A stretch of 64,000 nucleotides of DNA, from the NCBI RefSeq assembly GCF_024722375.1, contig NZ_CP102734.1, positions 124,001-188,000 on the forward strand, given 5' to 3'. Every line of letters begins with the position of its first letter. Within the stretch, counting starts at the first letter, position 1. This document shows positions 1 to 64,000 of this stretch, in pieces. Source of the DNA: Mycoplasma iguanae. GTDB taxonomy: Bacteria; Bacillota_I; Bacilli_A; Mycoplasmatales; Metamycoplasmataceae. The notes beneath the pieces are model-generated. The model was given only the letters and a program-made list of their open reading frames with translations. It ran no database searches and was not told the origin of the DNA. The translations under genes and the position numbers were made by a program.

Positions 1-110
1 TTTGTGGTAAAGCTTGAATAATTAGAAATACTACTCCTGTTCAAGATAGTATTTTAATAAAAATTAATATACTCGACATGCCTTATAATTATAAATTAAA
101 AACTTATTAA
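1..110 (+). CDS. 3' end of an unrecognised gene (partial)
   Basis: Frame 3 is open from the window edge (first full codon TGT at 3-5) to TAA at 108-110; the other two forward frames hit stops by base 21. It reads about 35 residues beginning CGKAW and ending KLKTY, with one UGA as Trp. The fragment is followed at once by a long AT hairpin that could end its transcript. No family can be recognised from so short a tail, and a chance open frame is possible. Confidence 0.4.
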
Positions 111-129
111 AAATATTTTTTAATAAGTT
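101..129 (+). terminator. AT-only hairpin before polC
   Basis: A 13-bp perfect inverted repeat (arms 101-113 and 117-129) has a 3-nt loop. It overlaps the stop of the upstream fragment and has no GC clamp, so it would be a weak intrinsic terminator. Confidence 0.45.
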
Positions 130-152
130 AATTAAAGTTTATAATCTAGACC

Positions 153-3100
153 ATGACGAATAGTTTTTTAAAATTTTGTAAATACATCGATTTTATTCCC
201 CCCACAAATTGAGAACAAAATCAAATTTTAGATGTCAAAAAAGATATCAATGGTAATTTTTTTGTCATTGTTGCTTTTTATGTAATGCCAGAAATCAAAG
301 ATTTTGAAAAGTTTTTAGAAAGCGCACAAATTTCAGACAAAAATTTTATAATTGAATGAAGATTTCAAAATCAATTTTGTGAATATGATTTACTTTTACA
401 ATATTTCAATTATTTAATGAAAAAAGATCAAATAATTGATCTTGAATTTACACGTAAAATGGTTGAAATTCAATTAAATGAGGATAATGTTTACTGTTTC
501 TTCTTTCATAATAAAAATTTATGGGAAGAAATTAGCGATAAACTTGAAGCAATTTTTCTTTCATTCAAAAATTTTGGTTTAGATAAAATTAAAGTTGATT
601 TTAAATTTAATTTTGCAAAATATCAAAAAATAGAAAATAAGCAAAAAGAAAAAGAAAGAAAAATTGAGAAACAACAAGAAATTTTTGAATTTCATCAAAA
701 AAATAACAACAAAAATTTAATAAGTGATTTTGGTTATAGTAATAAAAAAGTTTTTGTACCTTTAAGTATTAATAAATGTTTTAAATCTTTTGAAAAAATG
801 GTATCAATTGAAGGCGAAATTTTTAAGAAAGATATTATTCAAACCAAATCTGGAATGTGAATTTTTATTTTTTCCATTTCTGATTTTTCCAATGCAATCA
901 CAGTAAAGCTTTTCTGTAAAAAAGAAGAAAGAAAAGCTCAAATAAATGAATTTAAAACTGGTGATTCCATTTTAGTAAATGGTGAACTAAATTATGATGA
1001 ATACCTTAAAGAAAAAACGGTAGTTGCAAATAGTATCTCAAAAATTGAATCTATTCAAAAAGCAAGAGAAGATAATGCAACTCACAAAAGGTTAGAATTA
1101 TCAGTTCGAACCAAAATGTCAGCAATGGATGGAATTACAACTCCAGAGGATTATTTAAAAGTTGCAGAACAAATGGGACATAAGGCATTAGCAATTGTTG
1201 ACACTAATTCAGTACAATCATTTCCTGAGTTTTTTCATTTAAGTAAAAAAAGTTCTGTAAAACCAATTTATGGTGCTTCTTTTTCTATTTTAGAAAAAGA
1301 AAATAATGTAATTTTAAATTATCAAAATTTTAAATTAGAAGATCAAAAGTATGTTATTTTCGATTTAGAAACTACAGGTCTTTCTGCTCGTTTTAATGAA
1401 ATTATTGAATTTGGTGCTGCAGTAATTATTGGTGGAAAAGTTGTGCATCAACATCAATTTTTTATCAAACCTCAACAGCCCATACCAGCAGATATTACTG
1501 ATATTACTCATATTACAAATGAAATGGTTGCAAACGCTATAGATCAAGCAACAGGAATTAAAAAAATTGTTGAAATTTTAAAAGATTCTGTCATTATTGC
1601 TCACAATGCCAAATTTGATCTTTCTTTTATTGAAGAAAAAATGGCTGAATTTAATTTAGAAAAAACTAAATTTATTACAATTGATACACTAAATTTAGCA
1701 CGTATTTTATTACCATCAATGAAAAAATTTACCTTAAAAGATGTTGCAAAGCATTATTCAATAAATTATGATTCTGAAGTGGCTCACCGCGCTGATTATG
1801 ATGCCAATATTTTAGCTCATGTGTGACTTGCAATTTTAAGAGATTTAAAAATCAAAAATATTTTTGATGCAGAGCAATTGAAGAATTTACAAGAAAAAAA
1901 TTTTTACAAGAAACAGTATCCCTATGAAATTACTGTACTTGCTAAAAACCAAGCTGGTCTAAAAGAATTATTCAAATTAATTTCTTTAGCTTCTACAGAA
2001 AATTTACAAGATGAACCTCGATTATTTTTCGAAGATTTACCAAAGAGTGAAAATTTATTATATGGTTCATCTACTTTAAACTCAAGGTTAATTGATCATT
2101 TATTTTATGGTACAAAGGAAAAACTTTATCACGAAATAAGTCAATATGACTATATTGAAATTCCCCCTCTACAAGATTTTTTACACATGTTTAATCGCGG
2201 TTTAAATAAAACAGAAATAGAAAAAGCTTTAAAAGATTTAATTTTAGAAGCTAAAAAACAGCAGAAATTAGTTGTAGCAGTTTCTGATGCTAGATATATC
2301 AATGCTGAAGAGAAATTTTTGCATGAAATTTATATTTCATCAAAAGGACTAGGAGGAGTAAATCATTATCTTTATAAATACAATGAAACAAATCCCGTAT
2401 ATCCTACACAAAATTATTTAACTACAGATGAAATGAAAGCACAATTTTCCTTTTTAATAGATCCAGATTTGATAGATGAAATTGTTGTAGATAATCCAAA
2501 TAAAATTGCTGATGCAATTGATGACAACATCATTGTTATTAAAGAAGGATTATTTCCACCTGTTTTTGATAATTCAAAAGAAAATTTAGAAAAATTAGTT
2601 TGAGATAATGCTAAAAAAATGTATGGAGATCCTTTACCAGAAATTGTCCATGCTAGACTGGAACGTGAGTTAGAGCCAATTTTAAAATATGGTTTTGATG
2701 TTGTTTATTGGTTATCTTATAAATTGGTTGCAAAATCTTTATCAGATGGTTATATTGTAGGATCTCGTGGTTCTGTGGGTTCTTCTTTAGTGGCAACTGT
2801 AGCTGGTATTACTGAGGTTAATCCACTGGTTCCACATTATATTTGTAAGCAGTGTTATTTCAGTGAATTTTTCATCAACAGTGAATATTCTTCAGGTTTT
2901 GATCTACCTGATAAAAATTGTCCCAAATGTGACATTATCATGGATAAAGATGGTCAAACAATTCCCTTTGAAGCTTTCTTAGGTTTAGAAGCTGATAAGG
3001 TACCTGATATTGATTTGAATTTTTCAGGAGATTATCAAGCAAAAGTACATGATGAAATTCGAAATTTATTTGGTGAAAACCACACTTTCCGTTCTGGTAC

Positions 3101-4451
3101 AATCAGTACCAATGCAGAAAAAACTGCCTTTGGTTATGTAAAAAAATATGAGGAAATGACAGGAAAAGAATTTTCAAATTCTTTTTTGAATTTCCTATCA
3201 ACAAAACTTTCAAAAGTTAAAAGAACATCAGGACAACACCCTGGTGGAATTATTGTAGTGCCAAAAGAATATGACATTGAAGACTTTACTCCGGTCAATT
3301 TTCCAGCAAATGATGCATCTTCTTCATGAAAAACTACTCACTTTGATTACAAAGCAATCCATGACAATTTATTAAAACTAGATATTTTAGGCCATGTTAA
3401 TCCCACAGCTATTAAAATGTTAGAAGATTTAACAGGAGTTAAAGTTGATCAAATACCAAAAAGTGATGAAAAAATAATTTCTTTATTTTCTTCACTTGAT
3501 GCCTTAGGAATTAAACCTGAAGATGTTTCAGGAGAAACTACAGCAGCTCAGGGGATTCCTGAATTTGGTACTTCTTTTGTGCGGCAAATGTTGAAAAGCG
3601 CAAAAGTTACATCTTTTGCTGATTTAGTATCAATTTCTGGACTTTCACATGGTGAAAATGTTTGAAAAAATAATGCTGAAGATTTAATTACTAAAGAAAA
3701 CAAACAATTCAAAGATATTGTTTCTTGTCGTGATGATATTATGGAATATTTAGTTCGAAAAGGATTTGATAAAAGATTTTCTTTTGATATTATGGAACAA
3801 GTAAGAAAAGGAAAATCAATCAGTAAAGAACAAGAAACAATGTTGCAAGAAAAAGCTGTACCCCAATGATATATTGATTCAATGAAAAAAATCAAATATA
3901 TGTTCCCTAAAGCTCATGCTGTTGCCTATGTTATCATGGCTTGAAGAATTGGTTTTTATAAGATATATTATCCTTTAGCATATTATGCAACTTATTTTTC
4001 AACACGTTCAGATGTTTTTGATATTGAAACTTTAATTGCTGGTAAACAAGCAATTTCTGAAAAACTAAAAGATTTTACTAGTCGTAAATTTAAAAAAGAC
4101 TCATTGTTAAAACTTTCTACTAAAGAAGAGAATTTAATTCCAGTTTTTGCAATCGCCGAAGAAATGTATGCTCGTGGTTTCAAAATTGAAAATATTCAAA
4201 TTGGAAAGTCCAAAGTCAAAGAGTGAATTATTAACTACGAAAATAATTCACTTATCCCTCCTTATATTACATTAGATGGTTTAGGGGAAACACAAGCCCA
4301 ATCAATTGTTGATGCTTTAAAAGAAGGTGACTTTCTTTCAATTGAAGATTTTGTGAGACGGACAACTATTAATCAAACATTAATTTCTAAAATGCGTGAA
4401 TTAAATATTTTTTCTGAACTTGATGAAACAAATCAAATGACATTATTCTAA
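153..4451 (+). CDS. polC: DNA polymerase III PolC, replicative alpha subunit with built-in proofreading
   Basis: This is the low-GC Gram-positive type replicase, 1432 aa, normal length for PolC, continuous only with UGA read as Trp. Domains in order: N-terminal and OB-type region (residues about 1-310), a split PHP domain carrying a DEDDh exonuclease insert (FDLETTG near residue 407), zinc-binding pairs CKQC and CPKC, the palm with PDIDLNFSG (acidic residues near 952 and 954), the VKRTSGQHPGGI segment, and a C-terminal QMTLF that matches the beta-clamp-binding motif. The ATG at 153 gives full length. Oddity: the His residues expected of a metal-binding PHP site are replaced (ELSVRT, VDTNS, SDARY in place of His-containing motifs), so the PHP domain is probably structural only. 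Confidence 0.97.
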
Positions 4452-4465
4452 TTTTGGTGTATAAT
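4437..4465 (+). promoter_or_regulatory. Promoter of the rimP-nusA operon
   Basis: ATGACA (4437-4442) and TATAAT (4460-4465) are separated by exactly 17 bp. The -35 box lies inside the last codons of polC. A transcript starting near 4472 would carry the 4491-4517 hairpin in its leader. Confidence 0.6.
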
Positions 4466-4490
4466 ATTAAAAAAATTAAAACTTAATCCG

Positions 4491-4522
4491 AGAAAGTTGC
4501 AATTTGCAACTTTTTCTATATT
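4491..4522 (+). terminator. Leader hairpin with U-tract ahead of rimP (terminator or attenuator)
   Basis: The arms AAGTTGCA-type 4493-4501 and 4505-4513 form a 9-bp stem with a 3-nt loop, followed by TTCTATATTTATT. It may simply end polC transcription. However, a good promoter lies just upstream (4437-4465), so it also sits in the leader of the rimP-nusA mRNA, where it could act as an attenuator. Confidence 0.55.
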
Positions 4523-4545
4523 TATTGTAATTTTAAAGAGGTGTT

Positions 4546-4965
4546 GTGGATATCGAAAAATTATTAAAAGATCAATTTCCCGTTATTAATAAAGCATTTT
4601 TTGAAAGAGAAATTCAATTACTTTTCTTACGTGTTGAAGTGAATTTAGTAACTATGGATGAAGTGGAAAACATTTCAAGAAAAATCTCAGATTTTTTAGA
4701 TGAAAAATATACAGCAGATGGTGAATACTATTTAGATGTTTATTCAAAAGGTAGTGAACCTACTTTTGAATACGAAGAAATTGCAAAACATTTGGAACGA
4801 TATGTAGAAATTGAATTAGTCGATCAATCTATCCCTTTGATTGTAAAATTACAAGCAGCAGATGAAGTAAAATTACTTGCTTTAGAAAATCATAAAGGTC
4901 AAATGAAAAAAATAATTGTGCCAAAAGAAAAAATTAAAAGCTTAAAACTACACATCAAAATTTAA
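4546..4965 (+). CDS. rimP: Ribosome maturation factor RimP (GTG start)
   Basis: The protein of 139 aa starts MDIEKLLKDQFPVINK and is a small cytosolic factor for late 30S subunit assembly. The assignment rests on size, on overall resemblance and on the invariant place directly before nusA in the rimP-nusA-ylxR-infB-rbfA order. GTG at 4546 is chosen because AAAGAGGTG lies just upstream (4535-4543) and no in-frame ATG fits. nusA follows after 9 bases with its own AAGGAGA site. The operon has a long leader containing a hairpin. Confidence 0.88.
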   Translation: MDIEKLLKDQFPVINKAFFEREIQLLFLRVEVNLVTMDEVENISRKISDFLDEKYTADGEYYLDVYSKGSEPTFEYEEIAKHLERYVEIELVDQSIPLIVKLQAADEVKLLALENHKGQMKKIIVPKEKIKSLKLHIKI

Positions 4966-4974
4966 GGAGAATTT

Positions 4975-6552
4975 ATGGCAAAAAAACAAACTATTGATAA
5001 TGATATAAATCTAATGATTTTTAAAATTATTGATGAAATTTCAAATTTTAGAAAAATTGAAAAAACTGTTGTAGAAGATATTTTTAAGGAAGCTATTATT
5101 AAAACATTCCATAAAAAAATTGATGCTGATGCAGAAATAGAAGTAGAAATTGACGAAGAATCAAAAACATTTAATATTTTTAATAAAAATGCAATTGTTG
5201 TTTCAGATGAAGAATATGAAGAACAAGATGATTTATTAAATAATGTACTTGTTGGTTTAACTGAAGCTAAAAAAATTGATGCTAATTTAGAAGAAGGTGA
5301 TGTTTTTGAAAAAACATTCACCTTAAAATCTTTACCTTCGCATTTACATATTATTATTTCTCAGACTTTTAAACAAAAAATTATTGAAGTAATGCGTAAA
5401 TCTCTTTACCAAAGATACTTACCCAAAAAAGGTACAATTGTGAAAGCTAAGTTTATTTCCAATTCAAAAAAAGGTTATGTTTTTGAATTGGAAGATGGCG
5501 CTATTGCTTTTATGCCTTTTTCATTAGCTAATAAAGCACTAAATTTACAAATGAATAAAGTAATTGATGTTTATATTGATAATGTGATTTTAGATACTCG
5601 TGAATCACAAATCATTCTTTCAAATTCATCAAACTTATTATTGCAAAATGCTTTAGAAAGATCTATTCCTGAAATTGCTTCTGGAGAGATTGAAATTGTT
5701 AAAATTTCGAGAATTCCTGGAGTACGTTCAAAAATTGCTGTTCGCTTAAATCCTGAATACCAAGAAAGTGGAATTGAAGAAGTTGGATCCATCATTGGTA
5801 AAGAAGGAAAGAGAATTATTGCAATTCAAAATGAACTGGAAGGTGAAAGAATTGACATTGTTAAATATAGTGATGATATTTATGAATTTATCACTGAAGC
5901 AATGAGCCCTGCAAAAGTAGTTTCAATTAACTATGATAATTTCAAAAAAGGTAAAGAAACCTATTTAGTTGTTGTGCCTGATGCTCAAAATACAATTGCA
6001 ATTGGGAAAAAAGGAAATAATGCGCTTTTAGCGGTAGAAATTACTAATACTCGTTTAGATATTATTTCTGTTTCAACAGCAAAAGAAAAAGGTGTGGAAT
6101 TACTGTGAAACGGTAATTTAACTGAAGAAGAATTAGAAAAAATTGAAGCTGGTGAAAAAGCAATATACAGACCAAAACGTGGAAATGATTTTTCAGCTCA
6201 AAGATTTGCAAGAAAAACTCCTTCATACACATCAAGTTTTGATATGTCTGAATTTGATCAAGAAATAGCAGATTATAAAATTAGTATTGAAGAATTAGAA
6301 AATTTTGGTGAAGAGCAAGCATTAGAAGAAAGCCCTGAAGAAATTAATGTAAACCAAATTTTAGAACAACATTTAGAAGAAGAAGCACGTTTAGCTGCTG
6401 AAGATGATTATGAACCAGAAGAAGCTAATGAAGAAGAACAACAGCAGATTTTAAATGTTAAAAAAGATTTAAAAAACTTTAAATATGATAATGAATTAGC
6501 TTCATATGCTGGTTTGAATGATTTAGATATCGAAGATGAAGATTGAGATTAA
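4975..6552 (+). CDS. nusA: Transcription elongation/termination factor NusA
   Basis: 525 aa, intact with UGA as Trp. Visible order: N-terminal RNA polymerase-binding domain (1-~125), S1 domain (~135-205), then two KH domains marked by IGKEGKRI (~273) and IGKKGNNA (~343). The last ~145 residues are strikingly acidic (many EE and DE runs) and do not resemble the HhH-type AR repeats of proteobacterial NusA. NusA modulates pausing, intrinsic termination and antitermination. The stop overlaps the ylxR start by 17 bases, suggesting coupled translation. A leader hairpin upstream of rimP could give NusA control over its own operon. Confidence 0.96.
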
Positions 6553-6829
6553 ATACACCCGAAAATGCATTGTAACTTCAGAAGTTAAACCAATCAAGCA
6601 GTTAGTTCGTTTTAATCGTGATAAGGAAAACAATTTTCATTTTGATCCAGAATTAAAACTCCATGGTCGTGGTGCTTATGTGACCAATGATGCAAATATT
6701 TTAGCTATACTATTTCAAAAGAAATTATTAAATCAAGCTTATAAAACTAAAATTCAACACGAAATTTATCAGAAATTAGAAGAGGAAGTGATTCAATGGC
6801 AAAAAACAAAATCAGAAAATCAAATGTAA
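6536..6829 (+). CDS. ylxR: YlxR family nucleic-acid-binding protein
   Basis: 97 aa with the family hallmarks TRKC near the start, LVRFNRD, and GRGAYV. YlxR (DUF448) is a small basic protein always found between nusA and infB and reported to bind RNA or DNA; its exact role here is not known. It overlaps nusA by 17 bases and infB by 34 bases, so all three are likely translationally coupled. The second Cys usual after GRGAYxC is absent. Confidence 0.85.
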   Translation: MKIEIKYTRKCIVTSEVKPIKQLVRFNRDKENNFHFDPELKLHGRGAYVTNDANILAILFQKKLLNQAYKTKIQHEIYQKLEEEVIQWQKTKSENQM

Positions 6830-8601
6830 ATGAAATTAAATCAAAAATGGTTTCTGTAAAAACAGAACTAAAGGATGGTGTATTTACATTTTCAGGACCG
6901 ATGACAATTATGGAATTTTCCCAAAAAATCAATAAAACTGCACCTGAAATTATTATGTATTTTTTCCAAAAGGGAAAAATGCTAAATGTAAATCACACCT
7001 TAAGTGAAGAAGATATTGCAGAATTATGTTTTGAATTTGGTTATGACTTTAAAAAAGAAACTGAAATTAATGCTTCTAATTTTATGGATGAAATCGAAAT
7101 TGAAGATGATATAAAAGATTTAACTCCTCGCCCACCAATTATTACTATTATGGGTCATGTTGATCATGGAAAAACAACTTTATTAGATAAAATTCGTAAA
7201 GCAAATGTTGCTTCAAGTGAATCAGGGGGAATTACACAACATACCGGTTCTTATCAAGTAATTCACAAGAAAAAATCTATTACTTTTTTAGATACTCCAG
7301 GACATGAAGCTTTCACAGCGATGCGTGCTCGTGGTGCTAAAGTCACTGACATTGTGGTGCTTGTAGTAGCTGCCGATGATGGAGTTATGCCTCAAACTAT
7401 TGAAGCTATTAGTCATGCTAAAGCTGCTAAAGTACCAATTATTGTATTTGTTAATAAAATGGATAAACCTTCCAGAGATCCAGAAAAAGTTAAAGCTGAA
7501 CTTTCAACTCACGATGTAGTAACAGAGGAGTGGGGTGGAGATACACAATTTATTTATGGTTCAGGACAAACTGCAGAAGGAATTAAAGAATTATTTGATG
7601 CTATTCATGTGCTTTCAGAAATTCTAGAATTAAAAGCTAATAAAAACCGTCACCCTATTGGTGTAGTTATTGAATCACGTCTAGATAAAGGTCGTGGTGC
7701 ACTTGCAACAGTTATTGTTCAAAACGGAACTTTATATTCACGCGATTTTATTGTAGCTGGTTCAAAATATGGAAAAATTCGTACAATGGAATCTACAAGT
7801 GGTCAAAAAATTGAGGCTGCTGAACCAGGAATGCCAGTTGTGATTACTGGTCTAAATTATTTACCAGAAGCTGGAGATAAATTTTTTGGTTTTTCAGATG
7901 AAAAATTTGCTAAAAGAATTGCTGAAGAAAAAGCTTTTTCTGAAAAACGAAGAAATCTTAACGAAAAAAATGCAATTAGTTTTGAAGAAGGTACCAAAGT
8001 TATTAATGTTATTATAAAATCAGATGTTCATGGAACTTCTGAAGCCATTAAAGGTGCTTTAGAAAAATTAAAAAATGATGAAGCTGCAGTAAATGTTATT
8101 CATGCTTCTGCTGGAGAAATTTCCAAATCAGATGTACTTTTAGCTTCTGCTTCTTCAGCCATTATTTATGGCTTTAATTTACGGGTTTCAGAATCAATCC
8201 GTCAATTTGCCAAAGAACAAAAAGTAGAAATTAAAAATTACTCAATTATTTATAAAATTATTGAAGAATTAGAATTGATGCTAAAAGGCTTAAAAGCTCC
8301 AAAATATGAAAAAAAATTCATGGGAGAAGCACAGATTTTAAAAATATTTTTCTACTCTAAAGTAGGGAATATTGCTGGTTGTGTTGCAACAAGTGGGAAA
8401 ATTAAAGCCAATTCAAGAGTAGAAATCTGACGTAAGAAAAAACTAATTTTTGATGGAAAATTAGATTCGCTAAAATCAGGACCTAATGAAATTAAAGAAG
8501 CTGCAAATGGTCATGAATTTGGTTGTCATATTAATAAATTTAATCAAATTGAAGAAGGTGATATCATTAAAGCTTATGAAGAAGTTTTAGTGGAGGATTA
8601 A
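6796..8601 (+). CDS. infB: Translation initiation factor IF-2
   Basis: 601 aa GTPase that places initiator tRNA on the 30S subunit and drives subunit joining. G motifs: GHVDHGKT (~119), [12 protein letters not shown]. They are followed by domains II to IV, which end after WRKKKLIF. It is short compared with the usual 700-900 aa because the N-terminal extension is reduced to about 100 residues, as in other mycoplasmas. The ATG at 6796 follows GAGGAAGTG and lies inside the end of ylxR. rbfA begins one base after its stop. Confidence 0.97.
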
Positions 8602-8602
8602 A

Positions 8603-8944
8603 ATGAATCCAATCATACATGCCAAAAAAGAACATAAATTACTTTTATTAGTTTCACAAATTATTGCCCAAGATGTTACAAATGTTAACATTTATGGCCC
8701 AACTGTAGTTGATGTAAAATTAAGTAATGATGGTTCTCATCTAAATATTTATATGTCATTTGCTTCACATGAAAATAAATCTCTAGATGCCATTAACCAT
8801 GCTAAGGGATTTATTAGATCACAAATTGCTCGTTATTGAGATAAGAGAAAAGTTCCTGAATTACATTTCATGTTAGATCCTGTAGGTCCAAGGGCTGAAA
8901 AAATAGATCAAATTTTAAAAAAAATTAAAGAAGAAGAAAAATAA
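8603..8944 (+). CDS. rbfA: Ribosome-binding factor A
   Basis: 113 aa KH-like protein needed for 16S rRNA 5'-end processing and cold adaptation. Translation spans one UGA (Trp) and ends KKIKEEEK. It is the last gene of the rimP-nusA-ylxR-infB-rbfA operon: its ATG lies 1 base after the infB stop and is preceded by TGGAGGAT inside infB. A terminator hairpin follows directly. Confidence 0.93.
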
Positions 8945-8980
8945 AAAAATGTTTGATTTTTAAGAATCAAACATTTTTTA
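8945..8980 (+). terminator. Bidirectional terminator after rbfA
   Basis: The stem ATGTTTGATT/AATCAAACAT (8949-8958, 8965-8974) is flanked by A and T runs. It can serve rbfA on the plus strand and the lipoprotein gene arriving on the minus strand. Confidence 0.85.
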
Positions 8981-9042
8981 ATATTTAAAAATTGATTTTA
9001 ATGTCAAATTGTAATTTTTATATGTATTAAGAATTCTATAAA

Positions 9043-11004
9043 TTAGTTAGTTCTAATTTTTAAAACTTCCTGAAGAATATCATCTCCAGTTTTTTTATTT
9101 GATGTAGTTCCTTGTGAAGTTTGTGTATTTTGGAAAAGAGCATCTGAAATTAAAGATGATATTTTATTTGTTACATTATCATTAGGAGCAAAATAAATGG
9201 CAGTTTTTTTAGTTGGATCAATTGTACCTGTTGATAAATCCATACCTTTTTGTTTTAACAAGTCTTCCAATGATAGTTGAGCACCTTGAATGATTGTTAA
9301 TTCAACTAATAAATCATCCATTTGTTTTTTTTCTTCTGCAGTTTTATTTGCTTTAACTTCCAGATCATCTATTTGTTTTTGCAAAGTAGCAACCTGTTGA
9401 CTTATTTTTTTATATTCTTCAAAAGTAACTCTGTCTCTTGTTGGTACAACATAAGCACTTGTATCTCTAATAAAGTCTTTTACAAATACTTCACCTTCTC
9501 CATGAGGATTTGGCATTTTCCCTGTAAGTAATCATTCAATAAATTTAACAGTTGCAGCATTTCTTTTATCATTTGTTTTTATTGCTACAAGTGATGATCC
9601 ACCTTCATTAAATACTCCACCTTTTGCAGTAATCATATTTTGAATTTGATTAGATCATAAAACATCTTTTTGTTTTGCAAAACTTTTTGCTATTTCTTCA
9701 TTATTTTTAGCAAAAACTAATTTAGTAAAGCTATTAGAAATTGATTGTTTAATTCCAACATGAGGTGCAATCGCGATTGCACTATCATAAGTTCTAATAT
9801 CTCAACTAGCTCAAATATTATTTACTCCACCATTTGTAAAGTAAACTGATTTAAACATCTTGTTAGAATCAGCGGCAAGCTTTGCCATTTTATTATGACT
9901 AACTAAAGTATTATATGTGTCTTTAATTTGTTTTTGTAATTCATCTTTATTTGCAGCGTTTAGATATGAATAGTCTACAACAAACTGATTATTTCTATCT
10001 TTGGCAAGTTTATAAATATATTTTTCAGGGCTACCTGTAATTTCATTTCCAACACTTGCTTCAGTATTTGCATATAACATTTTTTTGTAAATTGTATTAC
10101 TGTAATCAACAATCAATACAGAAGTATCACGGCCATTTTCTTCAAGCTTTGCTTTTATTTCTGCACTTAAAGTAGGATCTAAATGTAATCCATCATAAAC
10201 TTTTCCAGAAAATTCTAAAATTTTATCCATTGATGAAAATGTCTCATCATTTACTTTTAAGTCTTTGAAAATGTCAGAAGATTTTGCCTTCATATATCTT
10301 CAAGCTTTAGTTTCAGGAATTTCATGATTTCCTTCTTTATCGGCATTTATTACTTTTTTATAAATGCTTGAGTTTTCATCAACAGTACCACCATTGTTTT
10401 TAATTTCTTCAAAGATTTTTTTCATAATATCTAAGTTAAAAACTAATGAATCAATTGAAGAAATATCAAAAGGAATTGAAAAAATTTTTCCTTCAGCTTC
10501 ACCAGCTAATTTGTTATGAAGTGTAAATAATTCACTATCTAGTAATGATTCTTTTATTTGTGATTTTGAAAGATCTAATAAACGATCATATTGATTAACA
10601 ACAAAAGCTCCACTTTGTTTATTTAGGATAATATTGGGAATACTATCTAAATCAGGATTTGAACTATCTTTGATAGCATTTAATTTTGTTGCAACTTGTG
10701 TTGCTAAAGCTGTTTCAGTATTTGCTTTTGTATCTTCTGCATGTTGAATAATAACAGGTAGAAAGTTTTCAGTTCCTTTTTGTGTTTCATTATAAATTTT
10801 TACAGCTTGATTAAGTGACCCCACTAAAGGATAAAATTTATTCTGTGCTGTTTGAAATAAAACACTTTCTTCTTTTAATGGCTTACTGGTCTCAGTATTT
10901 TTTTCTGTGTTTGTACTATTTGTTGTGCTACAAGCAACAACAACAGCAGGAACAGAAAACATAGCTAAAAAAGAAATATTTTTAGCCGCTTTTTTAAAAT
11001 TCAT
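9043..11004 (-). CDS. Lipoprotein, probable extracellular solute-binding protein of an ABC importer
   Basis: 653 aa once three UGA-split segments are joined in one frame. N-terminal signal peptide with lipobox VVVAC (Cys25), then a Ser/Thr/Asn-rich linker. The body has the size and composition of sugar-type (family 1) binding proteins, including the IFSIPFDISSIDSLVFNLDIM stretch typical of their hinge region. It is divergent from an ABC ATPase and two permeases (11110-14064), so it is the likely substrate receptor of that transporter. The substrate (maltose-like sugar, glycerol or glycerol-3-phosphate are usual for this class) cannot be read from the sequence. RBS TTAGGAG precedes the ATG. 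Confidence 0.8.
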
Positions 11005-11057
11005 TTTTTTCTCCTAAAAATTCTTTATTACTTTTTGTGTAAATAAAATATTACTCT

Positions 11058-11090
11058 TTTTTTACTAAAAATTCTTTTTTTAGTAAAAAA
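11058..11090. promoter_or_regulatory. 14-bp perfect inverted repeat between the divergent ABC genes
   Basis: The arms TTTTTTACTAAAAA (11058-11071) and TTTTTAGTAAAAAA (11077-11090) are separated by 5 bases. The repeat covers where a -35 box would lie for the TATAAT at 11096. It may be an operator shared by the lipoprotein and ABC operons, or a terminator-like hairpin. Confidence 0.5.
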
Positions 11091-11095
11091 TTATT

Positions 11096-11101
11096 TATAA
11101 T
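11096..11101 (+). promoter_or_regulatory. -10 box of the ABC transporter operon
   Basis: The TATAAT ends 8 bases before the ATG at 11110. Transcription would start at or within about 2 bases of the start codon, so the mRNA would be leaderless. No Shine-Dalgarno sequence is present in front of this ATG. Confidence 0.5.
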
Positions 11102-11109
11102 TTATCCTT

Positions 11110-12321
11110 ATGAATAATCCAGAAAACAATTATCTAATTGTGAAAGATTTAAACATTGTTTTGAATAAAGAAGTAATTTTGTCCAATGTTAATTTTTCAG
11201 TTAAAAAAGGAGATTTTGTCTCTATTATTGGACCTTCTGGTAGTGGAAAAACTACACTCTTAAATTCTATAGCTAATTTAATTCCAAAAACCAGTGGCAC
11301 AATCATGATTGATAATCATGAAAATAATTTAAACATTGGTTATGTTTTTCAAGATTTTAACCTTTATGAAAACATAACTGTTTATCAAAATATTTATTTA
11401 TCGGTAAAAAATTCTTTTTTTTGAACAGTAAAAAGAAAACTAGATTTTTTAAAATCATTTGATGTTGAAAACAAATTTAAAATTTTAGAATTCACAACTA
11501 AAATTGAAAAATATTTAGAAAATAATACAAACAAAAGAAAAGTTTTAGCAGAATTACAACAACAACATTTTTTATTTTTTAAAAAATTACTTTTGCAAAG
11601 AAAAATAAAAACAGCTTTTAAATTTTTAAAGCAAAGTAGTGTGAAACAATTAGCAAAGCAAGATATTGTCGAAATTGCTAGAAATTTAAATATTGAAGAT
11701 CTTTTATTTAAAAAAACAATGTATTTATCTGGTGGTCAAAAGCAAAGAGTTTCTATTGCAAAAGCCCTAGCTAAAAAAAGTAGTTTAATTTTATTAGATG
11801 AACCATTCGCAGCTTTTGATGCTAAATTAAAAGAAAAAACACGTGATTGATTAAAAACAATTAATCAAAAATTTAAGATTACTATGTTGTTTGTTACACA
11901 TGATCAAAATGATGCAATGTTGATTAGTGACAAAATTATTTTTATTAGCCAAAAAACAATAGTCCAATATGATGAACCAAAAAACATCTTTAAAAATCCT
12001 GCAAATTTAGCAATTGCTAAATTTATTGGATATCCAGAAATTATTTTTTTAGAAGAGAAAAATAAATTAAATTATTATATTCGTCCTAAAAACATTTCAA
12101 TTCAATTCAAAGAGAATTCCACAGATTACATTAAAGAAATCAAAACTAATGGTAATATTGATATTTTAGATATTTGATCTAATAAATATCAAAAAGTTAT
12201 CACTGTTATTTCAGATGTGAATAAACATCAAATTAACCAAAAAGTCATTTTAATTTTTGATGAAAAAGAAATTTTAATTTTTGATGAATTAGGAAATAGA
12301 GTGATCGATGAACAAATTTAA
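11110..12321 (+). CDS. ABC transporter ATP-binding protein, MalK/UgpC-like with an inserted segment
   Basis: 403 aa. Walker A GPSGSGKT (41-48), Q-loop VFQDF, signature LSGGQ (206-210), Walker B LILLDEP, H-loop VTHD, then a C-terminal regulatory-like domain with YYIRPKNISI. The distance from Walker A to the signature is about 165 residues against about 98 in ordinary MalK. An extra Lys-rich, helical block of about 65-70 residues therefore lies in the helical subdomain. Similar insertions are known in mycoplasma UgpC/MsmK-type ATPases. The gene overlaps the first permease by 14 bases. It energises import by the two downstream permeases. Confidence 0.9.
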
Positions 12322-13231
12322 TTGAAAGAATTTAAAAGCAAGCACTTTTTTAATTCCGTTATTGGTTATAACGGTTATTTTTATTTTATATCCCTTAATT
12401 AATACATTCATTGATTCTTTTAAAAGTTATCACCGTTATTCAAAAGTCAATTTTGATTGATCATTTAAAAATTTTGAAAGTATTTTAAATGATTCACAAT
12501 TTCAAGCTGCATTTGGAAACACTACAATTGTTTTATTAGTAGCTACACCTTTAGGAATTATTTTAGCATTTTTATTTGCTTTGTTGGTTAATTCCTTAAC
12601 TTCAAAATTAAGTAAAAATGTTTTAATTACTATGCTTTATTCACAGTTTTTTATTTCTATTTTTGCAATTGGAACTAGCTTTATCTTTTTGTTTGGTAAT
12701 CACTACAATGCTTTTAATCAAGCATTTAACAGTAATTATAAATTTACTAACAATCAACCATTATTTTTGTATGTTTTATTTCACATTTGGAGAATATTTC
12801 CTTTCAATAGTGTCCTATTTATTTTTGCAATTACAAAAGCAATTGAAAAAAACTACAAAAAAATGAGAATTGACAACTTAAGTTTAAAAGATAAAATCTT
12901 TCATATTTATAGTTATGAGTTAAAAAAAAGTTTAGTTTTAATGCTTTATATTAATTTTATGACTGTCATGACGCTGTTCCCTGAAGCTATTTTAGGTCAA
13001 AATTTTCCCTGAGAGCTAAATCATGCTCATACTTTAACAAGTTATATTTTTGAATATATAAATCCCAAATTTGGGATTGAAATTAATGATGCTAAAGCTG
13101 CTGCTTCAGGTATTCTAGTATTTTTATATATTTTATTTTTAATTATACTTTTTTTCACATTCAAAATTTCATTTAGATTTTTTAATAAGAAAAATATGTT
13201 ACATAAACAGAAAGCACTGGAGGATATATAA
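12308..13231 (+). CDS. ABC transporter permease 1 (MalF/UgpA-like)
   Basis: 307 aa membrane protein read through two UGA codons, with about six hydrophobic segments starting at FLIPLLVITVIFILYPLIN. It occupies the first permease position after the ATPase, overlapping it by 14 bases. It ends with TAATG, sharing one base with the next permease. Size, topology and position match the MalF-type subunit of carbohydrate or glycerol-phosphate importers. The cytoplasmic EAA loop is not obvious here. Confidence 0.78.
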
Positions 13232-14064
13232 TGAAATATTTTTGAATTATTTTCAAGTATTTATTAATCACTTTAGTTTTATTATTAGTTCTTTTTCCGC
13301 TTTTTTATTTAATTTCTATTTCACTAATGTCAAATAATTTAGTTACTTCAGGTAAAGCACATTTTATAGCTGATGACTGAAACTGACAAAATTATAGCAA
13401 TGCCTTTTACAATGGTTTTTTACCTTCATTAGCAAATAGCTTAGCTAACGTATCATTAGTGGTAGTAACTAAATTAATAACATTAATCCTGGGAGCTTAT
13501 GGGTTGTTTTTACTAAACAAATTTTGAAGAAAGATATTATTTATAATTTTTTTATTTATATCTATCATTCCAGAAATCAGCCTTTATTTTAATTTATTTA
13601 AATTAAGTACGGAATGAAGTTTGACAAATAAATCAATTATTTTGGCATTATCTATTAATTCAGTATTTTCATTTTTTTCTTTAAATTATTTTTATAATGC
13701 ATTTGTGGATGTAAGTAACAAAGAAGCTAAAACTGTTGTAATTGATAATTTAAAATGATGGGAAAAATTTTATTATGTTTATTATTCAAAATTAAAAATG
13801 CCAATTTTTTTAACAGTAGTTTTTACAACGATTGAAGTATGAAATAGTTACTTATGACCAGCAATTATTTTATCGGGAAAACAAACTGAAAATGGGCAAG
13901 CTCTTAATACTATTGCAACATGATTTCCCCAATTAGGTTATATGGAACAAGGAGAATTATTAAATCTTGTTGCTGCAGGATCAGTAATTTCTATTTTAAT
14001 TCCTTTATCAATTTATTTAATTTGTTCAAAATGAATTAACAGAAATTTATATAAAATGGTGTAA
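13231..14064 (+). CDS. ABC transporter permease 2 (MalG/UgpE-like)
   Basis: 277 aa and rich in UGA Trp codons, so no single standard-code frame shows it. About six membrane segments, plus a recognisable but degenerate EAA loop (NKEAKTVVIDN followed by KMP) that contacts the ATPase in this permease family. It overlaps permease 1 by one base (TAATG), so the pair is probably translated in a fixed ratio. A strong terminator follows, ending the ABC operon. Confidence 0.82.
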
Positions 14065-14082
14065 TAAATCATCAAAATGAAT

Positions 14083-14115
14083 AAAAAAAATCTCCAGTTA
14101 ATTGGAGATTTTTTA
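14083..14115 (+). terminator. Bidirectional terminator between the ABC operon and tpx
   Basis: The stem TCTCCA/TGGAGA (14091-14096, 14103-14108) is extended by A and T runs on both sides. It can serve the ABC operon and the converging tpx. Confidence 0.88.
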
Positions 14116-14122
14116 TCTTTGT

Positions 14123-14614
14123 TTATTTTAAAAAATCTTCTAGACTAGTGAAATCAATTTGATCACTTAATTCTGTGTTGTGTTTTACATATAAAACTTT
14201 TCCAGTTTTATCTACAACAATAATTGCCCGGTTCATCAAGAAAATTCCTTCAACTAGTAAACCGTATTTAGTAGAAAATTCTCTTTGTTTGTAATCTGAA
14301 AAAATTGAAATATTATCAACTCCATGAGTTCCACATCACTCTTTTAATGCAGTAGGTAAATCTAAAGAAAGAGCGATAAAATTAATTTCTGGATTATTGT
14401 GAGCTAATTGAGAAATCCCACGTGTTTGTTCATCACATACTGAAGTATTGATAGATGGAAAGATTGAAATTACATTTAAATCTTTTGTAAATAATTGATT
14501 AATTTCTTGATCTTGAAATTCTAGATTTGCAACTTTTGCATTAATCTGGTCACCAACCTTTACAGGTGTACCTACTAAGTTGAATTTAGTTCCTCTAACT
14601 GTTATTGTTGACAT
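14123..14614 (-). CDS. tpx: Thiol peroxidase (atypical 2-Cys peroxiredoxin)
   Basis: 163 aa after reading one UGA as Trp; the Tpx family is about 165 aa. Peroxidatic Cys60 lies in NTSVCDEQT and the resolving Cys94 in WCGTHGV, the spacing expected for Tpx. It reduces hydrogen and organic peroxides with thioredoxin. It is monocistronic on the minus strand, between the ABC-operon terminator and tRNA-Trp. RBS AAAGGATG precedes the ATG. Confidence 0.92.
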
Positions 14615-14661
14615 GTATCATCCTTTACAAATAAACTAATTTAGTGCTTATGTTTAGCATA

Positions 14662-14735
14662 TGGCGGGAATTAAAGGAATCGAACCTTTGCGAACAGGTT
14701 TGGAATCTGTGATACTACCATTATATTAAATTCCC
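14662..14735 (-). tRNA. tRNA-Trp (anticodon CCA)
   Basis: The 74-nt cloverleaf has acceptor GGGAATT/AATTCCC, loop TTCCAAA with anticodon CCA, T-loop TTCGATT and encoded CCA. It reads UGG only; the UGA-reading tRNA-Trp(UCA), which the code demands, is not in this window. The anticodon stem ACAGA/CCTGT has an A-C mismatch at its loop end. Confidence 0.88.
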
Positions 14736-14748
14736 GTATTGATAAATA

Positions 14749-15852
14749 TTATTTACCAAATTTAAAGTGACAAACATCACCATCTTGCATTATATATGTT
14801 TTTCCTTCAAGTCGCATTTTTCCATTTTCTTTAGCATTTTTTTCACCTTGCTCTTGAATATAATCTAAATAACTAATAACTTCAGCTTTAATAAATTTTT
14901 TTTCAAAATCACTGTGAATAATTCCAGCACATTGAGGCGCTAGCATTCCATTTGTAAAAGTTCAGGCGCGAACTTCTAAAATTCCAGCAGTAAAATAAGT
15001 TGATAGATTTAATAATTTAAAAGCATGTTGTGTTAAAAGATCTAAACCAGAGTACTTTAAGTTATATTCTTTTAAAAATGCTTGAAAATCTTCTTGATCT
15101 AATTGTGAAAGTTCATGTTCTAATTTAATCGAAATAGGTAATAAAGTAACTTTTTTAGCTGTTGCTCATTTTTCTAAATTTTTGTAGTGAGAATTATTTT
15201 TTAGATTGTCTATATCATTTTGGGCAATATTAGCAACATATAAAATAGGTTTTAAAGTTAAAAGTTGATAACTTTTTAAGAATTTTAATTCTTTTTCTGA
15301 ATAATCAAGTTCACGGGCTTGAATATTTTGTTCAAAAGCTTTTTGTAATTTTAAAGCTAATTCATATTCAATTTTAGTTTCTGCATCGGAAGTATTTTGT
15401 GCTTTTTTAGTTACACGTTTTAAAACATTTTCAATGATTGTCATATCAGAAAGTAATAATTCTAAATTAATTATTTCCAAATCTCTTAGTGGATTAATGC
15501 TATTAGCAACATGAACAATGTCATCATCTTCAAAACATCTAACTACTTGAATAATTGCATCTACTTCACGAATATTTGCTAAAAATTTATTCCCTAAACC
15601 TTCCCCTTTGGAAGCACCTTCAACTAGACCTGCAATATCAACAAACTGAAAAGTTGCAGGTAAGATTCTTTCTGGTTTAACAATTTTTGCTAGCTCATGT
15701 AATCGATTATCATTTAGTTCTACAATACTGATATTAGGTTCAATTGTAGTAAATGCATAATTGGCAGATTCAACTTGAGTTCTAGTTAAGGCTGAAAAAA
15801 GCGTTGATTTTCCAACATTGGGTAGCCCAACAATACCAGCTTTTAGTGACAT
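14749..15852 (-). CDS. ychF: Obg-family ATPase YchF/OLA1
   Basis: 367 aa, the usual length. G1 GLPNVGKST (~9-17), FTTIEP switch region, [17 protein letters not shown], and a C-terminal TGS domain ending [15 protein letters not shown]. YchF binds ATP better than GTP and associates with ribosomes. The start is the ATG at 15852, preceded by AAAGGAAA; an earlier in-frame ATG at 15948 would add 32 hydrophobic residues not seen in the family. tRNA-Trp lies 13 bases downstream. Confidence 0.94.
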
Positions 15853-16023
15853 ATTTTTTCCTTTATAAAACATAAATTTTCTTTGAATTAAATAAATAAT
15901 TATAGCATACAAAAAAATGCTTATTCTATATATATTTTTTACAATCAAACAAAATAAAAATTTATTTTTATGTAGAAAAAAATGTTTTTATTTCTAAAAG
16001 TTGCAATTAAGTAACTATTTAAA

Positions 16024-16048
16024 AAAACAGATCATATTGATCTGTTTT
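16024..16048 (-). terminator. Terminator after azoR
   Basis: The stem AAAACAGATCA/TGATCTGTTTT has a 3-base loop and a U-tract on the minus strand, 11 bases beyond the azoR stop. Confidence 0.85.
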
Positions 16049-16058
16049 TAACAATGTT

Positions 16059-16655
16059 TTAAAATTCAGCAGCTAAAGCCTTAATTTCTGCATCAAAAGA
16101 ATCTAAGTAAGCTTCTTTTGATAATTCAGTAGCTGGTGCAACTTTTGTTCCAGCAAGAATAAATGGTTTAGCAACTTGGGCACCTAAAAAGTTTCAAATT
16201 CCTCTTAAGTTTTCAGTATGGTCACCTCATGGGTATCAACCTAAAGGTGCACCTTGACTTGTTAATAATTGAACTTTTAAATTTGTTAATAAACCAATCG
16301 CATCACCTTTTTTAGAATATTTATAACTAAATGTTTTATCAGCTACACATATATGGTCAATATAGTTTTTTGTTGTAGCTGGATAGTGGAAATTTGTCAT
16401 TGGCGTAGACATAACAACACGATCTACGCTTTTTAGTTGGTTAATGTATTTATCTGCATCTTCTGGATTTCAAAATTCTTTAAAGTTGTTAGTTGTTAAA
16501 GATTTTATTCCAGCACTTTCTTCGTTTAAATCTAGATATGTTACTTCTGCTTCAGGATGTAATTCTAAATAATGTTTCATAAAACGGTCACTTAATAGTG
16601 AAGAAAAAGAACCTGTTTTTTCAGTCATTGAAGATTTAATTACTAATACTTTCAT
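16059..16655 (-). CDS. azoR: FMN-dependent NADH-azoreductase family flavoprotein
   Basis: 198 aa after reading several UGA codons as Trp. Flavodoxin-like fold with the FMN phosphate loop [15 protein letters not shown] at the N-terminus and the [18 protein letters not shown] segment and MSTP loop of the AcpD/AzoR family. It is a two-electron quinone or azo reductase; the natural substrate in mycoplasmas is unclear. Monocistronic, with an AAGGAG site before the ATG and a terminator after the stop. Confidence 0.88.
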
Positions 16656-16700
16656 ATAAACTCCTTATTAATAAATATTTATTTTTCTTATTAATAATTT

Positions 16701-16750
16701 TAGCCTTTTTTTATTTTAAATTAATAAAAAAAGGCTAATAAAAGCCTTTT
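16701..16750 (-). terminator. Terminator(s) after tRNA-Gly
   Basis: AAAAGGCT (16729-16736) pairs with AGCCTTTT (16743-16750), and also with TAGCCTTTTTTT at 16701. Two alternative hairpins share one arm just downstream of tRNA-Gly on the minus strand. Confidence 0.7.
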
Positions 16751-16772
16751 GTTTTGGTCATTAATAATGTCT

Positions 16773-16846
16773 TGGAGCGAGTGAAGGGAATCGAACCCTC
16801 ACAATCAGCTTGGAAGGCTGAAGTTCTGCCATTAAACTACACTCGC
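16773..16846 (-). tRNA. tRNA-Gly (anticodon TCC)
   Basis: 74 nt: acceptor GCGAGTG/CACTCGC, anticodon loop CTTCCAA, T-loop TTCGATT, encoded CCA. TCC is the single Gly anticodon expected to read all GGN codons in mycoplasmas. A TATAAT (minus strand, 16864-16869) lies upstream. Confidence 0.95.
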
Positions 16847-16966
16847 GTTTAATTTGCTTTATTATTATATAAAAAAAATAAAAAAAAGCAAATATTTCAT
16901 TTTAATGAATAAAAGCATAAAAAAACAACAAGTTTAGTGTATGTTTATTTTATTTTTGATTCAAAA

Positions 16967-17944
16967 TTATGATTGATTCAATTTATTAAATTTTTCTGTT
17001 TTTTCTTTGTTTGATTTATTTTTCATTGCAAGAGCTTCTAAGATAGGTGTTGCAATAATGTCATTTTTAATATTTCCTAAAGCTACACCTGATTGACCAT
17101 TTAACAATAAATCAACAGCTTTAATTCCCATTAATGTCGATTGAATTCTTTCTTGGGCAGTAGGAGTTCCACCGCGTTGAACATGTTCTAAAGCCATTGC
17201 TCTTGAAGCAATTCCAGTTTGAGCTTCAACTTCTTTTGCTAGAGCTTTAATATCTTCATAAATAAATTCACTTACAATTGCTATTACACTTCTTTTTTTC
17301 TTTGCAATCATTTGATCTTTTACAATTGCTACAATTTCTTCGGTAGTTTTTATTGCTTCATTAGTGATAATGATTTCAGCTCCGGTAGCTAAACCTGAAT
17401 AAAGTGCTAAGTCTCCTGCACCGTGGCCCATTACTTCTAAAATTAAAAAACGATTGTGTGAATTAGAAGTATCTCTTAGTGAATCAACAGCTTTAACAAT
17501 TGTATTTAAAGCTGTATCATAACCGATTGTAAAATCACTGGAAGTAATATCGTTGTCTATCGTTCCTGGCATTGTAATAGTTTTTACTCCAATTTCGTGT
17601 AATAATTGCGCTCCCATGTATGAACCATCACCACCAATTACAACTAAAGCATCAATTTCTAAATCTAATAAATTTTGTTTAGCTTGCATTCTTACTGCTG
17701 GATCTTTAAATTCTGGATATCTTGCAGAATAAATAAAAGTTCCACCTTTAGCTATATATTGATCAACATCAACATTTTTAGCATTTTGAATATTTTTTTC
17801 AACAAGACCTTTATATCCTTCATAAATTAAAAAAGTTTCTAAGTTATTTGCAAGGGCATGTTTTAGAACTGCTCTAATAGCATTATTCATCCCTGGAGCA
17901 TCACCACCCGATGTTAAAACTGCAATTTTTTTGATTGTAGACAT
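16967..17944 (-). CDS. pfkA: ATP-dependent 6-phosphofructokinase
   Basis: 325 aa, typical bacterial length. Nucleotide-site motifs LTSGGDAPGMN and GGDGS; the catalytic MPGTIDND loop with its Asp; and the substrate loop HVQRGGTPTAQER. It commits fructose-6-phosphate to glycolysis, so the organism is glycolytic, as pyk at 57927 also shows. Start ATG at 17944 after GGAGAG. Upstream lies a promoter-like element and a 17-bp hairpin (17995-18039) that would form the 5' end of the mRNA. Confidence 0.96.
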   Translation of the reverse strand: MSTIKKIAVLTSGGDAPGMNNAIRAVLKHALANNLETFLIYEGYKGLVEKNIQNAKNVDVDQYIAKGGTFIYSARYPEFKDPAVRMQAKQNLLDLEIDALVVIGGDGSYMGAQLLHEIGVKTITMPGTIDNDITSSDFTIGYDTALNTIVKAVDSLRDTSNSHNRFLILEVMGHGAGDLALYSGLATGAEIIITNEAIKTTEEIVAIVKDQMIAKKKRSVIAIVSEFIYEDIKALAKEVEAQTGIASRAMALEHVQRGGTPTAQERIQSTLMGIKAVDLLLNGQSGVALGNIKNDIIATPILEALAMKNKSNKEKTEKFNKLNQS

Positions 17945-17994
17945 ATATTTTTCTCTCCATTATTATTTAATTTAAATTAAAACAGATGTTAATT

Positions 17995-18039
17995 TTACCT
18001 TTTATGTTTTGAAAGGTCATTGCAAAACATAAAAGGTAA
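17995..18039 (-). promoter_or_regulatory. 17-bp perfect hairpin in the pfkA 5' region
   Basis: The arms 17995-18011 and 18023-18039 are perfectly complementary, with an 11-base loop. There is no following U-tract on the minus strand. A possible promoter (TTGTTA, 16 bp, TATATT on the minus strand) lies just beyond at about 18042-18070, so the hairpin would begin the pfkA transcript or serve as an operator. Confidence 0.5.
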
Positions 18040-18115
18040 GGTAATATATAATGTAATGAAATTTTAACAAAAAACCACAATAAAATAAATTTAGTTTGCT
18101 AAATCATTAGGTTAT

Positions 18116-18163
18116 AAAAATAACTTTTAAAATTGATGATGTTTTTAAAAGTTATTTTTATTC
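18116..18163 (-). terminator. AT-rich terminator downstream of tRNA-Ser
   Basis: A 17-bp inverted repeat (AAAAATAACTTTTAAAA, 18116-18132, with its complement at 18143-18159) lies about 50 bases beyond tRNA-Ser on the minus strand, with a U-rich tail. Confidence 0.7.
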
Positions 18164-18212
18164 AATTACCATTTTTTTTACTAATTTCTATGTAAAAAAT
18201 TAATAAAAAAAA

Positions 18213-18303
18213 TGGCGGGATAGAAAGGATTTGAACCTTCGCGGGAGTTGCCTCCCCTAACACATTAGCAGTGTGTCCTCTTCAGCCTCTTGAGTACTAT
18301 CCC
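18213..18303 (-). tRNA. tRNA-Ser (anticodon GCT)
   Basis: 91-nt class II tRNA: acceptor GGGATAG/CTATCCC, anticodon loop CTGCTAA, long variable arm (AGGGGAGGCAACTCCCG), encoded CCA. Confidence 0.95.
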
Positions 18304-18363
18304 AACATGATTAAATAGCCAAATTATTATACAATATTTTAATAAAAAAATAAAGTGATTAAA

Positions 18364-19803
18364 CTAAAGTGGTATTGTTAAAAAGATACTGATTGCAATT
18401 CCAAAAAAAATCAATGTTGAAGTTGCATCAGTTAAGGTTGCTAAAATAGGAGCTGACATAACAGCGGGATCTTTGCCGATTTTGGAAGCTATCAAAGGAA
18501 TAATTGAACCTAAAAATTTTGAAAAAATTATTACAAACAACATTGCAAGTGAAGCTGCAAAAGAAATAATTAAAATTCCCTCAAATTGTTTTAATGAACT
18601 ATTTGGAATTATTGTTGTATTGAATAATTCTTTGGTTGCAGAAAAATATATCATTAAACGAGCAAAATTGATAGTCATCAAAATTGATCCGATAATTAAA
18701 CCTACCATAAATTCTTTAAAAAGCACTTTACGAACAATATTGTCACCTTCAATTTCGCCTAGTGAAATTGCTCGAGTAATTGTAGTTGCTGCTTGAGAAC
18801 CAGCATTTCCAGCTGAACCAGCAATAACAGGAATGATAGAAACAATGGTAGAAAAAAAAGTACTTACTCCAATTTTATTTAAATATGCACTGTGTTCTAA
18901 TAAATTAGTAAATTGATCGATGATAATCTGTGAAAGTGTTGATCCTATCATTAAAATAATTAATCAAATTACTCTAGATTTTACAAGTTTAATAATTGCT
19001 GTTTTTAAATAGTCATCATCAATATTAGAAGAAGAAATACCAGCCATTTTATACATATCTTCAGTAGCTTCTTCTTGGAAAATATCAATAATATCATCAG
19101 AAGTCAACATCCCCACAATTCGACGAGAACTATTAATAACAGGAATTACAGACAAGTCATTATCAGCAAAAACATGAGCAGCTTCTTCTTTTTTATCATA
19201 TGTACGAACAAAAGGTACAGGAAAAAGAATTTTTTTAACTTTAGTTTTTGGATCAGAGAAAACCAAATCTTCTAAAGTTACCGCTCCAATCAAATGTTTG
19301 TGTTGATCAACTACATAGTAATAATGAACTAACTCAGCTTCATCACGCATATCACGAATTTTTTTTAGAGCTTGTGAGCAACTTCATTGATCTTTGATAT
19401 TGACAATATCAATAGACATAATTGAACCAACAACATCATCGCTATATTTTAAAATTTTATTGACATTATTTCTGGTTTCTTTGTCTGTATTTTTTAGAAT
19501 TCTTTTTGCAAGATTAGAAGGAACTTCTTCTAAAATATCAGCAATTTCATCGGTGTATAATTCTTCCAAAACAGAAGCAATCATTTTATCAGAAAAATTT
19601 TTGATTAAATTTTGTTTTACTTCAGGAGATAAAAAAGAAAAAACTTCTCCAGAAATATCTGTACTAAGTAAACGAAAAAAAATTACACTTTCTTGTGGAT
19701 CTAAATTTTCTACTTCGGCAGCAATTGAAGCAATAGGATTTGTTTTTGAGTAATCACGAATAAAGTTGACATCTTTATTTTGGATTGCTACTTTTAATGT
19801 CAT
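18364..19803 (-). CDS. mgtE: Mg2+ transporter MgtE
   Basis: 479 aa from three UGA-separated segments in one frame. N-terminal superhelical MgtE_N domain (~1-135), a CBS pair (~140-265), then a C-terminal five-helix channel domain with IIPVIAGSAGNAGSQAATT, the family's pore motif region. It is a cytoplasmic-Mg-gated Mg2+ channel. It begins 15 bases after the stop of the diadenylate cyclase gene and has a strong GCGGAGG site. The two are therefore cotranscribed, which suggests c-di-AMP and Mg2+ homeostasis are linked here. Confidence 0.95.
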
Positions 19804-19818
19804 ATTGCCTCCGCTTTA

Positions 19819-20394
19819 TTAATTAACTAAATGTTTTAATAAGTTTTCTTGAATTAAATCTAAGTTTGTAGAAAAAAACTTTCCTAGTTTAGCAATTGTT
19901 ACATCACCATTTTCTTCTGAAACAACAATAGTAATGGCATCAGTTTGTTCACTAATCCCCATAGCAGCTCTGTGACGTGCTCCATATTTATTATTGATTG
20001 ATTTTCCTGTAATTTTAAAGTATGTAGAAGCATAAGTAATTTTATTATCTTTAATAATAACAGCCCCATCATGTAATGGCGATTTTTTATTAAAAATAGC
20101 AATTAGTAAAGTTGAAGAAATATTGGCATTTAATTCCAGACCATCTGTTCTAAAACTACTTAAATCATCTTTTTTTTGAATTGTAATAATTGCGCCTGTT
20201 TTACTTTTTGATAATTCAATAATTGCTTCTTTTAAATGATAAATTAAATGTACTTTTGTTGTATTTCCTAATTTTGAAAAACTAGTTTTTTTGCTTTTTA
20301 ATTTTTTAATTATATAAAAAACCAAAAAAATGATTGTCAGTAAAACAACTCAAACAAGTAATACAAAATTTAAAATTATAAAAGTATTTATCAT
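19819..20394 (-). CDS. Diadenylate cyclase, single-membrane-helix (CdaM-like)
   Basis: 191 aa with a DisA_N domain: LHDGAVII (substrate Asp-Gly-Ala) and GARHRAAMGISEQTDA (RHR). It makes c-di-AMP from two ATP. The real start is ATG 20394: the frame continues upstream through a UGA (Trp) to give one N-terminal membrane helix (NTFIILNFVLLVWVVLLTII). The three-helix anchor of CdaA is absent, so this fits the one-helix CdaM form described in Mycoplasma pneumoniae. The mgtE gene follows after 15 bases. Confidence 0.9.
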
Positions 20395-20502
20395 AATTTT
20401 AAAATTATAGATTAATAACAATAAAAGAAAAAACTTTTCTCAATTTCAAAGTTGTTTAATAAGATAATTATTTTAAATAACAAAACAAGTAAAAATAAAT
20501 TC

Positions 20503-20544
20503 AAAAAACATTAATAGTGTTTTTTAGTACTATTAATGTTTTTT
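20503..20544 (-). terminator. Terminator of the PTS-transketolase operon
   Basis: A 16-bp perfect stem (AAAAAACATTAATAGT at 20503-20518 with its complement at 20529-20544) lies just past the tkt stop on the minus strand. Confidence 0.85.
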
Positions 20545-20558
20545 ATATTATGAAAATT

Positions 20559-22511
20559 TTATTGAATTTTAGCTAATCATTTTAAAATTTTTTGAGCGAT
20601 TTGGTTTGCTTCAAAACCATGTAATTCATAGACAATTTGTCCGTCTGCAGAAGCACCAAATGTATCTGAAAAATGACCATTAAATTTATTGTATGTTGCT
20701 AATTTATATCACATTGAATCATTTGAAGCTTCAATGGCAAAAATTGGTTTTTGATCAATTTTTAGCTTTTTAATTAGTACTTCATCATTTACTAAGTCAT
20801 TTAGAATCGGTACAGAAATTAATTGAGCTAAAATATTTTCTGATTTTAAAATATTTAATACTTTTTCTGCTAACTCCACTTCACTACCAGAAGCCAATAA
20901 AGTTAATTGAAAATGATCATTTTCAATAATGTGATAAGCTGCTTCTAAATTGTTTTTAGCTAAATTGTAAGATTTTAAAGGTTGGCGACAACCAATAATT
21001 GCATATTGTTCTTTTTTTGAACTAAAAGCTTTTTTAAAAGCTAATAGCATTTCTGATTCATCACAAGGGCGAACTACTTTAAAATTGGGGATAGATCTTA
21101 AACCTGTAATTTGTTCGATTGGTTGATGAGTTGGTCCATCACCACCAACTTGATAAGAATCATGGGTATAAATATGAATGTTTGTTAATTCCATCAATGA
21201 AGCTAATCTTAGGGCACTTTTAGCATAATCTGAAAACACTAAAAAAGTAGCATCAAGTGTTTTAAAGTTACTATATAAATTAATTCCATTATTAATAGCT
21301 GTCATTGCAAATTCACGAATCCCGTATTTAATATTTTTACCACCTTGTCAAAAATCTAAATTTCATCCAACTTTACAAGCAGCTTTTAAATCGGCTGATC
21401 CACCTAAAACATTTCATGCATTTTGATCAATATGTTCCATAATTGTAGGAATATAATCACGGGTAGCTAAATTAGATTTTGCAAAACTAACATCAAAACT
21501 AGGAAGTGGTAATTGATTATTTATTAATTTTAACAATTCATTGGCTAGTTCAGGAAAATGATTTGAGTATTCAGTGAATAATTCTTTCCATTGATCATAT
21601 TTTTGGTTTTTATCTTTTATGATTTGAGCACCATATTGATAGTTACTTTCATCATATTCAAAAGGTTCAAAAGTTTTAAAATCAAGCGCTTTTTTATATT
21701 GAATTGTTGCTTCTGGGCTCAAAATTCCATTATGACCTTTAGGAGTATTTGCCACAGCAGTGCCTTTAGCAATTTCAGTTCTTACTTGAATATAAGTTGG
21801 TTGATCTGATTTTTTAGCTAACTCAATGGCTGCTAAAAAATTCTGTGTGTTATCATTTTCCATAATAATAACATTGAAATTTTGCGATTTGAAATATTGT
21901 TGAAAATCAATGTTATTTACTTCTGCTGAACTGGAATCAATTTGCATTGCATTATAGTCATGAATTAAAATTAATTTGTTTAATTTTAAAGTACCAGCCA
22001 ATTGAATTGCTTCCAGTGCTACTCCTTCTTGTATACAACCATCTCCATGAACTACAAAAATGTGATTATCAATTATACGATAATTTTTTTTGTTAAATTT
22101 TTGCGCTAGATATTGTTGAGCAATGGCCATTCCCACACCCATGGCAATTCCTTGTCCTAATGGACCAGTTGATGCATCAACAAATTCTAATTTATCCATT
22201 TCAGGATGGGAAGGAGTTTTAGAATTTAAGATTTTATGGTTGATTAAATCTTCTTTATTCAAAATACCTAAAAAATTGTATAGTGAATAAATAGTTAAAG
22301 ATCCATGACCCGCACTCAGAACAAAACGATCACGATTAATTCATTTTGGATCTTTAGTTGTAAATTTCATTACATTACCCACAAGGTTAGCGATTAAATT
22401 TGTTGCACCTAAAGCCATTCCTAAATGACCTTGTTTTGCATGATTAATTGCGTCTAAGGAAATTCCACGCATCGCTGAAACTAAAGCTTCATGCTTTTCT
22501 AAGTTTATCAT
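20559..22511 (-). CDS. tkt: Transketolase
   Basis: 650 aa after joining three UGA-split segments. ThDP signature region VVHGDGCIQEGVALEA, STGPLGQGIAMGVG, and the central THDSYQVGGDGPTHQPIEQ motif with its conserved Asp and His. It moves two-carbon units between pentose and glycolytic phosphates. Start ATG 22511 is preceded by AAAGGTG; a longer reading from 22577 would only add residues out of the family. It starts 2 bases beyond the ulaA stop codon, so it is translated with the PTS genes, pointing to a pentose-type PTS substrate. Confidence 0.95.
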
Positions 22512-22512
22512 T

Positions 22513-24063
22513 TTACACCTTTGCAACTTGTTTGTGATTGTTTTTGTTACCAGGTCAAGAAGGAATAAATTTAGCAAAAATTCCGTCCATTACTAAACCT
22601 AAGTAAAGGATAATTGCTCCTACAAGGGCAACATATTTGTTAATTTTTCCAAGTAATCCTGGGAATGCAGCAATGATGTAGTCAGTATCACCTCAGTTTA
22701 GTGAATTTAGGTTAACATCACTTTCTTGTGCTTTTGCTAAAGTATCTAGCGCAGAATTACTTGCTGGTACTCATGAACCTGCAATGAAAATAATTGGAAT
22801 AAAGGTAATGAAAATACCCATCACAAATGAACCGATAATAGCTCCTCAAATTCCACCTTTAACATTTCCAAATACTCCTGAAGTTGCCCCTAAGAAAAAG
22901 TGTGGTACTAAACCAGGTAAAATTACTGCAGCTGCAGCTGAACTATGATCAATTGCAATTGTGATAAACATTGCAACAATTCCACCGGCAAATGATGATA
23001 GAAAACCAATAATTACAGCATTTGGTGCATAAGGGAAAACAACAGGACAGTCCACAGCAGCTTTTGAATTTTTAATTAATTTTTCACTAATCCCTTTAAA
23101 CATTGGAACCAATTCACCAATAAATAAACGCACTCCAGCTAAGATGATTTCCACACCTGCTGTAAATGTAAAAGCTTGAACAAACATTGTTACAAGTCAA
23201 TTTGAACTACTTAAAATATTGACAACATTTTCCTTACCTGCAATAATGCTAGTTGTTCCATCAATTGTTTGGTGGAATTTACCCATTTCATACATAATTC
23301 CAGCAGGTAAGAAAGCGATCATATAGAAAATAAAGATTGTTAATGAAATAGATACCATTGTATTTCTAAAAAAGTAAAGTGACTGAGGAAATTTAATTTG
23401 TTCAGTTGATAAAACTTTACCTTTTTTAATTTTGTAAATAACTTCACCAATTAGCCCACTCATTGCATAACCAAAACCACCTGTATGTCCCATTCCGATT
23501 TCGTTTGTACCAATGATTTGTCTCATATATCTTTGATTCACAGCAGGTGAAATAACCATGTATGCAGCAAGCACTAAGGCACCAATAATTAAAGCAATGG
23601 CAAAATCACCAGCATTATTTTGGAAGTCTAATCCCACTGCATATAAAGTTGCTGCTAAAGCTAATGATGTGTAGTATAAAACATGTCCTGATAAGAAAAC
23701 ATATTTTAATCTTGATAGCAATGCTAATAAAATATTAGCAATCATCCCTACAACCATGATTAGTGAACCTAAAGTTGCAATGGCTGGTAAAGCATTTGCT
23801 AAAATACCAGCAAAGGCATCGTTATTAGGAATGATGCCATTCAAACTATAAGTTTCTTGAAATAAAGGCTGGAATTTTTGAAGTGAACCTACTAATACTC
23901 CAGCTCCTCCACCCAAAATTAGAAAACCAATTATTACTTTAAAAACACTAATAATTGTTTGTGATACTTTTTTTCTTTGTATTAAAGCTCCAATTAAAAC
24001 AAAGATACCAACCAAAAAAGCTGGAACTGATACAAAGTCTTTTAAAAAAATTAAAAATCACAT
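22513..24063 (-). CDS. ulaA: PTS EIIC, ascorbate family (UlaA-like)
   Basis: 516 aa integral membrane protein, 10 or more helices, beginning MWFLIFLKDFVSVPAFLVG (the first Trp is UGA) after AAGGAGG. Motifs shared with UlaA: IIGFLILGGGAGVLVGSL near the N-terminus, GMGHTGGFGY in the middle, and FPYAPNAVIIGFLSSF late. It imports and phosphorylates its sugar together with IIB and IIA just upstream. The UlaA family also contains pentitol or pentose transporters, so L-ascorbate is not certain; no UlaG/D/E/F enzymes are nearby. Confidence 0.9.
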
Positions 24064-24082
24064 TTTAGTTCCTCCTTAATGA

Positions 24083-24364
24083 CTATTTGTTTTTATTTTC
24101 AAAATATTTTTGAAGCTTTTCTTCTAGTTCTTGTTTCGATAAAATATTTGTTAGAATAATTTTATCTTCTTCAGGAAAGTCCAAAGCTGGAGCAACATCT
24201 GCTCCAACTACAATTAAATCAACTCCTTCTTTAGAAAAAGAGGAAATATTTGTGTGTTCTACACTTTCATATTGAATTCCCATTGAGTCCAAAACACTTT
24301 TTACATTGATTTCCATCAACAGTGATGATCCCAAACCAGAACCACAAACACATTTAATATTCAT
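24083..24364 (-). CDS. ulaB: PTS EIIB, ascorbate/lactose type
   Basis: 93 aa. The phosphorylated Cys is most likely Cys7 in the loop CGSGLGSSLLM that opens the protein, as in UlaB. It takes phosphate from IIA (next gene upstream) and gives it to the sugar bound by the IIC product. It starts 1 base beyond the IIA stop, with AAAGGAG inside the IIA 3' end. Confidence 0.92.
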   Translation of the reverse strand: MNIKCVCGSGLGSSLLMEINVKSVLDSMGIQYESVEHTNISSFSKEGVDLIVVGADVAPALDFPEEDKIILTNILSKQELEEKLQKYFENKNK

Positions 24365-24365
24365 G

Positions 24366-24815
24366 TTAATCTCCTTTATATTTATTAACCACTGTTCAAA
24401 ATTGTTCTAAATTTTGAACAGTTAATATCTCTTGTTTGAAATTTTTATCCATAAAATACATTGCAAAATCTTGAATAAACCCCATATGAGAATCTGAGTC
24501 TGGTGTAGATAAAGTAATAATTATTCTAGCTGTTTTATCTGCTTGATCATTAAAGGTTACTGCTTCACTTAATATTAAAGTTGAAACAGCAGGTTTTAAT
24601 GAATAATTACCAGGAGCAGCATGAAGTAAAGCGATACCTTTTTCTAAGACATAGTATGCACCATATTGTTTTGTAGATTCTAATATTGCTGTTTCCAGTT
24701 TTTCTGTAGCTTGTCCTTTATCCACAAGTTTTTGAACACCTAATTTAATAACATCTTTTCAATTTAATTTTTCTTTAATTCAAAATACATTATTTTGGTC
24801 AAATATTTTTTGCAT
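24366..24815 (-). CDS. ulaC: PTS EIIA, mannitol/fructose/ascorbate type
   Basis: 149 aa after including N- and C-terminal pieces split by UGA. Active-site His65 in KGIALLHAAPG. The true start is ATG 24815 (MQKIFDQNNVFW). Its ribosome-binding site AAGGAAAT overlaps the stop of the small upstream gene. It accepts phosphate from HPr and passes it to IIB. Confidence 0.9.
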
Positions 24816-24825
24816 TTTTATTTCC

Positions 24826-25125
24826 TTAATTGTTAGCGAATGCTAAATAAAACATGAGAATTCCAAAAATAATAAATATGAAAATGAATGCTATGATTAC
24901 TCATATTCCAGCTTTTGGGGAAGTTTTAGTTTCTCATTTTTTGGGTTTAGGCATAGAATTTAATATAAAAAATTTATTAGGATTAGAATTTTTATCTAAA
25001 TTATCTTTTTCAATTTTATAAATCAATTGTTGCATTTCTTCTGCAGTAAGTTTTTTGATTTTTTCAGAATTTTGACCATACAAATCAATCAATTTATTTT
25101 TTAAAAAATTTATGTCATTATCCAT
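24826..25125 (-). CDS. Small tail-anchored protein of unknown function
   Basis: 99 aa (63 before the first UGA). The N-terminal ~65 residues are hydrophilic and charged, with LTAEEMQQLIYKIEKD predicted helical; the C-terminus is one membrane helix (IIAFIFIFIIFGILMFYL), so it is probably tail-anchored. Its ATG overlaps the upstream peptidase-like frame by one base (TAATG), and it is followed closely by ulaC. I do not recognise the family. Position says it is made together with the PTS components, but a role in transport is only inference. Confidence 0.75.
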
Positions 25126-25778
25126 TATTTACCTCATTTTAAAAATAACTTTATTAAATCTGCAAAAGGCTCAATAGGTATTGTGATTATTTTTTGGATT
25201 AAAGTTCATTTTTTATATTTAAAATATTTTTTAGCTTGTTCAAATTCATGAACTGTAAGGTATTCTTTTAAAACTTTTTCGGTTTGTTTTAAAGATAATT
25301 GATGATTTTGTCTTTGTAAAAAATAATCAATTAATATAAGTAATAAAAAAAGTAAACCAAAAATTATTGCAAGTATTCAAATACTAAAAATTAAGCAAAA
25401 AGCCAAAACTCAAAAAGAAATAAATAAAAAGTATTTGATAATTTGTTTTTTAGGCTAAATGATTTCATGGATCAACAATATTAAATTTACGAAACTATAA
25501 ATATTTGCTTCTAAATAGAGTTTATTTAGATTAATAAAGCTTTTTTTGAAATTAATATTATTTAATCAAAAATTAGCCTCTTTATCGTTTATTTGCAAAG
25601 TAATTTCTTTAGATTTTAAAAAATTTTGAAAAATAACGCCAGGATAAACATTTTTTAAATTTATTTTTCTGTATTTAATTTTCAGATTTTCTGCATAAAT
25701 ATAAAGCACAAATAAAGCAACAAAAATCCAAAATAAAACGAAAAATAAACCATAATAATTTAATTGTATTTCTCACAT
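25125..25778 (-). pseudogene. Decayed YugP-like membrane zinc metallopeptidase with in-frame TAG at the active site
   Basis: One frame of 217 codons, broken only by TAG at 25455-25457. Part 1 (107 aa) starts MWEIQLNYYG, has one membrane helix, and ends in IHEII directly before the stop. Part 2 (109 codons) resumes PKKQIIKYF with two membrane helices and ends EPFADLIKLFLKWGK. Length, helix order and the HE dipeptide resemble the YugP/Zn-peptidase-2 family (about 225 aa, HExxH). The TAG falls exactly where the second zinc His of HExxH would be. Both ends keep the TAATG overlaps with neighbours, so decay may be recent. Alternatives: an unrelated membrane protein, two short proteins, or readthrough. 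Confidence 0.55.
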
Positions 25779-26341
25779 TATTTTTTATCTGAACTTAATA
25801 AATTATTTCTTTTAAAAAAATTAATTCATTTTAATTGGTCAATATTATTTTTCATTTTTTCGCTTTCAAATTTAATTTTTTCACCCAATTCTTCAAAAGT
25901 TAAAATTGGATAATTTGTTGAATTTTTTACCATAGAGTTAGGATTGTTTTTGATAAAAATTATTTCAAAAGTAACTTTATATTTACTTAGTAATTTTTCA
26001 ATTTCTTGATATTTATTTTCTGAATTTAAGTTAATAATTTCTTGATTATTAGAAAAAATAATTTCAGACAATATATAAATTTTTTTATCAGTAACAATAA
26101 TTGCAGGAATTAAGCTTTTTTTCACTTTGGCATGTGGGTTTTTTATTAATATATTTATAAAAAGTTTTAAATTGTTTAGCATTGCAAAAAAATGAAATTT
26201 TTCAACACTTTTTTGAGAAAGTAATTTCATAGATCCCTTATCTAGATCCATTTTTTTATTTGTATAAATTCTCCAGATAACAACAGCTAGCAAAATTACA
26301 ATTAAAATTGAACTAAAAATTATTAGAAATAATTTAAGCAT
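25778..26341 (-). CDS. Membrane-anchored protein of unknown function, first gene of the PTS operon
   Basis: 187 aa including a C-terminal piece after one UGA. It has an N-terminal membrane helix (LFLIIFSSILIVILLAVVIW) and then a mostly soluble domain with alternating strand-like segments such as SLIPAIIVTDKKIYILS. A weak resemblance to NERD-type domains exists but is not enough to name it. It is the promoter-proximal gene behind the palindrome at 26367, and its stop overlaps the next gene's ATG (TAATG). RBS TTGAGGT. Confidence 0.75.
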
Positions 26342-26366
26342 ATTTTTACCTCAATTAATTTATGGA

Positions 26367-26381
26367 TGGACTTAAAGTCCA
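26367..26381. promoter_or_regulatory. Palindrome 1, candidate RpiR operator
   Basis: TGGACTTAAAGTCCA is a perfect 15-base palindrome in the divergent promoter region. It lies just downstream of a minus-strand TATAAT (26398-26403) for the PTS operon, a position suited to repression. It shares the form TGRA...TYCA with palindrome 2. Confidence 0.6.
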
Positions 26382-26397
26382 AATAAATTTTATATAA

Positions 26398-26403
26398 ATT
26401 ATA
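26398..26403 (-). promoter_or_regulatory. -10 box of the seven-gene PTS operon
   Basis: Minus-strand TATAAT. Transcription would begin near 26391, about 50 bases ahead of the first ATG at 26341. No clear -35 box is seen; palindrome 2 covers that position. Confidence 0.5.
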
Positions 26404-26420
26404 TTTTTATCTTTTTAATG

Positions 26421-26435
26421 TGAAAGGAACTTTCA
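26421..26435. promoter_or_regulatory. Palindrome 2, candidate RpiR operator
   Basis: TGAAAGGAACTTTCA is a 15-base palindrome that overlaps the -35 positions of both the regulator promoter (-10 at 26454) and the PTS operon promoter (-10 at 26398). One bound dimer could control both directions. Confidence 0.58.
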
Positions 26436-26453
26436 TAATTAAAATTAATAAGC

Positions 26454-26459
26454 TATAAT
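26454..26459 (+). promoter_or_regulatory. -10 box of the RpiR-type regulator gene
   Basis: TATAAT ends 6 bases before the ATG at 26466. There is no room for a ribosome-binding site and none is present, so the mRNA would be leaderless. Confidence 0.55.
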
Positions 26460-26465
26460 TATTTT

Positions 26466-27302
26466 ATGAACAGTGAAAAAGCTTCTTTTCCAATCATAAC
26501 TAAAAAATTTAATTTAACTGATGTTGAAGAAAATATTTTAAATTTTATTAATTCTTTAAAATTAGAACCTTTTAATTTAACTTCATTAGAATTATCAAAA
26601 AAAGTTTTTTGTTCGGAAGCTTCTATCTCACGTTTTGTAAAACGCTATGGCTTTAGTTCTTACAGAAATTTTGTTTTTTATGTCAACAAAAAAATTGAAG
26701 AACTTAAGTCACAAACCAGAAATATTCATAATACAAAAGAAGATTTAGTAATTTTGAATAATATTCATAATTACTCTTTTCAAAATACGATTAATAATTT
26801 TAATATAGAACAAATTTATCAAGCAGCCAATCTTATTAATGTTTCCAAAAAAATTATGTGTATTGGAGTAGGTTCATCTAACAAATTAGCAAATGAACTA
26901 TCATCTAATCTAGCAAAATCAGGAAAAAATGTTTTATTTAGTGAAGACTTTCACACAATTATGCCGTTAATTGGTTTATTAAACAAAAATTCTTGTGTAA
27001 TTGTGGTATCAAATAATTTAAATAATAAAGAAATTATTTTTTCCATTCAACAATCTAGAAATCAAGGCGCAAAAATTATTGTTATTACTTCCAATGGCAA
27101 AAATCAATTTTCAGATTTAATAGATATCAAAATTCTTTATGAAAAAATTCATGATAATACTAAAAATGTTCCAGTTGCATCTAAGTTATCATCAATCATC
27201 ATTATTGATTGTTTATTTGAAATTTATATGAATTTAGATAAAAAATATAGAAAAAATATTTACAAAACAGATAAAATTTTGCAAAAATGAAGACAAAGTT
27301 AG
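26466..27302 (+). CDS. RpiR-family transcriptional regulator (HTH plus SIS)
   Basis: 278 aa. N-terminal HTH_6 domain (~1-80, with SLELSKKVFCSEASISRFVKRYGF as the DNA-reading helices), then a SIS sugar-phosphate-binding domain (~105-245: GVGSSNKLANEL, VIVVSNNLNNKEI, KIIVITSN). Such proteins sense sugar phosphates and regulate sugar uptake genes. It is divergent from the PTS-transketolase operon with two palindromes in the 124-base gap, so it most likely controls that operon and itself. The end is reached through one UGA (Trp). Confidence 0.9.
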
Positions 27303-27444
27303 TTTTAAATATTAATGTGTGTAATTATCAATTAGCTTTTGATTATAATTGACTTTTCCTTGTAAATAAATATAGGAAATGTAGTTTAATGCAAGTATAT
27401 AATATTTATTATTTTCTTGTCATATATATTCATCTTCTGAACTG

Positions 27445-27887
27445 ACTTCTAAACAGGGCAGTAAAATGCTTTCACGACGAATATGTTCTTGGTTGAGTGC
27501 ATAAGAGTAACTATAAACACTAGAAACAAAAAGATTTGTTAGTATTTTTGCAAAAAAATAATTAACAGAATTATCTAATTTTTCTAAATCTTTATTTTTA
27601 TAATCCATCACATATGTATGTGATGTAGCAACAAAATCATAATCATGATAAAAACTATAACCTACACTACCATCTTTATTAATAGTTAGTTGATTTCTAA
27701 AAATAGGAATTGTTGGATCTAAATCATCCTTATTAATATACTTATAAGAATTATTTTTTGAACTAGTAACAACCTTAATGTAATTATCTTGAGCTTGATC
27801 AAGCAAATTATAATTTTTTAATGTCAATGATCCTGGAACAGTTATAAACTCAAATAAATCATCTAGTTTAAACGATTTTCAAATAAT
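27445..27887. repeat. Direct repeat copy B (second recognition domain)
   Basis: This 443-base unit is nearly identical over long stretches to copy A at 28088-28529 (442 bases), in the same orientation and offset by about 642 bases. The one-base length difference matches the A5 to A4 change in copy A. Confidence 0.85.
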
Positions 27888-28055
27888 ATTTGTTTTATCT
27901 TGTAAATAAGTTAATTCATACTTAGCTTTTTGTGCTTCATATTTAGCTTTTTGAGCTTCATACAATCTAATTGTTTTTTGCTCTTTATATTCTTTAGCTT
28001 GCTCCATTAAATCTTTTATATAATCAGTAGCAAGCGTATAATATTTACCATCTTC

Positions 28056-28071
28056 TATATATATATATATA
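28056..28071. repeat. (TA)8 dinucleotide tract inside the S gene
   Basis: Eight TA units in coding sequence at the start of the spacer region. Changes of unit number alter the frame: eight units join the downstream frame to ATG 28079, and one more unit would join it to the preceding segment of domain 1. Confidence 0.85.
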
Positions 28072-28087
28072 TTGGTCATCCGGTTTA

Positions 28088-28529
28088 ACTTCTAAACAGG
28101 GTAGTAAAATACTTTCACGACTGATATTTTCTTGGTTTAATTTATATGAATAATTGTAGATATTGTTAGTAAAAGATTTGATAGTATTTTTGCTAAAAAA
28201 TGATTAACTGAATTATCTAATTTTTCTAAATCTTTATTTTTATAACTTAAAATACACGTATCAGCAGTTGCGACAAAATCATAATCATGATAAAAGCAAT
28301 AACCTACACTACCATTTTTATTAATAGTTAGTTGATTTCTAAAAATAGGAATTGTTGGATCTAAATCATCCTTATTAATATACTTATAAGAATTATTTTT
28401 TGAACTAGTAACAACCTTAATGTAATTATCCTGCACTTGATCAAGCAAATTATAATTTTTTAGTGTCAATGATCTTGAAACAGTTATAAACTCAAACAAA
28501 TCACCTAGTTTAAACGATTTTCAAATAAT
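28088..28529. repeat. Direct repeat copy A (first recognition domain)
   Basis: This unit is the partner of 27445-27887. The best-conserved block runs from about 28276 to 28480, with only scattered differences. Such a pair is a substrate for recombination or gene conversion. Confidence 0.85.
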
Positions 28530-28746
28530 TTCACCCATAATTTATTCCTTATTTATTATTTAACAAGACTGTTTTTCACCAAATCATAAATTAAATTCAG
28601 ATCATGTTTTTTACAAAATTTAAAAATTATCCAGTTTGAATATTTTTAGTATTTTAATTTTACTAGCATTTTATATATTTATAATAATAAAGAAATTTTA
28701 ATTTTATGTTAAAATAAAAAACGTTACTTAATGTAACCATTCTAAA

Positions 28747-28790
28747 AAGGTTCTAAATCTAAATATTTTTAAAAAAATATTTAGTACCTT
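28747..28790 (+). promoter_or_regulatory. Structured leader of rplU (possible L21 autoregulatory leader)
   Basis: AAGGT (28747-28751) pairs with ACCTT (28786-28790). It encloses a 12-bp stem CTAAATATTTTT/AAAAATATTTAG (28759-28784), all within 30 bases of the rplU ribosome-binding site. L21 leaders with autoregulatory roles are known in Firmicutes; identity with that family is not shown here. Confidence 0.4.
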
Positions 28791-28817
28791 CAAGATGAGC
28801 CATTATTAAGGAGAAAT

Positions 28818-29117
28818 ATGTTTGCAATTATTCAAACTGGTGGTAAACAATTACTTGTCAAAAAAGATGATACTATCTTTATTGAAAAAATTGAAGGTAA
28901 CGAAGGTGATATAGTTACTTTTGATCAAGTACTAGTTTTAGACCAAAAAATCGGAGCACCTTTAGTTACTGGAGCAACAGTAACTGGTGTGATTGAAAAA
29001 CAAGGAAAACAAAAGAAAATTATTGTTTATCGTCACAACGCAAAATCAACTCACAAAAGAAAATTAGGACATCGTCAACCTTATACAAGAGTAAAAATTA
29101 CGGAATTGAAAGGATAA
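28818..29117 (+). CDS. rplU: Ribosomal protein bL21
   Basis: 99 aa 50S protein starting MFAIIQTGGKQ, with the family end segment HKRKLGHRQPYTRVKI. It binds 23S rRNA and L20. RBS AAGGAG. It is followed after 6 bases by rpmA; the Prp protease gene that normally lies between the two in Firmicutes is missing. Confidence 0.98.
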   Translation: MFAIIQTGGKQLLVKKDDTIFIEKIEGNEGDIVTFDQVLVLDQKIGAPLVTGATVTGVIEKQGKQKKIIVYRHNAKSTHKRKLGHRQPYTRVKITELKG

Positions 29118-29123
29118 TCAGAA

Positions 29124-29381
29124 ATGGCAAAGACAAAAGCTGGTGGTTCGACTCGTAATGGTCGTGATTCCAAAGGAAGACGTTTAGGATTAAAATTAGG
29201 TGATGGTCAATTTGCAACAGCTGGTGCAATAATTTTTAGACAAAGAGGAACAAAAATCTTCCCCGGTACTAATGTGGGAAGAGGAAATGATGATACTCTT
29301 TTTGCTTTAATTGAGGGATACGTAAAATACGAAACTAAGAAAAATCGTAAATATGCATCCGTTTATACAGAAAGACAATAA
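29124..29381 (+). CDS. rpmA: Ribosomal protein bL27
   Basis: 85 aa, opening [16 protein letters not shown]. The N-terminal tail reaches the peptidyl-transferase centre in the mature ribosome. There is no cleavable N-terminal extension of the type found in most Firmicutes L27, consistent with the missing prp gene between rplU and rpmA. A terminator follows. Confidence 0.97.
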
Positions 29382-29391
29382 TTTTCATGCT

Positions 29392-29422
29392 AAAAATCTT
29401 ACAAATTAATGTAAGATTTTTT
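29392..29422 (+). terminator. Terminator after rpmA
   Basis: AAAAATCTTAC (29392-29402) pairs with GTAAGATTTTT (29411-29421) and T residues follow. Confidence 0.85.
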
Positions 29423-29452
29423 TATTGACAGAATTAATATATAAGGAGCACT

Positions 29453-30706
29453 ATGAAATTTATTGATCAGGTAAAATTACTAGTTCAAGCTGGTAAGGGA
29501 GGAGACGGAATGATTGCCTTCCGTCGTGAAGCTCACGTTGATCGTGGTGGCCCTTCAGGTGGCGATGGTGGCGATGGTGGTTCTGTTTATTTTGTACCTG
29601 ACAGCGGAGTTAATACACTTTTAAGTTTACACTTAAAAAAAACTGTCAAAGCTGAAGATGGTGAAAATGGTAGAATTAAAAATCAATATGGAGCTAAAGG
29701 CAAAGATACTTTTGTCAAAGTACCTTTTGGTTCTGTGGTTTATCATAAAAATAAAATAATTGCAGATATTATAGAAGATCGACCTTACCTAATTGCTCAA
29801 GGTGGTAAAGGTGGAAGAGGAAACAGTAAATTTAAATCTTCTAGAAATACTGCACCGGAAATTTCTGAAAAAGGTGATCGAGGCCAAAAAATGGACATCT
29901 TCATAAATTTAAAAATTATGGCAGATGCAGGCTTAGTGGGAAAACCATCAGCTGGAAAATCAACTTTACTTTCGCGAATTTCTAATGCTAAACCCAAAAT
30001 AGCAGATTATACTTTTACCACATTAGTGCCTCAACTTGGTTTAGTAAAATATTTTGAAAATTCATTTGTAGTAGCAGATTTACCAGGCTTAATTAAAGGC
30101 GCTTCACAAGGTAAAGGTTTAGGGATTAGATTTTTAAAACACTTAGAAAGATGTCGTGTCTTATTACATGTCATTGATTTTGGTGATCCTAATAAAGATC
30201 CCATCACAGATTATGAGCATATCAATCAAGAGATTAAAGCATACAATATAGGTTTAGAAAACAGAGCTCAAATTATAATTGCTAATAAAGCAGATTTAAG
30301 TAGTTTTCAACAACATCTAAAAGCTTTCAAAGCAAAATATCCTAGTCAGGAAATCATTACAATTAGTGCTTTAGAAAATGATGACTTTGACACATTAAAA
30401 GCAAAGATTTTTAAAATGATTGAAGCAAATAAAAATCCAATAATTGCAAAAGTTAAATCAGAAGTTACCATTAGTTTGAAAACATACTTCGAAGTTAAAA
30501 AAATTCATGAAGGATTATTTGAAATTTTTGGCCCAGAAATCGAAGAAATTTACCATAAAATTCCTTTAATTTCACATGATAATTTAATGCTTTTCAACAG
30601 AAAATTACGTCAGTTAGGTGTTTGAAAAGCATTAGAAAATCAAGGAGTTAAAAAAAATGACACAGTTAGAATTTTTGATTATGAATTTTTATGAGAAAAT
30701 GACTAA
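29453..30706 (+). CDS. obg: GTPase Obg (CgtA)
   Basis: 417 aa with Gly-rich Obg domain (1-~157, GGDGGDGGSVYF), G domain (GKPSAGKST ~162, DLPGLIKGA, NKAD) and a C-terminal OCT domain ending through two UGA Trp codons. Obg takes part in 50S assembly and stress or growth control. RBS AAGGAGC. It is the third gene of the ancient rplU-rpmA-obg cluster, but a terminator separates it from rpmA. A TTGACA at 29425 is too close to the ATG to be a normal -35 box. Confidence 0.96.
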
Positions 30707-30708
30707 CT

Positions 30709-30746
30709 CTAAAAAAAGCTAACTACTTTAATTATTCTTTTTTTAG
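30709..30746 (+). terminator. Terminator after obg
   Basis: CTAAAAAAAG (30709-30718) pairs with CTTTTTTTAG (30737-30746) across an 18-base loop. Confidence 0.55.
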
Positions 30747-30832
30747 TTTAAAACAGTAAAAAATTGTTATAATTTTTAATAAAAAATACTTTCAAGGTAA
30801 TTTTTTGTAATTTTATAATAAATAACTATACG

Positions 30833-30861
30833 TTGACACAGTGAATATAGTAAAATAAATT
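30833..30861 (+). promoter_or_regulatory. Candidate promoter of the large lipoprotein gene
   Basis: A perfect TTGACA (30833-30838) and TAAATT (30856-30861) are 17 bp apart and about 40 bases ahead of the ATG. A TATAAT at 30814 is an alternative. Confidence 0.4.
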
Positions 30862-30902
30862 CTTGTAAATAAGATATTTTTAAATGAAAGTAAAGGAAAG
30901 AT

Positions 30903-33900
30903 ATGAAAAAAATATATAAATGAAGCGCTCTTAGTGTAAGTACAATTACGCCTATTGCAATTGTAATTTCGTGTGCTCCAAGTTCAGAAAGTAGTAATCA
31001 GCAATTACAGTACAAAAATTATATAGATGCTGATGCTTCATGAACTGCAACTGATTCAACTGCAACTCTTAAACTAAAAAACTTAGGGCAATTCATTGGC
31101 AAAAAACTTGTTGTTAATTATCGTGAAGTAGGTTCAACTAACTTCGCTTCTTTACCTGTTGAAGGTGGAATTGCAATTAATGATCAAAATAAAGATAATT
31201 TTACAGTTACTCTAACAAAATTAGGTTCAAAAAAAGAGTATGAAGTTAGATTTAATATTTTAGAACCTGGTGATTCAAGTGTTATTGTTGCTAGTTCAAA
31301 TATTTGAACTAATGCTTTTACTACTAAAGCAGCACCAACTCCAGAACAACCAACTAGTCCAAGCCCTGCACCAACTACAGAAACTCCTCAAACTCCAGAA
31401 ACAAAAACTGAAGAATTTTCATATTCAACAGATTTAATTTCTTCAAATGAAGTTCATTTAGTTTTTAATAATCTACATGATTATGTAGGTAAAAGCTTGC
31501 AGATTAATTACAAAGAAGTTATTGATAAATCAAAATTTACTTTAGAGAATTATTTTGATGTAACTAAAAAAGCTCCAACATCATTAGAATTAACTTTCAA
31601 ATATCTAGAAGAATTTATTGGTAAAAAATTAAAAGTATCATACGCAAAAGAAACAACTGCATCAGCGCCAGCAACATCGCCAGAAACACCATCACCTGCT
31701 GTATCTGCCACATCAAGCGACACAAGCGACACAAGCGACACAAGCGACACAAGCGCTTCAACTCCAACAAGTGAGACAAGTCAATCTAATCCATCAAATG
31801 AAACAGCTACTCCAGCTCCAGCTCCAGCTCCAGCTCCAGCTCCAGCTCCTGAAACAGCTCCATCACCTATTACATATGAAGAAGCTAAACATGTAACATC
31901 AAGTGAAATTACTGTCGCAAATCAAAATGCTTTAACAGTTTCTTTATCTGGTTTAGAAGCATCTTCTAAATATAAAATTACAGTTTCTGTTATTACTGAA
32001 GCACCAGTACCTACAGAAGGTGAAACTGCTTCTTCTACTACAGAAACATCATTGCCTTTAGCTAATGAAACATCAAAAATTTTAGAAACACCTGCATCAT
32101 CAACTGCAGAAACAACCGAAACAGCTCCAGCTCCAGTTACTTATTGAACAGTTAATACAACCACAATTTCTGAAGTTAATAATCAAAAATTTAGTGTTCC
32201 ATTAACACAAGGTATTTCAAAAGAAAAAACTTATACTTTTGAAGTTAAAGCATTAAGTCAAAATTTAGTTAATTTTGGTACAGCAGAATCTACATTTACT
32301 ACTCCTAAAAGTACAGGTGTAAAATTTGAATTAATTAATAAAACAGCTAAAATATTTATTGAAAATATTTCTAAAAAATATGATGGTGAAGCTTTAACAG
32401 TAAGTTTATTGAAAAATTCAGCTGCTGTATCATCAAGTGCAACAATTGTGTTAGAAAAAGTAAATTCTAAAAATGCTTTAGTTCAAAATCAAAAATTAAA
32501 TCTTAATTTTGATAACTTAGAAGCAAACCAAGAATACACAATTCAAATTTCAGATCCTAAAACAGGGCAAATTATTAGTCAATTCTTTGATAGCAGTGCT
32601 GTTGTTTCATTTAAAATGTCTGAATCTATAAATAGCCTAGTGCAAACAGGACCTAAAACAGCAACTGTTAAATTAACAAATATAGACAAAAAATTAGCTG
32701 GTAAAAAAGTTGTTGTTGCATTTTTAAATAAAACAACAGATAAAGCAACAGCAGATTCTTTCAAAGATGAAGATCTTACTAAAAAGGTAGAAACTACACT
32801 TGCATTACCTACCGGAACTGATCAAAAATTAACAGCTAATTTAGAATTAACTGGATTAATTCCTGAAACAGATTATTTATATAAAGTATATTTAGAAGAT
32901 GCACCAGAAATTTCTTTATTAGATACTGAAGTAAATAATTTTAAAACTACAAAATTCCCTAGAGCAAAAGTAAATGCAGATAATAATGTAATTATTACAT
33001 TAGTAGGTAATAAAGTATCTGTAAATATTGAAAACATTGATAGTACATTTTCAAGTTCAATGCTTATGGCACGTGTTATTGAAAACCCAACCCCAAATGC
33101 TGCTTTAGATCCTACTATTTTAGACTTTTTTCCTGAAAATAAAAATAGTGTTAAAACTGGTAATGAATCAAAAGTAAATGCAGATAGTTCAAAAGAAATA
33201 ACTGTATCTAATTTAGATTCATCAGTGAAATATGTTTTACAACTATTCGTTCATGATCAAACAAATCCATTACTTGAATCACCCATTACTTTTACTTCAA
33301 ATCAAGCTCCAACAACAACTATTGTTTTAGATTCTGAAAATACTGTAAAAGTAAAAGTGGGAAGAACCCAAAATCTTGTTGGTGGAAAAATCAAAGTCAG
33401 TTATAGAAAAACTGGCAGCAGCAGCAGCAGCATGCCTTGACAAACAGCATCAACAAATGGATCTGCTACTCCACCAACAAGTGGTGATAATTCATATACT
33501 GTAGCTTCTTCTACAACTTCAAGTTCATCAGATTCATACGAATTTACTTTATCTAGTTTAGAAAAAACTGAATACCAAGTTAAAGTAGAATTCCAATCAC
33601 CTGGTGCAACTCAGTGAGATGAATTAAAAGAAGAAACATTTAAATTACCTAGCTCATCTACAGAATCTAAATTGGCTGGATCAATTATAAATCTTGATGA
33701 TGCACAACTAATTGCCGGATTAAATATTTTTGTTAAATACCAACTTAATAATAGTAGTGGAACATCAACTGAATGAACTAGCTCACCAACTATAGCAGTA
33801 AATGCTGAAGGAAAAGCAACTATAGAATTAAAAGGTTTACAAAAAAATGAAACTTACAAATATGAAGTTTACTTTAAAAAACCAGGAAGTAGCACAAATG

Positions 33901-34295
33901 ATACATTAACAGATACTAAACTTTTAGCTGAAAGTACATTTAAAACATATGGTGATCCTATTGCTACTGTTACATATGAAACAGGTCAAACTAGTGCAAC
34001 TATTAAAGTTTCACCATTAATTGAAAACGTATCTTCAATACTAACTTTACATTACCGTGAAGTAGCAGATGCAGCTTCTTCAACAACAAATAGTTGAAAA
34101 GCGGTAGAAGGTGCACCTCAAATCGTTACAGAAGCAAATAAAATTACTGGTGTTGAATTTAAATTAACAACTTTAGAATCAGGAAAAACTTATGAATACA
34201 AAGTTGTTGATGAAAAAGGAACAGAAATTATTATTCCAGCTTCATTAAAACCTAGTGATTCAACTCCAGCAGCAGGCTCAGCTGCCACATCTTAA
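30903..34295 (+). CDS. Very large surface lipoprotein with repeated beta-sandwich-like units and low-complexity linkers
   Basis: 1130 aa, continuous with UGA as Trp. Signal peptide with lipobox VISC (Cys24). The body has about eight related units of about 100-120 residues, each with a G-K-L-V-YRE or -YK strand motif (FIGKKLVVNYREV, YVGKSLQINYKEV, FIGKKLKVSYAKE, LAGKKVVVAF, LVGGKIKVSYRK, ILTLHYREV) and an SLSGLEASSKYKITV-like strand near the end, suggesting Ig/fibronectin-like folds. Linkers include Ser/Asp/Thr 9-base repeats, a Pro-Ala run and a Ser run. Likely an exposed adhesin or variable antigen; function unknown. No neighbour suggests a pathway. Confidence 0.88.
31716..31751 (+). repeat. 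Four 9-base tandem units (AGCGACACA)
   Basis: Four perfect units plus a partial fifth encode DTS repeats in frame. Changing the unit number would alter protein length without frameshift. Confidence 0.9.
31812..31847 (+). repeat. Six hexamer units (CCAGCT), Pro-Ala linker
   Basis: Six tandem units in frame encode a Pro-Ala run between two units of the lipoprotein, a typical extended stalk that can vary in length by slippage. Confidence 0.9.
33414..33431 (+). repeat. AGC triplet run (Ser stretch)
   Basis: About six in-frame triplets encode the GSSSSSM stretch of the lipoprotein. Confidence 0.8.
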
Positions 34296-34301
34296 TAACA
34301 T

Positions 34302-34332
34302 AAAAAAATACTTTATTATAAAGTATTTTTTT
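34302..34332 (+). terminator. Terminator after the large lipoprotein gene
   Basis: AAAAAATACTTTAT pairs with ATAAAGTATTTTTT, starting a few bases after the stop. Confidence 0.85.
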
Positions 34333-34345
34333 CTTTACTTATTTT

Positions 34346-34351
34346 TAAAAT
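34346..34351 (+). promoter_or_regulatory. Extended -10 promoter of the candidate ncRNA
   Basis: TAAAAT is preceded by TGA (TGn extended -10). The predicted start is near 34358, about 18 bases before the first stem. Confidence 0.4.
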
Positions 34352-34357
34352 CTGATA

Positions 34358-34508
34358 AAATTAAATAGATCCGTTGGAATAGTACCCAAGCGGGTTTTAA
34401 GAAATATTAATAAATATTTCTGCGTATAATAAAACATCTTAAAGACATTTGCAATGTTATTCCATATGCTTAATAAGGTAATAACTCCGAGGAGTTATTA
34501 CATTTTTT
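34358..34508 (+). ncRNA. Candidate structured small RNA of unknown family
   Basis: A stretch of about 150 bases without an ORF, bounded by an extended -10 and an intrinsic terminator. Stems seen: P1 GGAATAG (34376-34382) with TTATTCC (34457-34463), closing everything; P2 ACCC-AAGC-GGGT (34384-34395); P3 AGAAATATT/AATATTTCT (34400-34421); P4 ACATT/AATGT (34445-34457). The terminator is 34478-34501 plus T6. The 5' part (GGAATAGTACCCAAGCGGG) resembles the start of a class II tRNA, and the P1-closed region is 89 bases, the length of a Ser or Leu tRNA. But there is no 7-base anticodon loop, no T-loop and no CCA. It could be a decayed tRNA or a true ncRNA. It lacks SRP RNA, RNase P and tmRNA signatures. 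Confidence 0.5.
34478..34508 (+). terminator. Terminator of the candidate ncRNA
   Basis: GTAATAACTC (34478-34487) pairs with GAGTTATTAC (34492-34501) across a 4-base loop and is followed by ATTTTTT. No ORF precedes it, so it must end a non-coding transcript. Confidence 0.8.
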
Positions 34509-34581
34509 ATTTAATAAAACTAAAATTTAGAAAAAATGATAAAATTATTTTAAAAATATTTCTCATTTTATAAAAATATTG

Positions 34582-34587
34582 TATAAT
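34582..34587 (+). promoter_or_regulatory. -10 box of the tRNA cluster
   Basis: TATAAT preceded by TG lies 43 bases ahead of tRNA-Pro. No convincing -35 box is seen. The rest of 34509-34630 holds nothing else that I recognise. Confidence 0.5.
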
Positions 34588-34630
34588 TCAAAAGCATTTA
34601 AAACAACTAAATATTATTTAGTTCCATATT

Positions 34631-34707
34631 GGAGAAGTAGCTCAGCTTGGTAGAGCACTTGGTTTGGGACCAAGTGGTCGCAGGTTCGAATCCTGTCTTC
34701 TTCACCA
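34631..34707 (+). tRNA. tRNA-Pro (anticodon TGG)
   Basis: 77 nt: acceptor GGAGAAG, anticodon loop TTTGGGA, T-loop TTCGAAT, encoded CCA. First of eight tRNAs in one cluster. Confidence 0.96.
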
Positions 34708-34711
34708 TTTT

Positions 34712-34788
34712 GGGGGGGTAGCTCACCTGGCTAGAGCGCCTGCCTTGCACGCAGGAGGTAGAGGGTTCGACTCCCTTCCTCTCCACCA
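34712..34788 (+). tRNA. tRNA-Ala (anticodon TGC)
   Basis: 77 nt: acceptor GGGGGGG pairing with CCTCTCC (two G-U pairs), anticodon loop CTTGCAC, encoded CCA. Confidence 0.96.
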
Positions 34789-34792
34789 TTAT

Positions 34793-34869
34793 GGCTCTGT
34801 AGCTCAGTTGGTTAGAGCATCCGGTTCATACCCGGAAGGTCAAGAGTTCGACTCTCTTTGGAGCCACCA
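34793..34869 (+). tRNA. tRNA-Met, elongator (anticodon CAT)
   Basis: 77 nt: acceptor GGCTCTG, anticodon loop TTCATAC. The body resembles firmicute elongator tRNA-Met and lacks the GGG/CCC anticodon-stem pairs of initiator tRNA. Confidence 0.9.
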
Positions 34870-34892
34870 TATGGAATTAAATAGGTTATTTA

Positions 34893-34969
34893 GGACCTAT
34901 AGCTCAGTTGGTTAGAGCAACCGGCTCATAACCGGTCGGTCGCTGGTTCGAGCCCAGCTGGGTCCACCA
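34893..34969 (+). tRNA. tRNA-Ile2 (anticodon CAT, to be lysidine-modified)
   Basis: 77 nt: GGACCTATAGCTCAG opening and loop CTCATAA match tRNA-Ile(CAU) of Bacillus type. It reads AUA after TilS modifies C34, so the organism must carry tilS outside this window. Confidence 0.85.
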
Positions 34970-34970
34970 A

Positions 34971-35063
34971 GGGCAATTACCCAAGTCTGGCTGAAGGGAC
35001 TAGTCTTGAAAACTAGCAGGGGCTTCACGGCCCGCGGGGGTTCGAATCCCTCATTGCCCGCCA
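34971..35063 (+). tRNA. tRNA-Ser (anticodon TGA)
   Basis: 93-nt class II tRNA: acceptor GGGCAAT/ATTGCCC, loop CTTGAAA, long variable arm GGGGCTTCACGGCCC, encoded CCA. It starts one base after tRNA-Ile2 ends. Confidence 0.96.
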
Positions 35064-35135
35064 GTGTTTATTAAAAGTTAAAAACTTTCAATAGGCAATA
35101 TACCATCTAAATGCATTATTGATGCATTTCAATAT

Positions 35136-35211
<76 letters not shown>

Positions 35212-35213
35212 AT

Positions 35214-35290
35214 GGTTCAGTGGTAAAGTGGTTTAATACGCCTCCCTGTCACGGAGGAGATCGCGGGTTCGATCCCCGTCTGGACCGCCA
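35214..35290 (+). tRNA. tRNA-Asp (anticodon GTC)
   Basis: 77 nt: acceptor GGTTCAG/CTGGACC region, loop CTGTCAC, encoded CCA; two bases after tRNA-fMet. Confidence 0.95.
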
Positions 35291-35293
35291 TTA

Positions 35294-35369
35294 GGCTTTG
35301 TAGCTCAGTAGGTAGAGCAACGGATTGAAGCTCCGTGTGTCGCTGGTTCGATTCCTGCCGAAGCCACCA
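35294..35369 (+). tRNA. tRNA-Phe (anticodon GAA)
   Basis: 76 nt: acceptor GGCTTTG, loop TTGAAGC, encoded CCA. The T-stem GCTGG/CCTGC has one T-T mismatch. Confidence 0.93.
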
Positions 35370-35390
35370 TATCATCCATATATGGCCTTG

Positions 35391-35418
35391 CACTCATCAT
35401 TAATGATGAGTGTTTTTT
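35391..35418 (+). terminator. Terminator of the tRNA cluster
   Basis: The 11-bp perfect stem CACTCATCATT/AATGATGAGTG is followed directly by six T. Confidence 0.92.
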
Positions 35419-35479
35419 CTTTTTTTTTATCATTTTTCTACATTCATATAATGAGAAGAAAATAAAAAAGGAGTTTACA

Positions 35480-36622
35480 ATGTTACTAATTAATATGCCG
35501 ATTGTGATCCCACAACAAAATCAACAACAAAAAATTATTTCTAGAACTCACTACATTCCATACCATCAAGCTAATTTAAATCAGCTTAATGAAAATGACC
35601 AAAGTGTGATAGAACTAAAACGATATTTAGTAAATGGTTTATTTGCTAGTAAAGGACAATTTTTAACAGAACAAAGTTTTTATTGATCACACTATTTTCA
35701 ATGAAATAACAGCAATCAATTACAAACTGCTTTAGAACAATTAAATACAGGAAAATGAAATCAAACTTTCCTAAGTCCTAATTTCACAAAAAATTTGCAA
35801 TTTAAAAAATTGCAAGGTATTTCTTCTATTACTAATTTAAGGGATCATGAAAATAATGAATATATGAAAATTGTTAATCAAATTGCGGTGAAACATCAAG
35901 AAAATGAAAAAGAATATTTAGTATCTGAAAATGGCATTCATTTTCTTAGCCCTAAAACTTATTCCAACCACTTGCAAGTTGTCAATTCTCAAATAGTTAG
36001 TAAAAATAATATCATTTATAACAATATTATTTTGTATCCTCAAAAATTGCAACAAGGAATACATAATAAAGTACTTTTTAAAGTTGCAATATTTAATGAT
36101 AATGAGGAAGATATTGCAAGGGATATAGCATTATTACCAAAAAAAGTTTCTGGTTTACCTCTTAAAGGGAATAGTTCTTTAGATCTCCAGTTTGTTCTAA
36201 ACAATACTAGTAATCCAGAAACAATTAATAATCAAAAAATTATTGGTACCATCGAAATAATAAGCAACACTTTTTATGATATGAAAAGCCAACAAACTAT
36301 CAAGGGGTTGAATAAAAATGCCAATAAAGGTTATATTATTCCCTTTAATTTTCAAGGTGAATTAAATTATGTAATAGAAACTGACCTAAATGAGGATTTT
36401 TCTAATCTTCATTTAGGTCTACATCAAACTATTTTACAACCTTATTTAGATCACTACGAGGGAATTAAAAAACTGAAAATTATTTACAAAAATGATATAG
36501 ATAATGTTTTCTTACCTTATACAATTAAAAGTAGAGATTTTGTTAAAATAGCTTTACAAAAGTTATCTTTGCAAACTATTTTACATTTAAGTAAAAAAGA
36601 AGAAAATGAAAATCTTGAATAA
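35480..36622 (+). CDS. Conserved-looking protein of unknown function
   Basis: 380 aa, read through UGA codons. No signal peptide or membrane helix; it is rich in Asn, Gln and Lys, with several strand-like segments. Near the N-terminus is a low-complexity QQNQQQK stretch. RBS AAAGGAG. It overlaps the next gene (36606) by 17 bases, so the two products are likely made together. I do not recognise a family. Together with its single-helix neighbour it could form a membrane-attached complex, but that is a guess. Confidence 0.8.
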
Positions 36623-37040
36623 ATTAAAATATGCTTGGCAAAAAATTAATTTAGCTAAAAAATGAAAAATGCTTTTATTAGTTTCTTTAATTATTGGTTT
36701 AGTTCCCATTACTTTTGTAACTATTGAACTAATTAAAAAAAATCAAACAGAAAAATATTCTTTATTTGATGATAAGCAGAAGTTAACTGAGACAGTAGTT
36801 TTCCCAAAAATTGATATAAGTGATTTTTACGATTATTTAGAATATAAAGGCAATAAGTTATTAATAAGTGATAACTTTATTGCTGCCATTATTCAAGAAA
36901 CAATAAAAACAATGAACAAAACAACAGGTAAAATAACCTTTAACTATAAAAAAATTAATGATCAAAGTGTAGAATTTCATTTTAAATGAACTGATCAAAA
37001 TTTAAGTGAAGTAAATAATTTTCAAATAGATTTATCTTAA
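36606..37040 (+). CDS. Single-pass membrane protein of unknown function
   Basis: 144 aa after including both UGA Trp codons. A short basic N-terminus (MKILNKLKYAWQKINLAKKW), then one helix (MLLLVSLIIGLVPITFVTIEL) and about 90 residues outside. The start lies inside the end of the preceding gene (17-base overlap). No lipobox. The family is not recognised. Confidence 0.75.
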
Positions 37041-37043
37041 TGT

Positions 37044-37049
37044 TATAAT
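37044..37049 (+). promoter_or_regulatory. Extended -10 box of acpP
   Basis: TGTTATAAT (extended -10) ends 6 bases before the ATG at 37056, so the mRNA should be leaderless. No ribosome-binding site is present. Confidence 0.55.
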
Positions 37050-37055
37050 TTTAAG

Positions 37056-37289
37056 ATGTCAAATTCAGATATTGAAAAATTTATTTTTAACAACCTTGAA
37101 AGAATGGGTGCTAAAAATTTAAAAAAAGATAGTATCATTTTAAATGTAGGTATTGATTCTTTAGATTTAGTAGAAATGGTAACTGATTTAGAAGAACATT
37201 TTTCCATTGAAATTAGCGATGATGAATTAATGAGCATTAAAACTATTAATGATGTTATCGAAATGGTAACAAAAAAAATAACTAAATAA
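37056..37289 (+). CDS. acpP: Acyl carrier protein
   Basis: 77 aa acidic four-helix protein with the phosphopantetheine site GIDSLDLVEM; the modified Ser is Ser35. In mycoplasmas without fatty-acid synthesis it is thought to act in phospholipid acyl transfer. Monocistronic, with a promoter whose -10 box touches the ATG and a terminator after the stop. Confidence 0.94.
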   Translation: MSNSDIEKFIFNNLERMGAKNLKKDSIILNVGIDSLDLVEMVTDLEEHFSIEISDDELMSIKTINDVIEMVTKKITK

Positions 37290-37305
37290 TAACATAAACA
37301 TATTT

Positions 37306-37345
37306 AAAAACCCAAGTAGCAGAAAAAGCTATTTGAGTTTTTTTA
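37306..37345 (+). terminator. Terminator after acpP
   Basis: AAACCCAAGTAGC pairs with GCTATTTGAGTTT (one mismatch, one G-U) and a long T-run follows. Confidence 0.8.
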
Positions 37346-37402
37346 TTTTCATGCATTTTTTTTACATTTACTTAATGAAGTGACAGTAAAAAAGGAGAAT
37401 AA

Positions 37403-38143
37403 ATGAAATATGTACTAGTTTATTTCGCAATCAAATACAAAGGTGATTTTAATCAAATATATGAAGCATTATTAAAAAATGAATTAATTTCATTTTCAGA
37501 AATTGAAGAAGTTAAAAAACAAGTTGAAGCTCGAAAAATCAAAGCGATTACTATTTTAGATTGAGATTACCCCCAGGAATTTAAATTTTTAGCTAAACCA
37601 CCATTTGTGATTTTTTATGAAGGTAATAAACTGCTTTTATACAATAAACATAAAATATGTTTAACTGGTGAACATCAGACACAAAATATCGAATTTTATT
37701 TTAATAAAACATTGCCGGAAGTAATTAAAAAACAAACATTAATTACTAATTATTCGAAAGCCATGGATCACAAAATAGTTAATTATTTTCAAAAAAATGA
37801 TAAACCAATAATTTATATTTCATGTAATGGTATAGAAAATCCTTTTTTTCATGAACCGGTAAAAGTTACAGATCAAACTTTAATTATTTCAGAAAGTCCA
37901 AGTAATGTAAATATTTCAAGAAATAGACTAAGAGCTCGTAACCGTTTAGTATCTGCACTTGGAGAATCATTAGTTATTTATTCTTCTAAAAAAAGAAGTC
38001 AAGCTAATACTTTAGTAACGGAGTTTTTGAATTTAGGAAAAGAAATTTATTGTTTCCCTGGTGATATAAGCGAAGATGATGGAAATAATTATTTAATTAG
38101 TCAAGGAGCACATTTAATTACATCAATTATTGATGTTAATTAA
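37403..38143 (+). CDS. dprA: DprA/Smf-like DNA-processing protein, minimal form
   Basis: 246 aa Rossmann-fold protein. Motifs: DWDYPQEFKFLAKPPFVIFYEGN opening the domain, NVNISRNRLRARNR and YCFPGDI near the end. DprA binds single-stranded DNA and loads RecA during uptake and recombination. The usual N-terminal SAM/HhH part is cut to about 50 residues and the C-terminal winged helix is missing. Two glycine-rich motifs (GSR, SGLARGID in normal DprA) are degenerate, so activity is uncertain. RBS AAAGGAG. Confidence 0.75.
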
Positions 38144-38217
38144 ATGCAAATTTAAAGATTTAAATGTTATTAAATGGTAAAATTATATGGATATTTTATT
38201 TTATAAAGGATGTATAA

Positions 38218-38916
38218 ATGACCCCACATATTAAAGCTAAAAAAGAAGATATTGCAAAAATTGTTTTAATGCCAGGAGACCCGCTGAGAGCAAAATTTAT
38301 TGCTGAAACTTTCTTGGAAGATTACAGATTAGTTAACACAGTTAGAAACTGTTTTATGTATACAGGTAAATATAAAGGTAAGGAAATTACTGTAGCCGCT
38401 TCAGGTATGGGAATTCCTTCAATCGGGATTTACTCATATGAATTATTCAAATTTTACGATGTAGAAAAAATTGTCAGAATTGGATCAGCAGGAGCATACA
38501 AAGCTGAATTAAAACTTTATGACATTATTCTTGTTGAAAGTGCTTATTCAGATTCAACTACCTTTACTGAACTTGTTCTAGGAGAAAAAACACATGTTAT
38601 GTATCCTTCAAAAGAATTAAATGAAGCATTATTAAAAAATGCTGAAAAATTAAATATTCCTGTAACTACAGGAAGAGTCCATTCTTCAGATGTTTTTTAT
38701 TCATCTAGATCATTAGAAGAAACATTAAAAATTACAGAAGCAATTGCAGTAGAAATGGAATCTTTCGCCTTATTTACAAATGCTAAAAAACTAGGTAAGC
38801 AAGCTGCATGTTTATTAACTGTCAGTGATAATCTAATTACCCATGAATTAACCTCACCCGAAGAGAGAGAACAAAAATTTAATAAAATGATGGAAATTGC
38901 CTTAGAACTAGCTTAA
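38218..38916 (+). CDS. deoD: Purine nucleoside phosphorylase (DeoD type)
   Basis: 232 aa, normal hexameric PNP size. MPGDPLRAKFIAE (phosphate site), SGMGIPSIGIYSYEL, RIGSAGAY, VEMESFALF and TVSDN are all present. It splits purine (deoxy)nucleosides into base plus (deoxy)ribose-1-phosphate. It leads a salvage operon with pdp, deoC and upp. An extended -10 (TGG-TAAAAT, 38175-38183) lies about 35 bases ahead of the ATG. Confidence 0.96.
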   Translation: MTPHIKAKKEDIAKIVLMPGDPLRAKFIAETFLEDYRLVNTVRNCFMYTGKYKGKEITVAASGMGIPSIGIYSYELFKFYDVEKIVRIGSAGAYKAELKLYDIILVESAYSDSTTFTELVLGEKTHVMYPSKELNEALLKNAEKLNIPVTTGRVHSSDVFYSSRSLEETLKITEAIAVEMESFALFTNAKKLGKQAACLLTVSDNLITHELTSPEEREQKFNKMMEIALELA

Positions 38917-38967
38917 TTTTTTAAGTTAGTTTTTATTAGTAAAAAATATTAATTAGAAAGAAGTTTA

Positions 38968-40263
38968 ATGACAATAATTGATTTAATTAACAAAAAGAAA
39001 AATAAAAAAGAATTAACAGAACAAGAAATTAAATTTTTAATCGATAATTATGTAAATGATAATATTAAAGATTATCAAATGTCTGCATTTTTAATGGCAA
39101 CGTTTATAAATGGTATGACTACTAAAGAAACCTCATATTTAACTTTAGCAATGATGCATTCAGGAAAAGTAATAGACTTAAGTTTAATTCCTGGAATCAA
39201 AGTAGACAAACACTCAACTGGTGGAGTAGGAGATAAAACTACTTTAGTAATTGGCCCTATTCTTGCTTCTCTAGGTATTCCGGTTGCTAAAATGTCAGGT
39301 AGAGGATTAGGACATACAGGTGGAACAATTGATAAATTAGAATCAATTGAAGGATTTCAAACTGAACTAGATTATGAAACTTTTATTAAACAAGTTCAAG
39401 ATATTAATATTGCTTTAATGGGACAAACTGATGATTTAGTTCCTGCAGATAAAAAAATTTATGCCCTAAGAGATGTTACTGGAACTGTCGACTCAATGCC
39501 TCTAATTGCTTCTTCAATTATGTCTAAAAAGTTAGCGGTAGGAGCAGATGCAATTTTATTAGATGTAAAATGTGGTAATGGTGCATTTATGAAAGATTTA
39601 GAATCTGCAATGCAATTAGGGCAAGAAATGATTAATATAGGTAAAGAATTAAACCGTGATGTTAAAGTAGAAATTACTAACATGGATAAACCAATCGGTT
39701 GTGAAATCGGTAATAAAAACGAAGTGCTAGAAGCTATTAAAACTTTGCAAGGTCAAGGACCAAAAGATTTCACAGAATTATGTTATTCTTCATGTGAAAC
39801 GATTATTATGCAATCACAAAAAGCTTCAAACCGTGATGAAGCTAAAAAAATGATTGATGCAACAATCAAAGAAGGTAAAGCCTTAGAAAAGTTTTATGAG
39901 TTTATCGCAGCGCAAAATGGAAACGTCGAAAAATTGAAATCAGCAAGTTTTTGACAACCAAAACATGCATTAGAAATAAAAGCTACTTCAGAAGGATTTT
40001 TTAATATTAAGTCAGCTTTAGATTTTGGCATGGTTTCATCAAAATTAGGAGCAGGTAGATTTAGTAAAACTGATATTATTGATTTTGATGCTGGTATAAC
40101 ATTAAATAAAAAGACAAATGATCTAGTGAAAAAAGGTGAAATCTTATTTACACTATATTCATCTAAACCAATTGATCCAAAAATTGTAGAAGATTTAAAT
40201 GATTCATATGAAATTAATCCAGAACAAATTGAAAATAAAGTTATTTTAAAAAGGATGGAATAG
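38968..40263 (+). CDS. pdp: Pyrimidine-nucleoside phosphorylase
   Basis: 431 aa. Signature [20 protein letters not shown], phosphate/substrate loop [13 protein letters not shown] and the C-terminal hammerhead domain (reached through one UGA). It cleaves uridine, deoxyuridine and thymidine to base plus sugar-1-phosphate. deoC starts 2 bases after the stop, so the deoxyribose phosphate can be passed on (after mutase action) to the aldolase. Confidence 0.95.
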
Positions 40264-40265
40264 AT

Positions 40266-40931
40266 ATGAATTTCAACAAAATGATTGATCATACTCTTCT
40301 AAAACCAGAAGCTAAAACTACAGATATTGATAAATTAATTCAAGAAGCAATTGAATATCAATTTGCTACAGTGTGCGTTAATTCATCATGAGTATCATAT
40401 GTTTATTCAAAACTAAAAAATACTAATGTGGGAATCACATCAGTTATTGGTTTTCCTTTAGGGGCAATGGATACAAATTCAAAAGTTTTTGAAGCTAAAT
40501 CAGCTATCGAAGCTGGAGCTAATGAAATTGATATGGTTATTAATATTGGAAGATTTAAAGACCATGACTATGATTATGTATTAAAAGAAATTCAAGCTAT
40601 CAAAAAAGCGATAGGAACTCATATATTAAAAGTTATTATCGAAACTGCTTTATTGTCAAAAGAAGAAATTTTAAAAATTTCTGAAATTGTTGTTAATTCA
40701 GGTGCTGATTTTATTAAAACTTCAACAGGTTTTTCTACAAGAGGAGCTACTATAGAAGATATTATTTTAATGAAATCAGTAGTAGGTGATACAATAGAAA
40801 TAAAAGCAGCAGGTGGTATCAGAAAAATTGAAGATCTAGAAAGTATGCATAAAGAAGGTGCTACTAGATTTGGGACTTCATCAGCTGTGCAAATTTTAAG
40901 TAATGAAAAAATCTCAAAAAACAACTACTAA
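40266..40931 (+). CDS. deoC: Deoxyribose-phosphate aldolase
   Basis: 221 aa. The true start is ATG 40266 ([16 protein letters not shown], one UGA inside). Schiff-base Lys in [10 protein letters not shown]; proton-relay region around [19 protein letters not shown]. It splits deoxyribose-5-phosphate into acetaldehyde and glyceraldehyde-3-phosphate, feeding glycolysis. AAAAGGATGG at the end of pdp serves as its ribosome-binding site. Confidence 0.96.
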
Positions 40932-40954
40932 TAAATAAAAAAGAGAGGATAAAA

Positions 40955-41578
40955 ATGGTAAAAGTTTTAGATCATCCGCTAATTAAAACGAAGTTAACAA
41001 TTATGCGTGATGAAAAAACATCACATCAAGTTTTCAGAAAACTTTTAGAAGAAATTTCATCACTAATGGTTTATGAAATTTTACGTAATTATGAGACTAA
41101 ATCATTATTAGTTCAAACACCAACAGGATCAATTGCAAAGGGCGAGCAAATGGATAAAGAAATTGTCATTATTCCTATTTTAAGAGCCGGTTTGGGAATG
41201 GTGCAAGGAATTCTTTCATTAGTTCCTGATGCCAGAGTAGGACATGTAGGACTTTATCGTGACGAAAAAACTTTTGAATCACACGAATATTTTTATAAAA
41301 TTCCTGATGTTGCTAAAGATTCATACATGATAGTTGTAGATCCTATGTTGGCGACAGGTATTTCTGCATTTGATTGTATTAAAAGGTTAAAAAAAGATGG
41401 TTTTACCAACATTAAACTTGTTTGTCTTGTAGGTGTTAATGAAGGAATTGAAAAAATCCAAACAGTTTTTCCTGATGTAAATATTTATCTATCAGCAAGA
41501 GACGAAAAATTAAATAGTAAAAAATACATTATTCCCGGTCTAGGTGACGCCGGAGACCGTATTTTTGGGACTAAATAA
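40955..41578 (+). CDS. upp: Uracil phosphoribosyltransferase
   Basis: 207 aa. PILRAGLGM, PRPP site VDPMLATGISA, and the uracil-binding end YIIPGLGDAGDRIFGTK. It converts the uracil released by the phosphorylase to UMP. RBS AAGAGAGG. It overlaps the next membrane protein gene by one base (TAATG). Confidence 0.97.
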   Translation: MVKVLDHPLIKTKLTIMRDEKTSHQVFRKLLEEISSLMVYEILRNYETKSLLVQTPTGSIAKGEQMDKEIVIIPILRAGLGMVQGILSLVPDARVGHVGLYRDEKTFESHEYFYKIPDVAKDSYMIVVDPMLATGISAFDCIKRLKKDGFTNIKLVCLVGVNEGIEKIQTVFPDVNIYLSARDEKLNSKKYIIPGLGDAGDRIFGTK

Positions 41579-42231
41579 TGTATCAACAATTTAAAACTCA
41601 TTCACCAAAAATAACTTTCCAAATTACTTTTGCCGGCATCATGTTGGGATTAGTTTTACTATTTACATTTTTAAATCGTTTTCTAGCATTTTATGGATTT
41701 TTAAAATTTGATTTTTCAATTATTTTTATTACCATAACTTATATAGTTGCGGGTTGAAAACCTACTTTATTAATTTTACTATTAAGATTTTTTATTGCTC
41801 CTTCATATAATGAAGGTTACACTTCTTTAGGTTTTTTAGGGCAAGGAGTTTTATTAATTGTTTCGCTTTTATACATTGGATCTTTATGGATTTCACATTA
41901 TTTATTCAATTTTAAAAATAAACATCTAACTAAAATAGTCCAATTTACATTTGCATCTTTAGTTACAATAATTATTATTAATATTTTAAATATTTTCTTA
42001 ATCAATCCACTATTTTTCTCTATTTTTGAGAATAGATTTGTAAATTTTTATATGATTATAGACAATTGAGAAACTTACAAAACATTATTCTTTTTATTAC
42101 CTAATTACTTTTTAGGTAGCTTAGCTCTGTACTCTTCTTTTAACGTTATTTTATTAGTGATAACATCTCTTACTTGTTATGCTGTAACAGAAGGATACGA
42201 AAAAATACATAAAAATGGCATTCAATTATAG
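41578..42231 (+). CDS. Six-helix membrane protein, possible ECF transporter S component
   Basis: 217 aa read with two UGA Trp codons; about six membrane helices. Its ATG shares a base with the upp stop, so it belongs to the nucleoside-salvage operon. Its size and topology, and a loop like the MPN527-type S-component proteins of mycoplasmas (NEGYTSLGFLGQGVLLIVSLLY), suggest the substrate-binding part of an energy-coupling-factor importer. Context suggests a nucleoside or base as substrate. Not proven: no family motif is decisive. Confidence 0.6.
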
Positions 42232-42248
42232 AGATTGCTAAATTATTG

Positions 42249-42254
42249 TATAAT
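42249..42254 (+). promoter_or_regulatory. -10 box of lon
   Basis: TATAAT lies 45 bases ahead of the lon ATG. No CIRCE-like inverted repeat is seen here, unlike at clpB. Confidence 0.45.
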
Positions 42255-42298
42255 TATCTAATATATTTAAATTTTTTAAAATTAAGAAATGAGGTCAA

Positions 42299-44743
42299 AT
42301 GTTAATACCATTTGTTAAATTACACCGCGAAATCTATTTTCCAGGAACACGAGTAACTCTAACCTCTACTAATGAACAAGAAAAGTTAGCAATGGAAATA
42401 GCATGAAATTCAGACAAGAAATTTATTGCTTTATTCCCTTCTAAAAAAGAGAAAAAAAATGCAAAAATTAATGATGTTGCTGAACTTTACCATTTTGGTG
42501 TTATCGGCCAAATGGTAAGTATTGATTCTAGACCTAAAAAAACTAAAGTTGAACTTAATATATTAGGTAGACTTGTTGTAAGCAAAATCTATCCAAGTGA
42601 TGTTGACATGACATGAAATGTAATGGCTGAAGTAAAAGAATATGTCATAACTCATGCAGATAATGAAGAAATGCTAAAAAATCGTCTAGACATTATTAGT
42701 GCTATTTTCGGTGATATATTAGATAATATTAAACATATACCAAGTCATGATAAATATAATTTAGAGTTTTTATATAATGCCAAACCAGACCAAGCCGTGA
42801 GAGTAGTTGATATTTTATGTTCATTTTTAAATAAAACATTTGAGCAAAAATATGATATTTTTTCAACTCAAAGTTTAATTGAACAATTAGACATTTTAAT
42901 TGATGATTTACAATTCGAAGAAATGTCTAGAGAAATTGACAATGAAGTTGATTCAGAAATTCGTCAAAATTTAGATGCACAACAAAGAGAATTTATTTTA
43001 AGAGAAAAAGTTAAAGTAATTCGCAAAAAATTAGGTGATGATAATGCTGATGATGAAGATGAATTTATCAAATATACTTCCAGCGGTGAAGGTAAATTAA
43101 TTTATCCTGAATACATCAAAAAAATTATTATTGCTGAAAAAAGACGACTAAAAGGAATGATGTCAACTTCTCCAGAGGCTAATATTTCAAGAACTTATTT
43201 AGACTGATTACAAAAATTACCTTGAAGAATTGTCAAACCTGATTTTCTAGAACTAAAAAAAGCTAAAAAGATTTTAGATGAAAATCATTTTGGTTTAAAA
43301 GAAGTAAAAGAAAGAATTTTAGAATTTATTGCTATTTTAACCAAACAAAAAGCTACTGGATTAGATGAAAACTTTAAACCTATTAGAAAAAAATTATTAG
43401 TTGATGAAAGTTTATTTGTAGAAAATAAAAAGCAAAAAAATAGTCCCAAACAAAAATTTAATGTTCCAATCATTACTTTAGTTGGTCCACCAGGAACAGG
43501 AAAAACCTCTTTAGCTAAATCAATTGCTGATGCCATGGGTCGTAAATTCGTTAAAATTTCACTAGGTGGAGTGCATGATGAATCTGAAATTCGAGGGCAT
43601 AGAAGAACTTATGTTGGAGCTATGCCAGGGAAAGTAATTCAAGCCATTAAAAAAGCTGGAGTTTCAAATCCACTTATCTTATTAGATGAAATTGATAAAT
43701 TATCTTCTAATTATAAAGGTGATCCAGCTTCTGCGATGTTAGAAGTATTAGATCCAGAGCAAAATGCTCATTTTCAAGATCATTATTTAGAAGCTGAATA
43801 CGACTTATCAAAAGTCTTATTCATTGCAACAGCTAACTATTATGAAGGAATTCCTGAACCATTGATGGACAGGGTAGAAATCATTGAAGTTTCTTCTTAT
43901 ACATTATTAGAAAAAATTCAAATTTGTCGTGATTATTTAATTGCAAAAACATTAGAACAAAACTTTTTAGAACCCGAATACTTTGATATTTCAGATGAAG
44001 TAATTGAATTTATTATTCAAAAATACACCCGTGAAGCTGGAGTAAGGGAATTAAAAAGAATTTTAGATAAACTAGCACGTAAAATTGTTGTAAAACAAAT
44101 TAATAAAGAAATCAAAGAAAATAAATTTACTATCACAAAAGAAATTACAACTAAATTTTTAGGTGTGGAAAAATTCAGCGATGAAGAAAATGATGGAAAA
44201 GAACAAATTGGTGCAGTTAATGGTCTTGCATATACTCAATATGGTGGTTCAACTTTATCAATTGAAGTTTCAACTTCAGCTGGTAAAGGTGAATTGAAAC
44301 TTACAGGTCAATTAAAAGATGTTATGCAAGAATCAGCGCAGATTGCTCTTTCATATGTGCGTTCAAATGCTGAACAATTCCGTATTAAAGATTTTGACTG
44401 AGATTCAAATAATATTCACATTCATGTCCCTGAAGGAGCTGTTCCCAAAGATGGTCCTTCAGCTGGAGTAACATTTACAACAGCAATTATTTCTGCCTTA
44501 GCCAAAAAGTCAATAAGTCATCAAATAGGTATGACTGGCGAAATTACTTTAAGAGGAAAAGTTTTAGCAATTGGTGGATTAAAAGAAAAATCACTTGCAG
44601 CTTTAAAATTTGGAATCAAAACTGTTTTTATTCCAAAAGATAATGAAAAAAACCTTGAAGAACTTTCAGATCAAGTTAAAAAGAATATTACCTTTATACC
44701 AGTTTCACATTATGATGAAATTGCTAAATATTTATTCAAATAA
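42299..44743 (+). CDS. lon: ATP-dependent protease Lon
   Basis: 814 aa, intact with UGA as Trp. LonN domain (~1-200) and coiled linker, AAA+ module with Walker [11 protein letters not shown] and Walker [10 protein letters not shown]. The C-terminal protease has catalytic Ser721 in [10 protein letters not shown] and the dyad Lys in GGLKEK (762 or 764). Lon is the main quality-control protease of Mollicutes, which lack ClpP. Start ATG 42299 has GAGGTC ahead. clpB follows after a terminator. Confidence 0.96.
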
Positions 44744-44764
44744 AAGCCTTATTGGCTTTTTTTT
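44742..44764 (+). terminator. Terminator after lon
   Basis: AAAAGCC (44742-44748) pairs with GGCTTTT (44754-44760) across a 5-base loop and a T-run follows. Confidence 0.85.
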
Positions 44765-44765
44765 A

Positions 44766-44812
44766 TATCACATTTTTAGCACTATTTTAATGAAAGTGCT
44801 AAAAATGTGATA
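44766..44812. promoter_or_regulatory. CIRCE operator (HrcA) with extended arms at clpB
   Basis: The core TTAGCACT (44776-44783) and AGTGCTAA (44795-44802) are the HrcA-binding CIRCE element, with 11 bases between because the last C/G pair of each arm is replaced by A and A. Perfect complementarity continues outward to 18 bp per arm (44766-44783 with 44795-44812). The right arm runs into the TATAAT at 44811. Confidence 0.9.
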
Positions 44813-44816
44813 TAAT
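44811..44816 (+). promoter_or_regulatory. -10 box of clpB
   Basis: TATAAT touches the CIRCE right arm, so bound HrcA would block RNA polymerase. Start of transcription would be near 44823, 20 bases before the ATG. Confidence 0.65.
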
Positions 44817-44842
44817 TGGTTAATAGAATTAAGGAGGTAATT

Positions 44843-46945
44843 ATGAATAATACAAATAATGAAAATGCATTAATGAAATATGGTAGAAATTTAACTGATT
44901 TAGCTAAAAATAATAAACTAGAGCCAGTTATTGGTCGTGATGATGAAATTCGAAGAATTATCCACATTCTTTCCAGAAAAAATAAAAATAATCCAATTTT
45001 AGTTGGAGAACCTGGAGTAGGTAAAACTGCCATTGTTGAAGGTTTAGCAACTAAAATAGTTCAAGGTTCTGTGCCTGAAAATTTAAAAAATATGGAATTA
45101 TATGAAATTGATTTACCTGCTTTAATCGCTGGTGCATCATATCAAGGTGAATTTGAAAAAAGATTAAAAGACATTATGAAAGCGATTGAAGAATCAGAAA
45201 ATAAAGTAATTATTTTTATTGATGAAATTCATATGATTGTTGGTGCTGGAAAAACTTCGGGAGCAATGGATGCGGCAAATATTGTAAAACCAGCTATGGC
45301 TCGCGATCAAATTAAATTAATTGGTTCAACAACTTTGGAAGAATACAAATTATATATAGAAAAAGATCCAGCGCTTGAAAGAAGAATGCAAAAAATTTCT
45401 GTCAAAGAACCATCAATTGAATCTACTATTACAATTTTAAGAGGAATTAAATCCAGATTTGAAGAATTTCACAAAGTAAAAATTGATGATAATGCACTAA
45501 TTGCTGCTGCAAATCTATCAAATCGTTATATTGCTGATCGTTTTTTACCGGATAAAGCAATTGACTTAATTGATGAAGCAGCTGCTTCTATTAAAACTGA
45601 AATGAATTATTTACCTGAAAGTTTAGAACGTGCAAATCAAAAAATTGCTCAATTAGAAATGGAAAAAGCTGCTAAAAAAACTCAAAAAACAGCAGAAGCA
45701 ACAGAAAGAATTACAGAAATTGATAAAGAATTAAAGACTTTAAAAACGCAAGCAGATGAAATTTATCAAAAATGGAAATCAGAAAAAGATGCAATTGATA
45801 AAATAGCAGCAATTAAAACACAAATTAATGAATTAAATCATAAAGCAAATTTTTATAAAGGTGAAGGTAAATATCGTGAAGCTTCTGAAATTGCTTATTT
45901 AAAAATTCCTCAACTAGAAAAAGAACTAGCTCAATTAGAAAAAATAGCTGAAAACAAAATTTCAAAAGAAATTATGACCAGTGAAGATATTGCGAAAGTG
46001 GTTTCTAAATGAACTAAAATTCCTTTAGAAAAATTAGTAAAAAGTCAAAAAGATAAATTATTAGAATTAGAAGCTAATTTATCACAAAGAATTAAGGGAC
46101 AACAAGAAGCTAATAAACTGGTAGCAAATGTTATTCTTCGTTCTAAAGCAAACATTAATGATCCCTTTAAACCCATCGGTTCATTCCTGTTTTTAGGTCC
46201 AACGGGGGTGGGTAAAACTGAATTAGCAAGATCATTAGCTTTCAATTTATTTGATTCTGAAAAACAAATGATTCGTTTAGATATGTCTGAGTACATGGAA
46301 AAACATTCAGTATCTAAAATTATAGGTTCACCTCCAGGTTATGTAGGTTTTGAACAATCAGGACAACTAACAGAAAAAGTTAGACAACAGCCTTATTCAA
46401 TTGTTTTATTTGATGAAATTGAGAAAGCTCATCCTGATGTTTTAAATCTTTTATTACAAATTTTAGATACAGGAGCTTTAACTGATTCTAAAGGAAGAAA
46501 CATCAATTTTAAAAACACAATTATAATCATGACTTCCAACATTGCATCTCAAGAAATTTTGGATAATAAATTAAACAAAAAAGAGTTAGATCAAATTTTA
46601 CTAAAACATTTCCGCCCTGAATTTATTAACAGAATCGATGAAATTATTGCATTTAATAAATTAGATGAAAATAGTGTTAGAGAAATTATTAAATTAGAGT
46701 TAAATAAATTAGCTCAAAGAATCCAAAATACTTATAAATTAAAAGTAGAATATTCAGAAGCTTTAATTAACTATATTCTAAAAGAAGCGTATGATGTCAA
46801 TTTTGGAGCAAGACCAATTAAAAGATTTATTCAAAAAAACATTGAAAAAGAAATTGCCTTATTTTTAATCTCTCATAATTTAGAAGAAAAAGACACAATG
46901 TTTTTAGATTATTCAAACAATAAAATTACAATTAAAGTTTCATAA
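44843..46945 (+). CDS. clpB: Disaggregase ClpB, form without N-domain
   Basis: 700 aa against about 860 in full ClpB: it begins directly at the first AAA+ domain (Walker A GEPGVGKT ~55). It keeps the coiled-coil M domain (~360-490 region, Lys/Glu-rich) and the second AAA+ domain (GPTGVGKT ~453). This marks ClpB rather than ClpC. It rescues aggregated proteins with DnaK. Start ATG 44843 has a perfect AAGGAGG; an upstream in-frame ATG at 44816 lies in the promoter. Heat-shock control by HrcA is indicated by the CIRCE element. Confidence 0.95.
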
Positions 46946-46946
46946 T

Positions 46947-46982
46947 AAAAAACTAACCTCATAATGAAGGTTAGTTTTTTCC
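46947..46982 (+). terminator. Terminator after clpB
   Basis: The stem AAAACTAACCT/AGGTTAGTTTT has an 8-base loop and is followed by T residues. Confidence 0.9.
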
Positions 46983-47046
46983 TTTTAATGAAAAAAACTT
47001 TAATTTTTATAAAATTAAGTTAATTAAGTATGAACTTTTTACTAAC

Positions 47047-47083
47047 AACTTGTGCAAAATTCATTCACTATTTTGCACAAGTT
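47047..47083. repeat. 13-bp perfect inverted repeat upstream of the ATP synthase operon
   Basis: AACTTGTGCAAAA (47047-47059) and TTTTGCACAAGTT (47071-47083) have an 11-base spacer and no T-run after. It is GC-poor but perfectly matched, 138 bases before atpI. It may be an operator or a leader structure. I see no ORF in 46983-47220. Confidence 0.6.
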
Positions 47084-47220
47084 ATGGAGTATTTTTTAAA
47101 AAGCCAGTTTCAGCCCATATTGATTTATTTTTTTGTATCTTTTTTATTTTCATAAAAATAAAAAAGTAATAAAATAATTTAGACATAGTTATAAATTGTG
47201 TCAGTTTAGATAGGAATATA

Positions 47221-47637
47221 ATGTCATTTCCAAAAAAAATATTTTTAACTTGATTAACATTATATTTGCTAGGATCTGTAATTAGTATTGTTTTAATGTT
47301 TACCATTAACAATAAGTCAATACTTTTGGGATGGATTTGAAGTGGGATTGGAAATATTTTTTTTATATTTCCAAAGTTATTTTTCTTAAATGAAAAATAT
47401 AAAAATCAAAGTGAAGCAAAAAACAGTTTTAATAAAATGAAATATTTGATTTTTACATATACAAATAGTTTTATTCAAATTTTATTAGCACTATTTTTGA
47501 TTTTTATTAATTATTGAGCCAATGGTAATTGATCAAATGTTTTATTAGCACCTTTGAATATTATAAGTTTCGTTGTAGGTTCAAGTATACCCATGATTAC
47601 ATTTTTAATTGCAGCATCGTTAAGCCGAAAGGAGTAA
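47221..47637 (+). CDS. atpI: AtpI-like membrane protein at the head of the ATP synthase operon
   Basis: 138 aa read through four UGA codons, so it is hidden to standard-code ORF finding. Four hydrophobic segments (FLTWLTLYLLGSVISIVLM; GWIWSGIGNIFFIFPKLFF; IQILLALFLIFINYW; LAPLNIISFVVGSS). It lies directly ahead of atpB with the RBS of atpB inside its last codons. Position and topology match the AtpI/UncI assembly factor; sequence similarity is not decisive. Confidence 0.7.
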
Positions 47638-47640
47638 AAT

Positions 47641-48468
47641 TTGAATATTCTAACTGAAAGTTCAACTCCCAATATCGAAATGCCAAAAACTATGGCAATT
47701 GATTTTGCAAAGAATTTTTTGGACGCGCAATCATTTTGAATGCAACCACAACTATTTTCAATGATAATTGCAACAATTTTAATCATTATTATTGCAGTAG
47801 TAGTTTACTTCAAAGTTAAAAAAGTTAAACCCAACCAAGCACCTAATACAACTGCTTACATTGCTGAGCAATATGTATCTTTAGTTGATAACATGGTTGA
47901 AACTAGTGGTGAAGGAAAAATGAATAAAACCGCGCCATATTTTTTTACATTATTAACTTTTTTAATTTTTGGTAATTTGCTTTCTTTAATTGGATTGGAA
48001 TCTATTTCAACATCTTATTCAGTACCCTTAACTTTGGGAATAATTACATGATTGGGAATTTATGTTTCAGGGATTGTGCATGCTAAATTGAGATGGTTTT
48101 TAAAATTTGCAAAAAATCCATTAGATCTAATCGGAGTTCAATCAAGTTTAATTTCTTTAACATTTAGGATGTTTGGAAACTTGATTGGAGGAGTAGTATT
48201 ATTAATTCTAATTCAAGTTTTTACAGCTTGAATTTGAGAAATGATACCAGTTCCAGGTATTTGAAGAGTTAACTTTTTAAATTCAATTGTTGCAGTACCA
48301 TTTAAATTTTATTTTGATATTTTTGGTACTTTAATTCAAGCCTTTATTTTTGTACTGCTATCAACAATTTTCTGAGGTACAGAACTAACTCAAGATTTAC
48401 CACAAAAAAAGGCAAAAAAAATCAAAAAATCTATATTTTTACATAAAAAACAAACAACATTAAATTAA
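47641..48468 (+). CDS. atpB: ATP synthase Fo subunit a (TTG start)
   Basis: 275 aa, five to six helices. TFRMFGNLIGG carries the essential Arg next to the c-ring, and FKFYFDIFGTLIQAFIFVLLS is the second conserved helix. TTG at 47641 is chosen because AAAGGAG lies 6 bases upstream; the first ATG would remove the amphipathic N-terminus. First structural gene of the operon atpB-E-F-H-A-G-D-C. Confidence 0.93.
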
Positions 48469-48478
48469 GGACACAAAA

Positions 48479-48778
48479 ATGAATGAAATTTTAAATTTAT
48501 TTAATGACACAGTTGCTACATCAACAACAGATGCTAATGCAGGAATTACAGTAGGTAAAGGATTAGTTGCTATAGGAGCTGGTCTTGCCATGATAGGCGG
48601 AGCATCAGTAGGGGTTGGACAAGGTATTGCTGTAGGTCGTGCAGCAGATGCAATCGGAAGAAACCCTGAAGCTGAAAAAGTAGTTAGAACAAACTTAATT
48701 ATTGGACTAGCTATTTCTGAAACTTCAGCTATCTATGCTTTAATTGTTTCACTAATTTTAGTATTTGCATTTAATTAA
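48479..48778 (+). CDS. atpE: ATP synthase Fo subunit c
   Basis: 99 aa hairpin of two helices joined by the polar loop GRNPEAEKVVR. The ion-binding carboxylate is the Glu in ISETSAIYAL; a Na+-type ligand set is not evident, so H+ is assumed. It has an N-terminal extension of about 25 residues, longer than usual. RBS AAGGACA. Confidence 0.96.
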   Translation: MNEILNLFNDTVATSTTDANAGITVGKGLVAIGAGLAMIGGASVGVGQGIAVGRAADAIGRNPEAEKVVRTNLIIGLAISETSAIYALIVSLILVFAFN

Positions 48779-48804
48779 TATTTTATTAATGAAAGAAGAC
48801 ACAT

Positions 48805-49362
48805 ATGAACAATTCAGTAGATAGTCATGTATTAGAAAATCCTTCAAATATATCAATTCAAACTCAAATGCAGAATTTATTCGAAAGATTATCTCCTAAT
48901 TTATGAGTGATGATTTCAACACTAATTGCTTTAGTTATTCTTTTGGTAGTATTAACTTACTTGGTTTATAAGCCAGTAAAAAAAATGTTAGCTGAAAGAA
49001 AGAAATTTATTCAAGATAATATTGATGCTTCTGTAAAAAGCCGTGAAAAAGCTTTAGAGTTTGAAAAGGAAAAACAAAAAGAATTACTTGAATCAAAAAC
49101 AATCGCCTTTGAAATTGTGCGTAATGCAAAAATAGAATCTGAAAAAATTATTTGACAATATACAGAAAATGCTAAAAAAGAATATAAAAAGATTCTAGAT
49201 TCAGCTGCAGTTGCAATCAACTTAAAAGAGCAACAATTTAGAGAACAAGCAAAACAAGAAGTTGTTGAAATCGGAACTGAAATTGCTTCAAAAATTTTAG
49301 AGAAAAAAGTAACTCCACAGACTGAATCAGAAATTATTAAAAAAATCTTAGATAAGGCTTAA
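48805..49362 (+). CDS. atpF: ATP synthase Fo subunit b
   Basis: 185 aa. One membrane helix (~36-55, MISTLIALVILLVVLTYLVY) after an extended N-terminus, then the long charged helix (KKMLAERKKFIQDNID...) that forms the peripheral stalk. No lipobox, although some mycoplasma b subunits are lipoproteins. It is 3 bases from atpH. Confidence 0.93.
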
Positions 49363-49365
49363 GAA

Positions 49366-49920
49366 ATGAATCAAACTTATACAATTGGTGCAATTTCTCA
49401 AGCACTTTTAGAAATTGCTATAGAAGAAAAAAAGCTTGATGTATTTAAAGAAAATGTTACATATATCAAAGCAATTTTTTCTAACAATCCAGAATTAAAT
49501 ACTATTTTAAAAAGCTATTTTATTTCTTATGAAGAAAAAGAAAAACTAATTAATAATATTTTTAAAAAAGTAATTGATTCTACTTTTATGAATTTTTTAC
49601 TTTTTATTACTGAAAAAAAGCAAATTGGTTTACTTTTAAATGTTTTTGAAAAATTTATTGCTCAAGTTTACAAAAAACAAAATATTACCCTTGGAACAAT
49701 TTTTTCAACTAAAGTACTTTCACAAAAAGATTTAAAAGCTTTTGAAAAATTTATTGCTCAAAAGCTAGCTAAAGAAGTTGTTTTAGTCAATAAAATTGAT
49801 CCTTCATTAATTGCGGGAATAAAAATAAAAGTGGAAGATTTTATCTATGAAGACAATTACAAAAAACAAATGGAGCAAATGAAAAATCTAATTTTAAGAG
49901 GAGAAAATAATGACCGCTAA
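49366..49920 (+). CDS. atpH: ATP synthase F1 subunit delta
   Basis: 184 aa OSCP/delta protein joining the b stalk to F1; helical N-domain and the C-terminal [22 protein letters not shown] segment typical of the family. It overlaps atpA by 11 bases. Confidence 0.93.
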
Positions 49921-51484
49921 TAAAGAGTTAGATATAACTTCAGTAATTAAAAAGCAAATCAAAAATTTTCATAAAAAAATTGAAGAATCAGAAATTGGAG
50001 AAGTAATTTCTGTTAGTGATTATGTGGCAATTGTTTATGGATTAAAAGATGTGCAATTTGGTGAAGTGCTAATTTTTGAAAAATCAAATGTTTCAGGAAT
50101 GGCTTATTCATTAGAAGAAGAATTTATTGGAGTTTTAATTTTAGGGGATGAAACTAAAATATTTGAAGGTGAAATAGTTCATCGTACTAAAGAAATTATT
50201 TCAACTAAAATTGGTGATGCATTAGTTGGTCGTGTATTAAATGCTTTAGGTGAACCAATTGATGGTAAAACACCACTTGCAAAATTAAAAAGCAAAGAAA
50301 TTTTCACAGAAGCTCCAAGCATTATGTCACGTCAAGAAGTAAATCAACCACTAGATACAGGAATTTTGTTAATAGATTCAATGATTCCAATTGGTAAAGG
50401 TCAAAGAGAATTAATTATCGGTGATCGTCAAACTGGTAAAACTTCAATCGCCTTAGACACAATCATCAATCAAAAAGGAAAAGATGTTATATGTGTTTAT
50501 GTGGCAATTGGTCAAAAAAATTCAACAGTTTCCCAAATTGTTGATAAATTAGAAAAGCATGAAGCAATGGCTTATACCACAGTTGTTTCAGCTGGAGCTT
50601 CAGAATCAGCTCCAATGCAATACATTGCACCTTATACAGGGGTTACAATTGCAGAAGAGTGAATGAAACGTGGTAAAAATGTTTTAGTTGTTTATGATGA
50701 TTTATCAAAACATGCTGTAGCTTATAGAGCTCTTTCACTACTTCTAAGACGTCCACCAGGTCGTGAAGCTTATCCAGGAGACATTTTTTTTCAGCATTCA
50801 TATTTATTAGAAAGAGCTGCAAAATTAAGTGATACTTTAGGAGGTGGTTCAATTACTGCCTTACCAATTATCGAAACACAAGCGGGAGATATTTCAGCTT
50901 ACATTCCAACTAATGTTATTTCAATTACTGATGGACAAATTTTTACAAAAGAATCATTATTTAATATTGGTCAAAGGCCAGCTGTTGATATTGGTTTTTC
51001 TGTTTCTCGTGTTGGTTCAGCTGCCCAAACCAAGCCAATGAAAAAAGTTGTTTCTTCATTAAAGCTGGAACTTGCTCAATATAATGAAATGGAAGCTTTT
51101 GCACAATTTGGTTCTGATTTAGATGAATCAACCAAAAGAATTTTAAATCATGGGGCAAAAGTTTATGAATTGTTAAAACAACCACAATATAATCCTTTAT
51201 CTAATGAAAATCAAACGCTAATTTTGCTTGCTGTTAAAGAAAGAATTATTAATATTGTTCCAAAAGAAAAAATATCTGATTTTAAAGAAGAATTTATTAA
51301 ATTTGCCAACAGTAATGCTGATATTCTAAAACTGAAAAGACAATTAGCTAATGACAAAAATTTTACAGATGAAACATATAAAATTGCATTAGAACTAACA
51401 TTAAATTTCACTAAAGGTTATGTACAAACAATACCAGATTATGATGCATCTAAATATGAACCTGTTCCCTATGAAAGAAATTAA
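49910..51484 (+). CDS. atpA: ATP synthase F1 subunit alpha
   Basis: 524 aa, one UGA inside. P-loop [17 protein letters not shown], and the [11 protein letters not shown] signature with the arginine finger. Non-catalytic nucleotide-binding subunit of the F1 hexamer. The start overlaps atpH; RBS AAGAGGAG lies inside atpH. Confidence 0.98.
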
Positions 51485-51486
51485 AT

Positions 51487-52332
51487 ATGGCTTCTCTACA
51501 ATCAATTAAAAGTAGAATATCTTCAATTGAAACAACAAGAAAAATCACCAAAGCAATGGAACTTGTTTCATCAGCTAAAACAAGAAAAATCAAAATGTAT
51601 CATGAATCGATCCAAGAATATGTGCAAGCTATTGCTCAAGTCTTAGGTTCAATTTATCAAAAAAATAATGCAAAAGATTTAGATTTAGACATCAATGTAA
51701 CAGCTGGACAATTATATGTAATTGTTACTTCCCAATTAGGACTATGTGGACCTTACAACTTAAACATTGCAAAACTTGCAAAAAAATTAGTAACTAAAAA
51801 TGACTACGTAATTATTCTAGGGTCAAAAGGAATTTCTATTTTAAGAGAAACTTTTTTAGAAGAACAAGTTTTATTTAAAGTGGCCAAATATGAACATGAT
51901 GATTTAACTAAAGCTTTAGAACAAATTAAAAATATTATCGTTAACTATCTAAATGACAAAAAAATTAGTGCTGTTAATGTGTTATATACCCAGTATATTA
52001 ACAGTTTAACTTTCCAAGCAATAAATAAAGAAATATTTCCTTTAAAAGCAAACGATTTTACAAACAATCTTTTAGCTGGAGAATTAGAATTGGAACCCAA
52101 TGCTCAAAAGATTTTAAAAAGTGTTTTACCACTTTACTTTAGCTCAACTTTATTGAATTTAATCATAGAAAGTAAAGTATCAGAAATGTCTTCAAGAATG
52201 TCTGCAATGAAAAGTGCAACAAATAATGCAGATGAAATTAATCGAACATTGAAGTTATTATTTAATAAATCACGTCAGTCAAATATTACACAAGAAATTA
52301 CCGAAATTATTAACGGTGCCTTAAATGATTAA
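51487..52332 (+). CDS. atpG: ATP synthase F1 subunit gamma
   Basis: 281 aa central rotor shaft. N-terminal helix SIKSRISSIETTRKITKAMELVSSAK and C-terminal SEMSSRMSAMKSATNNADE are the family's diagnostic ends. It starts 2 bases after atpA. Confidence 0.97.
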   Translation: MASLQSIKSRISSIETTRKITKAMELVSSAKTRKIKMYHESIQEYVQAIAQVLGSIYQKNNAKDLDLDINVTAGQLYVIVTSQLGLCGPYNLNIAKLAKKLVTKNDYVIILGSKGISILRETFLEEQVLFKVAKYEHDDLTKALEQIKNIIVNYLNDKKISAVNVLYTQYINSLTFQAINKEIFPLKANDFTNNLLAGELELEPNAQKILKSVLPLYFSSTLLNLIIESKVSEMSSRMSAMKSATNNADEINRTLKLLFNKSRQSNITQEITEIINGALND

Positions 52333-52337
52333 AATAG

Positions 52338-53762
<1,425 letters not shown>

Positions 53763-53770
53763 GAGTAATC

Positions 53771-54145
53771 ATGTTAACAACAAATTTAAAAATTATTACG
53801 CCTAACGGAATTTTTCTAGAAGAAGATGTAGAAATTGCTACTGTAACAACACTTGCAGGTCAAATTGGAATTCAAGCAAATCGTGTGCCATTTGCTTCTT
53901 ATATTCAACCTTCATTCATTTTAATTAACTGAACTCATTCTTCAAATTTTAAAAAGTTTTGAACTAATGGAGCATTAGTTTATGCAGAAAAATCTTTTGT
54001 AAAAATTATCACTGATAATATTCAAAGTGATATTGATGAAGCAACAATAGAAGCTAATAAGCAAAAACAAAAACATGAAGCTTCAACAGTTACAGGTAGT
54101 GAAGTAGAAATTAAGCGTCAATTAAAGAAAAATTTTAAAAACTAG
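53771..54145 (+). CDS. atpC: ATP synthase F1 subunit epsilon
   Basis: 124 aa, read with UGA codons as Trp. Beta-sandwich N-domain (LKIITPNGIFLEEDVEIATVTT, GQIGIQANRVPF) and a short helical, Lys-rich end. It regulates and couples the rotor. Last gene of the ATP synthase operon; RBS AGGAGTAATC begins in the atpD stop. A terminator overlaps its stop codon. Confidence 0.92.
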
Positions 54146-54168
54146 CTTCTTTTTGAAGCTTTTTTATT
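54144..54168 (+). terminator. Terminator of the ATP synthase operon
   Basis: AGCTTC (54144-54149) pairs with GAAGCT (54155-54160) and T6 follows; the first arm lies in the atpC stop codon. Confidence 0.85.
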
Positions 54169-54204
54169 ATTTTATTGTTTTTTATAAAATAGCTTTTTTA
54201 TCGA

Positions 54205-54210
54205 TATAAT
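54205..54210 (+). promoter_or_regulatory. -10 box of rbgA
   Basis: TATAAT ends 10 bases before the ATG at 54221, leaving a leader of about 3-5 bases at most. No ribosome-binding site is present. Confidence 0.5.
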
Positions 54211-54220
54211 TAAATAATTT

Positions 54221-55051
54221 ATGTCACATTTTCAATGATTTCCTGGCCATATGGCTAAAGCTCTAAGAGAAATAAAAGAAAAACAAACTCTCGCTGATCT
54301 TTTTATTATTACTTTAGATGCTCGTGCACCTATCAGTTCTTATAATGAAGAATTTGATTATATTGCCCCACACAAACCCCGGCTTTTTGTAATTACTAAA
54401 ATTGATTTAGCTGATAAAAGTAAACTACCTAAAATTCGTCAACGATTTAATTCAGAAAATGCTGCAGTTATTGAAGTTAATTTAAAAAAATTTAGTTCTA
54501 AAGAAAAAATTATTAAAGCCGCAGAAAAACTTTTATATGAAAAGCGTATTCGCGATCTAAATAAAGGTTTATTAAAACCTCGCTTAAGAGTTTTTGTAAT
54601 GGGTGTCCCCAATAGTGGAAAATCAACTTTAATTAATTTAGTAGCGCAAGCTAAAACTAAAGTAGGAAATATGCCCGGAGTAACTAAAGGACAGCAATGG
54701 ATTAAAGCTGGAGATCTCCAATTATTAGATACACCAGGAATTTTATGACCTAAAGCTTCTGATGAACTGATTGGAATTAAAATTGCCATTATTGGTTCAA
54801 TTAAATTTGATATTATTCCACCAAAAATTTTATTTAATGAGTGTTATCGATTAGTATCAAAATATTACCCTGAAAAAATTATTCAAATAGGTTTAAAGCC
54901 TGCTGATGATGAAGTTGATATTTATAATAGCTTACATAAACTTTGTGAAATTAAAAAATTTTATTTACCAAATCAAGAACACAATCTAGATAAAGCAATG
55001 AAATGATTTACCACTTATTTAAGAGATTTAAAAGGCGTTACTTATGATTAA
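54221..55051 (+). CDS. rbgA: Ribosome biogenesis GTPase RbgA (YlqF)
   Basis: 276 aa circularly permuted GTPase: G4 TKIDLAD precedes G1 GVPNSGKST and G3 DTPGIL. N-terminal HFQWFPGHMAKA is the family signature (Trp by UGA). It acts in late 50S maturation. It starts 75 bases after the ATP synthase operon with its own near-leaderless promoter; tdk follows with a 16-base gap, probably on the same transcript. Confidence 0.94.
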
Positions 55052-55067
55052 TAATTAAGGAGTGATG

Positions 55068-55670
55068 ATGTATAAAAAATTTTCTGAAGGAATGATTGAA
55101 GTTATTACAGGACCAATGTTTTCTGGAAAAAGTGATGAACTTTTAAAAAGAATTATTACACTTTCTTATGCTAATGTTAAAACGCTAATTTTCAAACCAA
55201 CATTTGATACGCGTTTTTCTGATGATGAAATTGTTTCACGTTCAGGTGCAAAAATGAAAGCTTACAATGTAAAAGACTCACAACAAATTCGTGAAATCAT
55301 CAGCCAACAAAAAAGCAAATTTAAAGCAATTGCCATTGATGAAGTACATTTCTTTGATAAAGATTTAATTTTTTTAATTGATGAATTAGCCAATTCTGGT
55401 TATCGAGTAATTGTTAGTGGTTTGGATCAAGATTTTTTACGCCGTCCTTTCACAATCATGCCTCAACTTTTAGCAATGGCAGAACACATTGATAAACTGC
55501 AAGCTATTTGTGTAGTATGTAAAAATGCCGCTTCTACAACATTTAGAAAAGTAAATAAAAGCAATATTAAATTAATTGGTGATACAGATGAATATGAATC
55601 ACGTTGTCGCTCATGCCATATTAAAGGCGAATATGCTAAACTAACAAAAATGAATTTAGATAAAGAATAA
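55068..55670 (+). CDS. tdk: Thymidine kinase
   Basis: 200 aa type II TK. P-loop GPMFSGKSDELLKRI, DEVHFFD, lasso segment, and four zinc Cys (CVVCKN and CRSCH). Three candidate starts lie together (GTG 55062, ATG 55065, ATG 55068); 55068 gives proper spacing to AAGGAG at 55057-55062. Phosphorylates salvaged thymidine, complementing the deo/upp salvage genes. Confidence 0.95.
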   Translation: MYKKFSEGMIEVITGPMFSGKSDELLKRIITLSYANVKTLIFKPTFDTRFSDDEIVSRSGAKMKAYNVKDSQQIREIISQQKSKFKAIAIDEVHFFDKDLIFLIDELANSGYRVIVSGLDQDFLRRPFTIMPQLLAMAEHIDKLQAICVVCKNAASTTFRKVNKSNIKLIGDTDEYESRCRSCHIKGEYAKLTKMNLDKE

Positions 55671-55700
55671 AAAAACCACAATTATTTTGTGGTTTTTTTT
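55671..55700 (+). terminator. Bidirectional terminator between tdk and the lipoprotein gene
   Basis: AAAAACCACA pairs with TGTGGTTTTT with an A-run before and T-run after; serves both converging genes. Confidence 0.88.
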
Positions 55701-55704
55701 TATA

Positions 55705-57543
55705 TTAATTTACATAGTATCTATTGTTTTCACCTTCAATATGCATTCCAGCATCTAAGGTTTCAGTTTTTTCAACTTTTTGACCATTTACTGTTATTGA
55801 ATATTTTAAAGTTATATATAGTCTTTTATTTTGTACATAAATTTCACTAATGCTGATAGTTTTAAATTCTCAATCAATGGGGTAAGGTCAATTATTAGGA
55901 TTTTTTAAATTTAAGATTTTATTATCAAAATATAAGTCAAAGAATTTTCAAGGTTCGGCATTTAAATTAAAGCCGTTAGCATTAAAACTTAGATCTAATT
56001 TATTAGCTGTATTTCAAATTCCAGTGATTTTTTTATTATTAAATGAAAATAAAGTTGTTCATGAATTTAGTACTTTATTACTTCTAATCTTTACAGAAAA
56101 TTTATTAATATCTGAAGCTTGTCATTTATTAACTCCTGATATATCAAAAGTTTTAAATGCAATACTATTATTTTGTCAATCATAAGAATCAGCTTCGTTT
56201 ATTTTATACATTTCCAAAATAACTTTCATAGTACCTGCTGCATCATTGGCATCATAAACATTAGAAATTTTAAAATAATATTTATTGCCATTAGCTAATT
56301 CATTTGGAATATCAAATCATTGATTAGCAAAATAACTTGAAGATTCTTGAGTAAGTTGTTTAAAGTAAAAATTCCCATGAAAATTTTGACCATAATAATT
56401 AGTAGTTATTTCTGGATATTCATTACTAAATTGGAATAATAAATTATTTTGTTCATTCACTTCTTGATTAAATACTTTTTGATATCAAGAAGGATAAATA
56501 TTAGTGATATTTGTAAATGAATTATTTTTCAGTTTGATTTCATTAAAAGCTTTTAAAACAGAATTTTCTTGTTCTAAGGGTATTTTTAATGAATTTTGAA
56601 GTTCTCCTGAACTTGCTTTAGATTCAAAAGTTTGAGTTTCAATTTTACTATCTTTTATATTTGTAAAATTAACAGCTAAAACAACATTAATTACTAACTC
56701 TTTACTCTCATCTTTTTTTTCAGCACTTTTAATTTTTAGTGTCGGAGTAACAATTTTTTGTCATGCAGGACTATTTGAAAATTTGTAAGCTATAAAAGTA
56801 ATTTCTTTCAATTTTTCAATTTTTTGTTCATTACTGATACTTGAACTATTAAAATCATTAACTAGTTGATCTATATTTTTACCTTTTGTATTTGGATTTT
56901 CTAAAGTAACATCCAAGTTATTATAGAGTTTATATTCAGTATATGAATTAAAATTACTTACACCATTAACAACATTGAAAAAACCAAGTTTTTTAGAAGT
57001 TGTTAATTTATATTCTTTGCTTTGGTTTTTACCATTTTGTGAAATAGTTGCAACAACTGTCATAGTACCTGCATTGGTGTCTAAATCTTTTGCAGTTAAT
57101 GTCACATTATCATGAGAAACTTTTGAATGAGTTGTAATATTGAACTTGTTTTTATTTAAATGATTTGATAAATTACTTGATAAATATTCAGAAGCGAATA
57201 AATTATCTTTTAAAGAAATTGTAAAATTAGTAAATAAATTATCTAATGCTTTTTCTGCAACTATTTCAGATTCTTTATCAGGATTAGCAGGTTTGACAGG
57301 AGCTGGTTGTGGTTTGGAATCTTCAGGTTTTTGGTTTGTATTTTGATTATCAGTTGCATTAGGTTTATTTTCTGGATTAGTTGTAACAGGTTGAGTAGGG
57401 CTAACAGCAGCAGGTTGCTTTTCATTTTCTTTACTATTTTCTGTTGTAGTATTAGTTTTTGCAGCAGCACAACTCATCGCTACAAATGGGATAAATGTAG
57501 ATAATACAGCTAAGTATTGCAGGTTTTTTTTGTTAATTTTCAT
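55705..57543 (-). CDS. Surface lipoprotein of unknown function
   Basis: 612 aa once UGA codons are read through; the first 260 residues precede the first UGA. Signal peptide with lipobox VAMSC (Cys25), then a linker of about 65 residues rich in Pro, Asn, Gln and Lys. The remainder is strand-rich with many Trp, most of them UGA-coded. Typical exposed mycoplasma lipoprotein; the family is not recognised. Monocistronic and convergent with tdk. Confidence 0.82.
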
Positions 57544-57738
57544 ATCTATAAATTTTATAGTAAAAGCATAAATAAAATAAAAAATTACATAATATTAAAA
57601 AGCACAATTGGCAATCAAATAAAAGCAAACTAAAATTTTGCTTTTTCTATTACAAAAATAGCATGAATTTCATTAAATTGTGGTAATATATACAGCGATA
57701 TAAAAGTTATTTTTTTTAAATATATGAATGGAGAAAAT

Positions 57739-57837
57739 ATGACTAAAGCACGTCGTGCTGAAATGGCTGTTAGAAGAGAAAAAAGATTAGCCAAAATTCG
57801 TAAAGCAGCTAAAAAAGCAGCGCTTAAATCTAAATAA
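57739..57837 (+). CDS. Tiny highly basic protein (32 aa), unknown
   Basis: MTKARRAEMAVRREKRLAKI opens a 32-residue ORF with about 14 Lys/Arg and a predicted single helix. It has a strong ribosome-binding site (TGGAGAA), its own upstream -10-like sequence (TATAAA near 57699) and a terminator right after the stop, so it looks like a real one-gene transcript. It does not match the small ribosomal proteins L34, L36, S21 or THX that I know. A nucleic-acid- or ribosome-binding role is only a guess. Confidence 0.6.
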   Translation: MTKARRAEMAVRREKRLAKIRKAAKKAALKSK

Positions 57838-57848
57838 TTTTCATTATT

Positions 57849-57880
57849 AAGTAAATCTTAAGTGTTTAAGATTTACTTTT
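57849..57880 (+). terminator. Terminator after the 32-aa ORF
   Basis: AAGTAAATCTTAA pairs with TTAAGATTTACTT across a short loop and T residues follow. Confidence 0.82.
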
Positions 57881-57926
57881 TAATTTTTAAATGGATAATA
57901 ATAACTTTTGACTTAAGGAGAAAACA

Positions 57927-59360
57927 ATGAAATTAACTGACAAAAAAACCAAAATCATTGCAACAATTGGACCTTCATCAAATAACTATGAAACTTTAAA
58001 AGAACTAGTTCTTGCTGGTGTTACAACTGTTAGGGCAAATTTTTCGCATGGTACACATGAAGAACAAAATGGTAAATTTGAATTAGCAAAACAAATTTCA
58101 AAAGAATTAAATGTTCCAATTTCTTTAATGCTAGACACAAAAGGTCCTGAAATTAGAATTGGACAAATGAAAGATGGAGCACAAAAAATTACAGCTAACT
58201 CAAAAATTAAAATTTTTACAGGTTCAAAGCAATTTAAAGAACATGTAGGAACTTCATCAGAAATTACTGTTTCATATCAAATGGATAAAGATTTAAAAGT
58301 AGGAGATCTAGTTTTAATTGATGATGGAAAATTAAAAACAGTAGTTTTAGATATTAAAAAAGGTGAAATTTTAGTTGAAGCTCAAAATGATCATAAATTA
58401 AAAACCAACAAAAGAATTAATCTTCCTGGCGTTGAATTTTCACTACCTTTTTTAGCTAAAAAAGATATTGCTGATATTAAATTTGGAATCAAAAAAGGAA
58501 TTAACTATGTTGCTGCTTCATTTGTTAACTCAGCAGCTAATATTAAAGAATTAAGAACACTTTTAAACGAAAATGGTGGAAAACATGTGCAAATTATTGC
58601 AAAAATTGAATCACATGTGGGAACAGTAAAAATTGATGAAATTATTAAAGTTTCAGATGGTATCATGGTAGCTCGTGGAGATTTAGGATTAGAAATTCCT
58701 TTTCAAGATGTTCCCTACTATCAAAAGAAAATTATTCGTAAATGTCGTTTAGCTGGTAAACCAGTTATTGTGGCAACTCAAATGTTAGATTCAATGGAAA
58801 ATCATCCCCACCCCACAAGAGCTGAAGTAACTGACGTTTATTGAGCAACAGAACTAGGAGCTGACTCAACAATGCTTTCTGGAGAATCTGCACAAGGAGA
58901 TTTCCCATTACTAGCAGTAAAAACAATGGCCACAATTAATGAACGTGCAGAACGTGAATTTTATCAAAAATTATTTTATGATATGCAATTAAAAGCTATG
59001 ATTGCTTCTTCAAAAGGTAAAAGAGCTGAAATTGCTAAAGAAATTGCCCTAACATGTCAAAAAGATAAAGTTGACTATGTTGTTGTACTTTCAAGAACAG
59101 GTAAATTATTAAAAGAAGTTGCTAAATTTAGACCAAACGCTCCAATTATTGGAATTTTAAATGATGAAGCAATGATTGGTGCATTCGGTGTAACTTCTTC
59201 AGTTTATACTTCATTAGATTCACTAGAACTATTCAAGGAAATCAAACAAGATTCTGCAAAAGCCATTGATGCAGTTAAACCTTATGGAATCAAAAAAGGT
59301 GACATTGTTTTAGTTGTAGAAAATGATAAAATCACAAAATTAGTTGCAAAAAGAATTTAA
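57927..59360 (+). CDS. pyk: Pyruvate kinase
   Basis: 477 aa, one UGA inside. [10 protein letters not shown] opening, [18 protein letters not shown], active-site IAKIESH and [12 protein letters not shown]. It catalyses the final ATP-forming step of glycolysis, matching pfkA. No extra C-terminal PEP-utilising domain. RBS AAGGAG. Monocistronic with a terminator. Confidence 0.97.
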
Positions 59361-59380
59361 TTTTTCTTAATAATTTATAC

Positions 59381-59412
59381 AAAATCTGGATTCAGTATTT
59401 TCCAGATTTTTT
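59381..59412 (+). terminator. Terminator after pyk
   Basis: AAAATCTGGA (59381-59390) pairs with TCCAGATTTT (59401-59410). Confidence 0.9.
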
Positions 59413-59454
59413 ATTTTTAAAATTTTAAAGTATACTTTTATAAAAATAAAAATT

Positions 59455-59799
59455 ATGCACTTATACGAAATTAAAAAAAGTAAATTTTATACCGCAATTT
59501 ATCAAGTAAATTCTAAAAAAACAATTGATGAAATCATCCAAAAATTAAAAAAAGAACATAAAAAAGCCCGCCATATTTGTTATGCATTTTACTATCAAGA
59601 TGGAGAAGGTAATTTTCATGGAGGATATTGGGATGATGGTGAACCTAAAGGTAGCGCAGGTCAACCGCTATTTAGTTTGTTGCAACATCACCACCAAATT
59701 AATAAATTATTAGTTGTTATACGCTATTTTGGCGGAACAAAACTAGGATATGGAGGATTATTAAGGGCATATATTAATGCTGCTAAATTAAATTTTTAG
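59455..59799 (+). CDS. YigZ/IMPACT-family protein, N-domain only
   Basis: 114 aa: SKFYTAIYQVNS, ARHICYAFYY, DDGEPKGSAGQP and VIRYFGGTKLGYGGLLRAY are the UPF0029 signature. Usual YigZ is about 200 aa with a second domain that is missing here. Function unknown; a link to translation is suspected in this family. No ribosome-binding site; TATAAA ends 9 bases before the ATG, so the mRNA is near-leaderless. Confidence 0.88.
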   Translation: MHLYEIKKSKFYTAIYQVNSKKTIDEIIQKLKKEHKKARHICYAFYYQDGEGNFHGGYWDDGEPKGSAGQPLFSLLQHHHQINKLLVVIRYFGGTKLGYGGLLRAYINAAKLNF

Positions 59800-59812
59800 T
59801 TTTGTGCTGTGT

Positions 59813-59818
59813 TATAAT
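59813..59818 (+). promoter_or_regulatory. Extended -10 box of rluD
   Basis: TGTTATAAT ends 7 bases before the ATG at 59826, again predicting a leaderless mRNA. Confidence 0.5.
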
Positions 59819-59825
59819 TTTGACA

Positions 59826-60707
59826 ATGAAAATTACAGCAAAATACAGCGAAAGAATTGACAAATACATCAGTGATAATTCAGAAATATCAAGAAATGAT
59901 ATTAAAGATTTAATTTTAAATCATGAAGTTTTTGTGAATGGTATTTCTGTGCGTAAACCAAAATTTATGTTAACTGAAAATGATGAAATTGAAATCATTA
60001 ATATCCCAACTAAAGTTATGGATATTAACCCAGAAAAGATCCCTTTAAAAATTGTTTTTGAAGATGATGATATTATCATTGTAGATAAACCTTCAGGTAT
60101 GGTAGTGCATCCTGCACCAGGGAATATGAGTGGGACATTAGTAAATGCTTTGCTTTATCACTTCAATAATAATCTTTCTGATGAAAATGGTTATTTAAGA
60201 CCGGGAATTGTTCACAGAATTGACAAAAATACTTCAGGGCTTTTAATTGTTGCCAAGAATAATAAAATTCACAAATATTTAACTGAAAAATTAAAAAATC
60301 ATGAAATTAAAAGAAAGTACAAAGCCATTGTCGAAAATTTTTTAGAAAACGATATTATCAATTTAGATTTACCAATTGGCCGTGATCCTCAAAATCGCCA
60401 AAAAATGGCAGTTATTAAACAAAACTCAAAAGAAGCTAGAACAAAAGTTTTTTTAGAAAAACTTTTTGAATATGAAAATAAAAAATACTCCTTAATTCGC
60501 TGTGAACTAGAAACAGGAAGAACCCACCAAATTAGAGTACATTTATCCTACATTAAACACCCAGTTTATGGAGATCCTTTATATGGTAATACTGTAGATG
60601 ATTTTGGTCAAAGATTACATGCTTATGAACTTAGTTTGACAATGCCTGATGGCAAAGAATTAAAATTCACAAGTGATTTACCAAAAGAATTCGATATTGC
60701 AAACTAG
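59826..60707 (+). CDS. rluD: 23S rRNA pseudouridine synthase, RluD family
   Basis: 293 aa. N-terminal S4 domain (~1-65) and catalytic domain with the essential Asp in GIVHRIDKNTSGLL; RTHQIRVHLSYIKHPVYGDPLYG late motif. Start ATG 59826; an upstream in-frame ATG at 59802 would place the promoter inside the gene. Paralogue choice (RluC or RluD) is not certain. Confidence 0.92.
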   Translation: MKITAKYSERIDKYISDNSEISRNDIKDLILNHEVFVNGISVRKPKFMLTENDEIEIINIPTKVMDINPEKIPLKIVFEDDDIIIVDKPSGMVVHPAPGNMSGTLVNALLYHFNNNLSDENGYLRPGIVHRIDKNTSGLLIVAKNNKIHKYLTEKLKNHEIKRKYKAIVENFLENDIINLDLPIGRDPQNRQKMAVIKQNSKEARTKVFLEKLFEYENKKYSLIRCELETGRTHQIRVHLSYIKHPVYGDPLYGNTVDDFGQRLHAYELSLTMPDGKELKFTSDLPKEFDIAN

Positions 60708-60716
60708 CTAATTGAT

Positions 60717-60752
60717 AATTAGCAGTTAATATAATAGATTGCTAATTTTTCT
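60717..60752 (+). terminator. Terminator after rluD, with an alternative hairpin
   Basis: AATTAGCA (60717-60724) pairs with TGCTAATT (60740-60747) followed by TTTT. The first arm can also pair with GCTAATT at 60707-60713, giving two mutually exclusive stems. Confidence 0.6.
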
Positions 60753-60812
60753 TTTTGTTTTAAAAATAAAGAGTATAATAATGGAATAAATATCAAAGAA
60801 AGAGGTTAATTC

Positions 60813-61691
60813 ATGAGTAACCAAACCTTATATTCAAATACAAAAGACATGTGAAATGCAGAAAATAAAAACTTTTTTAAATATGGAAAAAATATTTTAT
60901 TTTTTTGAGTAGCATTAATTTTGGGGACAGTTTTTGCCCTATCAGCCCGAATTGTGAATATTTATCAAATGTATTCAGAAAATTCAAATATTTCTGATGA
61001 TGTCAAAAGATTACAAACACAATCAAATATAAGTTTAATATTTTCTATTTTAGTAGTAGCTTGAATTTTATATTCTTTAATAGCTTTTGTTAGATCAATT
61101 AACTATGTAAAAAAAGAGGAAAACTTTTCACTTTTAAAAGCATCTAATGTCTTTAAATTTATTAGCTTTTTATCGCTATTTCATGCTATTATGGGTTTAA
61201 CATCGCCTTTATTTACAAATCAAGGACATTTATTGTTTGATCATTCAACTGGTTTAGTTTTTCCATTATGAACATTCATTTTTATCAATATTTTACTTTT
61301 TGTAATTTCTTATTTGGGACAGTTAAAATACATGAATAAATTATGAAATTTAAAAATTGGTTTTATTCAAATACAAATGCAAAAACAAATGTCAGAATTT
61401 ATGGAAAAAAATAAAAGTTCTTTTGGTCAATTTAATGCTCCATTCGGTCCTTTCGGTCCATCTCAAGCAAGTGGTCATTCTACAGAACAAAATAATGAAG
61501 CTAATTCTGAAAATAAAGCAACAAATCAAATGACTGAACAAGAAAAGAAAAAAGCTGCAGCTGAAGCAAAGTTAAATGGATTAACATTATCAGAATTACG
61601 TAATATGGCTAAAAAATTAAACATTTTTGGTTATGAAGATATGAAACGACCTGAATTAATTAAATTTATTTTACAAAATACAGGTTTCTAA
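60813..61691 (+). CDS. Four-helix membrane protein with C-terminal Rho_N/SAP-like motif
   Basis: 292 aa read through UGA codons. Four membrane helices in the first ~190 residues, then a Gln/Asn/Ser-rich linker with FGPFGPS. At the end is a 35-residue helical motif (LTLSELRNMAKKLNI, MKRPELIKFIL) of the Rho_N/SAP/HeH type, which in other proteins binds nucleic acids or mediates folding contacts. Own promoter (TATAAT 60774-60779) and terminator. Unknown function; topology should put the C-terminus inside the cell. Confidence 0.8.
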
Positions 61692-61744
61692 ATTGTATAA
61701 AGTAAAACTTATAAATTTTTGCTATTATAATAAACCATTTTATG

Positions 61745-61780
61745 AAAAACAAACCACTTTTGTCGGGTTTGTTTTTCTTT
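61745..61780 (+). terminator. Terminator ahead of the rpsL operon
   Basis: AAAAACAAACC (61745-61755) pairs with GGTTTGTTTTT (61766-61776), then a T-rich tail. Confidence 0.88.
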
Positions 61781-61849
61781 TTTATTCTCATTAATTTTAA
61801 TATTAAAATAAAAAAAATATTTTTTATGATACACACGGATAAGTTGTTA

Positions 61850-61855
61850 TATAAT
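61850..61855 (+). promoter_or_regulatory. -10 box of the rpsL-rpsG-fusA operon
   Basis: TATAAT lies 78 bases ahead of the rpsL ATG, giving a leader of about 70 bases. That leader holds a weak AT stem (AAAATAATT/AATTATTTT). Confidence 0.5.
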
Positions 61856-61933
61856 TAACAAGTTAATTTTAAAATAATTAAATTATTTTGACCTACTTCA
61901 ATAAAAATATTAAATCAAATAGAAAGGAATTAG

Positions 61934-62347
61934 ATGCCTACAATAAGTCAATTAGTTAACCAAGGTCGTAAAAGCAAAGTATTTAAATCTAAATCACCTG
62001 CTTTAATTAGAGGTTACAATTCACTAAAGAAAAAAGAAACGAGTTTACCTTCACCATTTAAAAGAGGAGTATGTACAAGGGTTGCAACAATGACACCTAA
62101 AAAACCTAACTCTGCCTTACGTAAATATGCAAGGGTTAAATTATCAAATGGAATGGAAGTTACAGCTTACATACCAGGAGAAGGGCACAATTTACAAGAA
62201 CACTCAGTTGTTTTAATTCGTGGTGGTAAAGTTAAAGATTTACCAGGGGTTAGATACCATATTATTAGAGGTACCCAAGATGCTGCTGGAGTTGCAAAAC
62301 GTAACCAAGGTAGATCTAAGTACGGAACAAAAAGAGTTAAAAAATAA
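61934..62347 (+). CDS. rpsL: Ribosomal protein uS12
   Basis: 137 aa: [11 protein letters not shown] opening, [26 protein letters not shown] with the Lys (wild-type, streptomycin-sensitive type) and [17 protein letters not shown]. Decoding-centre protein. First gene of the str operon. RBS AAAGGAA. Confidence 0.98.
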
Positions 62348-62372
62348 TAAAAATTAGAAAGGAAATTTAAAT

Positions 62373-62843
62373 ATGTCTAGAAAACACCAAGCACCCATTC
62401 GTAAAGTATTAGCAGATCCAATTTTTAACTCTGAATTAGTTACAAAATTAGTTAATACAATTATGTTAGATGGTAAAAAATCAATTGCACAAAATATTCT
62501 ATATTCTGCTTTTGAAATTGTCAAAGAAAAAACCGGAAGAGAACCATTAGAAGTTTTCCAAGAAGCGATTACTAACATTACTCCCCAACTTGAAATTCGT
62601 TCAAGAAGAGTTGGTGGAACAAACTACCAAGTACCTATGGAAGTTTCACAAAGAAGAAAACAAACATTATCATTAAGATGATTAGTAAATTATGCAAGAT
62701 TACGTTCAGAAAAAACAATGGATGTAAGATTAGCGCATGAAATTATTGATGCTTCAAATAAAACTGGTGCTTCAATCAAGAAAAAAGAGGATACTCATAA
62801 AATGGCAGAAGCTAACAGAGCCTTTGCACACTTTAGGTGATAG
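62373..62843 (+). CDS. rpsG: Ribosomal protein uS7
   Basis: 156 aa, the standard size, ending HFRW where the last Trp is UGA (62838-62840) directly before TAG; under the standard code the gene would be cut at 102 aa and at its natural end. Nucleates 30S head assembly. RBS AAAGGAA. fusA starts 3 bases later. Confidence 0.98.
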
Positions 62844-62846
62844 ACT

Positions 62847-64000
62847 ATGGCCAGAAAATATGATTTAAAAGATTACCGTAATATCGGAATCATGGCACAT
62901 ATTGATGCCGGAAAAACTACTACCACCGAAAGAATTCTTTACCACACAGGTAAAATTCATAAAATTGGTGAAACACATGATGGTGGATCACAAATGGACT
63001 GAATGGAGCAAGAAAAGGAAAGAGGTATTACAATCACTTCTGCTGCTACTTCAGCTTTTTGAAAAGATAAAAGAATTAATATTATTGATACTCCAGGACA
63101 CGTTGACTTTACAGTTGAAGTAGAACGTTCATTAAGAGTACTTGATGGTGCAGTTGCTGTTTTGGATGCCCAATCAGGAGTAGAACCTCAAACTGAAACT
63201 GTTTGGAGACAAGCAACAAACTACAGAGTTCCTCGAATTGTTTTTGTTAATAAAATGGATAAAGCTGGAGCTGATTTTGAAGCTTCAATTCGTTCAGTTA
63301 AAGATCGTTTAGGTGGAAATGCTGTAGCTATTCAATTAAATATTGGTGCAGAATCAGAATACAAAGGTTTAATTGATCTTGTTGAAATGAAAGCATTCGA
63401 ATATGATGGAAATGCTGATGAAACTGCAAAAGAAATCGAAATTCCTGCCCATTTAAAAGATAAAGCAGAATTAATGCGTTCTCAATTAGTGGAGGCTGTT
63501 GCTGATTTTGATGAAGAACTAATGATGGCGGTTTTAGATGGTCAAGAAGTTAGTGCAGAAACTTTAAGAGCTGCAGTTAGAAAAGCTACACTTACTTCAG
63601 AGTTTTTCCCTGTAGTATGTGGTACAGCTTTCAAAAACAAAGGTGTTAAAAAAATGATTGATGCTGTTGTTGATTATTTACCTTCACCGTTAGATGTACC
63701 TGCTATTAAAGGTTATTTACCAAATGAAGAAATGATTGAAATTCCTTCATCAGATGATTTTGAATTTTCAGCTTTAGCTTTCAAAATTATGAATGATCCT
63801 TATGTGGGAACATTAACTTTCTTTAGGGTTTATTCAGGTGTTCTTTCAAAAGGTTCATATGTTTTAAATTCAACCAAAGATAAAAAAGAACGTATCGGAA
63901 GAATTTTAGAAATGCATGCTAACTCACGTGAAGAAATTGATGAAGTTAGAGCAGGTGATATTGCTGCAGCTGTTGGTTTAAAAGATACAATTACTGGAGA
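62847..64000 (+). CDS. fusA: Elongation factor G (3' part beyond the window)
   Basis: 384 codons visible. G1 [25 protein letters not shown], with two UGA Trp codons in the switch region ([15 protein letters not shown] and SAFWKD). Translocates tRNA-mRNA on the ribosome. The RBS AGGTGA lies inside the rpsG end. The reading frame is open to the window edge. Confidence 0.97.

Follow-up and report, generated by a model that had tools for sequence, protein, structure and literature searches.

A broken hsdS paralogue with an AT dinucleotide tract, probably a dispersed member of a phase-variable hsdS family in a mollicute

The hsdS gene described here lies in a window of 64,000 nucleotides (C1:124001-188000, GC content 27.8%), a stretch of a single-contig genome of 688,439 bp. 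The gene is a broken hsdS paralogue and not a working HsdS, since the frame is broken in this copy (copy W) and in both copies of the operon (copies B and C). Most likely, with a probability of roughly 55%, it is a dispersed paralogue belonging to an hsdM-hsdS-GmrSD module, and the AT tract that it carries would be the slipped-strand phase-variation tract of this hsdS family. Neither the window copy nor either operon copy has two recognition domains in one frame, and the assembly contains no intact two-domain S gene. All reading frames were translated with table 4, which reads TGA as Trp and without which several further long genes in the window are not open, and the mollicute assignment is marked by the genetic code.

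The gene is located on the minus strand (28538-27312) and is split into ORFs of 133 and 255 aa (Table 1). Methylase_S (PF01420) is found above the cut-off in both halves, and there are six matching places genome-wide. When the six S halves are aligned, five T residues stand at the frameshift position in the second half of the window gene as well as in each of the four half-copies elsewhere, and as the fifth T is absent from the first half of the window gene alone, the simplest reading is that this half has suffered a single-base deletion. A preliminary description of this DNA had proposed that a run of four A residues on the plus strand breaks the frame, that the N-terminal frame therefore stops at 28137, that a (TA)8 tract lies at 28056-28071, and that ATG 28079 opens an intact product with the spacer and the second recognition domain, and on all four points the present translation agrees, the tract being one nucleotide longer. 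It had also stated that the tract reseals the gene, which holds for the register, as this is restored, but not for the gene, as there are in-frame stops between the two ORFs, one at 28137 and another before 28079. The N-terminal frame closes 57 bases ahead of ATG 28079, no clear ribosome-binding site for this ATG is seen in the upstream sequence CTACCCTGTTTAGAAGTTAAACCGG, and the AlphaFold model of the C-half has a pLDDT of 45.5, too poor for use.

Table 1. Features of the window hsdS gene and location of the related three-gene modules
Feature	Coordinates	Strand	Remarks
Possible sigma-70-like promoter, TTAACA-17-TATTAT	28684..28712	-	Such sites are no more frequent in the region than in shuffles
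N-terminal ORF, 133 aa	28137..28538	-	Covers recognition domain 1 for the most part; frameshift close to the end; ATG 28538, stop 28137; Pfam Methylase_S E 1e-8
T4 run (A4 on plus strand)	28171..28174	-	Frameshift cause; T5 in five other half-copies; alignment column 367
Shifted stretch, encoding the last part of recognition domain 1 out of frame	28080..28136	-	Stops in original frame; from three-frame translation and paralogue alignment
AT tract of 17 nt (8 dinucleotide units + 1)	28056..28072	-	(AT)8A on coding strand; 23-nt homologues in both operon copies
C-half ORF, 255 aa, opened by internal ATG 28079 and running across the tract	27312..28079	-	Contains the spacer helix, recognition domain 2 and the C-terminal conserved region; Methylase_S match in Pfam at 67-212 (E 1.6e-10)
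Spacer/central conserved region, 162 nt	27894..28055	-	Near-identical across all three paralogues
hsdM-hsdS-GmrSD/DUF262-like order, no adjoining HsdR	L011:9731-15699 (genome C1:517730-523698); L044:6439-11119; L051:5148-9836; L052:622-5252; L053:1032-5709		

By a genome-wide count of the AT motif, which did not include other dinucleotide motifs, (AT)5 or longer occurs in the 688-kb genome only in the three hsdS paralogues and at one homologous site, namely the end of recognition domain 1 at its junction with the spacer helix. A first-order Markov model leads to an expectation of about 6 ten-base AT windows and 0.0009 tracts of at least 17 nt per genome. The tracts of copies B and C are identical, and with one genome per species in the comparison the difference in length (17 nt against 23 nt) is seen among paralogues alone. 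Intact relatives have YIWEENG(K/R/H)(Y/H)YTLA or a similar YIW(E)EN-type motif at this site and no tract, and the single 10-nt AT run in the S gene of one of them (G077) is located near the far 3' end, away from the tract site. Each S copy has a short seed, ATATATATGA, in its second conserved region, which suggests a possible way in which the tract may have grown. With the repeat present in one species and its relatives tract-less, one could trace how a phase-variable tract arose.

Within the hsdS coding region the tract is a simple repeat, and the reading frame depends on its number of units, as in tract-based phase-variable hsdS genes. When the number of units is 0 mod 3 (9, 12) the domain-1 frame is joined to the remainder and the internal ORF is closed, and both domains should then be found in one S subunit. 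At 2 mod 3 (8, 11) the domain-1 frame stops shortly past the tract and the internal ATG shares the frame of the spacer and domain 2, which might give a half-size S, and at 1 mod 3 (7, 10, 13) there is neither a fused nor a half-S ORF and neither product would be expected. If the tracts slip in vivo this would be a compact frame switch with three states, namely fused S, half-S and none, by which the mollicute resets its marked DNA via one simple repeat at three loci. The observed counts, 8 and 11, both belong to the 2 mod 3 class, with the half-S ORF open. This is weak evidence for selection, since there are two independent lengths and the chance of a shared class is about one in three, and the same class in three copies may instead reflect coincidence or gene conversion.

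The preliminary description had further regarded the tract as a phase-variation switch between products. In favour of a switch are its restriction to hsdS, its shared position in the three paralogues, its two lengths, its absence from intact orthologues, and the unit count that sets the frame in which the tract is crossed. For the window copy the proposed exchange of products does not hold, because the N-frame ends before the tract and changes in unit number cannot alter the 133-aa product; by frame arithmetic, only the C-half would be under the control of the tract, and the first half is broken separately. The T-run deletion would thus lock out the full-length S of this copy, and the tract would only turn the half-S ORF on and off, given a start at ATG 28079. 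Switching of a complete two-domain S would need an intact first half, found in none of the three copies, and a full-length S is not obtainable by a tract change alone because all three first halves carry indels outside the tract.

A functional half-S from the window copy is possible by analogy, as half-S subunits, C-terminal ones included, can work as homodimers (PMC3874165, PMC6158711); the protein would then presumably start at ATG 28079, dimerise and work with HsdM. EcoDXXI delta-N, which is a C-terminal half-S, is active as a homodimer (PMC3874165), and like the engineered half-HsdS proteins the predicted product has one recognition domain with conserved helices, an architecture that permits dimerisation and the methylation of a palindromic site (PMC3874165, PMC6158711), although those proteins are engineered and the one described here is predicted from its gene. 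In the NgoAV hsdS of Neisseria gonorrhoeae a polyG tract decides between a truncated and a fused S (PMC9577141), and as in the present gene a short repeat inside hsdS splits it into two ORFs, with the length selecting a truncated or a fused two-domain S (PMC9577141; PMC3874165). NgoAV differs in having polyG instead of AT and in that its active truncated product is the N-terminal half, whereas only the C-half is open here; a further difference is the presence of three paralogues in this genome, in which HSDR_N gives no match. For mollicute HsdS, dinucleotide tracts have been described before, and those of at least 5 units in the HsdS of 'Ca. M. girerdii', also a mollicute, vary in length within the population (PMC5476646), with the variation expected to alter the product as it is here. 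The length variants of that organism were shown by reads and it has 20 such tracts of eight motifs (PMC5476646), whereas the present tracts are known from one assembly and (AT)5 or longer, AT alone being counted, is confined to hsdS. Tandem hsdS copies with truncated pseudogenes are found in M. faucium (PMC11062135).

Copies B (C1:519662-520952) and C (C1:520967-522222) are located in tandem beside hsdM, and their DNA is 87-88% identical to the window copy, which lies about 368 kb from this main locus (C1:517.7-523.7 kb). In the paralogue alignment the first half has one deletion in copy W, two single-base deletions in copy B and one in copy C; the second half of copy C has two deletions in the same columns as in B, and open C-halves are present in W and B only. 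Single-base undercalls at A/T runs in poorly polished paralogues of such high identity might account for these breaks, in which case the real genes would perhaps be unbroken except for the tract. Every frame-breaking indel is indeed a single-base deletion, mostly at the longest A/T runs, and two deletions are common to the N-half of B and the C-half of C though the intervening sequence differs. However, the deletion in the N-half of copy C removes a G, and 41 other window ORFs of at least 150 aa contain 320 A/T runs of at least 6 that are unbroken, which argues against a general assembly error across the window and leaves an artefact confined to the paralogues as an unlikely explanation.

The first halves of W, B and C differ mainly at third codon positions, with a pN/pS of 0.15-0.17 between them, indicating that the N-halves should have diverged as working proteins under strong purifying selection and were then broken recently, or that some of the breaks are sequence errors confined to the paralogues. 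Any decay would accordingly be recent, and this bears on the possibility that the window gene is an ordinary dead copy, a duplicated hsdS that has lost its function and carries the tract as a relic inherited from the operon copies. The frameshifted first half and the orphan position far from hsdM agree with such a loss, and if the whole system is being lost one would also expect the frameshifts seen in the N-halves of both operon copies and in the C-half of copy C. But the C-half ORF of the window gene is intact, as are hsdM and the GmrSD gene, and AT tracts of at least 10 nt are confined to these hsdS copies, so that a dead copy is possible but doubtful. The three paralogues have the same orientation and a near-identical spacer, and the identity between the first and second recognition domains of the window gene is mosaic: over the domain's first half it is 94.5%, over the rest 78.3%. 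These features would also suit a silent cassette from which the operon copies receive recognition-domain sequence through gene conversion, a rather unlikely role, as no intact recombinant is present in this genome and the tract would be left unexplained.

Copies B and C are flanked by an intact gene for a 494-aa methyltransferase and one for a 651-aa GmrSD_N protein, also intact, in which the GmrSD_C match is weak and just below the cut-off. The methyltransferase shows 64% identity to the one adjoining the intact hsdS of G077, identifying it as the cognate HsdM; it is without a Pfam match and matches a PADLOC type IIG methyltransferase profile with E 6e-16. Its best scores are with PADLOC type IIG profiles, of which it does not have the N-terminal part. 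For the HsdR of a type I restriction-modification system, the genome gives no HSDR_N match. G077 and three contigs from metagenome-assembled genomes (L051-L053) share this gene order, and their S genes are single intact ORFs, 411-423 aa long, which encode two recognition domains and have no tract at the corresponding site; in 5 of 5 modules a GmrSD-type or similar protein of 636-651 aa comes after hsdS. The M gene is rare, being found in 2 of 135 genomes of the family, and the S protein gave no match in a single-protein scan of named genomes, in which the genus is represented by this genome alone. Exact and profile scans of viral contigs found nothing. The conserved order may represent a GmrSD-type nuclease that is the partner of a type I-like methyltransferase; this order is the less familiar part of the system, as a full-text search gave no paper devoted to this order, which is no proof of novelty. 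In a far-reaching and improbable version, an HsdM-linked system without HsdR would alternate, through the tracts of three S genes, between a fused S of two domains with a bipartite asymmetric target and a half-S homodimer with a palindromic one, a GmrSD-type nuclease replacing HsdR, and if true tract length would retarget methylation and restriction alike.

The two recognition domains of the intact S gene at L052:2097-3332 are nearly identical, and a palindromic target is predicted. Upstream of hsdM, a protein of 334 aa (L011:16044-17048) looks by eye like a degenerate tyrosine recombinase, but as searches of Pfam, NCBIfam, PADLOC and PDB sequences gave no credible match, this assignment was not adopted. 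Two further N6_Mtase matches are present in the genome (G000:C1:301359-301697 and 313643-314071) and might belong to a second methylation system. The window also contains a lipoprotein-like ORF of 1130 aa (30903-34295) with tandem repeats of CAAGCGACA (x4.7) and CTCCAG (x6.7) in in-frame units, which makes it a candidate for size variation.
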